From contig DASXEW010000001.1 of the NCBI GenBank assembly GCA_036489885.1, forward strand, positions 124,001-188,000: DNA of 64,000 bases. Reading direction: 5' to 3'. Positions 1 through 64,000 of this stretch are shown one piece after another. The position numbers were made by a program, and so were the translations under genes. Below the pieces are notes generated by a model. The model saw only the letters and a list, made by a program, of their open reading frames with translations. It made no database searches and was not told the DNA's origin. Source of the DNA: Candidatus Baltobacteraceae bacterium (GTDB lineage Bacteria; Vulcanimicrobiota; Vulcanimicrobiia; Vulcanimicrobiales; Vulcanimicrobiaceae). Positions within the stretch are counted from its first letter, which is position 1. The number at the start of each line of letters is the position of its first letter.

Positions 1-2266
1 CTGCGTTGAACGCATTCGTTTCGAACAGCGTCAAGCGTCCGGGTCCGAATGCGTGCGAGATTCCCCAATTGACGGTCGTGTAGGGATCGAGATAGCGATT
101 GTTATTCGAGCCTGTGTACTGCGCGTTTGCGAGCAGCTCGAAACCGTTATGCGGAAGCTCTGCATCGAACGTCACGCCTTCGCGATGAATGGGTCGCCCA
201 GGAAGCTGCGCACCGACGATCGAGGTTGATTGAGCAGTCGTCAGGCGCGAATCGGCAGCCAGGAGTATCGCGCTGTTGAGTGCGTACGTTGGAAGCACGA
301 CGACGTTCGGTCCGAGCGCGATTCGTCCGCTTACATCGAAGCCTTGATATGCCCGCGCCGTTCCCGCTATAGGCTCGTTAACGTAAACGCCGCTCGGGTT
401 GAACGGAAGGGCTCCGCAGATCGTCCCTTGCGACCATGTTTGTCCGATCGAACCGACGTATCCGGCGGGGAAATAATCGGGCGGCTCACCATCGGCGTTG
501 ACGAGCGCGTTGATCGTCTGGCCGATTTGCGTTTGACGAAATGCATTGAAGGTGATCTGTCCGGTTCGCCAGAGATGCGTCCAATCAAGGTTGTAGCTCG
601 TCGATGATTGCTTTTGGTCACCTTGGTCGCCCGGGCCGCTGACGATCGAAGTTCCGGCGTCGCAATTGAAGCGCGCTAGCGCCGGATCGCTGAACGTGCG
701 CGGCGTCGTCGGCGGCGGCTGAGCGCTTCCGAGATTGAGCGCAAGCTGAACGGTATCGTGCCCGGTCGGCCGCCATGTCGCGCCGCCTCCGCCCAGGACC
801 GAATAGCCGACACCCGACGTATCCGCGAGCGAACCGTTAAAATTGAGATTGAGCTTGTCCGTCGATTTGATCGAATCGGCGAAGTTCAGCTGGTGAGCGT
901 TGACGCCGATTCCGGACTGAACTACGAACGGCGTGAACGTCAGCGGCGTAAACTGGTTCATCGAGCTTTCGATGTTGCCGGTCAGCGTAAAGGTATGTTT
1001 GTTGTGCGCGACCGATGCCGTGAACGCGTAGCCGTTCGTCCGGCTTTGGCTGAGCGTTTCGAGCGGGTTGGGAACATCGTCGATGAACTCGTTGAGATCG
1101 TCGACGAGATTGTGACTCGTGATCGAGAACGCGGTCGCCGTGAACGCGACGTTTCCGATCAGCGAGGCCGCGGTAAGATAGTCGAACTGAAATTTGTTGT
1201 ATCGGTTGTTGTCGGGTCCGATGCCGCATGGGAGTACCGTGGCCCACTGCGTGCAGACCTGCGAGATCGAACCGTTCGAGGACAGAAACGAACCCGTCAA
1301 CGTAACGGCATCTCCGAAACGATAGCGCAGCTTGACGAGATCGCCGAGATTGTCGCTGAAGCCGCCGTGCGGATATGTTATGCCGCTCGAGTCTTCGTAA
1401 TCTTGAAACGTGAGCGGATTGTTGCCCCCTCGGTCGGTGTGCATGACCGCTATTCCAAGCGGACCGATGCTCCCCGTGGCCTGAACCGCGTAATTCCAAC
1501 GGTCGTACGTTCCGTACGTAGTCGAGAGCTTTTCGTTCCAGCTCTGCGTCGGTTCGATCGTGCGGAAGTTCACGCCGCCGCCGAGGCCGGATGCGGTTGG
1601 ACTGAAGCTAACGCTGGCGCCGGAGAAAAGATCGCTGTTGACGCCACGCATGTTGGTGGCCGTTCCGGGCATTCCGAGCGGTATGCCGTCAAGTGAAATC
1701 GCAGTCTGCGATTCGTCGTGTCCGTTCAGTGAGACGGTCACCGCGGAATCAGGATCGTTCGAATCTTGGTTGACGGAAACGCCGGCCATCTTGTCGAGTG
1801 CATCCATCATCGAATCCGAGATACGCCGGATCGGGCTTTCATCGGAGATATCGTTGGTGTTGATCCGCACGTTCGAATGCACGACTACCGTGCCGATGAC
1901 GCGCAAATTGCTTTGGTTCGCCTGACCTCCCGGTTGCGAGGGGATCATCGCGAACTTCACCGTCACATCTTTACCGTCCAGAACCTCGAACTCGTTGCTT
2001 CGCGCAGCGTCATAACCGCGACGCGAGACGCGGACGCGATAGATTCCCGTCGGCACGTCCGTATACTTCACCGTTCCCGATTTCTGCGTGAGCGCGCTGA
2101 CCAGCATGGCGCCGGTCAGGAAAACACGCGCGTCATCCAGCGGCTTACCCGAGCTGGTGTCAACGACGGTGATCGTGATTTCTCCGGTGTCGCTTTGCGC
2201 GCGCGCGAGTGTGGGAGCCAGCGCGAAGAGGAGCGCGAGACCGAAGGCCATGGTACGGCGAAACAT
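1..2266 (-). CDS. TonB-dependent receptor with N-terminal carboxypeptidase-regulatory-like domain (3' end outside window)
   Basis: The reverse strand reads open without interruption from an ATG at 2266 to base 1 (755 codons, C-terminus missing). A signal peptide (MFRRTMAFGLALLFALAP, then ARAQ) is followed by a carboxypeptidase-regulatory-like fold at about residues 25-105 (GEITITVVDTSSGKPL). A plug-like region follows with VSLNGHDESQTAISLDGIPL and GGGVNFRTI, and the rest is barrel-like, rich in aromatic, Asn and Thr residues. Family knowledge: such outer-membrane receptors import a ligand with TonB/ExbBD energy. The ligand cannot be told from this sequence. It is divergent from the acyl-CoA dehydrogenase operon that starts 96 bp away, so the gap probably holds both promoters. 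Confidence 0.9.
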   Translation of the reverse strand, partial: MFRRTMAFGLALLFALAPTLARAQSDTGEITITVVDTSSGKPLDDARVFLTGAMLVSALTQKSGTVKYTDVPTGIYRVRVSRRGYDAARSNEFEVLDGKDVTVKFAMIPSQPGGQANQSNLRVIGTVVVHSNVRINTNDISDESPIRRISDSMMDALDKMAGVSVNQDSNDPDSAVTVSLNGHDESQTAISLDGIPLGMPGTATNMRGVNSDLFSGASVSFSPTASGLGGGVNFRTIEPTQSWNEKLSTTYGTYDRWNYAVQATGSIGPLGIAVMHTDRGGNNPLTFQDYEDSSGITYPHGGFSDNLGDLVKLRYRFGDAVTLTGSFLSSNGSISQVCTQWATVLPCGIGPDNNRYNKFQFDYLTAASLIGNVAFTATAFSITSHNLVDDLNEFIDDVPNPLETLSQSRTNGYAFTASVAHNKHTFTLTGNIESSMNQFTPLTFTPFVVQSGIGVNAHQLNFADSIKSTDKLNLNFNGSLADTSGVGYSVLGGGGATWRPTGHDTVQLALNLGSAQPPPTTPRTFSDPALARFNCDAGTSIVSGPGDQGDQKQSSTSYNLDWTHLWRTGQITFNAFRQTQIGQTINALVNADGEPPDYFPAGYVGSIGQTWSQGTICGALPFNPSGVYVNEPIAGTARAYQGFDVSGRIALGPNVVVLPTYALNSAILLAADSRLTTAQSTSIVGAQLPGRPIHREGVTFDAELPHNGFELLANAQYTGSNNNRYLDPYTTVNWGISHAFGPGRLTLFETNAFNA

Positions 2267-2362
2267 CTCGATGTCAATTCGTACCCATTGCCTCGACAAC
2301 TCTCAGCGGATTCTCAGTTATGAGCGCTGAACCGGGTCTTAACCTTATCTAAAGGAGAAGGC

Positions 2363-3478
2363 ATGGATCTGGCGTTCAGCACGGCTGAGATCGATTTCCG
2401 AACGACGATCCGCAGCTTTATCGCCGAGCGCCTCCCCGCAGATATCCGCGAAAAAGTTCGCGACGGAGAGTCGCTGGCGAAAGACGATTACGTACGCTGG
2501 CAACGCATCTTGCAGGAACGCGGATGGGCCGGACCATCGTGGCCGCGAGAGTACGCCGGCCCGGGTTGGTCTCCGGTACAACGTCATATTTTTGAAGAGG
2601 AGCTTGCGTACGGCTGGGCGCCGCGTACGATACCGTTCGGCTTGAATATGCTCGCTCCGATCCTGATGGAGTTCGGGAACGATGCGCAGCGTGCGCGCTT
2701 CCTGCCGCGGATACTGAGCGCTGAGGACTGGTGGTGTCAAGGCTATTCTGAACCCGGCTCGGGCTCGGATCTCGCTTCGTTGCAAACGCGCGCGGAGCGC
2801 CGCGGTAACGGCTACCTCGTCAACGGAACGAAGACGTGGATTACCGGAGCGCAATATGCGAATTGGATTTTTGCGCTCGTCCGCACCGATCCGAACGTTC
2901 CCAAGCACAAGGGCATCTCGTTCTTGCTCATCGACATGACGTCGAAGGGCGTCAGCGTTCGTCCAATCGAGACGCTTGACGGTGGTCACGAAATCAACGA
3001 AGTGCATTTCGAGAGCGTCGAGGTGCCGCTCGAAAACCTCGTCGGCGAGGAAAATGCAGGTTGGCGCTACGCGGTCTTCCTTTTGGAGCATGAGCGTACT
3101 GGGACGGCCGGCGTCGCTCGCTGTCGCGTGCAGCTGGCCCAACTCCGCGAGATCATCGAGCGCGAAGGCCGCAACAGCCGTCGTCTTCGCGAGCGTATCG
3201 CGCTCGTCGAGATCGAGCTCGCCGCCCTCGCTTATACGGAGCTGCGAACGCTGGCTGCCGCGTCAGCCGGAAAACGGCCCGGAGCTGAGTCCTCGATTCT
3301 CAAGATCAAAGGAACCGAGATTCAACAAGCCCTCGCCGAGCTCGCGTTGGACGCGGTCGGCCCTTACGCACAAACAGCGCAAGCCGCAGCGTATTTCAAT
3401 TATCGTAAAGCCTCGATCTACGCGGGTTCCAACGAAATTCAAAAGAACATCATCGCAAAGCGCATCTTAGGGCTGTAA
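2363..3478 (+). CDS. Acyl-CoA dehydrogenase, large-subunit type (PimC-like)
   Basis: This is a 371-residue flavoprotein of the acyl-CoA dehydrogenase superfamily (FAD-dependent alpha,beta-desaturation of an acyl-CoA). The flavin-binding motif GYSEPGSGSDLASLQT lies near residues 131-146, NGTKTWITGAQYA follows, and the C-terminus YAGSNEIQKNIIAKRILGL is typical. AAGGAGAAG sits just upstream of the ATG. The next gene is also an acyl-CoA dehydrogenase and starts 1 nt after this stop. That matches two-subunit enzymes such as pimeloyl-CoA dehydrogenase PimC/PimD and steroid side-chain FadE pairs, so I infer a heteromer. The acyl substrate is unknown. Confidence 0.9.
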   Translation: MDLAFSTAEIDFRTTIRSFIAERLPADIREKVRDGESLAKDDYVRWQRILQERGWAGPSWPREYAGPGWSPVQRHIFEEELAYGWAPRTIPFGLNMLAPILMEFGNDAQRARFLPRILSAEDWWCQGYSEPGSGSDLASLQTRAERRGNGYLVNGTKTWITGAQYANWIFALVRTDPNVPKHKGISFLLIDMTSKGVSVRPIETLDGGHEINEVHFESVEVPLENLVGEENAGWRYAVFLLEHERTGTAGVARCRVQLAQLREIIEREGRNSRRLRERIALVEIELAALAYTELRTLAAASAGKRPGAESSILKIKGTEIQQALAELALDAVGPYAQTAQAAAYFNYRKASIYAGSNEIQKNIIAKRILGL

Positions 3479-3479
3479 C

Positions 3480-4532
3480 TTGGATTTCAAACTGTCGGGC
3501 GAACAAACGCTCATCAAGGACAGCGTCGAGCGATTCGTCGCGCAGCAGCCCGCGCCGGCCGAGCCGTGGCGCGAATTCGCGAAGCTTGGATGGCTTGGTA
3601 TCGGTGCGCCGGAAGATTTGGGCGGGTTCGGCGGTGCGCTCGAAACGATGCTCGTCATGGAAGCATTCGGACGCGGATTGTATCTCGAACCGTATGCGGC
3701 GTGCGCAGTGTTCCCCGCCGCCATCTTACGCGCTGCAGGCCGCAGCGATCAGCTTGAAGGCTTGATCGAGGGCGAGCGACGCTTCGCGGTCGCGTACGAA
3801 GAGCCGGGCGCCCATTACAATCCTGGGGCAGTTTCGGCACGCTCGGAACGCTCGAACGGCGGCTATGTTCTGACCGGCAAGAAGGTGCGCGTTCCGGTTC
3901 CGCGCGGCGACGCAACGTTCTTGGTGTCCGCGAAGACGGACGGCGACGTCACGCTTTTTGCCGTCGCGCCGGGCTCGAGTGGTCTGCAGCGCCACGATGA
4001 GATCGCTGAGGATGGCACCACTGTCGCGCGCCTTGAGCTTGATGCAGTCATCGTCGAAGAATCGGCACGCATCGGAGACGCGCCGGGCGTCGGGCTATTG
4101 CAGCGCGGCCTCGAGTACGCGAATGCGGCGCTTTGCGGCGAGGCCGTCGGGTTGATGGGAACGATGTTCGACTTGACCCTCGGATATCTCAAGGAGCGCA
4201 ATCAGTTCGGCGTCCCGATCGGATCGTTCCAGGCCTTGCAGCATCGAATGGCCGAGATGTTCACCGAGCTCGAGCTGGCGCGTTCGATGGCATATGTTGC
4301 GGCGATGACCGCCGACGACGAAAGTGACGCTGAGGCGCGAGCGCGTGCGATCGCCGGCGCGAAGATCCAAGTGTCGCGTTCGGGACGCTTCGTCGGACAG
4401 AACGCCGTGCAGCTTCATGGTGCGATCGCGATGACGCAAGAGTACAAGCTCGGCGCGTATTTCAAGCGAATGACGTCGCTCGAGCGCTTGTTCGGCGACG
4501 TGGACTATCATCTGGATCGTTACCTAAGCTAG
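3480..4532 (+). CDS. Acyl-CoA dehydrogenase, small-subunit type (PimD-like)
   Basis: A 350-residue acyl-CoA dehydrogenase homologue starting at TTG, one base after the upstream stop (TAACTTG), so translation is very probably coupled. The N-terminal helical domain (MDFKLSGEQTLIKDSVERFV) and C-terminal domain (QFGVPIGSFQALQHRMAEMF, ending FGDVDYHLDRYLS) are recognisable. The flavin-contact motif of the large subunit is not obvious here, as is usual for the small partner of two-subunit dehydrogenases. Its stop TAG shares the palindrome CTAG (4529-4532) with the stop of the convergent hydrolase gene. Confidence 0.88.
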   Translation: MDFKLSGEQTLIKDSVERFVAQQPAPAEPWREFAKLGWLGIGAPEDLGGFGGALETMLVMEAFGRGLYLEPYAACAVFPAAILRAAGRSDQLEGLIEGERRFAVAYEEPGAHYNPGAVSARSERSNGGYVLTGKKVRVPVPRGDATFLVSAKTDGDVTLFAVAPGSSGLQRHDEIAEDGTTVARLELDAVIVEESARIGDAPGVGLLQRGLEYANAALCGEAVGLMGTMFDLTLGYLKERNQFGVPIGSFQALQHRMAEMFTELELARSMAYVAAMTADDESDAEARARAIAGAKIQVSRSGRFVGQNAVQLHGAIAMTQEYKLGAYFKRMTSLERLFGDVDYHLDRYLS

Positions 4533-5782
4533 CCTTCGACCCACCGCACCAGCTCATCGAGCGCGGCCATAACGCGCGGATGTGCCGGGCGCATCTGCGG
4601 ATAGTTCGGATCTTCCGACCAGGAATCGACGTGCTGCGCGTTCGGGATCAGCTCGCTTCGATACAGCGCCGCGCACCCGGAGCGCTCAACCATCTCACCA
4701 TATGGATAGAAGTGCATTTTCGGCGGGAGAAGATGATCGTGCTCAGACGCGATGTCGATCATCTTTGCGCGAATCGCTCCCGTGTGAGCGTACGCGCCGA
4801 TTCGTTCGAGAATCTTCGGTGAACGGTCGATCCGCCAATCTCCGATTTTCCCATTCCAGCCTTCGGCGGGTTCGGGAACGTCCACATCGCCGTACACAGT
4901 CGACGTTTGCGGATCGAACGACATCGCGAGCAGCCAGGCAGTGACGACCCAATAGGTCGCAAGATTTTTCGCGTACAGCGAGCCGCCCGAGATGCCGGGG
5001 ACGTCGGGTGGAAAGCCGAGTGCTTCGAGTTGCCCGGCGTCTCGCGATTTCATGGCCCCGACGGCCTGAGGAAGTTGACGCAAGAGATTGTGCCGCTCCG
5101 TCCACAACACACCATTCCAGCAGAGACCACCGTTATATCGATCGCTCCGCTCGAGCGCGAAGCGAACCTGGTTGCCGCCGTTCGAGAGCCCGACGGCGTA
5201 GACGGCTTCCGGTTCACGGTGATGAACGTGCGCGATCGCTTCGCGCGCGTGGTCGGTGATGGCAAAGAACTCGTCCATCCAGCGCGCGAGCGTATTCCCG
5301 GGCGCGTGTTGCCAAAATGCGATTGCGAGATCGCCCGGGATGAAGAAACGCGGCATCACAACGCCGCCGATCTCGAGCCGTGACGTTCCCGAAAGGATAA
5401 CATGACTTTCGCCTTGCGACTTGTTCCCGCAGACGTAGGCGTAGCCGCGCGCCAAGAGCGGATCCGAAAAGATCAGATCGTTTGCAAACTCGCTACGCTG
5501 CGAGGGGGTCCCCGCGACGACAAGACGGCCGTTCCATTTTCGCGGAATGCGAGCGACGTAACGTTCGCCGGGCCATAGCGAACCGCTAAGACGCCAGCCT
5601 GGAATCGGATCGGGCGGCGGGACGAGCGCCGGCGAAATGGCGCGCGCGTCCGATGCAGCATATGCGGGTGTGCCGAAGGCGATCTCGGGGCCGAACACAC
5701 CATACGCTCCCGGTGGAAGCGGTTGTGAGAGGGGATAGGCTGCGTTTGCGCTCGCGCGCAGGTCGTCGACCGCTTCTAGCAT
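4529..5782 (-). CDS. Secondary-metabolite-type alpha/beta hydrolase (tannase/esterase-like)
   Basis: A 417-residue alpha/beta hydrolase. The nucleophile elbow GLSNGG is clear, an acid candidate lies in SEHDHLLPP and the catalytic His in NAQHVD near the C-terminus, so a Ser-Asp-His triad is plausible. RIPRKWNGRLVVAGTP resembles the N-terminal part of tannase/feruloyl-esterase and PHB-oligomer hydrolase families. I chose the ATG at 5782 because AAGGGAACG lies 5-10 bases upstream; the in-frame ATG at 5848 would overlap the divergent gene's strong ribosome-binding site. No signal peptide is seen, so it is probably cytoplasmic. The substrate is unknown. Confidence 0.75.
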   Translation of the reverse strand: MLEAVDDLRASANAAYPLSQPLPPGAYGVFGPEIAFGTPAYAASDARAISPALVPPPDPIPGWRLSGSLWPGERYVARIPRKWNGRLVVAGTPSQRSEFANDLIFSDPLLARGYAYVCGNKSQGESHVILSGTSRLEIGGVVMPRFFIPGDLAIAFWQHAPGNTLARWMDEFFAITDHAREAIAHVHHREPEAVYAVGLSNGGNQVRFALERSDRYNGGLCWNGVLWTERHNLLRQLPQAVGAMKSRDAGQLEALGFPPDVPGISGGSLYAKNLATYWVVTAWLLAMSFDPQTSTVYGDVDVPEPAEGWNGKIGDWRIDRSPKILERIGAYAHTGAIRAKMIDIASEHDHLLPPKMHFYPYGEMVERSGCAALYRSELIPNAQHVDSWSEDPNYPQMRPAHPRVMAALDELVRWVEG

Positions 5783-5838
5783 GGATTCGTTCCCTTCGAG
5801 CGTAACACAGGCCACCGCAAAACGCGGAGGGGAGAGGC

Positions 5839-7071
5839 ATGAACGCACGTAGAGGTTGGTTCGTCTCGTCCATTGTCGCGGTTGTAGCCCTTTGTTTGGC
5901 TACGATCGTGCCGGCGACCGGACAAAGTGTCCCGGGCGTAACGAGTACGCAGATTCTCTTGGGCGGCGTCCATCCGTATAGCGGACCGGCGTCGGCATAC
6001 AGCTCGATCGGAAAAGGCGCAAAAGCGTATTTCGATTACATCAACGACACCAAAGGGGGCGTCTACGGACGGAAGGTCATCTACAAGGATCTCGATGACG
6101 CCTATAATCCGCCGCAATCATTGACGCTTACCAAGCAGCTCGTCGAACAAGATCACGTCTTCGCAATGTTCAATCCGCTCGGAACTCCGGTCAACACGGT
6201 CTTGCGGCCGTATCTGAACGACAACAAAGTTCCGCAGCTTTTCGTCGCGACCGGCGCAACGACGTGGGCACTCGACTCGGCAAAATTCCCATGGACGATC
6301 GGCTGGCAGCCCGATTATCAAGCCGAATCGATCGTTTACGCGAAGTATTTGCTGCAGCACGATCCGACCGCAAAGATCGGCGTCATCTATCAGAACGACG
6401 ACTACGGTCAGGATTATCTCAACGGCTTGAACAAGGGGCTCGGCTCGAAGACGAATCTGATCGTAAAGACGGTTAGCTACGAGACGACAGATCCCGACGT
6501 CAAGTCGCAGATCGCATCGTTGAAAGCGAGCGGTGCAGACACCGTCTTCATCTTTGCAACACCGAAGTTCAGCACGCAGTCTCTCGCGTCGATCGCGCAG
6601 CTCTCGTGGAAGCCGACCGTTTATCTCAACGTCGTTTCGAATTCGCAGTCGGTCATGCGTGCAGCAACGACGGGAGGCGGTCCGGCAGCTACCAATGGCG
6701 TCATCTCTATTCAGTATCTCAAAGATCCAAGCGACGCGGCGATGCAGAACGATCCCGGCATCAAGCTCGAGCACGAGATTCTCGCTAAATATGCTCCGGG
6801 CTCTGATCCGGCAGACTCATTCTATCTGTACGGAATGGGCGCGGCGTTTACCATGATGGATGCGCTGACGAAAGCCGGTAAGAACCTGACGCGCGAGAAC
6901 ATTATGCAGGCCTCGCTCCATTTGCACGAGACGAACAATCCGTTCGTGCTGCCGGGGATGGTCATCGAAACAAGTCCGGAAGATCACTTCCCGATCCGTC
7001 AGATGCAACTCTCGAAGTACACCGACGGAAAGTGGGTAAATTTCGGAACGTTGATGTCCGCGCGTAAGTAA
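5839..7071 (+). CDS. Branched-chain amino acid/amide-type ABC substrate-binding protein (LivK/Peripla_BP_6)
   Basis: A 410-residue secreted receptor with signal peptide MNARRGWFVSSIVAVVALCL and likely cleavage near ATGQS. It has the LivK-type fold: TQILLGGVHPYSGPASAY at the N-terminus, GAKAYFDYINDTKGGVYGR, and PTAKIGVIYQNDDYGQDY at the interlobe strand. GGAGGGGAG precedes the ATG. No permease or ATPase gene is adjacent. The acyl-CoA ligase starts 15 bp downstream, so I infer it delivers an acid that the ligase then activates (aromatic and dicarboxylic acids are known LivK-family ligands). Confidence 0.88.
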   Translation: MNARRGWFVSSIVAVVALCLATIVPATGQSVPGVTSTQILLGGVHPYSGPASAYSSIGKGAKAYFDYINDTKGGVYGRKVIYKDLDDAYNPPQSLTLTKQLVEQDHVFAMFNPLGTPVNTVLRPYLNDNKVPQLFVATGATTWALDSAKFPWTIGWQPDYQAESIVYAKYLLQHDPTAKIGVIYQNDDYGQDYLNGLNKGLGSKTNLIVKTVSYETTDPDVKSQIASLKASGADTVFIFATPKFSTQSLASIAQLSWKPTVYLNVVSNSQSVMRAATTGGGPAATNGVISIQYLKDPSDAAMQNDPGIKLEHEILAKYAPGSDPADSFYLYGMGAAFTMMDALTKAGKNLTRENIMQASLHLHETNNPFVLPGMVIETSPEDHFPIRQMQLSKYTDGKWVNFGTLMSARK

Positions 7072-7086
7072 AAGGAAGAACGCGTC

Positions 7087-8706
7087 ATGTTCGGGCTGAT
7101 GATGGACGCGCCGCTGATGATCAGCTCGCTCCTCTCGTACGGCGCGCAATGGCATAGTGACGTTGAAATCGTCACGCGGACGGTAGAAGGGCCGATTCAC
7201 CGGTATGGATACGGTGAAGCGGCCCGCCGTGCCGCAAGACTTGCGCACGCGCTGCGTGCGCTCGGCGTCGAACCGGGCGACCGCGTTGCGACGCTCGCCT
7301 GGAATACGTACCGGCACTTTGAGCTCTACTACGGCGTATCGGGGATTGGTGCCGTACTGCACACTGCGAATCCACGCTTGCATCCGGCGCAGGTTGCGTA
7401 CGTCGTGGAACACGCGCAGGATCGCTATATTTTCTCCGATTTGACCTTCGTGCCTATTCTCGAGGCGATAGCGCCGGCGCTCAAATCGGTGCGCGGTTAC
7501 GTCATTCTCACGGGCGAGGCGACGATGCCCAAAACCTCGCTTCCGAATGTATATTGCTACGAATCGCTTTTGGCCGCACAACCCGATCGCATCGACTGGC
7601 CGGTTTTCGACGAGCGCACCGCGTCGTCGCTATGCTACACCTCGGGAACGACCGGTGAGCCGAAAGGCGTACTATACAGTCACCGCTCGACGGTCTTACA
7701 TGCGCTCTCCGCGGCAGGCGTGGATCAAAATCGGCGCATCGATGGCCGAAACTGCGCGCTGCCGCTCGTCCCAATGTTTCACGTTAATGGTTGGGGCATT
7801 CCGTATTCGGCGCCGATCATGGGGACGAAGCTCGTTCTTCCCGGTTCAGGTTACGAAGGCAAGCAAATATACGAGCTGATGGAAGCGGAAGGCGTCAAAA
7901 CCGCGGGCGGCGTTCCGGCGATCTGGCATCGTTTGCTGACGTATGTGGAAGAGAACGGCTTGCAACTGACGACGCTGCAAGCGATGCGCGTCGGCGGTTC
8001 TGCGGCACCGCCCACGATGATCGAAGCGTTCGAGAAACGCGGCATCGAGGTCGCGCAGGGTTGGGGGATGACCGAAGCAAGTCCGGTTTGCACGACCGGA
8101 TGCTTGCCGGGCGAGATTCGCGAGTCACCCGAGGTCCGCAAATACCAGTCGATGGCCGGCCATTGTCTCTACGGCGTCGATATGAAGATCATCGACCCCG
8201 CCGGTGCGACACTGCCGAACGATGGCCTCGCGCAAGGCGAGCTCTGCATTCGTGGCCCGTGGATCGCGAGCGCCTACTACGAGAATCCAGCGGCGACGGA
8301 ACAAGCGTTTACGAAAGACGGCTGGTTTCGTACCGGCGACATCGTGACGATCAGCCCCACGGGTTATCTCACGATCACGGATCGCGCGAAGGATCTGATC
8401 AAATCGGGTGGCGAGTGGATTAGCTCGATCGATCTGGAAAATGCTGCGCTTGCTCATCCCGAAATCGACGAGGTTGCGGCAATTGCGATGCCGAGCACCC
8501 AGTGGGGCGAGCGTCCGATGCTGATCGTACGGCGCCGCGCGGGAAGCAGCGTCGATCGCGATGCGATCATCGCCTTTCTCAAGCCGAAAGTTGCGAGTTG
8601 GTGGCTTCCGGACGAGATCGTATTCATCGACGAGATGCCGTACACGGCGACCGGAAAAGTCTCGAAGAAAACGCTTAGGGAAAAGTACGCTACCGCGTCT
8701 GTATAG
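7087..8706 (+). CDS. Fatty/aryl acyl-CoA ligase (AMP-binding, FadD/AlkK-like)
   Basis: A 539-residue ANL-superfamily enzyme forming an acyl-CoA from acid, ATP and CoA. The P-loop-like motif YTSGTTGEPKGVLYSH lies near residues 184-199, followed by GWGMTEASPV, GWFRTGDIV, the hinge KDLIKSGGEWISS and the catalytic Lys in TATGKVSKKTL near the C-terminus. Length matches medium/long-chain FadD/AlkK homologues. It is probably co-transcribed with the binding-protein gene upstream and overlaps the convergent deacetylase gene by 17 bp. Acyl chain specificity cannot be read from the sequence. Confidence 0.9.
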   Translation: MFGLMMDAPLMISSLLSYGAQWHSDVEIVTRTVEGPIHRYGYGEAARRAARLAHALRALGVEPGDRVATLAWNTYRHFELYYGVSGIGAVLHTANPRLHPAQVAYVVEHAQDRYIFSDLTFVPILEAIAPALKSVRGYVILTGEATMPKTSLPNVYCYESLLAAQPDRIDWPVFDERTASSLCYTSGTTGEPKGVLYSHRSTVLHALSAAGVDQNRRIDGRNCALPLVPMFHVNGWGIPYSAPIMGTKLVLPGSGYEGKQIYELMEAEGVKTAGGVPAIWHRLLTYVEENGLQLTTLQAMRVGGSAAPPTMIEAFEKRGIEVAQGWGMTEASPVCTTGCLPGEIRESPEVRKYQSMAGHCLYGVDMKIIDPAGATLPNDGLAQGELCIRGPWIASAYYENPAATEQAFTKDGWFRTGDIVTISPTGYLTITDRAKDLIKSGGEWISSIDLENAALAHPEIDEVAAIAMPSTQWGERPMLIVRRRAGSSVDRDAIIAFLKPKVASWWLPDEIVFIDEMPYTATGKVSKKTLREKYATASV

Positions 8707-9559
8707 GCGCAGGCAGTGGCGATTGCTTGATCGGCAATTTGCCTCCGGCCAGCAGCTTTTCACAATGCGCGGTCACGCCCTCGATCGTGGTCCACCAGAC
8801 GCCGTCAAAGCCTTTGATGTGCGCGATGAGGCGGTCGATCGTCTTCATCGTGACGTGACGGCCCGAGATGAACGGGTGGAGCGTGAGTACGTAACACGCG
8901 CCGTCCTCGTACATACCGTTGAATTCATCCGACCAGAAACGGAAGACGGTCTCGGGATCAGCGAGCGCCTTGTCGCGATTGGTGCGCGTGTGGCCCCAGT
9001 ACTCCGCGTCGTCCAGGGCCCATTGAATTGGAATCTCGATCAGCGCCCCAGCCGGCGTTTCAAGCGCGTAGGGCGATTCATCGTCCATCAAGCTCGAATC
9101 CGAACGGCAGCCGCCTCGGATGAGAATCTCGGGCGTGCGCCGATTGAGCTCCCAACCGGGCGCACGATACAACGTCGGCGTGTAGCCGCACCGCTCCCTG
9201 AGGATTGCTTTCGAGAGCGACAAGATTTCGTTTTCACGCGCCTCGTCGAGCAACTCGAGCGCTTCGTGAATGTGGCCGTGCAAGCCGACCGGATAATCCG
9301 CGCGCACGAACGCATCGACGACTTCCGGATGAATCATAGCAATGTACGACGGCACGTAAAACGTTCCGGGAACGCCGTGGCGCTCGAGCATGCGCAGAAT
9401 GCGCCACACACCGACCTGCGGACCAAACATGCGCTGATGGAGCTCCCCGAGCTGCTCGCGTGACCGGTCGGGAAACCGAAAGTAGAGTGCCGATTCGCCG
9501 TCGACGTCCCACGTGAGACAGACGGCGATGCGTTTTCCGTCAGGCCACGGAAACGCCAT
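8690..9559 (-). CDS. Polysaccharide deacetylase family protein (PuuE/PgdA-like)
   Basis: A 289-residue NodB-homology hydrolase. The first metal motif is CLTWDVDGES (Asp pair); GLHGHIHE supplies the His-x-x-x-His ligands, and RAPGWELN and LTLHPFISGRH are the later catalytic motifs. This is the cytoplasmic branch that includes allantoinase-like PuuE and Helicobacter PgdA; no signal peptide is present. The start ATG overlaps the stop of the TRAP-binding-protein gene by one base (TAATG), so the two are translationally coupled. That pairing suggests the substrate may be the imported ligand rather than peptidoglycan. Confidence 0.85.
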   Translation of the reverse strand: MAFPWPDGKRIAVCLTWDVDGESALYFRFPDRSREQLGELHQRMFGPQVGVWRILRMLERHGVPGTFYVPSYIAMIHPEVVDAFVRADYPVGLHGHIHEALELLDEARENEILSLSKAILRERCGYTPTLYRAPGWELNRRTPEILIRGGCRSDSSLMDDESPYALETPAGALIEIPIQWALDDAEYWGHTRTNRDKALADPETVFRFWSDEFNGMYEDGACYVLTLHPFISGRHVTMKTIDRLIAHIKGFDGVWWTTIEGVTAHCEKLLAGGKLPIKQSPLPAPIQTR

Positions 9560-10566
9560 TACGCCAGCTTACCGACGGCTTTCTCGAGCAGTCCCCAGGC
9601 TTCGTCGCCATAGAGCTTCTTTTGTTGATCGTAGAAGCCCGCATCGCGCAGCTTAGCCTTGAACGTGTCGCGGTTGACGTTGTTGAACGTCAGCCCTTCT
9701 TGCGTAAGTTTCGGCTGGAGCGTCGCGTTCAGATTTTCGACATCGCCGCGCTGCAGAAGTGCAGTCTCGTTCATGTTGCGTTCGAGCACGTCGAAGACGT
9801 CCTTCGGGAGTGAATCCTTTGCCGCCGAGTTCATCGCCATCCAGTAACCGGCCCACATATGATTCGAAAGCGAACAGAATTTCTGGACTTCGTACAGCTT
9901 GTACGTCTCGATGATTGCGAGCGAATTTTCTTGACCGTCCATCACACGCGTTTGCAACGCGGTGTACATCTCTTTGGAGTCGATCGGCGACGGCGAAGCG
10001 CCGATGGCTTTGAACATCGCGATCGCGACGGGGCTGGCCGGAACGCGGATCTTGAATCCGAGCATATCGCTGGCTTGCGCGATCGGTTTCGTGCTCGTCG
10101 TGATCTCGCGGACCCCGTTGTCCCAGATCTTGGCAAACGTGTACAGTCCGACTTTCCCGGTTTGATTGCGGATGAATGTGCCGAGCGCACCGTCCATTGC
10201 TGCGAACCCCTGCTTGGCATCGTTGAACGCGAAGCCGACATTGCTGATCGCCGCAACGCTAACGACATTGGCCAGCACGTTATCGGGCGCGCACCACAGC
10301 TGCAGCGCGCCCGAGCGGGCCTGGGTTAGCATCTGACTGTCGCCGCCGAGAATACTATTCGGGAACACGCCCAAATCGAGGCGGCCGTTCGTCTGCGAGC
10401 GGACCTTGTCTGCCATTGCTTTGAGCCGAACGTTGGTCGGATGTGTTTCGGGATTGTCCGTCCCAATCTTCATGGAGAACTCGGCGGCTTCGCCGGGAAA
10501 GCGGACGAAGTTGACCGCAAGCGCGGTCGCGGCCGAGGCTGTCAGAAAGCGGCGTCGGTTTTGCAT
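9559..10566 (-). CDS. TRAP transporter solute-binding protein DctP family, Tat-type signal
   Basis: A 335-residue periplasmic binding protein. The N-terminus MQNRRRFLTASAATALA has a twin-arginine-like motif, and SMKIGTDNPETHPTNVRLKA is the start of a DctP fold. KIRVPASPVAIAMFKAIGAS with MYTALQTRVMDGQENSL is the diagnostic central region, where an Arg binds the ligand carboxylate in the family. I took the ATG at 10566 rather than one 69 codons upstream because the signal peptide begins there. The membrane subunits DctQ and DctM are not in the window, so it is an orphan receptor or its partners lie elsewhere. Confidence 0.87.
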   Translation of the reverse strand: MQNRRRFLTASAATALAVNFVRFPGEAAEFSMKIGTDNPETHPTNVRLKAMADKVRSQTNGRLDLGVFPNSILGGDSQMLTQARSGALQLWCAPDNVLANVVSVAAISNVGFAFNDAKQGFAAMDGALGTFIRNQTGKVGLYTFAKIWDNGVREITTSTKPIAQASDMLGFKIRVPASPVAIAMFKAIGASPSPIDSKEMYTALQTRVMDGQENSLAIIETYKLYEVQKFCSLSNHMWAGYWMAMNSAAKDSLPKDVFDVLERNMNETALLQRGDVENLNATLQPKLTQEGLTFNNVNRDTFKAKLRDAGFYDQQKKLYGDEAWGLLEKAVGKLA

Positions 10567-10631
10567 GGGGCGCAGCCCTTCCGCGCTTTTGAAGAAGCAG
10601 CCTTCCCCGCATCTGCGGAGAAAGAAGAGAG

Positions 10632-11225
10632 ATGACACTGCTCGCGGTTTTACTCGCCGGCGCTTTGGCGCAGGCATCAATGCAACCGTATCAACCTCTC
10701 GTCGCCGGAGCGCGCTGGATCTATAGCTGCTCGGGTGGGATTGCGGCGAACCGCACGATATCGAACGGCGCAATCAACGGCGTGTCGGGCTTCGTGAACA
10801 TGCTTTCGCTGACGATACCCGGACAGCCGAGCGTACAATTCGGCGAATTACAAATGAACGATTCACAAGGGACGAAGGCGGGCGGCTGGGTTTTTGCGCC
10901 GACGTACCCGAGCGTGCAAATCAATCCGCCACAGCTGGAGCTGCCGATCAATCCGGTCATCGGACAGAGTTTCTCATTGCCGGACGGCTATGGCGGCACT
11001 ATCACCGTGACGTATGCGGGTTTGACGACGGTCACGAGCTACGCGCGGGTCTTTACGGGCGTTTCCGTCTTCAAGGAAACCGACAACGGTCATCCGCCTC
11101 TGCCCTTTCCGCGAACCGTTTACATGGTGAGGGGGATCGGCGAAGTGCAAATCGATCTTGCCGCGTCGCAAGCGCTCAATCTGCCCGCGACGACGTGCAC
11201 GCTCGCGTCGTATAGCATCCCGTGA
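10632..11225 (+). CDS. Secreted protein of unknown function (first of a three-gene unit)
   Basis: A 197-residue protein that I do not recognise. It has a short signal peptide (MTLLAVLLAGALAQAS), then a beta-rich region (ARWIYSCSGG, PINPVIGQSFSLPDGYGG). The pattern of an assay-like beta fold ending with an isolated Cys (TTCTLASYSIP) resembles other uncharacterised secreted proteins. GGAGAAAGAAGAG precedes the ATG. Its TGA overlaps the GTG of the next gene (GTGA), so it is coupled to the heme protein and probably acts with it in the periplasm. Confidence 0.7.
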   Translation: MTLLAVLLAGALAQASMQPYQPLVAGARWIYSCSGGIAANRTISNGAINGVSGFVNMLSLTIPGQPSVQFGELQMNDSQGTKAGGWVFAPTYPSVQINPPQLELPINPVIGQSFSLPDGYGGTITVTYAGLTTVTSYARVFTGVSVFKETDNGHPPLPFPRTVYMVRGIGEVQIDLAASQALNLPATTCTLASYSIP

Positions 11226-12334
11226 AACTTCCGGCCGTGGCCGGAGCTGTCGTCGCAATCGTGCTGATCGCGAGACTTGTCTTTGCACAAACGTCGCCGA
11301 ATCCGGCGATGAATGCTCCCGATCAGCTCGCGTGGTCCTTATTCCTACAGGTCAACGCAGACGCGTCGACGTCCGGTAACAGCGACGTACTCTTTGAGAC
11401 GTGGCCCAACGACGGCGACACGTTTACGATAAAGCCTGCGCGTTTCGTTCGAACGCATCATCCGCTGCGTCTCTCGCCGCAGGCGCTCGTCTCCGCTCAC
11501 GACCCGAGTCTTGAGGGTGCGGGCGAGGAGACGAATCGAAATCAGGCCGCGTACGACTTCATCGTCGACAATCACTTGTATTCGGTTCGAGGTTTGCAGG
11601 CTGCTTTCGGGACGACGTTGCGCTTTCCGGTCGATGCCGTCGAAGTCAAAGCGAACTGGTATCCGATAGAGCATATCCCCGGATACCGCGGAGATCCCTC
11701 GCAAGCGTATCGCGTCTATCACGTGAGCAAAGACGCAAACGGTCAAGCGTACGCGCTCGTCTCGCTGCACATCATATCGAAAGCCGTGCCGAATTGGACA
11801 TGGGCGACCTTCGAGCATGAGAATAGTCCGGCTCGCTGCGACACGCTTGGCTGTAGCGACACGTTCGGGGCCCAAACTCCTTTCGTTATGCCGAATGCGG
11901 TGCGCAATGCGGGTTATGGCCCTTGTCCGCGTACACCGGGGTTGAACGCGATGTTCGTGCACGCCAAGATCGATGCGGCTTTTGCGCACTACTGCCTCAA
12001 GGGCACCCAAAGTGATTTCACCGATACGACCGGCGTCGCGCTGCGTCTGGGCAACTCCGTTACCGAGAACGGCTTCGTAGCCCAGTCCTCGTGCATGACG
12101 TGTCACGCGCGAGCCGCCTTCGACCGCACCGGAAAAATGACGTCGTTCGGCGGCTTCGATCCGGCGGGGAACTCGTTCGTCGGAGCCGTCGATCCGGCAT
12201 GGTTCTGGTCGAGCGACAAATCAACGCGCGTTGCCACGCAGGCCGACTTCGTCTGGTCAATCCCATTCTGCGCGATCGATGACACGGGCCCAGCGAAACC
12301 GCAACCCTCCGCCCTGTGTAGTGCCAAACAATGA
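11222..12334 (+). CDS. Secreted mono-heme c-type cytochrome-like protein
   Basis: A 370-residue exported protein: signal peptide MKLPAVAGAVVAIVLIARLV with likely cleavage after FAQ, and a single heme c motif CMTCH at residues 291-295. A conserved-looking block NWTWATFEHENSP is followed by cysteine pairs (RCDTLGC), which may form disulfides. Start is GTG within GTGA. The family is uncharacterised to me; the heme motif implies periplasmic redox chemistry. The coupled gene downstream shares a 4-nt ATGA overlap. Confidence 0.75.
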   Translation: MKLPAVAGAVVAIVLIARLVFAQTSPNPAMNAPDQLAWSLFLQVNADASTSGNSDVLFETWPNDGDTFTIKPARFVRTHHPLRLSPQALVSAHDPSLEGAGEETNRNQAAYDFIVDNHLYSVRGLQAAFGTTLRFPVDAVEVKANWYPIEHIPGYRGDPSQAYRVYHVSKDANGQAYALVSLHIISKAVPNWTWATFEHENSPARCDTLGCSDTFGAQTPFVMPNAVRNAGYGPCPRTPGLNAMFVHAKIDAAFAHYCLKGTQSDFTDTTGVALRLGNSVTENGFVAQSSCMTCHARAAFDRTGKMTSFGGFDPAGNSFVGAVDPAWFWSSDKSTRVATQADFVWSIPFCAIDDTGPAKPQPSALCSAKQ

Positions 12335-12753
12335 TGATGTTGGTTTTCGCGGTCCTTATGACCGCGGCGAAATACTTCGTCGGCTCGTGGATGTGCGGTC
12401 CCGTGCACTGGACCTTCTCGCCACTCGCGAAAGGCTCACCGTGGCTCAAGGTCGTCTATGGAAACCCGAAGCGGCCGAGCGGCGTCGCCGTATTCGGCTA
12501 CGTCGAGGGTTTACACGGCTTTGTGTATCGCGACTTTCGCGCGGACGGCTCGTACGCGAATCTCACATCGAGCGGACCGGTCAAGGGCACGTGGGTGTGG
12601 ACCGGGCCATATTATCCCGCGGGCGGCGGCGAGGCGCTTTTGGGGCGCATCGTGTACGTGATCAAGAGTCCGACGAAGTACGTTCGCAAGTTCCAGCAGT
12701 TCGCGAACGGGCAAACGATCGATCGCGGCGGAGACGTTTGCACAAAGCTCTAG
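12331..12753 (+). CDS. Small secreted protein of unknown function
   Basis: A 140-residue protein starting at an ATG that overlaps the upstream stop (ATGATG). The N-terminus MMMLVFAVLMTAAKYF is hydrophobic and signal-like. The body has GSWMCGPVHWTF and ends with a second Cys (GGDVCTKL), so one disulfide is possible. The beta-rich pattern suggests a small lipocalin- or heme-associated fold, but that is speculation. Its stop shares CTAG (12750-12753) with the convergent zinc-finger gene. Confidence 0.65.
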   Translation: MMMLVFAVLMTAAKYFVGSWMCGPVHWTFSPLAKGSPWLKVVYGNPKRPSGVAVFGYVEGLHGFVYRDFRADGSYANLTSSGPVKGTWVWTGPYYPAGGGEALLGRIVYVIKSPTKYVRKFQQFANGQTIDRGGDVCTKL

Positions 12754-12914
12754 CTCGCCGGGGCGTCACACTCGACGAGCTCTTCGCCGCAATTGAGGCA
12801 ATGATCGTCATTTGATTCGGCGCACGCCTTGCAAAACGCGTGGCTGTATTCGCAGAGCATGACGCTCTCTTCGCCAATCAATGACTTTGCGCACTTGTCG
12901 CACGTCTTTTGCAT
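12750..12914 (-). CDS. 54-residue double zinc-ribbon protein (DUF1272-like)
   Basis: This tiny protein begins MQKTCDKCAKSL and has four CxxC-type knuckles: CDKC, then CEYSHAFCKAC, then CLNCGEEL. Spacing and the 'cys-rich then CPNCGGEL-like' end match the DUF1272 family of small putative zinc proteins. Its ATG is 2 bp after the stop of the DsbA/FrnE-like selenoprotein candidate, so the two are probably translated together. A zinc- or thiol-linked partner role is inferred only from context. Confidence 0.75.
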   Translation of the reverse strand: MQKTCDKCAKSLIGEESVMLCEYSHAFCKACAESNDDHCLNCGEELVECDAPAS

Positions 12915-12916
12915 CG

Positions 12917-13519
12917 CTAGCTGCTCAGTAGCCGGACGAGATTCTCCGGTCGTTGCATCCCGACGACTGCCATGCGATTCGGCCACGCCATCGCCGGAAC
13001 GCCGTTCACGCCCGCACGGTGCGACGCGTTGATGAAATCGTCGACCGTCGCTGCAAAACGATGCTCGGACCATGCGTTTTCGACATCCGTTGCCGTCGCG
13101 CCGTAGCGCTCCGCTATCGGGATGATTACGGCGGGCTTTGCGATGTCGGCTTGTTCGGTGAAGAATGCGCGTGAGACGTCATGATGAAATGCGCCGGACG
13201 CATCGTCACCGCCGAGCGAGCGAACGAGCTCGGCTGTTTCCAGTGCGAAGCGCGAGTTGTAGTTACGCGATGGCGGATCGATCGGGAGACCGACCATTTG
13301 CGCCGTGCGGATCAGGCGCTCGCGGATTGCGGGCCACGCTTCCGGCGGGAACGGTTTGGGTGCGCCTTCCGGCGGCGTTTCGGGATGCAGCTCGAACGGA
13401 AGCCAGCGCAGCTTTGCGTCAAGCTCTCGTGCGGCTTGTTCGGCCCAGACCGAGCCGAGGTAGCAGTATGGTCAAACAACGTCGGACCAGATATTGATGA
13501 TGCGCGCTTGGGGATTCAT
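12917..13519 (-). CDS. DsbA/FrnE-like thiol-disulfide oxidoreductase with in-frame TGA (probable selenocysteine)
   Basis: Reading through one TGA gives a complete 200-residue DsbA-family protein of the FrnE/2-hydroxychromene-carboxylate isomerase branch. The N-terminus is INIWSDVV-(TGA)-PYCYLGS, where family members have DFxCPWCYLG. The TGA (13472-13474) therefore sits exactly on the first, nucleophilic cysteine (residue 16), and Cys19 remains. The rest is intact: HPETPPEG, then the DsbA cis-Pro region [10 protein letters not shown] near the C-terminus. A hairpin with a GGUCU loop follows the TGA at bacterial SECIS distance. The ATG at 13519 overlaps the upstream stop (ATGA). Alternatives are a nonsense mutation or sequencing error. 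selA, selB, selC and selD are not in this window. Confidence 0.8.
13440..13458 (-). promoter_or_regulatory. Candidate bacterial SECIS hairpin
   Basis: In the transcript the segment UCGGCUCGGUCUGGGCCGA folds as a 7-bp stem (one U-G pair) closed by the loop GGUCU. The loop starts 20 nt after the UGA. The Escherichia coli fdhF SECIS also presents GGUC in its apical loop at nearly the same distance, and SelB reads that loop. The bulged U of the E. coli element is not evident here. Confidence 0.7.
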
Positions 13520-13749
13520 TTCGCGCCGTACGTGTACGACGCGGGCTTCCATTCACAGACACTCCCGTCGCGCATTACGAACGACTCGCAACCATCGACT
13601 TCAGGATTGAAGTCTTCGTTGAGGGCTTTGGTGCGCGTCCAATCGACGTTGTTGTCCTGGCGTGCCGCAGCCCGTGCCTTCTGATACGAAAACTGTGGAG
13701 ACTTGGTCAAGGCGTTGAGTGCGCGAACGAGAGTCTGTGCCTGCGTCAT
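13516..13749 (-). CDS. 77-residue hypothetical protein, first gene of the selenoprotein operon
   Basis: A small soluble protein that I do not recognise. The N-terminus [18 protein letters not shown] is helical. The C-terminal half has two cysteines ([16 protein letters not shown]) 11 residues apart and an aromatic tail. It has no signal peptide. Its stop overlaps the ATG of the DsbA/FrnE-like gene. The start codon lies only 15 bp from the divergent ATG of the flavin oxidoreductase gene, leaving almost no room for untranslated leaders. Confidence 0.65.
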
Positions 13750-13764
13750 CCGTCCGATTGTAGC

Positions 13765-14769
13765 ATGAAATATTTTTCAATTCTCGATCTCGTGCCGATT
13801 CGTAAAGGCGGAACGCCCGGCGAAGCGTTGTCTCGTACGATCGAGCTTGCCCAGCACGCCGAGCAGTGGGGTTATCACCGCTACTGGGTGGCCGAGCACC
13901 ACAACATGCCGGGGATCGGCAGCGCCGCGACATCAATCGTCATCGCGGCCGTCGCGGGCGCGACGAAGACGATGCGAGTCGGTTCGGGCGGTGTGATGCT
14001 GCCGAATCATTCGCCGCTCGTGATCGCAGAGCAGTTCGGGACGCTCGAAGCGCTCTATCCCGGGCGTATCGATCTTGGACTTGGCCGCGCGCCGGGAACC
14101 GATATGATCACGTCGCGTGCACTACGACGCGATCTTGCTACGACGTCGGATCGTTTTCCGCAGGACGTGCTGGAGCTGCAGCGTTTTCTGGATGATGGTT
14201 TTCCGCAGCACGGGATTCAGGCAGTGCCGGGAACCGGCGCCAACACGCCGATTTGGCTTTTGGGCTCGAGTCTCTTTAGTGCGCAGCTTGCGGCGGAGCT
14301 GGGTTTGCCGTTCGGCTTCGCATCGCACTTCGCTCCGGATTTGCTGTTCGAGGCGCTGCAGATCTATCGCGATACATTCCAGCCCTCGGAAGAGCTGGAG
14401 CAACCGTGCGCGATGCCCACAATTCCGGTGATCGTTGCAGATACGGACGAAGAAGCGCGCCGGTTGCTGACGAGCTCGCAACAGTCGACGGCGAATCTCG
14501 TGCGTGGGAAACCCGGCCAACTGCCGGAGCCTGTCGACATGTCGCAGATGGAGCAGTTGCTTTCGTCCGAAGAACGAGCTGCTGTTGCGCACCGTCAGAT
14601 GTACGCAGCGGTTGGTTCACCGGCGACGGTGCGCGAACGAATTGCCGGTTTCATCAAACGTACGCAAGCGGACGAGCTGATGATCACGTCGATGATCTAC
14701 GATCAAGCTGCTCGCTTGCGTTCGTTCGAGCTCGCTTCAGAAGTTCTGAAGGGCCTCAAGGGTGGGTAG
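13765..14769 (+). CDS. LLM-class flavin-dependent oxidoreductase (YhbW/MsnO8-like)
   Basis: A 334-residue luciferase-like monooxygenase of the group using FMNH2/F420-type flavin. [20 protein letters not shown] and [20 protein letters not shown] are diagnostic of the YhbW/MsnO8 branch, followed by [20 protein letters not shown] and [11 protein letters not shown]. The C-terminus holds the expected [20 protein letters not shown]. No Shine-Dalgarno sequence is visible and the start is 15 bp from the divergent gene, so the transcript may be very short-leadered. Substrate unknown. Confidence 0.9.
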
Positions 14770-14789
14770 CAAAACGAAGCCCGTCCAGC

Positions 14790-14865
14790 GCCGACGTAGC
14801 TCAGTTGGTAGAGCAGCTGATTCGTAATCAGCAGGTCAGCGGTTCAAGTCCGCTCGTCGGCTCCA
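14790..14865 (+). tRNA. tRNA-Thr (anticodon CGU), CCA encoded
   Basis: A complete cloverleaf: 7-bp acceptor GCCGACG/CGTCGGC, D-arm GCTC/GAGC with AGTTGGTA loop, anticodon arm GCTGA-TTCGTAA-TCAGC giving anticodon CGT, T-arm AGCGG-TTCAAGT-CCGCT, discriminator T, and genomic CCA at 14863-14865. It reads ACG threonine codons, which fits this GC-rich genome where ACG is common. Confidence 0.97.
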
Positions 14866-14920
14866 GCTTTTATAGAAGATCGCGAGGCACGGCAGCCGAA
14901 CGCACGTTCGGTCAATTGCT

Positions 14921-15622
14921 ATGGCCATTCAAATAGGGATCAGCTACGCGCCGCAGTCCGGCCCGTATCCGCGATACATTGAAGCCGTGCAGAGCGCAGC
15001 GACGCGCCTCGGGCTCGACGTCGAGGTTATCGATCTTTGGGCGCATCCCAAAGAAATCGGGAGCATTGACGGTATTGTTTTCACGGGCGGCGGTGATGTC
15101 GCGCCCGATCGCTTCGGTAAACCCTCTGAGATCGATCGGTGCGAAGGCGTTAAACTCGCACGCGACGATCACGAATTTCGCATGTGCGAGACGGCGAAGG
15201 AACGCGAGGTGCCGGTGCTCGGCATTTGTCGCGGCGAGCAGTTGCTGAACGTAGGCTTCGGCGGAACGCTGATCACGCACATTTCTACGGCGAGCGATCA
15301 CGCCAAATCCGATGGCAACGATGCGCAGCATATGGTTACCGTTCAACCCGGATCGATGATTGCGCGCCTAGCTGCGGCCGATCGGGCCGAAGTAAACAGT
15401 TCGCACCATCAAGCCGTCGATCGGCTCGCCGATCCATTTGTCGTTACGGCGCGCGCAAGCGATGGGACGATCGAAGCGTTCGAGTGGGCGAAACCCGAAG
15501 GAAAACCGTTTCTTCTCGCCGTGCAGTGGCATCCCGAGCGGATGGATCAGGCTGAGAAGCTTGCGGGTCCGGTGTTCGAACATTTTTTGAAAGCCGTTGC
15601 CGGTTCGCGCAGCTACGCCTGA
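14921..15622 (+). CDS. Class I glutamine amidotransferase-like hydrolase (peptidase C26, PuuD-like)
   Basis: A 233-residue gamma-glutamyl-GABA hydrolase family member. The nucleophile elbow is GICRGEQLLNV, the distal catalytic pair is in AVQWHPERM, and IDGIVFTGGGDVAPDRFG is the N-terminal substrate-side motif. Length and motifs fit PuuD-type enzymes that cleave gamma-glutamylated amines, although no putrescine-pathway genes are near. Its 3' end overlaps the next gene by 26 bp. Confidence 0.85.
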   Translation: MAIQIGISYAPQSGPYPRYIEAVQSAATRLGLDVEVIDLWAHPKEIGSIDGIVFTGGGDVAPDRFGKPSEIDRCEGVKLARDDHEFRMCETAKEREVPVLGICRGEQLLNVGFGGTLITHISTASDHAKSDGNDAQHMVTVQPGSMIARLAAADRAEVNSSHHQAVDRLADPFVVTARASDGTIEAFEWAKPEGKPFLLAVQWHPERMDQAEKLAGPVFEHFLKAVAGSRSYA

Positions 15623-16085
15623 CGATCGCGACGCGATCTGGGCGATTCTCGAACCGATGATCCGCGCAGGAGAAACCTACACGCTTCCGCGCGATCTCTC
15701 ACGAGACGACGCGTTCACGTACTGGTTCGCATCCGGGCATCACGTTCATGTTTACGACGAAGGCGAGGTTTTGGGGACGTACTTCCTTCATACGAACGCT
15801 GCCGGCGGCGGTTCGCACGTCGCCAACTGCGGCTACGTGACCTCACCTGCGGCGATGGGACGCGGCGTGGCGCGGGCCATGTGCGCCCATTCGCTCGAGC
15901 TGGCCCGGGAGCTCGGGTACCGGGCGGTTCAGTTCAACTTCGTGGTCTCGACCAACGTCGGGGCCATACGACTCTGGCAGAGCTTCGGCTTCGAGGTGGC
16001 CGGCCGGTTGCCGGGGGCGTTCAACCACCCCACTGCGGGCTACGTCGATGCCCTGGTGATGTACAAGAAGCTCGCCTCCTCTTAA
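15597..16085 (+). CDS. GNAT family N-acetyltransferase
   Basis: A 162-residue acetyl-CoA-dependent acyltransferase. Motif A is GYVTSPAAMGRGVARAMCAH near residues 78-97, with RAVQFNFVVSTNVGAIRLW and a GFEVAGRLPGAF C-terminal motif. The start is TTG inside the preceding gene; the overlap makes coupling likely. The substrate is unknown. The stretch around 15.85-16.1 kb is more GC-rich in third positions than its neighbours. Confidence 0.85.
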   Translation: MPVRAATPDDRDAIWAILEPMIRAGETYTLPRDLSRDDAFTYWFASGHHVHVYDEGEVLGTYFLHTNAAGGGSHVANCGYVTSPAAMGRGVARAMCAHSLELARELGYRAVQFNFVVSTNVGAIRLWQSFGFEVAGRLPGAFNHPTAGYVDALVMYKKLASS

Positions 16086-16118
16086 GCCGCCCTGGCCGCG
16101 GGCCGATACCACCTGTGA

Positions 16119-17375
16119 ATGCAGCCTCTCCCTCACCGCGCCCCGCACCCCGCCGAGCGCCGTTCCGACGTTCTCGCGATGCTGCTTGCGCCGAGCTCTC
16201 CGACCGAATTCCTCGAACGCTACTTTGAGAAGGAACCGCTCCACATCGGACGCGGCGATCCGAAGTATTTCAGCGGGGTCTACGACGTCGGCGAGATCGA
16301 GAGCTCGCTCGCCGTCGGCGGAAACGACCACGACAAGTTCGTTCTGATCAAGCACGGCACGGGTCAGGTTTCCCCCGACGAAATGATGATCGAACGCAAG
16401 CATACGCGTGCACGGCACACCGGCCGCGCGCCGAAGCTCGTGATCGATCCGCGCGTCATCGTGTCATATTTCGACCGCGGCTACTCGCTGGTCATCAAAG
16501 ACGCGTCGCTGTTCAGTCCGAAGCTGCAGAAGTTCGTCAATCGCGTCCAGCAGCGGCTCGGCTTCTACATTCAAACGAACGTCTATTTCACGCCGCCGAA
16601 GGCGCAAGGCTTCGACGTCCATCACGACACGCACGATACGCTCGTGATGCAGATCGAAGGGACGAAGACGTGGCGGATCTACGATCCCGTCGTTCAGCTC
16701 CCCGTCGAGACGCAGCCGTTCTCAAAAGATGAGCACGGAAAGCAGATCAAGCTGAATCGCGAGGTCACGCTCAATCCCGGCGATACGCTCTACGTTCCGC
16801 ATGGTTTCCCGCACGAAGCCATGACGGCCGAAGGAAAGTCGCTGCACGTCACGCTCGCGATGTGCCCGTTACGCGTCATCGACTTGCTTGAAGCTATGAT
16901 CGATTTCGCTGCGGTAACCGACCTCGAGCTTCGCCGTGCGCTCCCGCCGGGTTGGCATGAATCGAAAGAATTTCCGGCGCGCTTCGCCGCGATGATCCAC
17001 GAGCGTCTCCCCAAAGCGCTACCTGCGGCGCACGTCCCGGCCGCGAGCGAGATGATTCTACGCGATCTGTTCGCGGTAACGCGGGCCGAAGCGGGCGGGG
17101 CCTTTGGTGAATGGGAGCGTTTCATGACGCTCGGGCCGACGAATACGCTCACGATGCGCGACGATGCACCCTTCATGTTGCGCCGTGCCGGTCAGAATAT
17201 CGAACTGCTGATCGCCGGGAAGTCGCTCGCGTTTCCCGCGGCATACGCACCGCTCTTCGAAAAACTGCAGGCTGGGCCAATGACGGTTTCGCAAGTCGAT
17301 GCGGCGCTGCCCGGCAACGTCGGCCGTCAGCTCGTGAAGATGCTGCTCCTCGAAGGGCTGATCTCGGTCAACTAG
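16119..17375 (+). CDS. JmjC/cupin-type Fe(II)/2-oxoglutarate oxygenase (ROXA/cupin-4-like)
   Basis: A 418-residue protein with the cupin-4/JmjC signature. FDVHHDTHDTLVMQIEGTK provides the H-x-D iron ligands (H168 and D170), LNPGDTLYVPHGFPHEA supplies the distal His (H232), and the N-terminal SPTEFLERYFEKEPLHIGRG is the typical family opening. The C-terminal third resembles the winged-helix region of the ribosomal oxygenases (RoxA/YcfD). Those hydroxylate a ribosomal-protein arginine in E. coli; the target here is unknown. Confidence 0.85.
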   Translation: MQPLPHRAPHPAERRSDVLAMLLAPSSPTEFLERYFEKEPLHIGRGDPKYFSGVYDVGEIESSLAVGGNDHDKFVLIKHGTGQVSPDEMMIERKHTRARHTGRAPKLVIDPRVIVSYFDRGYSLVIKDASLFSPKLQKFVNRVQQRLGFYIQTNVYFTPPKAQGFDVHHDTHDTLVMQIEGTKTWRIYDPVVQLPVETQPFSKDEHGKQIKLNREVTLNPGDTLYVPHGFPHEAMTAEGKSLHVTLAMCPLRVIDLLEAMIDFAAVTDLELRRALPPGWHESKEFPARFAAMIHERLPKALPAAHVPAASEMILRDLFAVTRAEAGGAFGEWERFMTLGPTNTLTMRDDAPFMLRRAGQNIELLIAGKSLAFPAAYAPLFEKLQAGPMTVSQVDAALPGNVGRQLVKMLLLEGLISVN

Positions 17376-17378
17376 CCG

Positions 17379-18122
17379 CTACATATCCAGGCCGCCGTTG
17401 ATGTTGAAAACGGCGCCGGTAATGTAACTGGATTCGTCTTCGAGCAAGAAGCGTACGACGCGCGCGACCTCTTCGGGTTTCCCGAGGCGGCGCTGAGGAA
17501 TGCGCTCGACGATTTTGTCGAGGATTTCTTTCGGAATCGCACCGACCATCTCGGTTGCGATGAACCCCGGCGCGACCGCGTTGACGGTAATGCCACGTTG
17601 CGCCAGCTCGAGCGCGAGGCTCTTCGTCAATCCGAACAGACCCGCTTTTGACGCGGCGTAGTTGGCTTGACCGACGTTTCCGGTCTGGCCGATCACGGAA
17701 CTGATGTTGATGATCCGCCCGGAGCCTCGGCTCACCATGTGATCGAGCACGGCTTTCGTCATTCGAAACGCACCCGAGAGGTTTACGTCCATGACGTTCG
17801 TCCAATCCTCATCGGTCATTCTGCGCATCGTTTTATCGATCGTTATGCCGGCGTTGTTGACGAGAAAATCAACCTTGCCCCATTGATCGATCGCTTCTTT
17901 GGCGACGCGCTCGCAATCGGCTGGCGAATGAACGCTACCTTGATGAATCGAAATGTGCGAGCCGTCTTTTTCGAGCTCGGCTTTCAGCTTCTCCGCGCCC
18001 TCTTTGCCGCGGCTATACCCGGCCGCAACCTTTACGCCGGCCTTGGCCAGCATGCGCGTGATCGCGCCGCCGATTCCGCGCGTGCCACCGGTGACGATTG
18101 CAACTTGCCCGTCGCTGAACAT
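17379..18122 (-). CDS. phaB: Acetoacetyl-CoA reductase / 3-oxoacyl reductase (PhaB/FabG-like SDR)
   Basis: A 247-residue short-chain dehydrogenase: cofactor motif TGGTRGIG near residue 11, NNAGITIDKTM, catalytic Ser in NISSVIGQTGN and the Y-x-x-x-K in YAASK. The stretch AAGYSRGKEGAEKLKAE and the C-terminus NINGGLDM are closer to PhaB than to FabG. GAGGAAA precedes the ATG. It lies 23 bp after a thiolase gene, the classic phaA-phaB order for (R)-3-hydroxybutyryl-CoA. No PHB synthase is in the window, so butyryl/PHB use is inferred. Confidence 0.85.
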   Translation of the reverse strand: MFSDGQVAIVTGGTRGIGGAITRMLAKAGVKVAAGYSRGKEGAEKLKAELEKDGSHISIHQGSVHSPADCERVAKEAIDQWGKVDFLVNNAGITIDKTMRRMTDEDWTNVMDVNLSGAFRMTKAVLDHMVSRGSGRIINISSVIGQTGNVGQANYAASKAGLFGLTKSLALELAQRGITVNAVAPGFIATEMVGAIPKEILDKIVERIPQRRLGKPEEVARVVRFLLEDESSYITGAVFNINGGLDM

Positions 18123-18145
18123 CGTGTTTCCTCGCTAGACGAAAA

Positions 18146-19330
18146 TTACAAGCGTTCGAAGATTGCAGCGATGCCCTGACCGCCGCCGATACACATAGTC
18201 ACGAGCGCATACCGGCCGCCGGTTCGCTTGAGCTCGTAAATGGCTTTGATCGTGAGGATTGCGCCGGTGGCGCCGATTGGGTGACCCAGAGCAATCGCGC
18301 CGCCGTTGGGATTGACCTTGGCGGAGTCGAGTCCTAACTCTTTTGAAACCGCACAAGCCTGTGCCGCAAATGCTTCGTTCGATTCGATGACATCGAGATC
18401 GGAGATTTTCAGACCCGCGCGCTCGAGTGCTTTTTTCACTGCGGGTACCGGCCCGATGCCCATGTATTTCGGATCGACGCCGGAGTGCCCGTACGAAACG
18501 AGCCGCGCCATCGGTTTGCGCCCGGCCCGCTGCGCGGCTCCGGCTTCCATCATCACGATCGCGGCTGCGGCATCGTTGATACCTGAAGCGTTACCAGCGG
18601 TCACGCTTCCGTCGGATTTGAAGGCCGCGCGCAACTTCCCGACGCCCTCGAGCGTCGCGTCGGCGCGCACGTGCTCGTCGGTATCAAAAGAAATCGTACC
18701 TTTGCGCGATTTGATTTCGACGGGAACGATTTGCTCTTTGAAGTGGCCTTTCTCAATCGCTGAAGCGGCCCGTTTCTGACTTTCGACGGCAAACGCGTCT
18801 TGCGCGTCACGCGAGATTCCGTATTTTTCCGCGACGTTCTCGGCCGTCATCCCCATGTGAACGGTGTCGAAGGGATCGGTGAGCGCGCCAACCATCATGT
18901 CGATCGTTTGACTATCGCCCATGCGCGCGCCCCAGCGCAGCCCCGTCACACCGTAGATTCCGCGGCTCATCGATTCCGCGCCGCCGCCGAGCGCGACGTC
19001 AGTGTCGCCGAGCAAAATCGTCTGCGCTGCCGAGACGATGGCTTGCAGCCCGCTGCCGCACAAGCGGTTGAGCGTTAGGGCCGCTGTTTCTTGCGGGAGT
19101 CCGCCTTCGATAGCCGCGACGCGTGAGAGATACATGTCCTTCGCGTCGGTGTGAATGACGTTGCCGAACACGACGTGTCCGACTTCGCTCGGCGCGACGC
19201 CGGCGCGTTTGACCGCTTCGCGAACGACCGTAGCGCCAAGCTGCGTCGGTGGTACGTCCTTGAGACTTCCGCCGTATGTACCAATTGCGGTCCGAGCTCC
19301 GCTCAGGACGACCACGTTTCTGTCCGCCAT
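18146..19330 (-). CDS. phaA: Acetyl-CoA C-acetyltransferase (thiolase, PhaA/AtoB-like)
   Basis: A 394-residue biosynthetic-type thiolase that condenses two acetyl-CoA into acetoacetyl-CoA. The nucleophilic Cys91 is in NRLCGSGLQA, the catalytic His in ALGHPIGATGA and the second Cys in MCIGGGQG at the C-terminus. Length is standard. GAGAGGG precedes the ATG. It is the first gene of a two-gene unit with the PhaB-type reductase, giving 3-hydroxybutyryl-CoA. Confidence 0.9.
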   Translation of the reverse strand: MADRNVVVLSGARTAIGTYGGSLKDVPPTQLGATVVREAVKRAGVAPSEVGHVVFGNVIHTDAKDMYLSRVAAIEGGLPQETAALTLNRLCGSGLQAIVSAAQTILLGDTDVALGGGAESMSRGIYGVTGLRWGARMGDSQTIDMMVGALTDPFDTVHMGMTAENVAEKYGISRDAQDAFAVESQKRAASAIEKGHFKEQIVPVEIKSRKGTISFDTDEHVRADATLEGVGKLRAAFKSDGSVTAGNASGINDAAAAIVMMEAGAAQRAGRKPMARLVSYGHSGVDPKYMGIGPVPAVKKALERAGLKISDLDVIESNEAFAAQACAVSKELGLDSAKVNPNGGAIALGHPIGATGAILTIKAIYELKRTGGRYALVTMCIGGGQGIAAIFERL

Positions 19331-19390
19331 GTTTCCCTCTCGTGCAGGTTAAGCGCGAGGCTTTCATGCCCGCAATTCAAAGATACCTTC

Positions 19391-20836
19391 ATGGATCGAG
19401 CAAGCGATCTTCCGCTGATCGACCTGCACGAGGTTCGCGTGATGCTCGGCCATCGTACCGTCCTCGAAAACGTCAGCTGGCAATTGCGCGCGGGCGAACA
19501 TTGGCTCTGCAGCGGACCGAACGGCGCGGGCAAGACGACGCTTTTGCGCGTCATTCGTGGCGATCAACCCATTGCATATGGCAGCGGCTCGCGCACCTAT
19601 CATTTGCGCGGCGCCGAAACCGACGCGCTCGCAACCGCCAAAGCGAACATTGGATACCTCGCGCCTGAACTGCACGAGCGACTGTTGCGCATGGAGCTTC
19701 CGCTCGACGTTAGGCAACTTATCGTAGGCGGCGTGCATGGGACGTTATATCTTTCCGAACCCGCCACGGCTGAAGAGCTCGCGCGAGTTCAGCTCCTGGC
19801 GGAGCGCCTCGGTATCGCGGGCCTTCTCGACGAACCGATGAACGAGCTTTCGTTCGGACAGCTGCGCCGCGCGTTGCTCGCTCGCGCGCTTGCGGGCGCA
19901 CCGCGCGTCGTCGTGCTCGATGAGTTCGCGCACGGTATCGATCGGCAATCGCGCGACATCATCGCACAAACGCTCGCCGAATCCGTCAATGAGGGGACGT
20001 CACTCGTGATCGCCACGCATCGGCGTGAAGAGCTGCCGGCGGCGATCACGCACGAGCTGCGATTGGATGGCGGGCGTGTTTCGTCCGTGGGGCCGCTCGA
20101 GAAGCCATCGATGACGCCTAATCGACGCAACGGCAAGGTCATCGGGCGCGGTGCCGGCGAGGTCGTCGTCAAGCTTGAAGACGTCGACGTGTTTCAAGAA
20201 CAGCGGCACGCCTTGCGCAGCGTCAGTTGGGAATTACGCGCCGGAGAGCATTGGTTCGTGAGCGGCCCCAACGGCGCCGGGAAGTCGACGCTTGCGAAAC
20301 TGCTCTACGGTCGTCTGCGAACAGCGTACGGGGGACGCATCGAGCGCAACGGCTCGTACGAGAACGTGAGCGTCGCGCAAATCCGCCGCACGGTCGGCCT
20401 GATTTCCGATGACGAGCAGCTGCGCTACGACTGGAGCATTCCGGTCGAAGACGTCGTCGTTTCGGGATTCTTTGCAAGCGTCGGGGTGATGCGCAGGGCG
20501 TCCGCCGATCAGATCGAGACCGCGCGCCGCTTAATTCGCGATTTCGGGATCGAGCATCTGGCGCAAAGGCCGTTTCTCGAGCTTTCCTTCGGACAGCGGC
20601 GGCTCGTGCTCGTAACTCGTGCGCTGGTACGAACGCCGCGCCTGCTCATTCTCGATGAGGCGCTCAACGGATTCGATCGCGACGTTCGTGCGCGCATGCT
20701 GCGCCGCGTCGAAGAGCTGGCCGCGGCCGGAACCTCCATCGTGATGATCGGGCACCACGAGAGCGACATTCCGGATTGGATCGAAAACGAGCTGAAGCTG
20801 GAAGACGGACGCGTTGTTGGGATCGTGCGCCGCTAG
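19391..20836 (+). CDS. modF: Tandem ABC ATPase (ModF-like)
   Basis: A 481-residue soluble protein with two complete ABC cassettes. Walker A motifs are SGPNGAGKTT (about residues 41-50) and SGPNGAGKSTLAKLL. Signature motifs are the degenerate LSFGQLRRALLAR and LSFGQRRLVL, and Walker B is VVVLDEFAHG and LLILDEALNG. This architecture is that of ModF, associated with molybdate use, and the sulfite-oxidase-like molybdoenzyme at 53.7 kb is a possible client. I chose ATG 19391 because upstream codons read through the antisense thiolase. Stop shares CTAG with the convergent gene. Confidence 0.78.
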   Translation: MDRASDLPLIDLHEVRVMLGHRTVLENVSWQLRAGEHWLCSGPNGAGKTTLLRVIRGDQPIAYGSGSRTYHLRGAETDALATAKANIGYLAPELHERLLRMELPLDVRQLIVGGVHGTLYLSEPATAEELARVQLLAERLGIAGLLDEPMNELSFGQLRRALLARALAGAPRVVVLDEFAHGIDRQSRDIIAQTLAESVNEGTSLVIATHRREELPAAITHELRLDGGRVSSVGPLEKPSMTPNRRNGKVIGRGAGEVVVKLEDVDVFQEQRHALRSVSWELRAGEHWFVSGPNGAGKSTLAKLLYGRLRTAYGGRIERNGSYENVSVAQIRRTVGLISDDEQLRYDWSIPVEDVVVSGFFASVGVMRRASADQIETARRLIRDFGIEHLAQRPFLELSFGQRRLVLVTRALVRTPRLLILDEALNGFDRDVRARMLRRVEELAAAGTSIVMIGHHESDIPDWIENELKLEDGRVVGIVRR

Positions 20837-22815
20837 GGATCGATGTTCGGCGCCGAGCTGTAAACGAAGATCGCGTCGGTGACGTAGCGTTCCCAGCTCT
20901 GATCCGACGGGTGACTACGCACGCTGACCTCTTTGTCGCCGGGGATCCGGGAAACGATCCCGGCCGATCCGCCGGAATCCATCGCAAAGCCGTCGACGAC
21001 ATGATAGCGGACCATCAGATCGCCGAATTCGGGGCGCGTCATCCCAACGGAGATATCGGGCCAGCGCCCATCGACTTCGAAAAAGAGTAGCGAATCGTCG
21101 GCGAGGCGGCCGACGCCGACAACCGGCCAGCGAACGTCGTGCTCGTCCTTGGCCGGCGCATCGGGGTCTTCGAGAAACTGCCCGTCGCGAACCATGAGCG
21201 GACCGCCGCCTTCAGCGGTGACGATATCGTTGTAGTCCGGCGTGAGATGATATTCGAGTTGAATCGTGTCGCCGACACGCGGCGGTTTTGCTTCCGCATA
21301 GCGCCCAAAGGCAAGTCCCATCGTTGCAGGTTGAACGCCCTCGATCGGACCAACGCGTGTCACTCGGTATTCCCCATTCTCGCCGGGCGTCGTTCCGGGC
21401 ACGGCGTCGAGCGCAACGAACGTCGTTCCGATATGCGGTTGTAGCTTACCGAACGCCGGGGTTACGATCCCGACCTTCCCGGGCGGATAGACGTTGAAAT
21501 CGTGAATCGGGATCGTATGTTCACCGTCAACGGCTTTGCCGTCGAACGTGTACTCATCGAACGTGACGTGATTTCCGCGATGAACCGTCATCGCGTACCG
21601 CTTCGTCGGCGAGCGCAGCAGCTTACCCGAGATGACGAGAACGCCTTGTGGCGCATAGCTTCCCCCGATGTCGAAATAATCGCCGTCGATACCCATCACG
21701 GCACCGGTGCGCTGCCCCATCGTCGAGGTGCGTTCACCTCCGGACGTGACGTGATCGTCGGCCAAGGCGGAATTGATGCTTACCGTCGGGTTCTTCGTAT
21801 CAACCGACGAGACGAAAATTGCAAGCCGACCGTGTTCCGATTCCAAGCGATATTTTGCAAACGCGACGCCGGGCGCGGTCGCTTCAAGATGGGCTTCGCG
21901 CAAGTTCGGCTCGGCAGCGACGTCCAACAGGAGCCTATCGAAGCGCGCGACGTCATAATCTTCGATCCGCCCGACGAGCGTGAGCGGCACGCCGTCGAGC
22001 GTTCCCTCGACCATTCTCGATCCGATCGAGTCCGCGTCGATGACGAGCTTGCCGTGCAGTCCGGCGATCGTGTGTGTCGGCGCGCCGAGCTGCAGCGCAC
22101 CGCCGGCGAGCTCGGCATCGGCGTGAAATTCCGCCGGTTTCCCGCCGGTGGATTCTGCGGTCAGCTCGACGTTCTTGAGTTGTCCGCTCGAAGACGCGAC
22201 CTCGAGATCTTGTGACGCGGCGACGGCAACGAGTGGTGCGACGGGAAGCGCGGACGCATTCCAGGTTTGAATCGTGATGCCGGCGTCTTCGTCGGTTCCG
22301 CCGTGAAATGGATACGATGTTCCCTGATCGACGACGTTTCCGCGGATGTCGTAGGCGAGTTCCGATCCCTTCACGCGGAGCTTCCCATCGATCGACTCGA
22401 CGTCGAGCGCATTTTGAACCTGAAACGAACCTGCGTTGACTTCGATCGTGCCGGAGCCCAGGTGTGCGGCTGCTTTCGCGAGGGTAGCTAGATCGGCACG
22501 TGCGACGGTGGCAGTCGGATGATCGAGGACGACGTGCGGAGCGCTGCCGCCGAAGTCGATGTCTGCGCGCGGCGCTTTGAGGATTGCAGAGCCGCTCGCA
22601 TTGCGCAGCTCGAAGTTCGTCGCGACAAAGTGCCGCAGACCGCCGGAAAATGCTACGCTATCGGCATTCATGTCGGCGCCGGTGATACCACTTACGGCGT
22701 GTCCCAAGAATATTCGGGGGAAGACGGCGCTCATTCCAATGAGAATCGCGAGAACGAACGCAGCACCAACCGCAACGCTGAGCCTCAGCACGGGGTCTGG
22801 GGTTTCGATGATCAA
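20833..22815 (-). CDS. AsmA-like / phosphodiester glycosidase (NAGPA) fusion, membrane-anchored
   Basis: A 660-residue protein. It has one N-terminal membrane segment (LRLSVAVGAAFVLAILIGM), a region of repeated short beta motifs like AsmA/LolA-type domains (about 60-370), and a C-terminal phosphodiester-glycosidase domain (about 380-655). In the last domain I see IDGDYFDIGGSYAPQGVLV, GMTRPEFGDLMVRYH and VVDGFAMDSGGSAGIV; the family has NLDGGGSS here, so the second motif is altered to MDSGGSA. The start is TTG, and the divergent deacetylase ATG (22808) lies inside its first codons, so both starts overlap; GTG at 22791 is an alternative start. Function is unknown; envelope polysaccharide trimming is a guess. 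Confidence 0.7.
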   Translation of the reverse strand: MIIETPDPVLRLSVAVGAAFVLAILIGMSAVFPRIFLGHAVSGITGADMNADSVAFSGGLRHFVATNFELRNASGSAILKAPRADIDFGGSAPHVVLDHPTATVARADLATLAKAAAHLGSGTIEVNAGSFQVQNALDVESIDGKLRVKGSELAYDIRGNVVDQGTSYPFHGGTDEDAGITIQTWNASALPVAPLVAVAASQDLEVASSSGQLKNVELTAESTGGKPAEFHADAELAGGALQLGAPTHTIAGLHGKLVIDADSIGSRMVEGTLDGVPLTLVGRIEDYDVARFDRLLLDVAAEPNLREAHLEATAPGVAFAKYRLESEHGRLAIFVSSVDTKNPTVSINSALADDHVTSGGERTSTMGQRTGAVMGIDGDYFDIGGSYAPQGVLVISGKLLRSPTKRYAMTVHRGNHVTFDEYTFDGKAVDGEHTIPIHDFNVYPPGKVGIVTPAFGKLQPHIGTTFVALDAVPGTTPGENGEYRVTRVGPIEGVQPATMGLAFGRYAEAKPPRVGDTIQLEYHLTPDYNDIVTAEGGGPLMVRDGQFLEDPDAPAKDEHDVRWPVVGVGRLADDSLLFFEVDGRWPDISVGMTRPEFGDLMVRYHVVDGFAMDSGGSAGIVSRIPGDKEVSVRSHPSDQSWERYVTDAIFVYSSAPNIDP

Positions 22816-23578
22816 GTGGCTTGCCCTGGGCGCGCTGGTTTGCTTGCTCGCGGTCCCAGCTTCCGCGCAAAATCCGTTGCCGCAAGTTGCGGCCGGAGGT
22901 AAGACGCCTTATCTCGCGGTCCTCGTCTGGCACGACGTCGTGCCGTCAAAGGAAGTCTGGTTCGATACGCCGCTCGCAACGTTCGAAGGGCAGCTCGAAG
23001 CAATTCACAAGGGCGGCTTTCACGTCATCACGCTCGAGCAGTTACGAGCGCATCTCGAGCGCGGCGCGCCGGTTCCATCCAAGCCACTAGTGCTGACATT
23101 CGATGACAACGGTTGGGGAATCTACGCGAACGCGTTTCCGCTCTTGAAAAAATATAACTATCCTGCGACGCTCTTCGTGCACACGAATTTCGTCGGAAAG
23201 ACGACGAGCAAACGTCACAACACGTGGGCGCAGCTCGCCGAGATGGAACGCAGCGGATTGATCGACGTGCAGAGTCTGACAGCGAACCATCCACCCGATC
23301 TGCGAAAGCTTTCCGATGCGCTCGTCGTCCACGAGCTGCAGCTCTCGCGCAAGTCACTTGAGGCTCGCCTCGGCCGGCACATCTACGCGCTCGTCTATCC
23401 CGAGGACAACTACGACGACCGTCTGGCGCGACTCGCATCCGAGAACGGTTACGAGATGGGGTTCATCGAGGATTGGGGCAACGCGGCCGATTCAGAGAAT
23501 CTGCTGCTGATTCACCGCTACTCCGTGCTCACGCGCTTCGATCAAGCCTTAGCCGACGTTAGCGCCAACAGTCACTGA
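22808..23578 (+). CDS. Secreted polysaccharide deacetylase-family protein
   Basis: A 256-residue exported protein with signal peptide MIKWLALGALVCLLAVPASA followed by a NodB-like fold. LAVLVWHDVVPSKE and VLTFDDNGWGIYANAFPLL are the first metal motifs (Asp-Asp), ATLFVHTNFVG the second strand, and YALVYPEDNYDDRLARLASE the late motif. The metal-binding HxxxH of classical deacetylases is not obvious (TANHPPDL occupies that place), so activity could differ. Its 3' end overlaps the convergent phosphoesterase by 20 bp. Confidence 0.72.
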   Translation: MIKWLALGALVCLLAVPASAQNPLPQVAAGGKTPYLAVLVWHDVVPSKEVWFDTPLATFEGQLEAIHKGGFHVITLEQLRAHLERGAPVPSKPLVLTFDDNGWGIYANAFPLLKKYNYPATLFVHTNFVGKTTSKRHNTWAQLAEMERSGLIDVQSLTANHPPDLRKLSDALVVHELQLSRKSLEARLGRHIYALVYPEDNYDDRLARLASENGYEMGFIEDWGNAADSENLLLIHRYSVLTRFDQALADVSANSH

Positions 23579-24470
23579 TCGCCATTTTGTGAGCCGCAGC
23601 GCCGGTCGGCGGCAGCTGCAAAAGATCCTCGATCGTGCGAAGCACCATGTAGTGATCGACAGGTTCTTTGTACGCGCCCGGCTTGACCATCGGACCGAAG
23701 AAGAGCGTCGGGATGTTGTTGGATGAGTCAAAACCCTCATCCCATGTGAGGACGAAGAGCGTATCGTGCTTCGCGCCCCAGTCGAGCAACGGCGCAATGT
23801 TCCTCGCAAGCCACGCATCGCCCATCGCGATCGTACCGTCGTGCATGTCGTTGTTGACGTTCGGGATAATCATCGTTACGGCCGGGAGCGTATCGTACGA
23901 ACGTAGGGCCGAGAACGGAAGATTAGCGCTCGCAGGGATATTCGAAAACTGCACCCACGGCACGTGCTTGCGCGCGTACGGTCCGGCCCAACAACCGGTG
24001 AACCCCGCCGACGGCATCGATTCGGCGTATCCGACGAAGGCGCGGTGCGAGGCAAACAGCTCGCTTCCAATATTGGGAGCATTCGCCGGAAAGCCGGTTG
24101 CGGGACAATCATCGCCGTTGCCGTTAACCAGGCCCGCGAAGAGCGCGAAATAATTCGGCAGGCTCGGATGCCGCTCGGCATGCGCATTCACAAACAACGC
24201 GCCGCCGCGCATCAGCTTGTTGATGTACAGCGCATGTGGATTGCCGCGGATCTGCGCCAGCGTCTTGTTTTCCTCAACGACGATTACGACGTGTTGTACT
24301 CTTGTCATCCTGATCGTATCGCCGCTGCTTCTCATCCCGAGTGTAGCGCCGCTGCTTGTCATTCCGAGCGTAGCGCCGCTGCTTGTCATCCCGAGCGTAG
24401 CGCTGAAGGCGCGTAGTCGAGGGACAGCGAGCAAGCTCAGGGCGCAAAAGATCGCGGCGAAATATTTCAC
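23559..24470 (-). CDS. Secreted phosphoesterase (PF04185-like), N-terminus containing dispersed-repeat DNA
   Basis: A 303-residue phosphoesterase/acid-phosphatase-like protein: VQHVVIVVEENKTLAQI, HPSLPNYFALFAGL, MIIPNVNNDMHDGT and LTWDEGFDSSNNIPTLFF are the alkaline-phosphatase-superfamily landmarks (metal Glu, Thr/Ser nucleophile region, Asp/His sites). The start is GTG at 24470 after AGAGGAAG. The signal peptide MKYFAAIFCALSLLAVPRLR is followed by three to four copies of the nonapeptide ATLGMTSSG. The codons from about 'SLLAVPRLRAFS' on, and the nonapeptides, are dispersed repeat sequence (24301-24440). Whether the protein is still exported is open. Confidence 0.78.
   Translation of the reverse strand: MKYFAAIFCALSLLAVPRLRAFSATLGMTSSGATLGMTSSGATLGMRSSGDTIRMTRVQHVVIVVEENKTLAQIRGNPHALYINKLMRGGALFVNAHAERHPSLPNYFALFAGLVNGNGDDCPATGFPANAPNIGSELFASHRAFVGYAESMPSAGFTGCWAGPYARKHVPWVQFSNIPASANLPFSALRSYDTLPAVTMIIPNVNNDMHDGTIAMGDAWLARNIAPLLDWGAKHDTLFVLTWDEGFDSSNNIPTLFFGPMVKPGAYKEPVDHYMVLRTIEDLLQLPPTGAAAHKMAISDCWR
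24301..24408. repeat. Four tandem 27-bp repeats
   Basis: Four consecutive 27-bp units (cttgtcatcccgagcgtagc plus gccgctg), with units 1 and 2 the most diverged. The period equals nine codons, so the overlapping phosphoesterase gene remains in frame and encodes a repeated ATLGMTSSG. The core 'gtcatcccgagcgtagcg' belongs to the same family as the elements at 24.5 kb and 48.1 kb. Confidence 0.9.
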
Positions 24471-24511
24471 CTTCCTCTCTACTAGCTATGATTTCGGCTG
24501 TCCCTCGACTA
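24414..24511. repeat. Perfect 15-bp inverted repeat bounding a pair of opposed repeat elements
   Basis: TAGTCGAGGGACAGC at 24414-24428 and its exact reverse complement GCTGTCCCTCGACTA at 24497-24511 face each other across 68 bp. Each arm continues outward into 'ctacgctcgggatgaca'-type sequence, so two copies of one repeat lie head to head. Confidence 0.9.
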
Positions 24512-24526
24512 CGGTCGCTTCGCTCC

Positions 24527-24590
24527 CTACGCTCGGGATGACATCAAAGCCCTACGCTCGGGATGACATCAAAGCCCTACTCTCGGGAAG
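24527..24590. repeat. Two and a half tandem 25-bp repeats of the same dispersed family
   Basis: The unit is ctacgctcgggatgacatca plus aagcc, at 24527-24551 and 24552-24576, with a partial third unit that has a changed base (ctactctcggga). It is in the opposite orientation to the 27-bp array at 24.3 kb and ends just before the ArsR promoter. Confidence 0.88.
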
Positions 24591-24595
24591 CGAGG

Positions 24596-24639
24596 TTGAC
24601 AGAGCTATAACCGTGTGGTTATATAACCGTATGGTTAAC
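24596..24639 (+). promoter_or_regulatory. Sigma-70-like promoter overlapped by two ArsR operators; leaderless start
   Basis: TTGACA at 24596-24601, 18 bp spacing, then TATATA at 24620-24625. A start point about 6-8 bp further on would coincide with the ArsR ATG at 24631, so the mRNA is probably leaderless (no Shine-Dalgarno is present). Two overlapping operator-like palindromes cover this: TATAACCGTGTGGTTATA (24606-24623, perfect 7-4-7) and TAACCGTATGGTTA (24624-24637). Binding at both would block the promoter, implying autorepression. Confidence 0.75.
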
Positions 24640-24969
24640 GTTGGAGGCCTGGACGCGGTTTTCGGCGCTTTGTCCGATCCCACGCGCCGGCGCATCGTCG
24701 AGCGGCTCGCTCGCCAGCCGATGACGGTCGGGGAGATCGCTGCCGGATTTACGATCTCGCAGCCGGGGATCTCGAAGCACCTCCGTATTCTTGAAGAAGC
24801 TGGGATTCTGAAACGTGAGATCGATGGCCGCGTGCATCGCTGCCGTCTCGACACGAACACGATGATTGCTGCTTCGTCGTGGATCGACAAACAGCGCGAG
24901 TTCTGGAACTCCACCTTCGATCGCCTCGACGCACTTCTCGCACGCACATCTAAACGAAAGAAGAAATGA
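24631..24969 (+). CDS. ArsR-family HTH repressor of an SRPBCC operon
   Basis: A 112-residue winged-helix protein: FGALSDPTRRRIVERLARQP, then helices MTVGEIAAGFTISQPGISKH and ILEEAGILKREIDGRVH. There is no metal-binding CxCxxC motif, as in the SRPBCC-linked subgroup that does not sense arsenic. The ATG at 24631 lies within the operator/promoter, so I infer autorepression. Stop and next start overlap (ATGA). Confidence 0.88.
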   Translation: MVNVGGLDAVFGALSDPTRRRIVERLARQPMTVGEIAAGFTISQPGISKHLRILEEAGILKREIDGRVHRCRLDTNTMIAASSWIDKQREFWNSTFDRLDALLARTSKRKKK

Positions 24970-25421
24970 TGACGACGACAGAACTCGCCTCTCCCTCGAA
25001 ACTCGTCCTTCGGCGCACGTTTCAAGCGCCCGCGCAAAAAGTGTTCGACCTCTGGACGTCCGCCGACGGAATGCGCCAGTTTTTCTTCCCCGGCGAAGCC
25101 AAGGTCACGAATCTTGAAGTCGACTTCCGCGTCGGCGGCAAGTACAGCATCACGTTCGTCAAGCCGGACGGTGAAGTCTTGACCGTCGGCGGCGTCTATC
25201 GAGAAATCAAAGCGCCCTCGCATTTCGTGTGCACCTGGACATGGGAAGAAGACAGTCCGGAAGACGTCGTCGAGACGCTCTTGACCCTCGATTTCAAAGG
25301 CCGCGGTAACGAAACCGATCTCGTCCTCACGCACGAAAATCTTCGCAGCGTCGAATCGCGCGACGGTCACGCTGCCGGTTGGGGCGCCTGCCTCGACCAG
25401 CTCGCGAAAATCACTTCGTGA
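24966..25421 (+). CDS. SRPBCC (AHSA1-like) domain protein
   Basis: A 151-residue START/Bet v1-like helix-grip protein: LVLRRTFQAPAQKVFDLWTS, FFFPGEAKVTNLEVDFRVGG, YREIKAPSHFVCTWTWEED and the C-terminal helix GWGACLDQLAKI. ArsR-linked AHSA1 proteins of this type bind small hydrophobic ligands, and no enzymatic role is known for most of them. It overlaps the ArsR gene by 4 bp and the next gene through GTGA. Confidence 0.88.
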   Translation: MMTTTELASPSKLVLRRTFQAPAQKVFDLWTSADGMRQFFFPGEAKVTNLEVDFRVGGKYSITFVKPDGEVLTVGGVYREIKAPSHFVCTWTWEEDSPEDVVETLLTLDFKGRGNETDLVLTHENLRSVESRDGHAAGWGACLDQLAKITS

Positions 25422-25941
25422 GCGCTGCGAAGATCAGCCGCGCCGGGATCCTGATCGGCATCGGGCTCGGCGTGGCTACGCGCGGAAAAGCAGACGCGAC
25501 CGTCGACATCACGCACTCGAATGCCGCGATCCATCAAGAGATCATGTTTGCGGCTCCGCCTTTAGGGTGCTGATCACGACCGCAACCTTCGATCGCGTCG
25601 TCCGCGCCGGCTTCGGCATGAAGTCGAGCATGATCGGAGCGATCAGCAAGACGCCGACCTACATCGATCCCGAACCCGGTGGAGCGTTCACACTTTTCGG
25701 CGGCTACGTCACGGGCCGCAATCTCGAAATGGTCCGCGAAACGCGTCTCGTGCAAGCTTGGCGTGCCGGCAGCTGGGAACCCGGCTGGTTCTCGATCGCG
25801 AAGTTCGTCCTAGTGCGGCACGGCTCAGGGACGAAGGTCGTTTTCGACCATACCGGATTTCCGAACGAAGCGGCACCGCATCTCGCCTCGGGATGGTACG
25901 AGCATTATTGGCATCCACTGCAAAAGGTACTCACGACTTAA
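25418..25941 (+). pseudogene. Second SRPBCC-domain protein, interrupted by a frameshift near 25.56 kb
   Basis: Starting at GTG (25418, GTGA overlap) frame 1 encodes a Tat/Sec-like leader (SAAKISRAGILIGIGLGVAT) and the start of an SRPBCC domain (AAIHQEIMFAAPPL), then hits TGA at 25571. The remaining domain continues one frame back: LITTATFDRVVRAGFGMKSS, GGAFTLFGGYVTGRN, VQAWRAGSWEPGWFSIAKF, VFDHTGFPNEAAPHLASGW. A single-base indel in CCTTTAGGG (25557-25566) restores one continuous protein. It could be a true pseudogene, a sequencing error or (less likely) programmed slippage. Confidence 0.75.
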
Positions 25942-26054
25942 CACTTGTCCAATGACCTTCTGAGAAAAATTGGGTAAGGTAACTCAGTGATCAAGAAGGA
26001 GCTGGTAGCGATCTGGGCCGGCGTTCAGTACGCGTATCGCCAGATCGCTCGATA

Positions 26055-26927
26055 CTACGGCAGATCGTCGTAGAGTTTGTAGAGCGCGGTGTGGTCGAGC
26101 TCGCCGTCGCCGCGATCGACGACTTCCTTGACCCGATCGAACGCTGCCTTCGCGGCAGGTAGTTCGAGACCGACCCGCGCGCATGCATCGAGAATGTTCT
26201 CGCGGTCTTTCATGTGCGTCTTGATCGGTCCGCCCGGAACGAAATTGCGATCGAGCATGCGCTGGCCTTGACCTTCGAGGATCTTGCTGCCGGCGAATCC
26301 GCCGAGCATGGCTTCGCGCACCGTCGCCGGATCGACGCCGTGTGCGCGTGCAAGTGCGAATGCTTCGGCAACCAGTTCGACGGTCGAGGCGACGATGAGT
26401 TGATTGCACATCTTCGCAATCTGTCCGGCGCCGGCATGGCCGATACGAACGGCGGTCTTGGCCATTGCCATGAACACGGGCTTAGCGCGCTCGAAAGCGG
26501 CTTCGCTTCCGCCCGCCATAACGGTGAGCGTCCCTTCGATCGCCCCTTTCTCGCCGCCGCTCACGGGCGCATCGATTGCGTCTACGCCCTTTTTTGTAAA
26601 AGCTTCAGCGAGCTCACGCGCGTGCGCGGGCGACGTCGTTCCCATGTCGATGAAGAGGCTGCCCGCGCGAATTCCGGCCAGCACGCCATCGGATCCAAAG
26701 ATTGCGTCATGCGTCGTCGGCCAATCGATCAGCATCGTAATGACCACGTCGCACTGCGCGGCAAGCACTTTGGGCGTCGCGGCGGCGATCGCGCCGGCCT
26801 CCACGAGATCTTTGAATTTTGAGGCGGTGCGGTTTTGCACGACCACGGAGTAACCGGCGCGCAACAGGTTGCGGGCCATCGGTTTCCCCATCAGTCCCGT
26901 ACCGATAACACCAACGACGAGCGGCAA
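26055..26927 (-). CDS. NAD(P)-dependent beta-hydroxyacid dehydrogenase (GarR/MmsB-like)
   Basis: A 290-residue 3-hydroxyisobutyrate/tartronate-semialdehyde reductase family protein. The cofactor fold is VVGVIGTGLMGKPMARNLLR with NRT after beta2 (NADP-preferring), then DAPVSGGEKGAIEGTLTVM, and the catalytic Lys is in AGQIAKMCNQLI. AGGAGG lies 6 bp before the TTG at 26927; an in-frame TTG two codons upstream (26933) is adjacent to it with no spacing, so I prefer 26927. Substrate not determinable. Confidence 0.85.
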   Translation of the reverse strand: MPLVVGVIGTGLMGKPMARNLLRAGYSVVVQNRTASKFKDLVEAGAIAAATPKVLAAQCDVVITMLIDWPTTHDAIFGSDGVLAGIRAGSLFIDMGTTSPAHARELAEAFTKKGVDAIDAPVSGGEKGAIEGTLTVMAGGSEAAFERAKPVFMAMAKTAVRIGHAGAGQIAKMCNQLIVASTVELVAEAFALARAHGVDPATVREAMLGGFAGSKILEGQGQRMLDRNFVPGGPIKTHMKDRENILDACARVGLELPAAKAAFDRVKEVVDRGDGELDHTALYKLYDDLP

Positions 26928-26942
26928 ATTCAACCTCCTGAT

Positions 26943-26957
26943 CTGTGAAAGTCACAG
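26943..26957. promoter_or_regulatory. Perfect 6-3-6 palindrome upstream of the dehydrogenase gene
   Basis: CTGTGA-AAG-TCACAG sits 16 bp before the TTG start of the minus-strand dehydrogenase. Arms are TGTGA/TCACA as in CRP/FNR-family sites, but with a 3-bp rather than 6-bp spacer, so it is only an operator candidate. Confidence 0.4.
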
Positions 26958-27036
26958 CCTATGCGAGCAGTCGCTAAGCTCCTCTGACGTAGGCTAGGTT
27001 ACTGCGTCGAGCGCGCTGTCATGGTAGGCTTTGGCC

Positions 27037-27516
27037 ATGACACGTTCGGCATTGCTTACACGACTCGGTGCCTTCTTTGCAGCCCTCGGAGCGTCGGCAT
27101 CGCCGCGTGCGGCTGAGGCGACCGATTCGGCATGGAATCTCAGCGACGGGGAATGGCACGCGCGGCTGAGCCCGGCAGCTTTCGCGGTGCTGCGGCAGCA
27201 TGGCACGGAGTACGCGGGTTCCAGCCCCCTCGATCACGAGAAGCGTAACGGCATCTACGATTGCGCCGGCTGCGATCAAGCGCTGTTCTCGTCAAAGACG
27301 AAGTTCGATAGCGGGACGGGCTGGCCGAGCTTTTACGATCATCTTCCGAGCGCTATCGGCGAGTCACGGGACAACTCGATGTTCGAAGCTCGCACCGAGG
27401 TACATTGCAGCCGTTGCGGCGGTCACCTCGGGCACGTGTTCGACGACGGTCCACGACCGACGGGATTGCGCTACTGCATGAACGGCGTCGCGCTGAAGTT
27501 CAAGCCCGAGAGCTAA
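27037..27516 (+). CDS. msrB: Peptide-methionine (R)-S-oxide reductase, exported
   Basis: A 159-residue MsrB. The leader MTRSALLTRLGAFFAALGAS marks export. Zinc ligands C76/C79 (YDCAGC) and C124/C127 (HCSRCGGHLGHVFDDG) and the catalytic Cys147 (RYCMNGVAL) are all present, so this one is the cysteine form, not a selenoprotein. Its role is repair of oxidised methionine in exported proteins. GTG/TTG alternatives upstream (27031) add two codons only. Confidence 0.9.
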   Translation: MTRSALLTRLGAFFAALGASASPRAAEATDSAWNLSDGEWHARLSPAAFAVLRQHGTEYAGSSPLDHEKRNGIYDCAGCDQALFSSKTKFDSGTGWPSFYDHLPSAIGESRDNSMFEARTEVHCSRCGGHLGHVFDDGPRPTGLRYCMNGVALKFKPES

Positions 27517-27553
27517 TCGAGGTCCAAACCGTCACGTTGTTGTAGCCCGCGGG

Positions 27554-29611
27554 ATGCGGGTTGGCATCGACGTCGGCGGAACGTTCACCGACCTCGTCGC
27601 TCTTGACGAGAAGACGGGCGCTCTTTCGCGCCTGAAAGTGTCGACGACTCCGCGCGCTCCCGAGGAGGCCGTCGTTCGTGCATTGCGCGACTTTGTTGCG
27701 CGCGACCCTGACGCCGCGATCAGTTTGATCGCGCACTCGAGCACGATCGCGACCAATGCACTGCTCGGCCAAATCAACCTCGAGCTACCGCGCGTCGCGC
27801 TGTTGACGACGGAAGGTTTTCGCGACGTTCTCGAGATCGGGCGGCAAAATCGTCCCGAAGTCTACAACTTGTTCGTTGAGCGCCCGCGTCCGCTCGTGGC
27901 GCGCGGCGATCGTATCGGCGTACGCGAACGGCTCGATCATCGGGGAAGGGTCGTCGTCCCGCTCGATCGCGCATCGCTGGACGCCGCGGTCGCGCAACTT
28001 GCGCGCTCTGACGTGCGTGCGGTCGCCGTTTCATTTTTACACGCGTACGCAAATGCCGATCACGAACGCGCGGCAGCCGATGCGGTACGCGCCGGGTTGC
28101 CGAACGCCGAAGTCACGCTGTCGAGTGAAATCGATCCCGAGTACCGCGAATACGAACGCACCAGCACGACCGTCGTCAACGCGCTGCTTGTTCCCCTCGT
28201 TCGGCGGTATCTCGAACAGCTCGAGCGCGAAGTGCGCAAACTGGGAATTCGTGCGCCGCTCTACGTGATGCAGAGCAACGGCGGGATGGCGGCAATCAGC
28301 GTTGCATCAAAACGCCCGGCGACGATCATCGAAAGCGGTCCGGCATCCGGCGTGATCGGCGCAGCGTTTCTTGGCCGCAAGCTGGGCATCGAGAACGTTC
28401 TTTCCTTTGATATGGGCGGAACCACCGCGAAGGCCGGCACCGTTTTTGGCGGCGAGCCGCAAGTCGTCGGGGAGTTTGAAGCTGCGGGACGGACGCACTC
28501 GGGGCGCTCCGTGAAAGGCAGCGGATATCCGGTGCGCTTTCCATTCGTCGACTTGGCTGAGGTTAGCGCCGGCGGCGGAACGATCGCTTGGATCGACGCG
28601 GGCGGTGCACTGCGTGTCGGACCACTCTCGGCCGGAGCCGATCCCGGACCGGCCGCATACGGCAAAGGCGATCAACCCACGGTCACCGATGCGAACATCG
28701 TGCTCGGCCGGCTGAATCCCGTCGCATTGCTCGGCGGCGAGATGCCGATCGACGCGCAACGTTCGCACGCTGCAATCGAGTCGCTGTTGCCGCGGCTACC
28801 CGAGCTCGATCGCGATCGGCTGGCGGCCGGCATCATCGAACTCGTCGACAACGAGATGGCGAAGATCTTGCGCATCGTTTCGATCGAGCGTGGTTACGAC
28901 CCGAGAACGTTCACGATGATGGCGTTCGGCGGCGGCGGTCCATTGCACGCGTGTGCGCTCGCGGATGCACTCGAGGTCAAGCGCGTCGTCGTTCCGCCCT
29001 CACCGGGTTTATTTTCCGCGTGGGGATTGCTGGCCGCCGACGTCCGCGCATCGTACGTGCGCACAATCGTTGCGACAGTCGATCGGCTGGATGGGGCGCG
29101 CGTTGACGCCGCGTTTGCCGAAATGGAAAAGACGGGACACGACGAGCTCGCGGCGCAAGGCGTCAAGCCGGACGCGATGGCGTTCATTCGCGAGCTCGAG
29201 ATACGGTATCTCGGCCAAGGCTATGAGCTTGGAGTGCCGATGACGACGTTCGCACAAGCGATCGAGGCGTTTCATCAGAAACACGAGCGCACGTACGGCT
29301 ACGCCTCGCGCGAAGACGCCGTCGAAGTCGTCGCCGCGCGTCTGGTCGCCGTCGGTGAAGTCGCGAAACCCAATATCTCTAATGTCATGGTGAGCGTCGT
29401 CGAACCACAGCGACCATCCAGCCACCGGCAGGTGTACTTCGCGCAAAAGGGCCGGATCAACACGCCGGTCTATCAGCGCGAGCAACTCGGTGGAGGCGCA
29501 ACGGTTGCGGGACCTGCAATCATCGAGCAATACGATAGCGCGACGCTTGTTGCGCCATCATGGACGGCGGCTGTTGATGAGCTCGGAAATCTGAATTTGG
29601 TGCGCGCATGA
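27554..29611 (+). CDS. hyuA: Hydantoinase/oxoprolinase subunit A (HyuA)
   Basis: A 685-residue ATP-dependent amidohydrolase subunit with N-terminal hydantoinase motif MRVGIDVGGTFTDLVAL, the conserved LAHSSTIATNALL-like segment (SLIAHSSTIATNALLGQ), and the central domain VLSFDMGGTTAKAGTV, DLAEVSAGGGTIAWID and FGGGGPLHACALADAL. The family acts on 5-oxoproline, hydantoins or acetophenone carboxylation; which applies here cannot be told. The stop overlaps the HyuB start (ATGA), as usual. Confidence 0.92.
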   Translation: MRVGIDVGGTFTDLVALDEKTGALSRLKVSTTPRAPEEAVVRALRDFVARDPDAAISLIAHSSTIATNALLGQINLELPRVALLTTEGFRDVLEIGRQNRPEVYNLFVERPRPLVARGDRIGVRERLDHRGRVVVPLDRASLDAAVAQLARSDVRAVAVSFLHAYANADHERAAADAVRAGLPNAEVTLSSEIDPEYREYERTSTTVVNALLVPLVRRYLEQLEREVRKLGIRAPLYVMQSNGGMAAISVASKRPATIIESGPASGVIGAAFLGRKLGIENVLSFDMGGTTAKAGTVFGGEPQVVGEFEAAGRTHSGRSVKGSGYPVRFPFVDLAEVSAGGGTIAWIDAGGALRVGPLSAGADPGPAAYGKGDQPTVTDANIVLGRLNPVALLGGEMPIDAQRSHAAIESLLPRLPELDRDRLAAGIIELVDNEMAKILRIVSIERGYDPRTFTMMAFGGGGPLHACALADALEVKRVVVPPSPGLFSAWGLLAADVRASYVRTIVATVDRLDGARVDAAFAEMEKTGHDELAAQGVKPDAMAFIRELEIRYLGQGYELGVPMTTFAQAIEAFHQKHERTYGYASREDAVEVVAARLVAVGEVAKPNISNVMVSVVEPQRPSSHRQVYFAQKGRINTPVYQREQLGGGATVAGPAIIEQYDSATLVAPSWTAAVDELGNLNLVRA

Positions 29612-31200
29612 TTGCCCCGTCGCGCATCGATCCGATTACGGTCGAGGTCATCAAGAATTCGCTGGTCTATGCGAGCGAAGAGATGGGGATCGCTGTTCGC
29701 AATTCGGCGTATTCTCCGAACATCAAAGACCGGCTCGATCATTCGTGTGCGATCTTCGATGCGCAAACGCGTTTGATTGCTCAAGCCGAGCACATCCCGG
29801 TTCATCTCGGATCGCTGCCGTGGGGATTGCGCGCGACGCTCGCGGCAATCGACGGCATGGGTCTGAAGATGGCTCCCGGCGACATGTGGGTCGTCAATGA
29901 CCCGTATATCAGCGGAACACATCTGAACGACGTGACGGTCATTCGCCCGGTCTTCGTGGGTGAACGGCTCGTCGGATATTCTGCGAGCAAAGCGCACCAC
30001 ACCGACGTCGGTGGCGCCGTCCCCGGTTCGATGAGCGCCGATGCCGAGGAGCTCTTCGGCGAAGGGCTCGTCATCGCACCGTTGCGGTTGATGCGCGGCG
30101 ATGCCGTGCAACCCGAAATCGTCGCGCTCGTCCGCTCCAACTCGCGCAATCCGCATGCGCGCAGCGGCGATCTCAAGGCACAGATCGCCGGCAGCATCAC
30201 GGGCGAACGTCGCGTCCTTGCATTGATCGAAACCTATGGACTCGCGACGTACGAAGGCGCGCTCGAGCGTATTCTGGATGAAAGTGAGCGAGCGTTGCGC
30301 GCCCAGCTTGCGACTTTCCGGCCGGGTCGTTACGAAGTCGAAGAAGCGATGGAAGATCTCGACGGCAATCCGTCGGTCTTCATTCGTCTCGCACTAACGA
30401 TCGCGGGCGGCAGCGTCTCACTCGATTACACAGGGACGAGTCCGCAAGTCAATTTTCCGATCAATGCGGTTTACGGTGTAACGCTCTCCGGCATCTATTA
30501 TGTGGTGCGGGCGCTCACCGATCCGACTATCCCGATGAACGACGGCTGCTTTCGTCCGATCTCGGTGCATGTTCCGGAAGGTTCGTTTCTCAATCCGCGG
30601 CGGCCGGCTGCAGTCTCCGGTGGAAACGTCGAAACGTCGCAGCGCAACGCCGACACGGTGCTGCGCGCGTTTGCCGACGCAGCGCCCGAGCGCGTCCCGG
30701 CGGCGAGCGGAGGAACCATGAGCAACGTGATCGTCGGAGGCGTCGACGCAAAGGGCGAAGCCTGGACATTCTACGAGACCAACGGCTGCGGGATGGGTGC
30801 GCGTCCGAGTGCGGACGGAGTTGACGGGATCCAAGCTCACATGACCAACACGCTCAACACGCCGATCGAAGCAATGGAGCATTATCTTCCGATTCGCGTC
30901 ACGCGCTACGAATTCGCGGAAGGCACTGGTGGCGCCGGAAAATACCGGGGCGGCTTCGGCCTCGTGCGTTCATGGAAACTCCTGGAAGGTACCGGACGCG
31001 CGTCGCTGATTGCCGAACATCATACGCTCGGGCCGCGAGGATTGCGCGGTGGTGCGGACGGCGCCCCGGGCGAGCACCACATCGTGCGCAACGGAGAGCG
31101 CAAAAAGCTACCCGGCAAGATCAACGTTCCGATCGCGGCCGGCGATGAGATTATCTTGCAATCACCGGGCGGCGGCGGGTGGGGATCAGACGAGCCGTAA
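29608..31200 (+). CDS. hyuB: Hydantoinase/oxoprolinase subunit B (HyuB)
   Basis: A 530-residue partner of HyuA: DPITVEVIKNSLVYASEEMG at the N-terminus, GDMWVVNDPYISGTHLNDVT, SKAHHTDVGGAVPGSM, PRRPAAVSGGNVETSQ and the C-terminal GGAGKYRGGFGLVRSW. These are the diagnostic HyuB landmarks, and the two subunits form one enzyme. A NIPSNAP-like gene follows 20 bp downstream. Confidence 0.92.
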   Translation: MIAPSRIDPITVEVIKNSLVYASEEMGIAVRNSAYSPNIKDRLDHSCAIFDAQTRLIAQAEHIPVHLGSLPWGLRATLAAIDGMGLKMAPGDMWVVNDPYISGTHLNDVTVIRPVFVGERLVGYSASKAHHTDVGGAVPGSMSADAEELFGEGLVIAPLRLMRGDAVQPEIVALVRSNSRNPHARSGDLKAQIAGSITGERRVLALIETYGLATYEGALERILDESERALRAQLATFRPGRYEVEEAMEDLDGNPSVFIRLALTIAGGSVSLDYTGTSPQVNFPINAVYGVTLSGIYYVVRALTDPTIPMNDGCFRPISVHVPEGSFLNPRRPAAVSGGNVETSQRNADTVLRAFADAAPERVPAASGGTMSNVIVGGVDAKGEAWTFYETNGCGMGARPSADGVDGIQAHMTNTLNTPIEAMEHYLPIRVTRYEFAEGTGGAGKYRGGFGLVRSWKLLEGTGRASLIAEHHTLGPRGLRGGADGAPGEHHIVRNGERKKLPGKINVPIAAGDEIILQSPGGGGWGSDEP

Positions 31201-31220
31201 GCGGCGCCGAGGAGTTATCA

Positions 31221-31535
31221 ATGATCATCGAGGTTCGGACGTACACGATCAAGCCGGGGTTGCGCGATCAGTTCGTTGCGTTTTTCGAAAAACGTGCCAT
31301 TCCGGAACAGCAGGCCGTCGGGATAAAAGTGCTCGGACCGTTGCTGGACACCGAGAATCCGAACGTGTTTTTGTTTCTGCGTTCCTTTCCCTCACTCGAA
31401 GAGCGCGACCGCATGAAGAGTCTCTTCTATGACGGGCCGGTATGGAAGAATGAGCTTGAGGGGATCGCGATGCCGATGATCGAGAGCTACAGCGCCGTGC
31501 TGACGGAAACGACGCCCGAATTCGTCATGCTCTGA
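31221..31535 (+). CDS. NIPSNAP-family small protein
   Basis: A 104-residue protein of the dimeric alpha/beta-barrel type: MIIEVRTYTIKPGLRDQFVA, GIKVLGPLLDTENPNVFLFL, RSFPSLEERDRMKSLFY. Such proteins sit beside diverse catabolic operons and their function is unsettled. GAGGAG upstream of the ATG (ggagttatca) makes the start clear. It probably belongs to the hyuAB transcript. Confidence 0.88.
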   Translation: MIIEVRTYTIKPGLRDQFVAFFEKRAIPEQQAVGIKVLGPLLDTENPNVFLFLRSFPSLEERDRMKSLFYDGPVWKNELEGIAMPMIESYSAVLTETTPEFVML

Positions 31536-31569
31536 AGGAATCGGTCGCTTATCGCGCCTAGCGAGTGGC

Positions 31570-32265
31570 GTGGTCAAACATCACGGCGAGACGCACCATA
31601 ATCCGAAGGTCGCGCTTCGCGACGTCGTCATCGGCTTATCCGATGGCTTGACCGTTCCGTTTGCGCTTGCGGCCGGCGTTTCGGTCGCCGTGGCTTCGTC
31701 GAAGGTTGTCGTCACCGCCGGTCTCGCCGAGATCGTCGCCGGATCGATCTCGATGGGCCTCGGCGGCTACCTCGCTGCTCGGACCGACATCGATCAATAC
31801 GCAAGCGAACGGCGGCGCGAGTATCGCGAGGTGCAACTCGTACCGCATATCGAGCGCGACGAAGTGCGCGACGTTTTTCGCGAGTACGGTTTGGGCGGAA
31901 GCGAGCTCGAGCAAGTCGTCGATCATATCGTAGCCGATCCGGACCGGTGGGTCGACTTCATGATGCGCTTCGAGCTTGGTCTTGAACGTCCGAAGGTGAA
32001 TCAGGCGCCCATCAGTGCGCTGACGATTGCGATCTCGTACGCGGTCGGTGGACTCGTCCCGCTCGTCCCGTACGTGTTCATCTCGAACGTTCCGTATGCG
32101 CTGATGATCTCGGTCGCGCTGACGCTCGTCGCGCTCTTTCTGTTCGGCGGCTACAAAGCGCGCATGACGCGAACGCCGCGGCTTCGCGGTGCGATACAAA
32201 CCACGCTGATCGGCGCCGCCGCCGCTGCCGCGGCCTTCGGTATTGCGCGGCTCATCACTGGGTAG
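31570..32265 (+). CDS. VIT1/CCC1-family membrane transporter
   Basis: A 231-residue protein with five membrane segments. The N-terminal signature LRDVVIGLSDGLTVPFALAA is followed by AEIVAGSISMGLGGYLAART and a cytoplasmic acidic helical hairpin (YREVQLVPHIERDEVRDVF). C-terminal segments follow (ALTIAISYAVGGLVPLVPYV, ALMISVALTLVALFLFGGY). In the family this is a divalent-metal (Fe/Mn) exporter or vacuolar importer. Start is GTG. Confidence 0.88.
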   Translation: MVKHHGETHHNPKVALRDVVIGLSDGLTVPFALAAGVSVAVASSKVVVTAGLAEIVAGSISMGLGGYLAARTDIDQYASERRREYREVQLVPHIERDEVRDVFREYGLGGSELEQVVDHIVADPDRWVDFMMRFELGLERPKVNQAPISALTIAISYAVGGLVPLVPYVFISNVPYALMISVALTLVALFLFGGYKARMTRTPRLRGAIQTTLIGAAAAAAAFGIARLITG

Positions 32266-32278
32266 CCGGAGTAGGGTC

Positions 32279-33457
32279 TTAAAACTTTAGCAGCATCAGC
32301 AGCGCGCCGAGCGCGAGCGAAGCGATGCAACCTTCAAACGACGCCGTGTAGCCGAATCCGTCGATCAATCTGCCGCCGACGAATGGCCCCAGCGCTGCAA
32401 GAATTGCAATCGGTATTCCCTGCAACGCGATGATCGCGCCGTATGCGCGCCGGCCGAAGCGCTCGGCCATAATCGCGCCGCGTAGCGGCGAGAGTGCACC
32501 ATATGCGCTTCCAAAGACGAGCACGTAGGCGACGACGGTCGCAATCCCATGCGCGCTCAAGAGCAAAACAACGCCGATCGCTTCCAGCGCAACGGCGCCT
32601 GCGACCAGGAATCGTAGCGGAACGTGCCGGCTCGCGTAAATGACGATCGCGCGGCCCGGAAGGTACGCGATGCCGAAGAGCCCGACGACGGTCGTGACCA
32701 GCGGCGCGGCGAAACCGCGCGACGTCAAGAAGATGATGTGTTCGATGATCACCGTCGTGCTCGCAAAGAACGAAAGCGAGATCGTCGCGGTTATCAACCA
32801 GAACGCGCGCGTTCGAAACGCTTCGCCGAGCAGCATTCCGCTTGCCGGAGCTGCGTTGCCGCCGTCGGGACTTAGGCCGAGATCCTCAGGTTGGCGGCGC
32901 AGTAAGAGCGCATGCAACGGCAGCGTGATCGCGATTTGAATCAGGCCGAGCAGCATGACGGCTTCGCGCCAGCCAAACGCGGATACCAGCACGCCGTTCA
33001 ACGGATAAAACAGCGTGGATGAAAACGCACCCATGAACGTGAGGATGGAAAGCGCGTTCATGCGCCGGCTTTCGAACCAGTTGGCAACGACGGTGAACGA
33101 CACCGGATAGTACGTCAACGCCGTGCCGACCCCGAAACCAATGCCCCATACGGCGTAAAACTCCGCAAGTGTGTGCACCCGGCCTAGAAGAATGAGCGAC
33201 GCGCCCATGACGATCGAGCCGGCCGACATCAGCGTGCGCGCGCCGAATCGATCCAGGACGCGTCCGACGCCGAATCCGAGGATCCCCGAGACGAGAACGG
33301 TCAGCGAGTAGGCGCCGTTGATCGCCGCTTTGTTCCAAGCCAGATCCTGCGCGACGGGTCCGACGAGAACGCCGATCAGATACTGGCTTGTACCATACGA
33401 GACGATCGTCGTGACGCCGAGCGCGGCGACGATCGTCCAGCCGTAGTAATGCTTCAG
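32279..33457 (-). CDS. MFS transporter, start apparently CTG
   Basis: Reading from CTG at 33457 gives 392 residues: LKHYYGWTIVAALGVTTIVS, then VGPVAQDLAWNKAAINGAYS, GFGVGRVLDRFGARTL and about 12 membrane segments, as in monocarboxylate/oxalate-type MFS proteins. No ATG, GTG or TTG lies in frame between the upstream stop region and ATG 33229, which would lose the first two helices, so CTG in a CTGA overlap with the preceding TGA is the most economical start. Substrate unknown. The gene before it is a TlpA-like thioredoxin. Confidence 0.82.
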   Translation of the reverse strand: MKHYYGWTIVAALGVTTIVSYGTSQYLIGVLVGPVAQDLAWNKAAINGAYSLTVLVSGILGFGVGRVLDRFGARTLMSAGSIVMGASLILLGRVHTLAEFYAVWGIGFGVGTALTYYPVSFTVVANWFESRRMNALSILTFMGAFSSTLFYPLNGVLVSAFGWREAVMLLGLIQIAITLPLHALLLRRQPEDLGLSPDGGNAAPASGMLLGEAFRTRAFWLITATISLSFFASTTVIIEHIIFLTSRGFAAPLVTTVVGLFGIAYLPGRAIVIYASRHVPLRFLVAGAVALEAIGVVLLLSAHGIATVVAYVLVFGSAYGALSPLRGAIMAERFGRRAYGAIIALQGIPIAILAALGPFVGGRLIDGFGYTASFEGCIASLALGALLMLLKF

Positions 33458-33927
33458 GCTTTGGCGGTTTGTGGGACCTCGGCGAGCACCCTTTCGATGG
33501 CGGCTTCGATACGGTCGTAGCTTTTGTCGCCGGCCTGAAAGTGCCGCAGCTTGTGCTCGCGATCGAAAAGATAGTACGCGGGGACGAACTCATTGTCGAA
33601 ACGCCCGACGATCTGCAGATCGTTGTCGAACGCAACGCGATGCGAGAGGTTCATTTCATTCAGCGCGTCGTCGATTGCGGCATCGACGTCGAGCTCTTGC
33701 GGAACCCGCGGCTGATGCACCGCGACGAAAAGCAAGCCCGCCGGCTCGAACATCCGCCGCCAATGTTCGACCTCAGGTGCGACGTCGTGGCAAACGTAAC
33801 ACGTCATCGACCAGAAGTGCAGGAACACCGCACGTCCGGTAAGCTCGCTCGGCGAAAGTTCCGCTCCATTGATCCAGCGTGTCGCCCCCTCGAGAGAGGG
33901 GAGCGCATCGCGCACCCTCAGTGCCAT
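33454..33927 (-). CDS. Thioredoxin-like (TlpA/AhpC-type) protein with CxxC
   Basis: A 157-residue redoxin-fold protein with FLHFWSMTCYVCHDVAPEVE (C43-x-x-C46). The cis-Pro loop is FVPAYYLFD. There is no signal peptide, so it is cytoplasmic unlike classical TlpA. It starts the unit that continues into the MFS gene via the CTGA overlap. Confidence 0.83.
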   Translation of the reverse strand: MALRVRDALPSLEGATRWINGAELSPSELTGRAVFLHFWSMTCYVCHDVAPEVEHWRRMFEPAGLLFVAVHQPRVPQELDVDAAIDDALNEMNLSHRVAFDNDLQIVGRFDNEFVPAYYLFDREHKLRHFQAGDKSYDRIEAAIERVLAEVPQTAKA

Positions 33928-34082
33928 GGGACCAGCATTCCCCGCTTTCCGGCTTTTCCGTCCCCCTGGGCAGGCTTTGTTTTAGGCTCCCAGACAAGGG
34001 GCACAACGTATGGACGTGAGGGACGAACGTTAGCCAGCTCCGGGATTTTGACGTAGCCGAGGCAACGCCGAATCTCGTCTCT

Positions 34083-36509
34083 GTGGCCGACGACAGCGGC
34101 CGAATCGTGCACGTCAACTCCCGGTGGGTCGCCTATACGGGACGCTCAATCGAGGGTTTAGCGGGCGTCTCTCTTGGCGTGCTCTCCGGTATCATTCATC
34201 CCGACGACCTCGAGGCGGCGTCGGAGCGCTGGAAGCATTCGCTCGAAACCGGCGAGAAATTCGAGATGCAATACCGGCTTCGAAGCGCGGAAGATGGAAG
34301 CTACCGTTGGTTCTTGACGCGTGCCGCTCGTAGGCTCGACTCGAATGGCGAGAGCGCGCATTGGATCAGCGTGGCGACGGATATCAACGAGCAAGTTCGC
34401 ACAGGCGAAGGTTCGCGGTTTCTTTCTGAAGTCGCAAACGTGCTCGCATCCTCGCTCGACCAGGAGCAGGTTGTCGCCGCCTTTGCGCGCGTCGCGGCGC
34501 AGCGTTTCAGCGACGGATGCGTTGTTCTGTTCGCCGAGGGCGGCGAGTTGCGAATCGGCGCCGTCGCGCACAATGACCCCGCACTTATGGCGGTGATGCG
34601 CAAGGGCGAGATCAATCGCTTCTTGCACGACGGGCTTGTCGATCGTGTCATCGAAACGCGAGAACCGCTCCGCGGCGCTTCCGTCGACGCAGAACTGGGT
34701 TCGCGAGCGTCGATCGCCGTTCCGATGATCGTCGCGCAACGTCTGATCGGAACGTTGATTTTCATCTCGTCGAGCGACCGCGAGTTCGACGCGGCGGACA
34801 TAGACATTGCAATGGCCGGAGCGCGGCAACTCGCCGTGGCGCTCGAAAACGTACGCTCTTTCGAACGTTTCCGGCTCTTGGCGCGCGAGACCGACATTCT
34901 CTTCGCAAGCGGCGAAGCCAAGACGAAGCTGCGCAGAGTGCTGGACGTGATCGTCGAGGAGGTTGCCGACTGGGCGGCCATCTATGTCTTGGGTGGCCCC
35001 AGCTCGATTCGACTCGAGGAGCTGGCGCACCGGAATCCGCAAGTCGGCGCAGTCCTTTCCGAAATGCGCGGGCAGCGAATATTTAACCGCGAGACCGAAC
35101 GCAACTTCTACGAGACGCTCAATAGACACCGTACGATGCTGCGCACCAATACCGGGATCGAACGGCTGCGAGAAACCCTGCAGCCCTACATTCTACCGGT
35201 TTTCGCGCAAGCGACGCCGCAGTCGATGCTGACCGTTCCGCTTTTTACAACCGACTCAGTTTACGGCGCGCTTACGATTTATTCGACCAGCCGTAACTTC
35301 GGCGATCATGAAGTGCAGCTGATGGAAGAAGTAGCGCGACGCGTGGCGCTCGCGTTCGAGCATGAAGAAAGCGTCGAGCGCGAGCGCCGGCTCACGAAAA
35401 CGCTCCAAGAGGTTACGCTTCCGGCGCAATTGCCGAACGTGCCGGGTGCCGAGGTAAGTACCGTCTACGTTGCCGCGACGGCCAGCGACGCACAGGTCGG
35501 CGGCGATTGGTACGACATCTTCGAGCTTCCGGACGGACGGTTCTTGTTCTCTATGGGCGACGTCACGGGACGCGGTCTTCAGGCCTCGGCGATCATGGGC
35601 AAGCTGCGCCACACGATCAACGTCGTCGGCATGTACGAAAGCGATCCCGGCAAGATTCTGGATGCGGCCGAGAGTGTTGTGGTTCAACGCTATCCCGACG
35701 CGATTGCGACGGCGTTCGTTGCGGTGTACGATCGGCGCTCGCGGCAAGTCGTCGCAGCTAATGCGGGACATCCGTATCCGCTGCTGCGCTTAAACGACGG
35801 TTCGATCGAGCCGCTGCAGGTCGACGGAATGCCGATCGGACTGCGGAAGCTTGCATCCTCTCAACCCGCGCGTTACCGGGCAATGCACGACGTAGCGGCA
35901 ATTGCGTTTTATACCGACGGAGTGGTCGAAGCGAACCGCGACATCGTGGCCGGCGAAGAGGTACTTATTCGTGCCTTCGGCTCAGGCGCCGTACCATTTG
36001 TACGCAGCCCGGCGAACCTGATCGCATCGACGTGCCTGCCGGCACAGGTGCAAGACGATGCAGCGATCTTCGTCGTCACGTTTCCGCATACGACGTGGCG
36101 CTTTCATGCCGACCATGCGCGTGCCGCTAGCGACGCGCGGCATGCTTTTATCGATCATCTTCGCGCCGAAGCAACGGATGCGAGTGAGATCGATGCCGCC
36201 GAAGTCATCTTCGGCGAGCTGATCGCAAACGTCGTCCGCCACGCGCCCGGCCCGATCGACATTGCGCTCGAATGGATCGATGGCTTTGCGGTCCTGCACG
36301 TAACCGATCGCGGCAACGGCTTTCGATTTCAATCGCGCCGCCGCGCCGATATATTTATGGAAGCCGGCCGCGGCTTGTGGCTCGTCGAGCAGTTCGGCGG
36401 AACGGTCGACGTCGAGCGTATCGCAGGTTACGGCACGCACGTGCGCGTTGCGCTCCCGGTCGTGCGCGCCGCCGATACGGCGTTCGAACGCTCGCAAGCT
36501 CTAGCTTAA
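34083..36509 (+). CDS. PAS-GAF-GAF-SpoIIE phosphatase with C-terminal HATPase (RsbU-like switch)
   Basis: An 808-residue multidomain protein. PAS (about 1-105, ADDSGRIVHVNSRWVAYTG), two GAF domains (about 110-265 and 270-440), a PP2C/SpoIIE phosphatase (about 455-660, GGDWYDIFELPDG and MGDVTGRG) and an anti-sigma-type HATPase (about 675-800, FGELIANVVRHAP and DRGNGF). In the family such proteins control partner switching of anti-sigma factors. The GTG start trims the first PAS strand; the frame is open back to 34020 (FDVAEATPNLVSVADD reads naturally) but has no ATG/GTG/TTG. The true start, possibly non-standard, may be earlier. Confidence 0.85.
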   Translation: MADDSGRIVHVNSRWVAYTGRSIEGLAGVSLGVLSGIIHPDDLEAASERWKHSLETGEKFEMQYRLRSAEDGSYRWFLTRAARRLDSNGESAHWISVATDINEQVRTGEGSRFLSEVANVLASSLDQEQVVAAFARVAAQRFSDGCVVLFAEGGELRIGAVAHNDPALMAVMRKGEINRFLHDGLVDRVIETREPLRGASVDAELGSRASIAVPMIVAQRLIGTLIFISSSDREFDAADIDIAMAGARQLAVALENVRSFERFRLLARETDILFASGEAKTKLRRVLDVIVEEVADWAAIYVLGGPSSIRLEELAHRNPQVGAVLSEMRGQRIFNRETERNFYETLNRHRTMLRTNTGIERLRETLQPYILPVFAQATPQSMLTVPLFTTDSVYGALTIYSTSRNFGDHEVQLMEEVARRVALAFEHEESVERERRLTKTLQEVTLPAQLPNVPGAEVSTVYVAATASDAQVGGDWYDIFELPDGRFLFSMGDVTGRGLQASAIMGKLRHTINVVGMYESDPGKILDAAESVVVQRYPDAIATAFVAVYDRRSRQVVAANAGHPYPLLRLNDGSIEPLQVDGMPIGLRKLASSQPARYRAMHDVAAIAFYTDGVVEANRDIVAGEEVLIRAFGSGAVPFVRSPANLIASTCLPAQVQDDAAIFVVTFPHTTWRFHADHARAASDARHAFIDHLRAEATDASEIDAAEVIFGELIANVVRHAPGPIDIALEWIDGFAVLHVTDRGNGFRFQSRRRADIFMEAGRGLWLVEQFGGTVDVERIAGYGTHVRVALPVVRAADTAFERSQALA

Positions 36510-36575
36510 TTTTTCGATAAATTCAAGCAAGGCAGCCGGGAGGCGTGCCCTGCGAAAAGGAACTGTCGTGGGGCG

Positions 36576-39389
36576 ATGAGCCTTTCCATCAGGGCCATAG
36601 CCCTTTTTGTTTTTACTGCGCTCTTCGTTGCTGCCGCGGGCACGCCCGCGGTGCGCGCGCAGGCCGCACCCCAGGCTGCTGCAACAGCGGCGCCCGCCCC
36701 CGGGAGCCCGAAACCTGAGAGCTCTCCCAGCGGCCAAGAACCGGTCATCTTGCCGTCACCCGGAATGCCGGCAAACGTTCCGACGGCGATAAAAGCATTG
36801 CTCAACATTGCGCCGCAGACGCCGCAATCGTACGCCGCGTTCATGCACAACGCGCAGCTGCAGACCGGGCTCATCAACCTCATTCGCAAGGACGACGAGC
36901 TGTTTTTGGATCTTGGTCCGCAAGATTTCAAGAAGACGTTCATCTTTGCGCCGTCGCTCGCGTCGGGTCTCGGCGCGGGAACGTTCGCGGGGCGGCTCTA
37001 CGATCCGATGCTGGTGCAATTCCAGCGCATCGGCCACCGCGTCTTTTGGATCACGCCGAACACCGACTTTGCGTCGTCGCAAGGTACGGCGGCTAAAGCG
37101 CTCGCGATTTCAACTTCCTCGTCGATCATCGCCGTCTCGCCGATCCTGGCGGAGAACGCCGCGACCGATCACGTGGCGATCGCTCCGGTGCTCTTCCTAA
37201 CGGATCACCTCGACATCGGTAAAGATCTCGCGGCGGCTGCCGGGGGCGGAACGCCCGGCGGCGGCCTACTGCTGCTCTTAGGCGGCCCGCGTGCGGGTTT
37301 TGCGCTCGATCCTTCGCGCTCGTATTACATCTCGACCAAGGCGTTACCGGATAATGACGAGATCACGGTCAATCTGACGTTCAACGGAAACGGCGATTTG
37401 CAAACGGTCCCGGATACGCGCGGCACGCCGATCAAAGTCCACTACAGTATTCTCGAAGAACCGGTGCGCACCGCGGGATACGCGCCGCGAGCTGCGGACG
37501 ATCGCATCGGCTATTTCCTCGAGACGCACAAGCGCTTCGGCGACGACAAGACGCCCTCACCGTTCGTGCGCTATATCGACCGCTGGGATCTTTCGAAAGG
37601 TCCGATCGTCTTCACGCTGACGAACGAAGTTCCGCGCGAGTACCGCGACGCGGTCAAACGCGGCATCTTGGCGTGGAACGCGGCGTTTGCGAAGATCGGC
37701 TATCCTCACGCAATCCGTGTCGACGATCCGCCGTCCGATCCGTCGTTCGATCCGGACGATGCAAAATACAATTCGGTGCGCTGGATCGACCAGGATCGTG
37801 CCAGCTTCGTTGCGGCAACCCCGCACATTGCCGATCCCGCCACGGGCCAGATCCTGCGCGCAACGGTAACGGTCGATGGTGAAGCGCTGCGCAGCTTGCG
37901 CCGTGGATTCATCGACAATGTCGTGCCGTCACGCGTGCCGATTGCTGCCTATTCGCCCTACGCCCCGTTTTTCGCCGACTCAGGTTTGAAGCCGAACGCA
38001 GCCTCGACGGCGGTTTCCGTTCAGAGTGCGAGCACAGCTGCGACGCTAGCCGACCCATGCCTGGCGGATTTCTGCGAGTACGGTGAGGCGCTCGAATCCG
38101 ACGCGGCGTTCGCCGCATTGGCGCTCTATCCCGGACTACGTGAAAGCTCGAGCGCGACGAATAAATACGTCGATCAGTACATCGAAGCCGTGACGATGCA
38201 CGAAGTCGGCCACGCGCTCGGCTTGCGTCATAACTTCGCGGCGCCGTCGGTCTACTCGCTCCACGACGTCGAAAATCCGGCGTTCACCGCGAAGCACGGC
38301 ATCAGCGCTTCGGTGATGGCGTACAATCCGGTCGACCTGGCTCCGTCGGGTCAACCTCAACCCGACTTCTTCCAAACGCAGCTCGGACCGTACGACTATT
38401 GGGCGATCCAATACGGATACACGCCGAACGGTTCGGCAAGCTCGCTCAAAGCGATTGCCGATCGTGCCGGCGAGCCCGATCATGTCTTCGAGACGGATGA
38501 AGATGCGAGCGGGGCCTGGGCCGTCGATCCGCGCGTCGCTCTGTTCGTGCTCTCGAGCGACCCGATCGGATGGCACGCGCAGCGTTTTCAAATCGCCGAT
38601 CGTCTTCTGGCGACGCTCGACAGACGTTATCCGCGCAACGATCGCTCCTACAATGACGAGCGGCTGGCGTTCTCGACGATCCTCGGCGAATACACGCGCT
38701 CCGCGTTACTTACGACGCGCTGGGTTGGCGGTGTCTACACCTCACGTTCGCATCGTGGTGAGAAGGGTGGCAGCCCGCCGTTTTCGCCGGTTCCGCGCAG
38801 CGATCAAAAGCGCGCCTTCGATTTGCTCGACCGTTACGTATTCGGGGCGCGCGCGCTGGCGTTGCCGCCGAGCTTGGTCGAGCACTTAGGGCCTGACCGA
38901 TTCCACGGTTGGGGCGCGCAAGGGTTGAACGCGCGACCGGACTTTCCGTTGACGGCGTTCGTCGCAAACGTTCAAGATACGATCCTCTACACGATCTTCA
39001 CGCCGGTCAACATCGCCCGGATCGCCGATCAGTCGCAGCTCGCGCCCGGCAAGACGATGTCGTTGCAAGATCTGTTCGAATGGTCGTCGTCGGCAGTCTA
39101 CGATGACGTCGCGTCCGGCACGCCGATCCCCGCGATGCATCGCGAAATGCAACGGCGCTACACGGATCTGCTCTTGCAAATTGCGCTCTTGCCCTCGTTT
39201 GCGCTCGACCAGCTGCAGATTCCCTACGAAACCCAAGAGCTGGCGCGCTACGAGCTGCATCGCGCGCAAGCCGAGGTCCACAAGGGATTGGCTTCGCGAG
39301 GGCTCGACATCGCCACGCGAGCGCATCTCGCGGAACTCTCATCGCGCATCGCGCGTGGGCTGGCAGCCCAAAACACCCGAGCCTTATAG
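36576..39389 (+). CDS. Secreted zinc metalloprotease (metzincin-like, DUF5117/DUF4953 type)
   Basis: A 937-residue exported protein with signal peptide MSLSIRAIALFVFTALFVAA, then APGSPKPESSP-type low-complexity linker. The catalytic motif is TMHEVGHALGLRHNF (about residue 540) with a Met-turn candidate SVMAYNPVDL some 40 residues later. Long flanking domains (DUF5117-like, EVPREYRDAVKRGILAWNAAF) match the gliding-bacterium/soil zinc-protease family. Its stop TAG directly abuts the CTG start of the GH1 gene in the same frame. Confidence 0.88.
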   Translation: MSLSIRAIALFVFTALFVAAAGTPAVRAQAAPQAAATAAPAPGSPKPESSPSGQEPVILPSPGMPANVPTAIKALLNIAPQTPQSYAAFMHNAQLQTGLINLIRKDDELFLDLGPQDFKKTFIFAPSLASGLGAGTFAGRLYDPMLVQFQRIGHRVFWITPNTDFASSQGTAAKALAISTSSSIIAVSPILAENAATDHVAIAPVLFLTDHLDIGKDLAAAAGGGTPGGGLLLLLGGPRAGFALDPSRSYYISTKALPDNDEITVNLTFNGNGDLQTVPDTRGTPIKVHYSILEEPVRTAGYAPRAADDRIGYFLETHKRFGDDKTPSPFVRYIDRWDLSKGPIVFTLTNEVPREYRDAVKRGILAWNAAFAKIGYPHAIRVDDPPSDPSFDPDDAKYNSVRWIDQDRASFVAATPHIADPATGQILRATVTVDGEALRSLRRGFIDNVVPSRVPIAAYSPYAPFFADSGLKPNAASTAVSVQSASTAATLADPCLADFCEYGEALESDAAFAALALYPGLRESSSATNKYVDQYIEAVTMHEVGHALGLRHNFAAPSVYSLHDVENPAFTAKHGISASVMAYNPVDLAPSGQPQPDFFQTQLGPYDYWAIQYGYTPNGSASSLKAIADRAGEPDHVFETDEDASGAWAVDPRVALFVLSSDPIGWHAQRFQIADRLLATLDRRYPRNDRSYNDERLAFSTILGEYTRSALLTTRWVGGVYTSRSHRGEKGGSPPFSPVPRSDQKRAFDLLDRYVFGARALALPPSLVEHLGPDRFHGWGAQGLNARPDFPLTAFVANVQDTILYTIFTPVNIARIADQSQLAPGKTMSLQDLFEWSSSAVYDDVASGTPIPAMHREMQRRYTDLLLQIALLPSFALDQLQIPYETQELARYELHRAQAEVHKGLASRGLDIATRAHLAELSSRIARGLAAQNTRAL

Positions 39390-41525
39390 CTGAGCGACCT
39401 ACCGCCGTTTCCACCTGAATTCCGCTTCGGCGTTGCCACGGCGGATCATCAGTGTGAAGCGTATACGGGTGAAGACGACATTCGCGACACGTGGGAGCGC
39501 GTTCGCGGTCTGACGGCGCGCGGCAAAGCCACCGATTTTTGGAACCGGTATAAAGAGGATGTCGATCTTGCGCGTGGGCTCGGTTGCGGCGCATTTCGTC
39601 TCTCGCTTTCATGGGCACGACTCGAACCGCAAGCGGGTACGTGGGATGATGCAGCCTTCGCGCACTATCGCGACGTGCTGCAGTATATGCGCGACGCCGG
39701 GATGACGACGATCGTCACGCTGCACCATAACTCGTGGCCGATCCACATCCAAGCTGCGGGGAACGGCGCCGGTTTGCTCGATCCGGCGTTTCCGGATCGC
39801 CTCGCAGCGTACGCAACGCAGGTCGTGCAACGTCTTGGGGACCTGATCGACTACTACGTTACGATCAACGAGCCCAACCAGCTCGTGTACGGATTCATCA
39901 AGCTCTGGTGCATGCGTGCTTACGCGATGCCGCCGGGCATGGAGCCGTTCGCGACCGAGACGGAACAGATGGAAGCGGTCATCAAGCTGATCCCAAATCT
40001 CTTTCGCGCACATAACCGTGCGCGTGCCGCGATTCACAAGGAGCGTCCGCAGGCGCGCGTTGGAACGAATCCGCTCGTTCTCGGCTTGCCGCAGTGGTTT
40101 CAGGCCCTCGTCGATCGTGCCGCCGTCAACCTTCGCACGCCCGACGACCTCATTCGACAAGCGAAGCGTTTCTCGCAAGTGCCGATCCTCGACTCCGGCT
40201 CGGTTGATATCTCGATCGCACAAATCACGATCACGCAGCAGCGTATGGATCGCGTGCTGTTTTCGGAGCCGTATTTCGCTGCCAATCTCTGTACGCTGCA
40301 CGAGAGCGCCAAGGTGCCGCCCATCGATTCGAGCACGTTTGCCGGCAGCGTCGGCGTTGCCGCGGACGGTGCGCCCGCCGAACAGTTCCAAACGTACTTC
40401 CCGCAGGCCTCGATGCACGAATTCGATGACCTCGACACGGCCGTCGCGTCGCTTCGCCAAGGACACGTCGATCTCGTGTTCGACGACGATGTGTTTCTCG
40501 AGCCTTACGCGCACGGCACGCTTACTAGGAGCGCGGTTCGAGGACACGCTCAGGATTTTGCGGTGGCGATTCCGTTTGGGAGCCGTTCGTTGCTGAACGC
40601 CGTCGATCTGGCGCTGCGCGATGCCAAGGAATCTATGCCGAATGCACCGCACACAAACAACCGTAAGACGGTCGCACACATCGGACGCACCTCGATCGCT
40701 CCGCAGCACGTCCCCGATCTCGATAGGTCGCTGCGTGCGATTCGCCGGCGTGGTGTCTTGCGCGTCGGAATTCGGCCCGGAGTTTCAACGCTTTGCACGC
40801 GCGGAGAAAATGGCGCGTACGAGGGTCTCGAGCCGGATCTCGCCCGAAAGATTGCGGCGCGCATCTTCGGCGCAAAACCCGGCAGAGTCGATTTCGTACC
40901 CTTGGAGGGCGATCGCCGGCTCGATGCAACGCGCTCCTGGCTGCGGCGTTTTGACGGGTTGCGTAAGACGATCTCGATGTTCGCCACGATTCTCGGAACG
41001 AATTGGTGGAATTTGGGGATGGCCGGCCGCCTGGCGGAGTTTCTGTGTCCGCCTGAATGCGTCGGGACGCTCGACTACATAGGGCTCGACTATTATTGGG
41101 GCGCGCCTTCCCTCTTCAAGTTCAGTCGTTTGGTGTCCGCGGCCGAATGCAGGTATGCGAGCGCACCGGTTTGGCCGGGCGTTCTCGGTCAGATTCTGCG
41201 CGAGCAGCACAAGCAGTTTCCCGGCAAGCCGATCATCATCGTCGAGAACGGCTGCGTTACGAGCGCAGACAACGTAGCGCGCGCCGACTACATTGCGAAT
41301 CATCTTCGCGAAGTTCAGAAGGCGCTGGCTACGGGACTGCCGGTCGAAGCTTATCTGTGCTGGAGCATCACCTCGAATCGCGAATGGGGATTGCCTTTCG
41401 ACAACAATAGCGATTTTGGGCTCTACCACGTCGATCTCGATCACGATCCGGACTTGAGACGCGTCGCGACGCCCGCCAGCACGCGTTTCGCCCAGATTAT
41501 TGCGTCACGCACGGCAGATGGATAG
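39390..41525 (+). CDS. GH1 glycosidase interrupted by a circularly permuted SBP_bac_3 domain
   Basis: A 711-residue single open frame with three parts. Residues 1 to about 262 are the first half of a GH1 TIM barrel (FRFGVATADHQCEAYTG, acid/base Glu161 in TINEPNQL). Residues about 263-517 (40176-40940) are an amino-acid-type solute-binding domain in swapped order: the C-terminal part (VDISIAQITITQQRMDRVLF, VGVAADGAPAEQF) comes first, then a linker, then the N-terminal part (RRRGVLRVGIRPGV, YEGLEPDLARKIAARI). Residues about 518-711 finish GH1 (LDYIGLDYYWG, nucleophile Glu619 in IIVENGC, YLCWSITSNREWGL). The GH1 halves together have normal length (about 455). No signal peptide. The start must be CTG 39390, or 95 residues including strand 1 are lost. 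Confidence 0.85.
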   Translation: MSDLPPFPPEFRFGVATADHQCEAYTGEDDIRDTWERVRGLTARGKATDFWNRYKEDVDLARGLGCGAFRLSLSWARLEPQAGTWDDAAFAHYRDVLQYMRDAGMTTIVTLHHNSWPIHIQAAGNGAGLLDPAFPDRLAAYATQVVQRLGDLIDYYVTINEPNQLVYGFIKLWCMRAYAMPPGMEPFATETEQMEAVIKLIPNLFRAHNRARAAIHKERPQARVGTNPLVLGLPQWFQALVDRAAVNLRTPDDLIRQAKRFSQVPILDSGSVDISIAQITITQQRMDRVLFSEPYFAANLCTLHESAKVPPIDSSTFAGSVGVAADGAPAEQFQTYFPQASMHEFDDLDTAVASLRQGHVDLVFDDDVFLEPYAHGTLTRSAVRGHAQDFAVAIPFGSRSLLNAVDLALRDAKESMPNAPHTNNRKTVAHIGRTSIAPQHVPDLDRSLRAIRRRGVLRVGIRPGVSTLCTRGENGAYEGLEPDLARKIAARIFGAKPGRVDFVPLEGDRRLDATRSWLRRFDGLRKTISMFATILGTNWWNLGMAGRLAEFLCPPECVGTLDYIGLDYYWGAPSLFKFSRLVSAAECRYASAPVWPGVLGQILREQHKQFPGKPIIIVENGCVTSADNVARADYIANHLREVQKALATGLPVEAYLCWSITSNREWGLPFDNNSDFGLYHVDLDHDPDLRRVATPASTRFAQIIASRTADG

Positions 41526-41535
41526 GATTGGGGGA

Positions 41536-43029
41536 ATGCACACGGCGCTGATCGGGATCGGTTCGAACCTCGGCGAGCGGCAAGGCAACATCTTGCAAGC
41601 GCTCCAGCGGCTGCGCACGCGCGTTCGTATCGACGCGGTCTCTTCGTTCTACGAGACCGTTCCCGTCGGCAATGTCGCCGGGCCAAAATTCCTCAACGCA
41701 GCCGCGCGGCTTACAACCGACCTGGATCCCGTCGCGCTCGAGTCGTTTTTTCGCGACGTCGAAACCGCGATCGCACGGCGTCACGAGCATCTCGCCGCGC
41801 GCGTAATCGACATCGACTTTCTCTACTACGGCGACTTGGTCGCCGATCTCGGCCGTTTCGAGCTGCCGCATCCGTATGTCGAGCAGCGTCCGTTCAATCT
41901 GATTCCGCTGGCGGAGATCGCGCCCGATTTCGTCGATCCGGTCCGCAAATCGACGCTCGCGAAAATGGCATCGCGCGTTCCACACGACGGCGTCGTGCGC
42001 AAACCTCGTGCGTTGCGCTTCGACGTCGACCGCCAAAGCCAAGAGCCGGAGCACCGTCTCGCGCTCAGCCGCGTCGGCGTTGCCAAGATCAAGCGCATCA
42101 TTCGCTTGACGATGCACGGACGTAAGGTTCCGTTGAACGCAGAGTTTTCGATGGTCGCCGATCTCGAGCCGAATCGCGCCGGCGTTCATATGTCACGCTT
42201 TTCGGAGCTGCTCGAAGAGGCGTTGCTCGAAGTGCTCGCGCGTGGCGAGCCGGCATCGACGGTTGAAGAAGTGGTCGAGCGCGTAGCACGCGAGATCGTC
42301 GTATCGCAGCACGCCCTGCGTGCCGACGTTCGGGTGCGCGCCGAGTTCGGTCTCGAACGCTGGACGCCGGTGAGCGGAAAGCGCACCGAAGAGACCTACG
42401 CGCTCGTGGGCGTCGCACACGCCGACCGTCAAGGAACGCGGCGTGCCGTCGGCGTCGAGGCCGAAGGTATGACGGCGTGCCCGTGCGCTCAGCTGATGGT
42501 TCGCGAGCATTCGCACCGCGAGCTGCTCGAAGCCGGCTTCACCGAGGCCGACGCAAATCGCGCACTGGATGCGCTTCCCGTCGCGACGCACAATCAGCGC
42601 GGAAAGGGTACGCTGTTGATTGGAACATCGTCGGATCGCGCCGCCGAGATTCGTGCCGAAGACCTCGTAGAGATCGTCGAGAACTCGATGTCGAGCGAGA
42701 CGTACGATCTGCTCAAGCGTCCCGATGAGTTTTTCGTCGTCAACAAGGCGCACCATCGCCCGCGCTTCGTCGAAGACGTGGTACGCGAGATCCTGGCGAG
42801 CACGCTCGCGATGTATGCGGACTTTCCGGACGAGACGTTCGTTGCCGCCACTCAGCTGAACTACGAATCAATTCACAAGCACGATGCATTCGCCGAAGCA
42901 TTTGGAACCTTCGGCGAATTCCGGCGCGAGCTGCGCGACAGCGTCTACGTCACGGATAAGACGGAGCTTGCGGCATGGCTTCGCGCAAGGTCGCAATTCG
43001 AGACCGCAGCGAGGGATGCGAGGAGATAA
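41536..43029 (+). CDS. folK-folE2: FolK-FolE2 fusion: HPPK plus GTP cyclohydrolase IB
   Basis: A 497-residue bifunctional folate enzyme. Residues about 1-165 are HPPK (HTALIGIGSNLGERQGN, YETVPVGN, RVIDIDFLYYGD supplying the two Mg Asp, HPYVEQRPFNLIPLAEI). Residues about 190-495 are FolE2 (VHMSRFSELLEEALL, GMTACPCAQ with catalytic Cys, LPVATHNQRGKGTL, HHRPRFVEDVV). This combines GTP cyclohydrolase I chemistry, the first folate step, with the pyrophosphokinase. Start ATG 41536 follows GGGGGAA. The 3' end overlaps the convergent protease gene by 80 bp. Confidence 0.9.
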   Translation: MHTALIGIGSNLGERQGNILQALQRLRTRVRIDAVSSFYETVPVGNVAGPKFLNAAARLTTDLDPVALESFFRDVETAIARRHEHLAARVIDIDFLYYGDLVADLGRFELPHPYVEQRPFNLIPLAEIAPDFVDPVRKSTLAKMASRVPHDGVVRKPRALRFDVDRQSQEPEHRLALSRVGVAKIKRIIRLTMHGRKVPLNAEFSMVADLEPNRAGVHMSRFSELLEEALLEVLARGEPASTVEEVVERVAREIVVSQHALRADVRVRAEFGLERWTPVSGKRTEETYALVGVAHADRQGTRRAVGVEAEGMTACPCAQLMVREHSHRELLEAGFTEADANRALDALPVATHNQRGKGTLLIGTSSDRAAEIRAEDLVEIVENSMSSETYDLLKRPDEFFVVNKAHHRPRFVEDVVREILASTLAMYADFPDETFVAATQLNYESIHKHDAFAEAFGTFGEFRRELRDSVYVTDKTELAAWLRARSQFETAARDARR

Positions 43030-44140
43030 GCAGTTCTGCCCAGCGCGGTTGCTCGTCTTCAGCAAGATTTTGATCGCGTAAGCGCTCGAAGGCTGCGACA
43101 CCCCATTCCGGGTGTCCGGTCGCCGCGAGCGCGAAACGGTCTGCGCGCCGCTCGATCGCGCGTGATCCGGCTGCGAGTAGCGGCCCGACAAGCGCCGCGA
43201 GCAGTTGCGTCGTGAAGCTGAAACGCGCAAGGCCGCGAATGCTCGCAACGCGTTCACCGTCACCGAGCGCGATCGCTTTCCCGGCAAAGATCAGAAACGT
43301 TGCCGCCAGCGACCCCATTCCGATGCTGAGCAACGTATCGCCGGCGACGTAGTGGCCGAGCTCGTGCGCGACGACAAACTCGGTCTCATCGTCGCTGAAC
43401 CCCTCGAGCAGGGTGTCGGCAATCGCGATGCGATGGCTGCCGAGCAATCCCGTGACGTACGCGTTGGCCTTCTTTGTTTGACGGCTCATATCGAACCGGA
43501 AAATGTCGGCGTTGCCGGCGCCGTATTGCGCCGCTAATCGGCGCAGACGCTCCTCAAGAGGGCCTTCGAGGCGTTCGAATTTGTTGAAGATCGGCGCGAG
43601 ATAAACCGGTGCAACGAGCGTCAATAACGTCAGCACGGGCACGGCAGCGAGACTGCTGACGAACGGCCATGCCTTTGGAAAACGGCGCGCAATCCAGAGC
43701 AGCCCGGCGATGACGGGTATGCCAAGCCCCATTCCGAGCGCCGTTGCCTTTGCGCGTTCGCGCAGCCACGCTGCACGTGTTTGGTCCGAGAGTCCGTAGC
43801 GCCGCTCCATCACGTATCGCTCGACATATTCGATCGGCGTGTCCAAAATTGTGTCGATGAGCGTTCCGAGTGCATTGTACGTCGCCGTAACGAGCGGACG
43901 ATCGGAGTCGCGTATCGCCGCCGGCAAACGATCGGCGAGCGCAAATGCAATCACGGCTTGTCCGGCGAGGGAACGCGCCAAGCCCGTGACCATCAACGCG
44001 CGCTTCGTCGCGCCGTAGGCCTTCGGGTTCTTTGCAAGCGGTCCGGCCGGGTGCCGAATGTCGATCCAGGCTTCGGCGGCGCGAACCGCCGCATAACCCG
44101 CCAGGAAGCCGGCGCAAAGGCCGAGCGTTATGCGTCGCAT
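42950..44140 (-). CDS. M48-family zinc metallopeptidase (Ste24/CAAX-protease-like), membrane
   Basis: A 396-residue integral membrane protease with about 6-7 hydrophobic segments. The N-terminal region YVMERRYGLSDQT is the Ste24-type FxxRRFGLSxQ motif. The zinc motif is VVAHELGHYVAG (H259, E260, H263), with a third ligand candidate in RAIERRADRFALAATG, and N in PIFNKFERL is characteristic. Membrane-protein quality control is its likely role. It overlaps the FolK-FolE2 3' end on the opposite strand. Confidence 0.88.
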   Translation of the reverse strand: MRRITLGLCAGFLAGYAAVRAAEAWIDIRHPAGPLAKNPKAYGATKRALMVTGLARSLAGQAVIAFALADRLPAAIRDSDRPLVTATYNALGTLIDTILDTPIEYVERYVMERRYGLSDQTRAAWLRERAKATALGMGLGIPVIAGLLWIARRFPKAWPFVSSLAAVPVLTLLTLVAPVYLAPIFNKFERLEGPLEERLRRLAAQYGAGNADIFRFDMSRQTKKANAYVTGLLGSHRIAIADTLLEGFSDDETEFVVAHELGHYVAGDTLLSIGMGSLAATFLIFAGKAIALGDGERVASIRGLARFSFTTQLLAALVGPLLAAGSRAIERRADRFALAATGHPEWGVAAFERLRDQNLAEDEQPRWAELLISSHPSLRSRIATLREAMPQAPSYP

Positions 44141-44289
44141 GGCCGGGATTCTACCCAGACAAGCCCAGGAAATTGGGTAGGATTAACCCGGGATTTGAAA
44201 ACCTCGGTCGCCGCGGACACCGGTTCACGAGAGCCGTTACGTCAGTGCGGCCGATGCCGCGTGCACTTATACGCAATGGAGGAACCAGG

Positions 44290-44610
44290 TTGAAGAAAGT
44301 TACCAGCATTTTCCTCGCAGCATTTTTTGGTTTGGCGATGTTCGCCGGCGCGATGCCCGCACCGGCATCAGCGCAAATGTCGATCGGCGTCCATATCGGA
44401 CCGATGCCACCGGCGCGATACGAGGCCATTCCGCCACCGCCGGGACGATACTATCACTGGGACGCAGGACACTGGCGTGCCATGGGTGGTCGATGGGTTT
44501 GGGTCCCGGGCCATTACGTTCACGGACGTGCCGGCGGTCAATGGGTGGCCGGACACTATCGCATGGGTCCCGGCGGTTATCGAGTTTGGGTGGCGGGTCA
44601 CTGGCGCTAG
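44290..44610 (+). CDS. Small secreted WXXGXW/YXWGXW-repeat protein
   Basis: A 106-residue protein starting at TTG 44290, 6 bp after GGAGGAA. It has a signal peptide (LKKVTSIFLAAFFGLAMFAG, APASA). The mature region repeats aromatic-Gly blocks (YYHWDAGHW, RWVWVPGHYVHG, QWVAGHYRMG, YRVWVAGHWR), the pattern of the YXWGXW-repeat family found in envelope proteins of unknown function. It has one gene-length unit of its own and ends at the bidirectional hairpin terminator. Confidence 0.82.
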   Translation: MKKVTSIFLAAFFGLAMFAGAMPAPASAQMSIGVHIGPMPPARYEAIPPPPGRYYHWDAGHWRAMGGRWVWVPGHYVHGRAGGQWVAGHYRMGPGGYRVWVAGHWR

Positions 44611-44628
44611 GCTAATTTCCCCGAAGGG

Positions 44629-44660
44629 AACTACGCCGCTCGACTTCGAGCGGCGTAGTT
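44629..44660. terminator. Bidirectional hairpin terminator
   Basis: A perfect 15-bp stem, AACTACGCCGCTCGA / TCGAGCGGCGTAGTT, with a 2-nt loop. On the plus strand TTTATAT follows (after the repeat-protein gene); on the minus strand it overlaps the mrp stop and acts as its terminator. Confidence 0.8.
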
Positions 44661-45760
44661 TATATCAGCGAGATTTCTTTCTTGGGGCGCGGCGTCGTGA
44701 CGAGCTGATCGAGCATCGCGTGCGCGAGCTCGACGCAAATAGGATCGTCGATCTCTTCGACGCGTCCGGCATCGGCAAGTTCCATCAAGCGCGGCTTGAT
44801 CGGAATGCGCGCAAGAACGGGCGCGTGGGCAAGCTCGGCGACGCGCTCGGCATGCGAAGGGCCGAAGACGTCGTAACGTTTGCCGGTGTCGGGCGCTTCG
44901 AAGTACGACATGTTCTCGACGACGCCGAGAATCGGTTTTTTGAGCTGGTGAATGAGGTTCGCAGCTTTGCGCACGATCATCGTCGCGAGCGCTTGCGGCA
45001 TCGTTACGAGTACGACGCCGTCGACGGCGAGCGACTGCAGCACCGTAAGAGGCGCATCCGAAGTCCCGGGTGGTAAGTCGATGAGCAACACGTCCAGGTC
45101 GCTCCACATCACCTGCTCGTAGAACTGCCGAATGACGCCCGAGAGAATGGGGCCGCGCCAAATCATCGCCGTGTCTTCTTGATCGCTCAGCAGATTAGAG
45201 GAGACGATTTCAATCGCGGTGCGCGAGATCGCGGGCACCATGATCGGCGGCGGCGGTTGTCCGTTCGGACCGGGTTGTCCATTGGGATCGTGCATGAGTC
45301 CGAGCGGTTCACGAAGATTGAAAAGACGCGGTATCGACGGACCGGTGATGTCCGCATCGAGAATGCCGACCTTGAGATTCTGCGAGCGCAAGCCGACGGC
45401 GAGCATCGCCGTGACGAGCGACTTTCCGACCCCGCCTTTGCCCGACATGACAGGTACGACGTGCTTGAAACGCGAGCGGCGTGCGAACTCGCCGGGGGCT
45501 CGGCGCAAGGGCGTCCGGTCGTCGTCAGAGACGGTCGGAACAGCACCAGTGCGCCGCGCTTCCTCGAGTGCCGCGATAATCGGCTCGAGGCGCAGGCCAT
45601 GCGCTTTCGCTCCGGCTTCGATGTTTTCGTACTTGTTGACGCCGCAGCCGCCGCAATGGAGACCGAACTTGGTGAGCACTTGCTCGGCGATGGGCATGGC
45701 ATCGACGAGCTCTTTGATGTTGGTCTTTGGCCCGAGCTGGATTTCTGACGCAGTTGGCAT
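44660..45760 (-). CDS. mrp: DUF1858-Mrp fusion: Fe-S cluster carrier ATPase lacking the CxxC motif
   Basis: A 366-residue protein. The N-terminal domain (about 1-75) is DUF1858-like with CGGC at residues 36-39. An Mrp/NBP35 P-loop ATPase follows (SGKGGVGKS at 106-114, GILDADITGPSIPRLF, LLIDLPPGTSD, GVVENMSYF). In most Mrp proteins the last motif leads into CPxCG; here it reads GVVENMSYFEAPDTGKRYDV, so the bridging-cluster cysteines are missing and the DUF1858 CxxC may supply them. ATG at 45760, with ATGAGG upstream. It ends the lip operon, consistent with a need for Fe-S clusters by LipA. Confidence 0.85.
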   Translation of the reverse strand: MPTASEIQLGPKTNIKELVDAMPIAEQVLTKFGLHCGGCGVNKYENIEAGAKAHGLRLEPIIAALEEARRTGAVPTVSDDDRTPLRRAPGEFARRSRFKHVVPVMSGKGGVGKSLVTAMLAVGLRSQNLKVGILDADITGPSIPRLFNLREPLGLMHDPNGQPGPNGQPPPPIMVPAISRTAIEIVSSNLLSDQEDTAMIWRGPILSGVIRQFYEQVMWSDLDVLLIDLPPGTSDAPLTVLQSLAVDGVVLVTMPQALATMIVRKAANLIHQLKKPILGVVENMSYFEAPDTGKRYDVFGPSHAERVAELAHAPVLARIPIKPRLMELADAGRVEEIDDPICVELAHAMLDQLVTTPRPKKEISLI

Positions 45761-45767
45761 TACGACC

Positions 45768-47195
45768 TCATGACTTCGCGAACTTCGCTGAGGTTCCGGT
45801 TGCCGTCGCATGGGCCCGCTGGACGCTGACGATCGCACCGGCAGCTGCGATCGCCGCCGCAATCCATAGCGTCACCGGTCCTGCGTGTGCGATTGCTGCG
45901 TGCGGTGCTCCGGAAACGAACACTTCGCGCGCGCCAAGCATTCCGAACACGACGGCGACCAGCGCGGCGCCGAGCGACTGCCCAAACAGACGCGCAGTCG
46001 CGACCATGCCGCCTGCGGTGCCGGCGCGCTCGCGTGGCACGCTGGAAAGCAGCTCGCGATTGTTCGGCGATTGAAAGAACCCGAAACCTATACCCGCGAC
46101 GATTTCACGCCAGACGATGTCGGCGGCGCTTGGATTTGCAGGCATGATTGCGAGCAACGCGAGCCCGAGCGCCATTATTCCGAGTCCGGACGTTGCAAGA
46201 ACCCAAGCCGGATAGCGGTCGGCAAGTCTTCCGGCGAACGGCGCGACGACGGCGATTGCCAGCGGCCATGGTGTGAGAAGCAAGCCGGCTTCAAACGGTG
46301 TACGGCCTAAAACGGCCTGAAAGAAGAAGGGCAGCGATACGACTGCGAGACCTTGAGCCGTATACGAGCACGCCGAGGTCGCCGACGAAAGCGAGAACGC
46401 GGGACGCCGGAACAGCTCGAGGGATACGAGGGGCCGCTCCGCGCGCTTCTCGCGTTGAATGAAGAGCGCGAGTGAAACGATGCAGATCGCAAAGCAGGCT
46501 GCGATCGCGGTCTCCGTGCCGCGATGCGCGACGGCCTCGACGCCGAGCGTGAAGAAGCTGAGCGCGAGTCCGATACAGATTGCTCCCGCGAGATCGTATT
46601 GCCGCCATGATCCTGTCGTTGGAAACTTCGGCATCGTCTTGAACGAAGCGATCAGATCGAGCGTTCCGATTGGAACGTTGATCATAAACAGCCACGACCA
46701 ATGCGCGATCGCAAGAATCGCTCCGCCGATGGTCGGGCCGGCGGCCGCGCTCGTCGCGACCGTGAGCGCCATCCATCCCGTTCCGCGTCCGAGCATGTTG
46801 GGTGGATAGATCCGCCGGATCATCCCCGGCTGAATTCCCATGATCATCGCGGCGCCGAGGCCTTGCACCATACGCGAACCGATCAGCTGCGGCAGCGAAT
46901 GCGAGATCGCACAAAGCAACGACCCGATCGTAAAGAGCGTCAAACCGGTGCGGTAAACGTATTCGAATCCGATCAGCTCGCCGAGCGATGCGAAGGCGAA
47001 GATCGTGGCCGTGATGACGATCTGAAATGCGTTGACGATCCAAATCGATTGGGTCGGCGACGAGTGCAGCTCGTGCGAAATCGTCGGCAGCGCAACGTTC
47101 GCGATCGACGAGTCGAGCACGGACATTACTGTTGCCGTCTGGAACGTTATGAGCGCCAACCGGCGCGCAAGGACCGGAAGACCTTCTTCCGTCAG
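45768..47195 (-). CDS. DHA2-type MFS efflux transporter (EmrB/QacA-like)
   Basis: A protein of 475 residues from CTG 47195 (a TTG at 47159 would shorten it by 12). It has about 14 membrane segments with the signature [51 protein letters not shown] and [20 protein letters not shown]. The CTG overlaps the TGA of lipA (CTGA). Substrate unknown; drug/organic-acid efflux is the family role. It lies between lipA and mrp in one minus-strand transcript. Confidence 0.85.
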
Positions 47196-48052
47196 CTGAA
47201 CGCCTGTTCTGCGTGGTAGGAGCTGCGCGAGAGCGGGCTCGAGACGACTTGACGGAAACCTTTGCTTTGGCCGAGGACGCGCAAGCGATCGAATTTCTCC
47301 GGCGTCACGAACTCTTCGACGAGTAGATGCCGTTTCGTCGGCTGTAAATACTGGCCGAGCGTGAAGATGTCGACGCCGGCCTCGCGTGCATCATCCATCG
47401 CCTGCTCAATCTCGTTGTCGTTTTCTCCGAGTCCGAGCATCAGCGATGTTTTCGTGTAACGAACTTTTTCGCTTTGTTTCGCGTGTCGCAAGATTGCTAG
47501 CGATTGTTCGTAGGTTGCGCGGCGGTCCCGAACCTTTTTCTGCAGGCGGCGAACGGTTTCCAAATTGTGGGCGAGCACTTCGGGCTGCGCTTCGAGTACA
47601 ATGTCGAGCGCGGCAAGGTCGCCCGCGAAATCGCCGGTCAAGCACTCAACCTTCGCGTCTGGCGCGATCTTGCGAATCATGCGCACGGTGTTGGCGAAGA
47701 TCGACGCACCACCGTCGGCGAGGTCGTCGCGATCGACCGCGGTCAGCACTAAGTACTTCCAGCCCATCTCGGCGACGGCTTCGGCGACACGCTTGGGCTC
47801 GAGCCAATCGACTTCGCCGCGCGGATTTCCGGTTTTTACCGCGCAGAAGTGACAGCCGCGCGTGCATGTATCACCGAGGATCATGATCGTCGCAGTCCCG
47901 GCGCCCCAGCACTCTGCGAGGTTCGGACAACGCGCTTCTTGGCACACGGTGTGCAAATCGAGACGCTTGACCTTGCCGAGGACGTTTTCGTATTGCTCGC
48001 CCGAAGGCAAGCGTACTTTCAACCACGGCGGCTTGCGTAAAGTCTCCACCAT
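47192..48052 (-). CDS. lipA: Lipoyl synthase
   Basis: A 286-residue radical-SAM enzyme inserting two sulfurs into octanoyl-domains. The auxiliary-cluster motif C37-x4-C42-x5-C48 ([12 protein letters not shown]) and the radical-SAM motif C63-x3-C67-x2-C70 (CTRGCHFC) are present; the terminal R-SSY motif ([10 protein letters not shown]) ligates the auxiliary cluster. It has a normal length. Starts 3 bp after lipB stop and overlaps the MFS start. Confidence 0.97.
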
Positions 48053-48055
48053 CGT

Positions 48056-48775
48056 CTATGAGGCTTTCCGACGGTCTTCGGTTTCTCGCTCTCCTTCGAC
48101 TCCGTTCGCTTCGCTCGGGATGACACCGGTGACAAAAGTAACATCAAACACGCGGGAAAGCTCTTCGAGCAAGACGGTTTTCGCTTCGTCGTAGGAGACG
48201 AGCCGGCCGGTCTCGTGGCTAAGGGACGTGATCCCGCGGTCGATGAGGCCGCATGGATTGATCATGCGATCGTAATCGAGTACGGTCGACGCGTTCAGCG
48301 CAAGGCCGTGCAGCGACGTCATCTTCTGAACCGCGAGACCGATCGCGCAGATGCAGTTGTTGCCGACCCATGCGCCGGCGTGCGCGCTCCAACGCTCCGC
48401 GGTAACACCGTAGCGGGCACAGGCGCCGATCGCGGCTTCTTCGAGCTTGCGCACCAGCGGAACGATCTCGCGGAAGCGCGGAAGCCGCATGATCGGATAG
48501 ATCACCACTTGCCCCGGACCATGATACGTTACGTCGCCGCCTCGCTCGATCTCGTGTACTTCGACACCTCGGGCGAGCAGCGTCTCGCGCGGAACGAGCA
48601 AACTGTTCGTCTTTCCCTGGCGTCCGATCGTAACCACGGGAGCGTGCTCGACCGCAATCCAAACGTCGCGTTCGCCGGCGGCAACTTCAGCGTGCAGTGC
48701 GCGCTGAAGCTCCCATGTCTCTGCGTACGACCGGCGTCCGAGATCGAGAAGAAGAGCGGTCCCGATGGCAGTCAG
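48056..48775 (-). CDS. lipB: Octanoyl-(acyl-carrier-protein)-protein octanoyltransferase LipB, CTG start, unusual tail
   Basis: A protein of 239 residues when read from CTG 48775. LTAIGTALLLDLGRRSYAET is the LipB N-terminus. Motifs are VTIGRQGKTNSLL, RGGDVTYHGPGQVVIYPI and HGLALN, with catalytic Cys175 in INPCGL. Between CTG and the GTG at 48637 no ATG/GTG/TTG is in frame, and the CTG overlaps the lpdA TGA (CTGA). Two oddities: the lysine that normally activates Cys (KIAxxG) is Cys141 here (NNCICAIG), and the last 22 residues (VIPSEANGVEGERETEDRRK) come from repeat DNA. Lys151 (VQK) is nearby. Confidence 0.88.
   Translation of the reverse strand: MTAIGTALLLDLGRRSYAETWELQRALHAEVAAGERDVWIAVEHAPVVTIGRQGKTNSLLVPRETLLARGVEVHEIERGGDVTYHGPGQVVIYPIMRLPRFREIVPLVRKLEEAAIGACARYGVTAERWSAHAGAWVGNNCICAIGLAVQKMTSLHGLALNASTVLDYDRMINPCGLIDRGITSLSHETGRLVSYDEAKTVLLEELSRVFDVTFVTGVIPSEANGVEGERETEDRRKAS
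48089..48126. repeat. Dispersed repeat element forming the lipB 3' end
   Basis: CTCTCCTTCGACTCCGTTCG then CTTCGCTCGGGATGACACC matches the 24.5-kb element (TCCCTCGACTACGGTCGCTT, CGGGATGACA) with gaps. It is read in the lipB reverse frame as the C-terminal tail. Confidence 0.75.
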
Positions 48776-50217
48776 ACCCCGACAGGTGTCTTCGGTTTTG
48801 GATTGAGGATGTGAATCGCTTTGCCGTGGATCGCTTCTGCGGCGTCCAGGATCGATTCGGTCAGCGTCGGGTGCGGATGGATTGAAAGCCCGATATCTTC
48901 GATGGTCGAGCCCATTTCAAGCGCTATGATGCCTTCACCGATCAGCGATTCGGCTTGCGGTGCGACAATGTGCATACCGAGGAATTGATCGGTTTTCGCG
49001 TCGCCGATCAGCTTGATCATGCCGCCGTCGAGATCGTTCATCGTGCGTGCACGTCCGCTCGCGACGAGCGGGAACTTTCCGACTTTGATCTCGTGTCCGG
49101 CCGCCTTGGCCTCTTCCTCGGAAAGTCCGACCGTCGCGACTTCCGGATCCGTGTAAACGCAATTCGGAATTGCAACCGGATCGAACGCGGCCGACTTGTC
49201 GCCCGAGATCGCTTCGGCTGCGACGACGCCTTCTTTCATTGCTTTGTGGGCGAGAAGCGGACCACCGGTGATGTCGCCAATCGCGTAGATGCCGTCGACC
49301 GCCGTCTTACGGCGCGCATCGACCGGGATGAAACCCTTGTCGTTCGTCTTGAGGCCCGCCGCTTCGAGATTCAGTCCGTCGGTCACCGGCCGCCGTCCGA
49401 CCGCAACCAAAACCATCTCGTACTCGCGCGTCTCGTCTTTTCCGCTGGTAAGCTCGCCGTTCAGCGTGGCTTTCACGCCTTTGCCGGTCTTCTCGATCGT
49501 CTTGACCGACGTGTTGAGCGCGATCTCTATCCCTTGCTTCTTCAGAATGCGCAGCAGCGTCTTGCCGATCTCGAGATCGGTGCCGGTCAGAATCTGCGGC
49601 AGCATTTCGACGACTTGCACTTGCGCCCCGAGCCGCTGATAGACGGTTGAGAATTCGAGACCGATGACGCCGCCGCCGACGATCAAGATCGACTTCGGAA
49701 TTTTCTTCAGTTTTACGGCGTCGTCGGAGTTGATGATCGTCTCGCCGTCGCGCGGCCAAGCTTTGATGTCGACCGGTGCGCCGCCGGTCGCGATGACGAT
49801 CGCCTGCGCGGTGTAGGTATCCGTGCCGCCTTCGCGCTTCTTGAGCTGCACTTTATTCTTGGAGACGAATGACGCTTCGCCGTACGCAAATTTCACGCCG
49901 TTGCCTTTGAAGAGCGTGTTCACGCCGCCGACGTTCGCCTTGACGACCTCTTGCGTGAATTTTTCAACGCCCTCGCGATCGACAGTCGGTTTTCCGACCT
50001 TGAGTCCAATCAGGTTCGCGTGCTCGATTTGCCGCGCGACCTCACTGACGTGCAGCAGCGCTTTGGTGGGAATGCAGCCCAAATTCAAACAAACGCCGCC
50101 GACCTCGTCACGGTCGAAGCACACGACGTTCTTTCCGAGCTGCGCGAGCCGAATCGCGGCGTGATAGCCGCCGGGCCCGGCACCGATGACGATTGCGTCG
50201 ACGGTCTGGTCAGCCAA
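48772..50217 (-). CDS. lpdA: Dihydrolipoyl dehydrogenase
   Basis: A 481-residue class I flavoprotein disulfide reductase (E3). FAD motif VIGAGPGGYHAAIRLAQLG, redox-active C43/C48 in GGVCLNLGCIPTKALLH, NAD fold ILIVGGGVIGLEFS and the active-site HPHPTLTESI at the C-terminus are all intact. First gene of the lpdA-lipB-lipA unit, so it probably serves lipoyl-dependent 2-oxoacid dehydrogenases or the glycine cleavage system. Divergent from the MocR gene by 26 bp. Confidence 0.96.
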   Translation of the reverse strand: MADQTVDAIVIGAGPGGYHAAIRLAQLGKNVVCFDRDEVGGVCLNLGCIPTKALLHVSEVARQIEHANLIGLKVGKPTVDREGVEKFTQEVVKANVGGVNTLFKGNGVKFAYGEASFVSKNKVQLKKREGGTDTYTAQAIVIATGGAPVDIKAWPRDGETIINSDDAVKLKKIPKSILIVGGGVIGLEFSTVYQRLGAQVQVVEMLPQILTGTDLEIGKTLLRILKKQGIEIALNTSVKTIEKTGKGVKATLNGELTSGKDETREYEMVLVAVGRRPVTDGLNLEAAGLKTNDKGFIPVDARRKTAVDGIYAIGDITGGPLLAHKAMKEGVVAAEAISGDKSAAFDPVAIPNCVYTDPEVATVGLSEEEAKAAGHEIKVGKFPLVASGRARTMNDLDGGMIKLIGDAKTDQFLGMHIVAPQAESLIGEGIIALEMGSTIEDIGLSIHPHPTLTESILDAAEAIHGKAIHILNPKPKTPVGV

Positions 50218-50243
50218 GGTAAGTTGTCTCCTCTTCTATCTGT

Positions 50244-51764
50244 ATGAGCGGCGCGAGCGCACGGGCGGTTTCGAATGTTGCCACGAATTGGATGGCAGTG
50301 CGAACGATTGGATGGGGTGAGATCGCGGCCAAACTCGACCGCGATAGTATTGTTCCGATCTACCGTCAGATTTACGAGCACCTGCGCGAGCAAATTTTGG
50401 CTGGCGTCCTTCCCGAGTCGACCCGGCTGCCGCCGGAGCGGACGCTGGCCCAGCTGCTGGGCGTCAACCGCTCGACAATCGTCCATTCGTACCGCGACCT
50501 CGCCGCCGACGGTCTCATCGAGCAGCGGGTGGGTTCCGGCTCGCGCGTCGCATCGCCGCTTCCCGTTGCCCCCGCCGATCGGCACGCGTCGGTCCCTTGG
50601 TGGGTGACGCTGCCCTCGTGGCGGGTCGGCGAGTTTCCGGCCATCCTCGGGGAACTGGCCGCGTCGCCGGAAGCGCTCTCGGACGGGCATCGCCGGATTG
50701 CGTTCGTACAGGGCGTCCCCCCGGCGACACCCTCGCCGCTCCCCGATCTTTCTGCGTCGTTCGCGCGGGTCGGCGGCAACGTCGACTTCGTGCTCTCGTA
50801 CGGGAACAGTGAAGGCTACATTCCGCTGCGTGCCGCGATCGCGCGCCGGATGCAAAAGCGTGGATGCGCGCTCCAAGAGCGCGACGTCTTGATTCTCACG
50901 GGATCGACGCAAGGGATCACCCTCGTCGCGCAAAGCCTCGCCGAACCCGGTGATGAGATTATCGTCGAAGCACCGACCTATCCCGGCGCGCTGCAGATTT
51001 TTCAGATCGCAGGCTTGCGCGCGATTCCGGTTGCCGTCGACGACGAAGGCATGCGCGTCGATCACGTCGAGGCGATCTTGCGCACGCGCCGTCCACGCTT
51101 CATTTACACGATGCCGTCGATGCACAATCCGACCGGCGCGACGATGAATGAAGATCGCCGCGAGCGGCTCGTCACGCTGGCACAGCGCGCCGGTGTACCG
51201 ATCGTCGAAGACGATCCGTATGGCGAGCTTGCGACGGTCGCGCGTGAACCGCTCGTCGCAAAGAATGCGGAGTACGTCGTCTACATCAGCTCGTTTTCGA
51301 AAACGATCGCACCCTCGCTGCGCTTGGGCTGGCTGACGGCGCCGCGCACGATCTTCGAGCGGCTGCTGCTGCGCAAGCAATCCATCGACATGGCATCGAG
51401 CATGTACATGCAAGCCGGCGTGCACGATTACTTGGAGGGTCCGTACGATCAGCATTTGCTCGCACTGCGCGATGAGCTGGCGCTGCGGCGACGCATTGCA
51501 GACGACGCCGTTTCGCAGTTCTGGCCGCGGACGGTTCGCGTTTGGCCGGCGCATGGAGGATTCTATTTGTGGGCGACCACGCCGCGCGAGATCCGGACGC
51601 GCTCGCTGCTGGACGATTCGGAGCGGCACGGCGCGTCGTTCTTGTTCGGCGAAGCGTTTTTTCCCGGTGCCGGCGGGGACCACAGTCTGCGTCTCGCACT
51701 GACGCCCGTGTCGCGCGACGAAATCGCAGAAGGGATCAAGCGCATCGGTGCAGCGCTCGCCTAA
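50244..51764 (+). CDS. MocR-type GntR regulator / aminotransferase fusion
   Basis: A 506-residue regulator. The wHTH (about 30-110) reads VPIYRQIYEHLREQILAG, LPPERTLAQLLGVNRSTIVH. The fold-type I aminotransferase domain has EAPTYPGALQIFQ, MPSMHNPTGATMN, EDDPYGEL and the PLP Lys in SSFSKTIAPSLRLGW. Such proteins regulate PLP/GABA/amino-acid operons after binding PLP. Divergent from lpdA; its target is not known. The mutY start overlaps its 3' end by 17 bp. Confidence 0.9.
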   Translation: MSGASARAVSNVATNWMAVRTIGWGEIAAKLDRDSIVPIYRQIYEHLREQILAGVLPESTRLPPERTLAQLLGVNRSTIVHSYRDLAADGLIEQRVGSGSRVASPLPVAPADRHASVPWWVTLPSWRVGEFPAILGELAASPEALSDGHRRIAFVQGVPPATPSPLPDLSASFARVGGNVDFVLSYGNSEGYIPLRAAIARRMQKRGCALQERDVLILTGSTQGITLVAQSLAEPGDEIIVEAPTYPGALQIFQIAGLRAIPVAVDDEGMRVDHVEAILRTRRPRFIYTMPSMHNPTGATMNEDRRERLVTLAQRAGVPIVEDDPYGELATVAREPLVAKNAEYVVYISSFSKTIAPSLRLGWLTAPRTIFERLLLRKQSIDMASSMYMQAGVHDYLEGPYDQHLLALRDELALRRRIADDAVSQFWPRTVRVWPAHGGFYLWATTPREIRTRSLLDDSERHGASFLFGEAFFPGAGGDHSLRLALTPVSRDEIAEGIKRIGAALA

Positions 51765-52653
51765 TACCGAGCTTCTCGACTGGTACGGCATTCACGGGCG
51801 TGCGACGTTGCCATGGCGCACGACGCGCGACCCATATCGCGTGGTCGTCAGCGAATTCATGCTGCAGCAAACGCAAGTCGAGCGTGTCGTCGCAGCGTAT
51901 CAACGCTTTATCGATTTCTATCCGACCTTTGAAGCTTTGGCGAGCGCAGCGCGCGCCGACATCGTTCGTGCATGGAAAGGCCTCGGCTACAACATGCGTG
52001 CCGTTCGTTTGCACGAGCTGGCGTGTGCGGTCGTCAGTCAATACGCTGGGGCGATGCCGTCCGGCGTCGAGCAGCTCCGCGCGCTGCCGGGAATCGGCCC
52101 GTACACGGCTGCAGCCATCCGCGCGTTTGCGTTCGAGATCGACGATGTCGCGGTCGACGTCAATCTGCGGCGCGTCGTCCATCGCCTCCGATTCGGTCTC
52201 GAGCATCCACCCAAGGCGAGCGCGAACGAAATTGACGGCGCGGCACGCGCGCTTTTGCCTGGTGGGCGCGCGCACGACTGGAACTCGGCAATGATGGATC
52301 TGGGCGCCACGATCTGCACGGCGCGTGTGCCGAAATGCATGCAGTGCCCGGTGCGGCCCGCTTGCGCTGCTGCACCGCACGGAGAGGCTGAGATTGCGCG
52401 CAGCGCGCAATTGCGGCTCGCGGCGAAACGCCAAGGTCCGCAAGCGAAGCTGCCGTTTCTGAAAACACGCCGCTACGTCCGCGGCCGGATCCTCGATCAG
52501 CTGCGTGCGCTCGAGCCTGGAGGCGTGCTGCGCCCTGCAGATTTGGTCGCACGTGTCGAGCTCACGCGCGGCTACTCGTTCGACGAAATCGTCGACGGCA
52601 TGGAACGCGACGGTCTCGTTGTGCGCGACCTTGGCGGCATAAGACTTCGTTAG
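51748..52653 (+). CDS. mutY: A/G-specific adenine glycosylase, without the C-terminal NUDIX-like domain
   Basis: A 301-residue HhH-GPD base-excision enzyme. Catalytic Glu45 is in MLQQTQVERV, HhH in LPGIGPYTAAAI, catalytic Asp137 in VDVNLRRVVHR, and the [4Fe-4S] motif C190-x6-C197-x2-C200-x5-C206. The usual C-terminal MutT-like domain that recognises 8-oxoG is replaced by about 85 residues ending in a winged-helix-like segment (GYSFDEIVDGMERDGLVVRD). Start is GTG 51748 inside the MocR gene. Confidence 0.92.
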   Translation: MQRSPNTELLDWYGIHGRATLPWRTTRDPYRVVVSEFMLQQTQVERVVAAYQRFIDFYPTFEALASAARADIVRAWKGLGYNMRAVRLHELACAVVSQYAGAMPSGVEQLRALPGIGPYTAAAIRAFAFEIDDVAVDVNLRRVVHRLRFGLEHPPKASANEIDGAARALLPGGRAHDWNSAMMDLGATICTARVPKCMQCPVRPACAAAPHGEAEIARSAQLRLAAKRQGPQAKLPFLKTRRYVRGRILDQLRALEPGGVLRPADLVARVELTRGYSFDEIVDGMERDGLVVRDLGGIRLR

Positions 52654-52686
52654 AACTGCACGCCGAGAGAGGGGGAGCCAGGACCT

Positions 52687-53667
52687 TTGCGAACCGCGCA
52701 ACCTATGCGTCTTAACCGAACCGGGATTTTTGTAAGCCTGATCGTGGCCGCGCTGGCGATTTCGCTGGCGTCGTGCGGCGGCGGCGGATCGACGACCCCC
52801 AATACCACCGGGACTGCAAGCATCCGGTTCATCAATGGCTCACCCGACGCCGGCAACATCGACGTGTTGGTAAACGGCAAAGTGGTCGCGAGCAATGTTG
52901 CGTATGCTCAGGTCAGCGCGTATACGTCGCTGACGGTCGGGACGCAGCCTCTTCCGCAAGTCGCATTCGTCAAAACCGGGACGACAACCAATCTCTTTCC
53001 GGCGAACGGCACGACCCCGCAGACATTTCAACTCGGTGCAGCGGCCAACTCGAAGGTAACGGTCGTCCTCGAAGGTCGCGCGACGCTGATTGGTTCGCTT
53101 GGACTTCAAGTAGGTGCGTTCATCGAACCGACCATAACGACGCCGACTAGTGAATACAGCGTTGTCTTCCATCATGCGTCTCCGGCCGCGGCGGCTGCAT
53201 CGCCGTTCGGTATATACGTGGGAGATATTGAACTCGGGAGTGCGCCGCTGTACTTGGTCTATGGCACCATGTCGTTCGGAACGACGAACGGGACGACGGC
53301 GTCGTTTGTCGGCGTTACCAGCCAACCGGCATTCGTTGGTCCTCCGGGCATCGGGTTTTGGGCCGGTCCCGTAATCACCGCGACGGCGACGCCGATCCCG
53401 ATTAGCTCGAGCTCCGCATCACCGACGCCGAGTCCGTCGCCTACAGCAGCCCCGATTCCGTCACCGACGGTGTACGCAGCGACGGTTCCCGGGCCGCCGA
53501 TCAATATTCCGGCGCCTTCAAACGATCAGTTCCCGGTGAGCGGCGTTGACTCGGCTAACGTGAATCAGTCGATGCCGGATGGCAGCAACAACGAGTTGTT
53601 TCTATACCTGATCGATTCGACGAGCTCGCCGACCGGCTCCCAAATGCTGGGCACGTTTACGAACTAG
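52687..53667 (+). CDS. DUF4397-type lipoprotein with Ser/Pro/Thr-rich segment
   Basis: A 326-residue exported lipoprotein: lipobox SLASCGGG, then a DUF4397 domain (TASIRFINGSPDAGNIDVLV, YAQVSAYTSLTVGTQ). A glycosylation-like low-complexity stretch SSSASPTPSPSPTAAPIPSP follows, then a C-terminal domain. AGGA lies 3 bp before TTG 52687, so I kept that start; ATG 52705 is an in-frame alternative lacking a ribosome-binding site. Function unknown. Stop shares CTAG with the convergent gene. Confidence 0.82.
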   Translation: MRTAQPMRLNRTGIFVSLIVAALAISLASCGGGGSTTPNTTGTASIRFINGSPDAGNIDVLVNGKVVASNVAYAQVSAYTSLTVGTQPLPQVAFVKTGTTTNLFPANGTTPQTFQLGAAANSKVTVVLEGRATLIGSLGLQVGAFIEPTITTPTSEYSVVFHHASPAAAAASPFGIYVGDIELGSAPLYLVYGTMSFGTTNGTTASFVGVTSQPAFVGPPGIGFWAGPVITATATPIPISSSSASPTPSPSPTAAPIPSPTVYAATVPGPPINIPAPSNDQFPVSGVDSANVNQSMPDGSNNELFLYLIDSTSSPTGSQMLGTFTN

Positions 53668-54257
53668 GTCGACCAACTAGGAAGATCGGAGTAACGTTCT
53701 TCCTTCCACGGATCGGCGTTGTTGTTGTAACCGCGGACTTCCCAAAAACCACGCTCGTCGTGATCGAGAAACTCGAGCCCGTGTAGCCATTTGGCGCTCT
53801 TCCAAAAGTACTTCTTTGGGACGAGCATTCGGACCGGGCCGCCATGCACCGGTTCGATCGGCTTTCCGTCGTACTCGTAAGCGATCATCACGTCGTCGTC
53901 GAGCATGACCGAAAGTGGAAGATTCGTCGTATAGTCGTTGTCGGCGTGTTGGATCACGTGCGTGACGCCGGACTTAAGCTGTGCGCGCTTCATGATCTCA
54001 GAGAACGGCGCGCCTTTCCAAGCCGTGTTTTTCTTCGACCAGCGCGTGACGCAGTGGATGTCGCCGGTCCACGTCATGGACGGCATTGCCTGCAGCTCGT
54101 CCCACGAAAGTTCGAACGAGTTTTCGACCAAACCAAAGAAACGCAGACGCCAGATTTTCGGATCGATCTGCGGGACGTCGCCGACGTGCAGGACGGGGAA
54201 GCCGGTCGTAAGCGTCTGGCCTGGCGGGACGGTCGGGTCTTGCTTGAGGAACGGCAT
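53664..54257 (-). CDS. Sulfite-oxidase-like molybdopterin oxidoreductase
   Basis: A 197-residue small member of the sulfite-oxidase/YedY-related fold. The molybdenum-binding Cys69 is in WTGDIHCVTRWSKKNTAWKG, with GGPVRMLVPKKYFWKSAKWL and FLDHDERGFWEVRGYNN as core signatures. It lacks a signal peptide, so it is cytoplasmic or exported by an unseen route. The start is ATG 54257, divergent from nth by 18 bp. Substrate unknown; ModF at 19.4 kb may help supply molybdate. Confidence 0.88.
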   Translation of the reverse strand: MPFLKQDPTVPPGQTLTTGFPVLHVGDVPQIDPKIWRLRFFGLVENSFELSWDELQAMPSMTWTGDIHCVTRWSKKNTAWKGAPFSEIMKRAQLKSGVTHVIQHADNDYTTNLPLSVMLDDDVMIAYEYDGKPIEPVHGGPVRMLVPKKYFWKSAKWLHGLEFLDHDERGFWEVRGYNNNADPWKEERYSDLPSWST

Positions 54258-54275
54258 CACCGCATTATAACAGTT

Positions 54276-54968
54276 GTGCCCAGCATACCGTTTCCAAAGC
54301 GGAAAGTGCCGCTCGACGTCGCGCGCAAGGAGCTCGAGATCCTCGAGAAGGCCTACCCCGAAGCTGCTACCGCGCTCGACTACGACAACGTCTTCAACCT
54401 CTTGATCGCGGTCATTCTCTCGGCGCAGACGACCGACGCCGGCGTCAATCGCGTGACGCCATTTCTGTTCGAGAAATACCCGACGCCGCAAGCCCTCGCG
54501 AGCGCGAAGCTCGCAGACGTCGAGAAGATCATCAAGCCGACCGGCTTCTTCCGAACCAAAAGCAAGAGCATCGTCAACGCAGCCAAGGCGCTCGTCGCGA
54601 ACTTCGGCGGCGAAGTGCCGAAGGATCGCGAGAGCCTCGAGTCGCTGCCCGGCGTCGGGCGCAAGACGGCCAACGTCGTCATGTCGGTCGCGTTCGGCGA
54701 AGCGGCGATTGCCGTCGACACGCACGTCTTTCGCGTCTCACACCGGCTCGGACTGACGCTCGGGAAAAATCCGCGCGAGGTCGAGGAAGATTTGGTCAAG
54801 ATCGTCTCTCCCAAGAAGCAACCTCACGTCAGCCATTGGCTTATCTTGCACGGCCGCGCGATCTGCAAAGCGCCATGGCCGAAGTGCGAGGAGTGCCCGG
54901 TCGTTAAGCTCTGTCCGACGCCGCCGATTCGCGCGCGGACATTAAAGAAAAAGGAGCGTAGCCGATAG
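54276..54968 (+). CDS. nth: Endonuclease III
   Basis: A 230-residue DNA glycosylase/AP lyase: LLIAVILSAQTTDAGVNRVT, HhH LPGVGRKTANVVMSVAFG with Lys, catalytic Asp in AVDTHVFRVSHRLGL, and the cluster motif C-x6-C-x2-C-x5-C (CKAPWPKCEECPVVKLC). Start GTG 54276. It and MutY, 2.5 kb upstream, are both base-excision enzymes. The last codons lie in the terminator hairpin. Confidence 0.95.
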   Translation: MPSIPFPKRKVPLDVARKELEILEKAYPEAATALDYDNVFNLLIAVILSAQTTDAGVNRVTPFLFEKYPTPQALASAKLADVEKIIKPTGFFRTKSKSIVNAAKALVANFGGEVPKDRESLESLPGVGRKTANVVMSVAFGEAAIAVDTHVFRVSHRLGLTLGKNPREVEEDLVKIVSPKKQPHVSHWLILHGRAICKAPWPKCEECPVVKLCPTPPIRARTLKKKERSR

Positions 54969-54978
54969 GCTACACTCC
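54953..54978. terminator. Bidirectional hairpin terminator at nth 3' end
   Basis: GGAGCGTAGCC, loop GATA, GGCTACACTCC (one G-U pair). On the minus strand the stem is followed by TTTTTCTTT, a good terminator for the lysine-rich peptide gene; on the plus strand it overlaps the nth stop and has a weaker tail. Confidence 0.8.
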
Positions 54979-55007
54979 TTCGAATGAGTCCGTTTTACTG
55001 AAAAAAT

Positions 55008-55061
55008 CTACTTCTTTTTCTTGGCCATCTTTTTCTTGGCCATCTTTTTCTTGGCTGGCAT
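55008..55061 (-). CDS. 17-residue lysine-rich peptide gene
   Basis: On the minus strand ATG at 55061 opens a 17-codon frame: two copies of a five-codon unit M-A-K-K-K after M-P-A-K-K-K, ending in KKKK. GGAGGGGGG lies 10-18 bp upstream, and the terminator hairpin at 54953-54978 follows about 30 bp after the stop. I do not know a function; such peptides are predicted to bind nucleic acids or membranes. A start, ribosome-binding site and terminator in order make it more than chance, but it may be noise. Confidence 0.55.
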   Translation of the reverse strand: MPAKKKMAKKKMAKKKK

Positions 55062-55146
55062 GTAGCAGGCACCCCCCTCCGTGCGATGTTACCGGCTGAA
55101 ATACCGGCGTCGCACTCGACTAACGAAGGTCGAGGCCGGGAAGTTT

Positions 55147-56322
55147 CTACCCCCGGGGGGCCTGTCCTTTGCCGACCATTTTCCGGGAGATGACGATCCG
55201 CTGGATCTGCTGCGTGCCCTCGTAGATCTGCGTGATCTTGGCGTCGCGCATCATTCGTTCGACCGGGTACTCCGTTGAGTAGCCGAACCCGCCAAGGATT
55301 TGGACCGCATCGGTGGTCACGCTCATGGCGACGTCGCCGCATTTGAGCTTGGCCATCGCGGCGAATTCGGTCGTATCCGGCGCGTCCTCGTCGCACTTGC
55401 GGGCTGCTTCGTAGAGCAGCAGGCGCGCCGACTCAACTTCGGTGCGCATGTCGGCAAGCATGAACTGAATGCCCTGCTGCTGCGCGATCGGCTTACCGAA
55501 CGCGATCCGCTCTTTGGCGTACTGTGTTGCGTAGTCGAGCGCGCCTTGCGCGATGCCGAGCGCTTGCGCGGCGATTCCGGGACGCGACTTGTCGAGGACC
55601 TTCATTGCGATCTTGAAGCCTTCACCCTCGACGCCAAGTAAGTTCGCGGCCGGTACACGGCAATCAACGAAGTTGAGCTCTACCGTCGGCGAGCCGCGAA
55701 TTCCCATTTTTTTCTCTAGTTTGCCTACATTGAATCCCGGCATGCCTTTCTCGACGAGAAAAGCGCTGATGCCACTCGGGCCTTTGCTCGGATCGGTGAT
55801 CGCGAAAACGGTGACGACGTCGGCGACGCCGCCTTGCGTAATCCAAATCTTGGCGCCATTGAGAACGAATGCGTCGCCGTCACGCCTCGCGGTCGAGCGC
55901 ATCGAGCCGGCTGCATCCGAGCCGCTGCCGACTTCGGTGAGTGCGTAAGCGCACAGCGACTCGCCGCTGGCGAGTTTCGGAATGAAGCGCCGCTTTTGTT
56001 CGTCGCTGCCGCCGATCATGATCGGTAACGTACCGAGCTCTTGCACCGCGATGATCAACGCGCTCGATGCGCACGCTTTGGCAACTTCCTCGACGACCTT
56101 GACATAGGTGACGAAGGAGCTGCCGACGCCGCCATATTCGGACGGAAACGGGACGCCGAGCAAATCGTTTTGCGCGAACAGTTCTTTGATATCCCACGGA
56201 AACTCGCCGCGCTCGTCGATCTCGGCGGCGCGCGGTGCGACGCGCTCGGCGACGAGCGTACGCACCATATCGAGGATCATTGCCTCTTCGTCGGAGTCGT
56301 ATTTCGGCGGTGCAACAGCCAT
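55147..56322 (-). CDS. Acyl-CoA dehydrogenase (short/branched-chain type)
   Basis: A 391-residue FAD enzyme with flavin motif YALTEVGSGSDAAGS, VLNGAKIWITQGGVA, YAKERIAFGKPIAQQQ, the DAVQILGGFGYSTEYPVERM segment and catalytic Glu region QIYEGTQQIQRIVISRK. Normal single-chain length, unlike the pair at 2.4-4.5 kb. ATG at 56322 was chosen over one 19 codons upstream, which has no ribosome-binding site and would reach the divergent gene's promoter. Confidence 0.93.
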   Translation of the reverse strand: MAVAPPKYDSDEEAMILDMVRTLVAERVAPRAAEIDERGEFPWDIKELFAQNDLLGVPFPSEYGGVGSSFVTYVKVVEEVAKACASSALIIAVQELGTLPIMIGGSDEQKRRFIPKLASGESLCAYALTEVGSGSDAAGSMRSTARRDGDAFVLNGAKIWITQGGVADVVTVFAITDPSKGPSGISAFLVEKGMPGFNVGKLEKKMGIRGSPTVELNFVDCRVPAANLLGVEGEGFKIAMKVLDKSRPGIAAQALGIAQGALDYATQYAKERIAFGKPIAQQQGIQFMLADMRTEVESARLLLYEAARKCDEDAPDTTEFAAMAKLKCGDVAMSVTTDAVQILGGFGYSTEYPVERMMRDAKITQIYEGTQQIQRIVISRKMVGKGQAPRG

Positions 56323-56384
56323 AGCCGTGTGCGTTTCGCGCAGCCTTCGGAGGCGACCTATCCCCCCTAGAGAAGTCACGCCGC

Positions 56385-58352
56385 GTGAGCGTCCCCACGC
56401 AGTCCCTCTATCGCTGGGAGCCGAGCAAGGAGCAGATTCGCGACGCGAATCTAACGCAGCTGCTGGCGCGCATGGACGTCGATTCGTATCCCGCGTTGCT
56501 CGAAGCGATCGCGCGTGACATTCGTCCGTTCAATCAGACGATGGTCGACATTCTCGATCTGCACTGGGATCGGACGTGGGACGAGCTGCTGGATCTTTCG
56601 CATGGAAAGTCATTCGCGCGCTGGTTCGTCGGTGCCGAATACAACGCGGCCGGGAACTGTCTCGATCGCTGGATCGCGCGCGGCAGCGGAGAGCAACGCG
56701 CAATCATATGGGAAGGCGAAGACGGCACGATTCGCACGCTCAGCTATGCGGAGCTGCGCGGCGCGGTCGCGCGGCTAGGCGGTACGATGCGCGCGCTCGG
56801 CGTACGCAAGGGCGACACGGTCGGCATCTTCATGCCGCTCATCCCTGAAACGGCGATTGCATTGCTAGCAATCGCGTACATCGGAGCAGTTGCGGTTCCG
56901 GCATTTTCGGGTTATGGTCCGCAAGCGCTCGCGACGCGTTTGGCAGACGCAAATGCGAAGATTCTCCTGACGGTCGACGGCGTCTCGCGACGGGGCAAGC
57001 CCGTAGCCATGAAAACCGTCGCCGATGAGGCGCTCGCCGGCGCGCCGAGCGTCGAGCACGTGCTCGTCTATCGCCGCGCCAACATCGACGTCCCGATGCA
57101 GAGCGGCCGCGACTTGGATTGGGAGACGGCCGTCGATTCCCACGATCCCGTTCTCACGTACGAGCGAACGGATGCGAACGATCAAATGATGCTGCTCTAC
57201 ACGAGCGGCAGCACCGGAAAGCCGAAGGGTGTCGTGCACGTACACGCCGGTTTTCCGCTCAAAGCGATGATCGACGCCTGGTTGTGCACAGACTTGCGCG
57301 CAGGCGATCGGATTCTGTGGTTTACCGACATCGGCTGGATGATGGGGCCGTGGTTGATCTTCTCTGCGCTCGGCATCGGAGCGACCGCCGTACTGTATGA
57401 AGGGACGCCCGACTATCCGAAACCGGATCGGTTGTGGAGCGTCTGCGAATCACATGGCGTGACGCATTTGGGGATTGCGCCGACCGCGATCCGCTCGCTG
57501 ATGGTGCACGGTGCGGAACCGGTGCGCGCGCACGATCTTTCGCGCATGCGCATCCTGGCAAGTTCCGGTGAGCCGTGGAATACCGAACCGTGGAAATGGT
57601 TCGCCCACGTCGTCGGCAGCGATCGTCTTCCAATCATCAACTATTCGGGTGGAACGGAAATAGCTGGCGGAATCGTCGGTTGTTTTCCAACGATGCCGCT
57701 CGTCCCTAACTCATTTCATGGACCGATTCCCGGCATGGTAGCGGATGTCTATGACGCGGACGGTAAACCCCTGCGCGGCGACGTCGGGGAATTGGTGGTT
57801 ACGGAACCTTGGCCTGGCATGACGCAATCGTTTTGGGGCGGCACCGCGACTGAGCGCGACGACGTACGTTACCTCGCATCGTATTGGCAGCGTTTTCCGC
57901 GTACGTGGGTGCACGGTGATTGGTGCGTCATTGAACCGGACGGCTATTGGTATATTCGCGGGCGCAGCGACGATACGATCAATGTAGCGGGAAAGCGAGT
58001 CGGCCCCGCGGAGTTCGAAAGTGCTCTCGTCTCCGATGCGCGCGTGCGCGAAGCTGCCGCGATTGCTGTCCCCGACGACATCAAGGGCGATGTCGTCGTT
58101 TGCCTCGTGGTTTCGAAACGCCGTGAAGATGAAGGCGAGACCATGCGCTCGGAACTGATGGGCGTGATCGAGCGCGTGATGGGAAAATCGTTGCGGCCCA
58201 AGTCGATTGTGTTTGTCGACGATCTTCCGAAAACACGCAATCTCAAGGTGATGCGCCGCGTCGCGCGGGCTCGGTACCTTGGACTCGATTTGGGCGACCT
58301 CTCCGCTTTGGAAAACGTCGCCGCCCTGGACGCGATTGACGCCAGGCGCTGA
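56385..58352 (+). CDS. Acyl-CoA synthetase (acetyl-CoA/propionyl-CoA synthetase-like)
   Basis: A 655-residue ANL enzyme. YTSGSTGKPKGVVHVHAG is the P-loop, with WFTDIGWMMGPWLIF, INYSGGTEIAGGIVG, GDWCVIEPDGYWYIRGRSDD and the catalytic Lys in KTRNLKVMRRV. GTG start in GTGAGCGTC. The C-terminal fold and length match acetyl-CoA synthetase-type enzymes; the acid used is unknown. Divergent from the acyl-CoA dehydrogenase by 62 bp, so one regulon for acyl-CoA use is plausible. Confidence 0.9.
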   Translation: MSVPTQSLYRWEPSKEQIRDANLTQLLARMDVDSYPALLEAIARDIRPFNQTMVDILDLHWDRTWDELLDLSHGKSFARWFVGAEYNAAGNCLDRWIARGSGEQRAIIWEGEDGTIRTLSYAELRGAVARLGGTMRALGVRKGDTVGIFMPLIPETAIALLAIAYIGAVAVPAFSGYGPQALATRLADANAKILLTVDGVSRRGKPVAMKTVADEALAGAPSVEHVLVYRRANIDVPMQSGRDLDWETAVDSHDPVLTYERTDANDQMMLLYTSGSTGKPKGVVHVHAGFPLKAMIDAWLCTDLRAGDRILWFTDIGWMMGPWLIFSALGIGATAVLYEGTPDYPKPDRLWSVCESHGVTHLGIAPTAIRSLMVHGAEPVRAHDLSRMRILASSGEPWNTEPWKWFAHVVGSDRLPIINYSGGTEIAGGIVGCFPTMPLVPNSFHGPIPGMVADVYDADGKPLRGDVGELVVTEPWPGMTQSFWGGTATERDDVRYLASYWQRFPRTWVHGDWCVIEPDGYWYIRGRSDDTINVAGKRVGPAEFESALVSDARVREAAAIAVPDDIKGDVVVCLVVSKRREDEGETMRSELMGVIERVMGKSLRPKSIVFVDDLPKTRNLKVMRRVARARYLGLDLGDLSALENVAALDAIDARR

Positions 58353-58356
58353 AAAC

Positions 58357-59145
58357 GTGGTTGACACTCCTTTCGCCGAAATCGAGCATCAACACGCCGT
58401 CCAGTTTTATGACTCGGACGAACGCGCGTTGATTTCGAACGTCGTCCGGTACCTCGCCGACGGCTACCGTAAGGGCGGCAGCCTTTGTGTTATCGCAATG
58501 GCGCGGCACCGTGTAGCCTTCATCGCGGGCTTGGAAGCGCTCGGCATCGATGCTCAGCGAGCGATCGATGACGGCCAATTCGTTTGCCTCGATGCAGAAG
58601 AAATGCTAAGTAGCTTCATGGTGCACGGCTATCCGGATGCATTGTTGTTTGGGGAAACGTGCGGTGCCGTAGTACGTGCCTGCATGGACCGAGCCAAAGG
58701 CCGCGGTGTGCGTGCATACGGCGAGATGGTCGATCTTTTATGGCGCGCGGGCAAATCGCCGGCTGCCGTGCGTCTCGAACAGCTTTGGGACGAGTTGCAC
58801 GCGAAGTCCGACGGCTTCACGCTTTTTTGCAGCTATCAAATCTATGTGTTCGGTCACGAATTCCACTGGGGAGCAGTCGACGGCGTGCTCTGCGCGCATT
58901 CGACCGTTATCCCGTCGGGGAACGACGACCGGCTGCACCAGTCGATATCAAACGCCATGGCGCGCGTGCTTGGCGTCGATCGAACCGCGGAAATTTTGCC
59001 CGAAGTCCTGTGCGGGGCGCCGCGCAAATGGGCGGCGGTGCCGCGCGGCGAGACCATGATCCTTCAGCTGCGCAAAGCGCTCCCCGACCAGGCCGGTGAT
59101 GTCCTCGCGTTGGCCCGGAACTACTATCTCGAACAAGTAGGTTAG
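58357..59145 (+). CDS. MEDS-domain sensor protein (DcmR-type)
   Basis: A 262-residue protein with a MEDS domain (about 15-165): EIEHQHAVQFYDSDERALIS, GGSLCVIAMARHRVAFIAGL, YGEMVDLLWRAGKSPAAVRL and LEQLWDELHAKSDGFTLFCS. In DcmR-like proteins the domain senses C1/hydrocarbon compounds and is fused to a kinase or HTH. Here the partner is absent, so it may act through a separate protein. GTG start at 58357, 4 bp after the synthetase stop. Confidence 0.85.
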   Translation: MVDTPFAEIEHQHAVQFYDSDERALISNVVRYLADGYRKGGSLCVIAMARHRVAFIAGLEALGIDAQRAIDDGQFVCLDAEEMLSSFMVHGYPDALLFGETCGAVVRACMDRAKGRGVRAYGEMVDLLWRAGKSPAAVRLEQLWDELHAKSDGFTLFCSYQIYVFGHEFHWGAVDGVLCAHSTVIPSGNDDRLHQSISNAMARVLGVDRTAEILPEVLCGAPRKWAAVPRGETMILQLRKALPDQAGDVLALARNYYLEQVG

Positions 59146-59151
59146 GCCGAG

Positions 59152-59177
59152 CTAGGAATCCTAGGTAGGCGTGCCTA
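59152..59177. promoter_or_regulatory. Two adjacent palindromes upstream of the cytochrome-MCO operon
   Basis: CTAGGAATCCTAG (6-1-6, perfect) at 59152-59164 and TAGGCGTGCCTA (5-2-5, perfect) at 59166-59177, 23 bp before the ATG. The TAGG/CCTA arms resemble DtxR/IdeR-type half-sites, but the match is partial. Confidence 0.55.
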
Positions 59178-59199
59178 ATGCGCCGCTTACGGAGGACCA

Positions 59200-60336
59200 A
59201 TGTTTCGCCGACTTGCTTTAGGTGTGGCCCTGGTTGGGCTCTTGATCGTGGCTGGTTTACGCTCGCGGCCGGTCGTCGCCGTTCCGATATTTGCTCATCA
59301 GTACGGCGTCACGTGCGAAAAGTGCCACTCCGTCATTCCGCACCTGAACGCTTTCGGGAACGCCTTCATGGCCAACGGCTACCGGATCCCTGGCGTGAAA
59401 CCGGGCCCGGCATTTCCGATCTCGGCCAAGACGAATATGGTCGCATCGAGTGAGGTTCAGGGCGACGGTCTTCCAAAAGATATCGTTGACGAAGTCGAGA
59501 CCTTCACTGCGGGTGCCGTCGGCAACCGCGCGAGCTATCTCGTCGAGCAATATGTCGTGGACGGAGGCATGCCGGGGCTCACTCGCGACGCGTGGGTCAT
59601 CGATCGCGTCAATCCGTGGAGCGCGCGGATCCCGGTTTTTGCGCAAGCCGGATCGTTCACGCTGCCGGTGCCGGTCGATCCGGAGACATTCCGCGATTCC
59701 TATCAAGGTTACGCCGTCATGGAGCAGACGGTCGGCAACAATCCGTTCAACTTTTTTGATCCGAAGATCGGTATTCGTGCGAGCGTCGGCGATACGACGC
59801 GCGGCTTGAGCGGCCAAGTCTTCGTCGGACAAGGGCACGACCGGCAAAGTTCTATTCCGTCGTACGGAAACGATTGGATGGGCGTCGCGCAAGATACGCT
59901 TGGTCCCGTAACGGTCACCACGTATCGCTATTCCGGGACGCGTCCGCTCGTCGATGGAGACATCAATCGATTCCAGCGCACTGGATTCGCAGCCGTCTAC
60001 AACGATTTCTCGCACTGGGAATGGGATAACCTGATCCAGACGGGCTGGGACGCGAACTGTAACCAACTCTTTCATGTAGGTTGCGCATCGAGCGGTGGCC
60101 TCACGCAGCTGCGTTATATGTTCGACCGCAGACTTTTCGCCGAAGGGCGCTACGAAGGCACCGACTCGCCGTCTCTCACGCCTGGTCCGGGTTCGCCGAA
60201 CGGCGGATTCTATCGCGACGGCGTGCTGATGCTCGGTTACGGCACCGGTGAAAACTCGCGCATAACGCTCGAGAACGTTATCTCGAATTCCGCGCCGACG
60301 CACGTGTGGAATCTCCAATTTACGATCGGCATCTGA
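59200..60336 (+). CDS. Exported CXXCH protein with barrel-like C-terminal region
   Basis: A 378-residue secreted protein with a signal-like N-terminus (MFRRLALGVALVGLLIVAGL). One heme c motif CEKCH (C39-H43) lies close after it, in HQYGVTCEKCHSVIPHLNAF. About 300 residues of alternating aromatic/polar strands (TVTTYRYSGTRPL, FSHWEWDNLIQTGWDANC, THVWNLQFTIGI) resemble a 14-16-strand outer-membrane barrel and end with an aromatic-hydrophobic residue. I infer an envelope electron conduit. GGAGGA precedes the ATG; it is coupled to yceI by TGATG. Confidence 0.75.
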   Translation: MFRRLALGVALVGLLIVAGLRSRPVVAVPIFAHQYGVTCEKCHSVIPHLNAFGNAFMANGYRIPGVKPGPAFPISAKTNMVASSEVQGDGLPKDIVDEVETFTAGAVGNRASYLVEQYVVDGGMPGLTRDAWVIDRVNPWSARIPVFAQAGSFTLPVPVDPETFRDSYQGYAVMEQTVGNNPFNFFDPKIGIRASVGDTTRGLSGQVFVGQGHDRQSSIPSYGNDWMGVAQDTLGPVTVTTYRYSGTRPLVDGDINRFQRTGFAAVYNDFSHWEWDNLIQTGWDANCNQLFHVGCASSGGLTQLRYMFDRRLFAEGRYEGTDSPSLTPGPGSPNGGFYRDGVLMLGYGTGENSRITLENVISNSAPTHVWNLQFTIGI

Positions 60337-60896
60337 TGTACGCTCGAATTCTCGCAGCATTGGTTGTGGCGCTTCTCGCAGCGCCGTCGTACGCCGCAGC
60401 GGCAACTTCGGATCGCACGGTCGACACGGCCGCATCCAAAGTCGGCTTCAGCATCTCGCACGTGTTCGTCGAGCACGTTAACGGAACGGTCCCGATCGCG
60501 AGCGGTACGGCCGGCTTTAGCGCGGAGGACTCGCCGATTCCGAGCAGCGTTACCGTGACGCTCGACGCAACGAAAGTCTCGACGGGCGATCCCGATCAAA
60601 CCGGCTGCATTCAAGGCCCCGACTATTTCGATGTCAAGAAATTTCCGGTGTGGACTTTTGCGAGCACGAAGATCACGCCGCACGGCGCTACATCCTTCGG
60701 AATCGACGGCACGCTGACGATGCACGGCGTCGGGCAGCCCGAGCATTTTGACGCGACGATTCAGAACGCGGGCGGTCACCAAACATATCATGTCGTCGGT
60801 CAGATCGACCGGCATGTTTTCGGAATGAAGGGCTCGCGGCTCGATCCGGCAATCGGCCGCATCGCGGATATTACGATGGACGTGGTGCTGAAATGA
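60336..60896 (+). CDS. YceI-family periplasmic protein
   Basis: A 186-residue lipocalin-like protein. Signal peptide ARILAALVVALLAAPSYA; YceI fold SDRTVDTAASKVGFSISHVF, DYFDVKKFPVWTFASTKI, DGTLTMHGVGQPEHFDATI and a C-terminal GRIADITMDVVLK. Family members bind polyisoprenoids. The ATG overlaps the upstream stop (TGATG), and its own stop overlaps the oxidase start (ATGA). Confidence 0.93.
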   Translation: MYARILAALVVALLAAPSYAAAATSDRTVDTAASKVGFSISHVFVEHVNGTVPIASGTAGFSAEDSPIPSSVTVTLDATKVSTGDPDQTGCIQGPDYFDVKKFPVWTFASTKITPHGATSFGIDGTLTMHGVGQPEHFDATIQNAGGHQTYHVVGQIDRHVFGMKGSRLDPAIGRIADITMDVVLK

Positions 60897-62464
60897 GGCG
60901 CTTCACCCTGGTCATCGCGGCAATCTTTGCGCTCGTCTCGTGCGGAGGCGGCGGAGGAAGCGCTACGCACTCACCCGGCGGCGGTTCCTCGCTTCCGTCG
61001 AATCCAACGAACCTGCCGAGCATTCCGGAAGTGGACAGCGTCAACGGCGTCGCGGCCCTCACATTGACGGCACAGTACGATTCGAACAGCCGTCCGGCGT
61101 TCTTTTACAACGGTGCCGAAGTCGCGCCGACGATCCGCGTCCATCCCGGCGACACGATTCAATTGACGTACGTGAACAATTTGCCCGAGTTTTGCGGCGT
61201 CGGGATCGTCTCGAACTCGAATCTGCATTTTCACGGGCTGACGACGTCACCAAATCAACCCGGCGACGAAGTCATTCTCACCAATGCCGCGCCGGGTTCG
61301 TCGTACACGTACAGCGTGAAGATCGACACGGATCAACCGCCCGGCATGTATTGGTATCATCCGCATCCGCATGGCCTCACGAACTGGGAGATTGGGAACG
61401 GGATGGGCGGGGCTATCGTCATCGAGGGAATTGCGGATGAGATTCCGAGCCTCGCCGGTTTGCGCGAGCGAGTGATCGTGCTGCGCGATGTATTTCACGA
61501 TCCAGCGGTCTCTGTAGCGCTCGGCGACGACGTCGCGCGCCGGAAGTCACGAATAATGGCTTATCGCCATACGCTCGACGATGAAGGGGGCGGTGGTCCC
61601 GGCAGCACGTCCTTGTGTCAACCCGAAGGCGACAAAACGCCGACGATCAACGGCGTCCAGACCGCATCGATCGGCATTCAACCGGGAGAGAAACAACTGT
61701 GGCGCGTGCTGAATGCGTCGGGCGTGCGTCATTTCGATCTTTACATACCGGGCGTGCAATTGCAGCTCGTTGCCCAAGACGGCGTCCCACTGCAAGACTA
61801 TACGGGCGCGGGTAGCACGCAGTCGCTCACGGTTAACGACATCGTCATCCCACCTGCCGGACGCGCGGAATTCATCGTGACAGGCCCGTCGGCTGCGGCG
61901 CCGCTGATCTCGAAATGCTACGACGCGGGACCCATCGGCGATCCCAATCCGCAAGTGACGCTCGGACAGCTCTACAACGACTACGGAGCAACCTCGGCCG
62001 TGCGTGTCGCGAAGCCGATGGGATTGCGGATGCGTCAAGCTTACCGCGTCGCGCCGCCGGCGCCGTCGGCATTCCGGACCGTTCACTTGCAAGAGAACTC
62101 GACGGCATTTTACATCAACGGCCAGGCGTACGATCCGGCCGCGTCGCCGATGTACACGGTCCACATCGGGACGACGGAGCAGTGGACGATCGAAAATGAT
62201 ACGGATGAAGTTCATGCGTTCCACACGCATCAAGTCCATTTCGTCGTTCTTTCGAGTAACGGCATTCCGAATCCGACGGCGCGTTGGCTCGACACCGTCG
62301 ACGTGCCGGCCCAGTCGCACGGAGGGTCGGGCGCGGCGGTTCCGACGACTGTTACCTTACTGGTCGACTTTCGCGATGCGGTCATCGCAGGCACGTTTCT
62401 GTTCCATTGTCACATCACCGATCACGAAGACGGCGGCATGATGGCGAAGATTACCGCGCAGTAA
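60893..62464 (+). CDS. Multicopper oxidase lipoprotein
   Basis: A 523-residue copper enzyme. Lipobox cysteine 17 (FALVSCGGG) anchors it. Copper ligands are LHFHG (H112, H114), YHPHPHG (H156, H158), HAFHTHQVHF and HCHITDHEDGGM (H505-C506-H507, H511, M516). That makes one T1 and a T2/T3 trinuclear site, so it reduces O2 while oxidising a metal or organic donor. The coupled CXXCH protein upstream suggests an electron donor or acceptor partner. It overlaps the convergent exporter gene by 14 bp. Confidence 0.92.
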   Translation: MRRFTLVIAAIFALVSCGGGGGSATHSPGGGSSLPSNPTNLPSIPEVDSVNGVAALTLTAQYDSNSRPAFFYNGAEVAPTIRVHPGDTIQLTYVNNLPEFCGVGIVSNSNLHFHGLTTSPNQPGDEVILTNAAPGSSYTYSVKIDTDQPPGMYWYHPHPHGLTNWEIGNGMGGAIVIEGIADEIPSLAGLRERVIVLRDVFHDPAVSVALGDDVARRKSRIMAYRHTLDDEGGGGPGSTSLCQPEGDKTPTINGVQTASIGIQPGEKQLWRVLNASGVRHFDLYIPGVQLQLVAQDGVPLQDYTGAGSTQSLTVNDIVIPPAGRAEFIVTGPSAAAPLISKCYDAGPIGDPNPQVTLGQLYNDYGATSAVRVAKPMGLRMRQAYRVAPPAPSAFRTVHLQENSTAFYINGQAYDPAASPMYTVHIGTTEQWTIENDTDEVHAFHTHQVHFVVLSSNGIPNPTARWLDTVDVPAQSHGGSGAAVPTTVTLLVDFRDAVIAGTFLFHCHITDHEDGGMMAKITAQ

Positions 62465-64000
62465 CCTCGCGCGACTCGTCGCGGAATTGCTCGAGGTAAA
62501 GGCGCGCATACGCGCCGCCCCTCGCGAGCAATACGGCATGCGTCCCGCTTTCGACGATTCGTCCGCCTTCGACGACGAAGATGATGTCCGCCGAGATGAT
62601 CGTCGAGAGACGGTGCGCGATGACGAGGCTCGTACGGTTGAGCATCACGCGCTCGAGCGCCGATTGAATCATCGATTCGTTGTGCGAGTCGAGCGAGCTG
62701 GTCGCTTCGTCGAGGATCAAGATGCGTGGATCTTTGAGCAAGACCCGCGCCAGGGCGAGCCGTTGACGCTCGCCGCCGGAAAGTTTGTGGCCGCGCTCGC
62801 CGACGATCGTGTTGTATCCGTCCGGAAGGCTCGCGATGAAATCGTGAATATTCGCGTCTTTGGCAGCCGCGATGAGGTCTTCGTCGCTCGCGTCCATTCG
62901 GCCGTAACGGAGATTAGTGGCAATCGTGTCGTGGAAGAGATATGTCTCCTGGGTGACGATTCCGATCGCGTTGCGTAGAGATGTGAGATCGAGGTCGCAG
63001 ATATCGTGTCCATCGATCGAGACGCGACCCGACTGCGGAATGTAGAAACGCGGCACGAGCTGCGTAATCGTCGTCTTGCCTGCACCGGACGGCCCGACGA
63101 GCGCCGCGGTTTGTCCCGGCTCGATGTGAAAACTGACGTCGCGCAGCGCCGTACGATCGCCGTAAGCGAACGAGACGTTCTCGAAGTCGATCGCTCCGCG
63201 AACATTCTCGAGCAGCTGCGTCCCGGCGCAGTTTGCCTCTTCGGTCGGCATGTCAAGATATTCGAAAATGCGTTCGAAGACTGCCGCCGCGCTCACGACT
63301 TGCACTTGCACCCCAGCCAGGGTTGACGCGGGGCCGTACAGCCGGCTGAGATACGCGACGAAGGCGACGATCGTGCCGACGGTTAGCGTACCTTGGATAG
63401 CAAACCAGGAGCCCCCCAACCACACCGTGGCCGGGCCGATGACGACCATTGCGCCGATCAACATGATGAACCAGCGTCCGATCATCGCGAGATCGATCTC
63501 GAGGGTCATGAGCTCATTTGCAACACGGAAGAAGCGGCTGCGCTCGAACTGTTCGCGGACGAACGACTTGATCAGCGTGATCCCCGAGATCGAAAGCGTT
63601 TCTTGCGTAATGCTTTCGATCGCGTCGCGCTTTTCGCGCGTGCGCTTGCGGACGATGTACATTCTCCGCCCGACCGGCGAGAGCGGAAAGATCATCAGGG
63701 GGATGACGGCGACCGAAATGAGCGCGAGACGCCAATCGAGGATAAAGATCGTCACGAGCGTCGTCGCCATCGTCGCGATGTTCGTAATAATCGAAACAAG
63801 CGTCCCGGTGACGATGTTGTCGATGTTGTCGACGTCGTTGGAAACGCGGTTCATGATCTCGCCGGTCTTCGTATTCGTGAAGAACGAGATCGGCATTCGG
63901 TGCAGGTGCGAGACGAGGCTGGTGCGGATGTCGCGCATGATCCCCTCGCCCACGTACGAGTTCAGGTAGCCTTGCACGACGCCGACGATCCCTGCGAGGA
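62451..64000 (-). CDS. ABC exporter, fused permease-ATPase (MsbA/LmrA-like; 5' end outside window)
   Basis: More than 516 residues continue to base 64000 in frame (LAGIVGVVQGYLNSYVG at the edge). The membrane domain has several segments (LVSIITNIATMATTLVTIFI, WFIMLIGAMVVIGPATVWLG). The ATPase has Walker A LVGPSGAGKTT, signature KLSGGERQRLALARVLL, Walker B ILILDEATSSLDSHNE. It is a type IV half-exporter forming a homo- or heterodimer. Cargo unknown. Confidence 0.93.
   Translation of the reverse strand, partial: LAGIVGVVQGYLNSYVGEGIMRDIRTSLVSHLHRMPISFFTNTKTGEIMNRVSNDVDNIDNIVTGTLVSIITNIATMATTLVTIFILDWRLALISVAVIPLMIFPLSPVGRRMYIVRKRTREKRDAIESITQETLSISGITLIKSFVREQFERSRFFRVANELMTLEIDLAMIGRWFIMLIGAMVVIGPATVWLGGSWFAIQGTLTVGTIVAFVAYLSRLYGPASTLAGVQVQVVSAAAVFERIFEYLDMPTEEANCAGTQLLENVRGAIDFENVSFAYGDRTALRDVSFHIEPGQTAALVGPSGAGKTTITQLVPRFYIPQSGRVSIDGHDICDLDLTSLRNAIGIVTQETYLFHDTIATNLRYGRMDASDEDLIAAAKDANIHDFIASLPDGYNTIVGERGHKLSGGERQRLALARVLLKDPRILILDEATSSLDSHNESMIQSALERVMLNRTSLVIAHRLSTIISADIIFVVEGGRIVESGTHAVLLARGGAYARLYLEQFRDESREVTAR

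Follow-up and report, generated by a model that had tools for sequence, protein, structure and literature searches.

Architecture of the locus

We analysed a window of 64,000 nucleotides from contig DASXEW010000001.1 of a Candidatus Baltobacteraceae bacterium (assembly GCA_036489885.1, contig positions 124,001-188,000). On the forward strand of this window lies a reading frame of 711 residues without internal stops, which encodes a predicted glycoside hydrolase of family 1 (GH1) with a permuted solute-binding protein (SBP) domain of the SBP_bac_3 type inside it (Table 1). The frame directly abuts the TAG of the upstream met-zincin gene (DUF4953/DUF5117), and both genes are in the same frame. 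The start codon is probably the CTG at 39390, a placement based on the homologues, which begin with M a few residues upstream of the FRFGVATADHQ motif. By-eye inspection revealed no signal-peptide-like stretch in the window protein or its homologues, and the N-terminus begins at the GH1 domain. The gene two positions upstream (34083-36509, +) encodes a PAS-domain protein of 808 residues that carries an RsbA-like ATPase end and is probably a regulator of the PAS-GAF-phosphatase type. The downstream gene (41500-43029, +) fuses FolK (HPPK) to a FolE2/MptA-type GTP cyclohydrolase in a single frame of 503-509 residues, the second half of which scored 274 bits against the NCBIfam MptA cut-off of 220 and fell under the FolE2 cut-off.

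Table 1. Features of the GH1 gene with its internal permuted SBP domain (positions in the window)
Feature	Positions	Strand	Basis
Whole gene, GH1 with internal permuted SBP_bac_3	39390-41525	+	711 aa plus stop
GH1 N-terminal part, residues 6-250, barrel strands 1-5	39405-40139	+	PF00232 model 4-219; AlphaFold2 strands; alignment to uninterrupted GH1s
N160-E161 of NEPN, E161 presumed acid/base glutamate	39867-39872	+	Family alignment
SBP N-lobe second segment, residues 263-298, helix and strand to hinge 1	40176-40283	+	HMM positions 75 to about 109
T280, HisJ Ser72 position, putative ligand-site Thr	40227-40229	+	Family alignment
R285, HisJ Arg77 position, putative alpha-carboxylate ligand	40242-40244	+	Family alignment
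SBP C-lobe, residues 299-386, precisely missing in 8 homologues	40284-40547	+	Alignment, HMM, tree
D366, HisJ Asp161 position, putative alpha-amino ligand	40485-40487	+	Family alignment
SBP N-lobe C-terminal segment past hinge 2, residues 387-414	40548-40631	+	HMM positions about 201-228
Linker from native SBP C-terminus to native N-terminus, residues 415-443	40632-40718	+	Variable length and sequence; low pLDDT
SBP N-lobe native N-terminal segment, residues 444-512, last by permutation	40719-40925	+	HMM positions 9-77; AncQR 8-59
GH1 C-terminal part, residues 518-707, barrel strands 6-8	40941-41510	+	PF00232 model 337-449; AlphaFold2
E619 of ENG, presumed catalytic nucleophile	41244-41246	+	Family-wide invariant

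The flanks form a complete GH1 enzyme

The GH1 profile PF00232 matched the protein with an E-value of 4e-43 (148 bits; curated cut-off 22.6), split into two stretches that flank the SBP_bac_3 match. The sequence carries the Glu of NEP, the Glu of ENG and the Gln, His, Tyr, Trp, Glu and Trp of the -1 subsite, and ten positions make up an essentially invariant GH1 core (Q21, H113, N160, E161, D567, Y569, E619, W658, E665 and W666). E161 was kept in all rows covering the position, with L045 as the sole exception. A whole-protein AlphaFold2 model built with 16 family sequences (pLDDT 74.5, pTM 0.72) contained the (beta/alpha)8 barrel, and its 50 best Foldseek matches were all GH1 enzymes, the best of them to beta-glucosidases with an E-value of 4e-17 and a TMt of about 0.65. 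Collectively, these data indicate that the window protein is a GH1 member with a complete set of catalytic residues and a predicted glycosidase. It has the barrel and the catalytic Gln, His, Asn, two Glu, Tyr, Trp and Glu in common with GH1 beta-glucosidases (4r27, 8kap, 8in1; TIGR03356), but those enzymes have no insert and their motifs differ from the NREW and DYYW found here. The TIGR03356 score was 161.5 bits, far under the cut-off of 478.5. Ahead of the active-site Tyr pair an Asp replaces the usual Asn, and substrate preference is therefore not readable from the sequence.

The inserted SBP domain is circularly permuted

PF00497 (SBP_bac_3) matched in two stretches with an E-value of 2.8e-12 (47 bits; curated cut-off 26.4), and the insert alone scored 51.3 bits. 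We built a reference HMM from nine ordinary, unpermuted Eremiobacteria SBPs (loci L050-L058), and found that residues 263-414 correspond to model positions 75-228 (5.9e-21) while residues 444-512 correspond to positions 9-77 (1.6e-10). A phmmer search of the PDB gave the same order, with residues 264-414 of the protein (P0001; insert 13-163) aligned to AncQR 62-219 and residues 453-508 (insert 202-257) to AncQR 8-59. The swapped pair of HMM matches was present in all 32 two-lobed members of the family, none of which shows the normal order of N-lobe start, C-lobe and N-lobe end, and this excludes both chance and misassembly. Unpermuted, ordinary SBP_bac_3 genes are also present in the same genome. 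The linker at residues 415-443 had the lowest mean identity of all regions (0.35), in line with the joining of former SBP termini. In the homologue L026, about 65 extra residues (about residues 470-535) lie between the first N-lobe strand and the helix of the permuted domain.

AlphaFold modelling of the insert alone gave a pLDDT of 78.3 and a pTM of 0.74, and Foldseek matched this model to glutamine-, glutamate- and ancestral amino-acid-binding proteins with E-values of about 1e-9. Because Foldseek keeps sequence order, ordinary single SBPs aligned to about 155-165 of the 277 residues of the model, with sequential TM-scores of 0.42-0.47. Tandem SBPs (GlnPQ SBD1-SBD2, BvgS and EvgS; 6h30, 4q0c, 9ilw) aligned over 247-272 columns, which is nearly the full insert, as would be expected if it had been cut out of register from such a pair. 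SocA structures (6hqh, 5l9o), with deoxyfructosyl-glutamine or glucopine, were also among the matches.

The insert sits between GH1 barrel strands 5 and 6; in TIM barrels, such beta-to-alpha connections lie on the face where catalysis takes place. The permutation break lies in the N-lobe loop between the second strand (VDFVPL) and the next helix, at model positions 75-77, and the interlobe crossovers are at about residues 298/299 and 386/387. The initial annotation had described an SBP_bac_3 domain in swapped order within a GH1 enzyme whose flanks are complete and carry both catalytic glutamates, with the ends of the insert meeting at the interlobe crossover. The HMM and AncQR alignments agree on the swapped order, and the split PF00232 match with E161 and E619 bears out the complete enzyme. 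The crossover placement had to be abandoned, as the HMM ends fall within the N-lobe. Insertion of the C-lobe in the N-lobe is common to every SBP. The architecture is thus doubly nested, with the C-lobe within a permuted N-lobe and the N-lobe within the GH1 enzyme. Going by HisJ/LAO, which we take as the guide here, the break loop would border the ligand cleft.

The architecture is widespread in the class Eremiobacteria

Of 117 genomes sampled from this class of little-known soil bacteria, 52, in three families, contained homologues in the two-lobed form or a form without the C-lobe. The 32 two-lobed members are spread across the class with 47-66% identity to the window protein, and the homologue frames are uninterrupted in many independent assemblies. 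Many of these relatives are metagenome-assembled genomes, a general ground for caution, and an assembly or binning artefact could in principle create a swapped order; the recurrence of the same order in dozens of genomes rules out an assembly join, and we consider an artefact of either kind extremely improbable. The permuted order that the initial annotation reported is hence real.

Outside the class, the architecture was absent from 32 further sampled genomes of the phylum. Within the genus, the mate G001 (80% complete) showed no homologue. No copy of the architecture came from the plasmid collection, whose best matches were uninterrupted GH1s that aligned to 45-59% of the query, or from viral contigs. 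Scanning of genome contigs with exact 8-residue patterns returned only loci whose label was Candidatus Eremiobacterota/Eremiobacteria or simply 'bacterium'. No conserved neighbour or operon hinting at a ligand or substrate was found beyond close relatives, no gene recurs widely at the loci, and no partner ABC transporter recurs among the neighbours of the glycosidase. A divergently oriented short-chain dehydrogenase (SDR) gene adjoins the glycosidase in several loci (L033 4193-5020, L034 4217-4993 and relatives), overlapping the 5' end of the open frame.

Two loci showed irregularities of their own. In the two-lobed L023 (G044:C75), a stretch of about 70 residues that takes in the active-site Tyr (query 534-603) is missing from the GH1 part at a near-perfect junction, and the locus may represent a pseudogene, an assembly error or an altered enzyme. 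In L048 (4548-6959) the C-lobe region is out of frame though the frame stays open, probably through a frameshift pair or a sequencing error.

The C-lobe has been lost repeatedly

In eight homologues (L028, L029, L030, L031, L032, L042, L045 and L049), exactly the C-lobe is absent, cut at the hinge, whereas the N-lobe and the enzyme are retained. Their HMM matches cover positions of about 77-108, 203-230 and 10-78, with positions 109-202 missing, and more genomes of genus g18 showed the same gap in the search. The junctions vary by group (FSEPYAVAP.., FSKPY-ARGYAV, FSEPYEISTTGTPLAAAI, FSEPYYIERTNGDEELYAV and FSQPYENMYAV). When the lobe-less rows were placed on a tree computed from the GH1 parts alone, four changes were needed, and well-supported branches require at least three of these. 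Grouping the lobe-less members in one clade was rejected (AU p 5.5e-6; p 0.00045 on a smaller set). The C-lobe was therefore lost in at least three, most simply four, separate lineages. Two lobes are likely the ancestral state, since the most divergent members, L024 and L025, are two-lobed and closest to ordinary SBPs.

Where the C-lobe remains, it is the fastest-evolving folded part of the protein, at 2-4 times the rate of the enzyme (mean identity 0.41 versus 0.75). Its dN/dS in close pairs, with the frameshifted L048 left out, was mostly about 0.1-0.4 compared with about 0.03-0.2 for GH1, indicating purifying selection on the lobe. Clamping of a ligand is not expected once the C-lobe is gone, and repeated loss of this lobe with the N-lobe and enzyme kept counts against a universal sensor role.

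Residues of an amino-acid site are mostly kept in two-lobed members

The window protein carries the three residues of an alpha-amino-acid site, with Arg at HisJ position 77 (R285), Asp at 161 (D366) and Ser/Thr at 72 (T280); we presume their roles to be those known from HisJ/LAO. R285 was unchanged in every row covering the position. In the tree set, D366 was found in 26 of 29 two-lobed rows and T280 in 22 of 29, and T280 had changed in all eight lobe-less rows, most of which have also lost the 'HPG' loop. Adding the three two-lobed rows that lack D366, T280 was retained in 0 of 11 rows without D366 or without the C-lobe, which is what a single ligand site served by both residues would predict. 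The direction of this coupling agrees with such a site, but it was not significant, with 3-5 independent events only.

The position of HisJ Asp11, which binds the side chain, holds His in most two-lobed members and Arg in the window protein; in lobe-less rows it is non-His except in L028 and L030, with L045 unread. The position of the stacking Tyr14 holds Val. Because of these replacements, the ligand cannot be deduced from known SBPs. Together, the profile and fold matches and the conserved site indicate that the inserted domain is an amino-acid-type SBP, which may bind such a ligand. Like GlnBP (1wdn), Glu-SBP (5eyf), AncQR (4zv1) and TmArgBP, it has the SBP fold and the Arg/Asp/Thr site; those proteins are secreted, free-standing and unpermuted, unlike the inserted domain. 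Single-lobe forms of TmArgBP have been engineered in the laboratory; here the loss of a lobe is natural.

A proposed ligand-gated glycosidase and its alternatives

Based on these results, we propose a natural GH1 beta-glycosidase that would be tuned by an amino-acid-like ligand and whose sensor has repeatedly decayed, a reading to which we give a probability of roughly 45%. The initial annotation had likewise suggested that this could be a natural allosteric glycosidase under small-molecule control, an interpretation that our results support in part. The enzyme would be a cytoplasmic family 1 beta-glycosidase with the permuted SBP inserted in its beta5-beta6 region, most simply in a single event that predates the radiation of the Eremiobacteria members sampled. 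An out-of-register cut of a tandem SBP pair is the probable source of the permutation. At both ends of the insert the chain would pass to the enzyme from the N-lobe, which would leave the C-lobe as a free lid. On binding of an amino-acid-like ligand between the lobes, the lid would close and tighten the N-lobe loop that bears the two GH1 junctions; this may alter the order or opening of neighbouring active-site loops and turn activity up or down. In lineages no longer needing control, the lid would have been deleted at the hinge, and the N-lobe would stay because it is now part of the fold of the enzyme. The invariant R285, the mostly kept D366 and T280, the purifying selection on the C-lobe and the multiple lid losses suggest such a switch, as do the precedents of MltF and of a heme-modulated GH1 ancestor described below, whereas the dispensability of the fast-evolving C-lobe in several lineages and the want of a conserved neighbour naming ligand or substrate speak against it. 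That these proteins form a class-wide family of ligand-gated GH1 enzymes, in which excision of one lobe at the hinge repeatedly made the switch constitutive, is plausible, though we hold it with less confidence.

Two other accounts of the insert are the strongest rivals. The insert may be mainly structural, with an N-lobe that gives form to the entrance of the active site or to an oligomer interface, and with a C-lobe that is a decaying relic without ligand control. This would fit the presence of the N-lobe in all members, the loss of the C-lobe in up to four lineages and its fast evolution, but a relic would hardly be expected to remain under purifying selection or to retain, in two-lobed members, an unchanging Arg along with the Asp and Thr of most rows; the changes at T280 and the 'HPG' loop in lobe-less members look instead as if a working cleft had been freed from selection. 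We regard a structural role as less probable than a switch, yet a serious contender. Alternatively, the SBP domain could act in substrate selection as a binding module without a switch, holding the amino-acid (or peptide- or opine-like) part of a glycosyl-amino-acid while the GH1 part cleaves the sugar. The position of the insertion after barrel strand 5 in the secondary structure of the AlphaFold2 model, a beta-to-alpha connection and thus presumably on the catalytic side of the barrel, and the matches to SocA, an SBP of sugar-amino-acid conjugates, point this way. However, the catalytic residues are kept in lobe-less members and no recurring neighbour genes for such substrates were found, making substrate selection unlikely.

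Comparison with known systems and implications

A natural glycan-cleaving enzyme under the control of an SBP-type domain is already known in the lytic transglycosylase MltF, which carries such a regulatory domain at its N-terminus and is switched on by muropeptides (PMC10746161). The window protein resembles MltF in fusing an SBP-type domain, which in MltF senses a small cell-wall fragment, to a predicted glycan-cleaving enzyme. In MltF, however, the domains stand end to end, the SBP is unpermuted and N-terminal to a lysozyme-like lytic transglycosylase, and the protein is periplasmic; here a permuted SBP lies inside a GH1 barrel, and no signal peptide was seen. A reconstructed GH1 ancestor (6z1h/6z1m) has flexible or disordered residues 227-334, and heme binding raises its activity (PMC7810902). 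From the alignments, the insertion appears to fall within this stretch, so that small-molecule modulation would occur in the same beta5-beta6 stretch in both proteins, but the ancestor is a reconstruction that binds heme directly in the barrel without an added domain.

Engineered switches likewise couple a periplasmic-binding-protein fold to an output protein by insertion. As the initial annotation had pointed out, engineers use the same layout: a reporter in which permuted GltI interrupts a fluorescent protein that is itself not permuted (PMC6335823) has the topology of the window protein, but is laboratory-made. The switch XynA-XBP271 (PMC4896006), also laboratory-made, has the reverse nesting, with the enzyme inside the binding protein.

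GH1, SBP_bac_3, circular permutation, control of enzymes by SBPs and engineered insertion of permuted SBPs are each already known singly. In the open-licence literature searched we found no description of a natural fusion of GH1 with a permuted SBP, of its class-wide conservation or of repeated excision of one lobe. Domain insertion combined with circular permutation is a main engineering route to ligand-gated proteins. If the proposed switch is true, this family would be an ancient instance of that design which arose in nature and is diversifying to this day, and the occurrence of one enzyme in one-lobed and two-lobed forms across related genera would provide a built-in comparative experiment.
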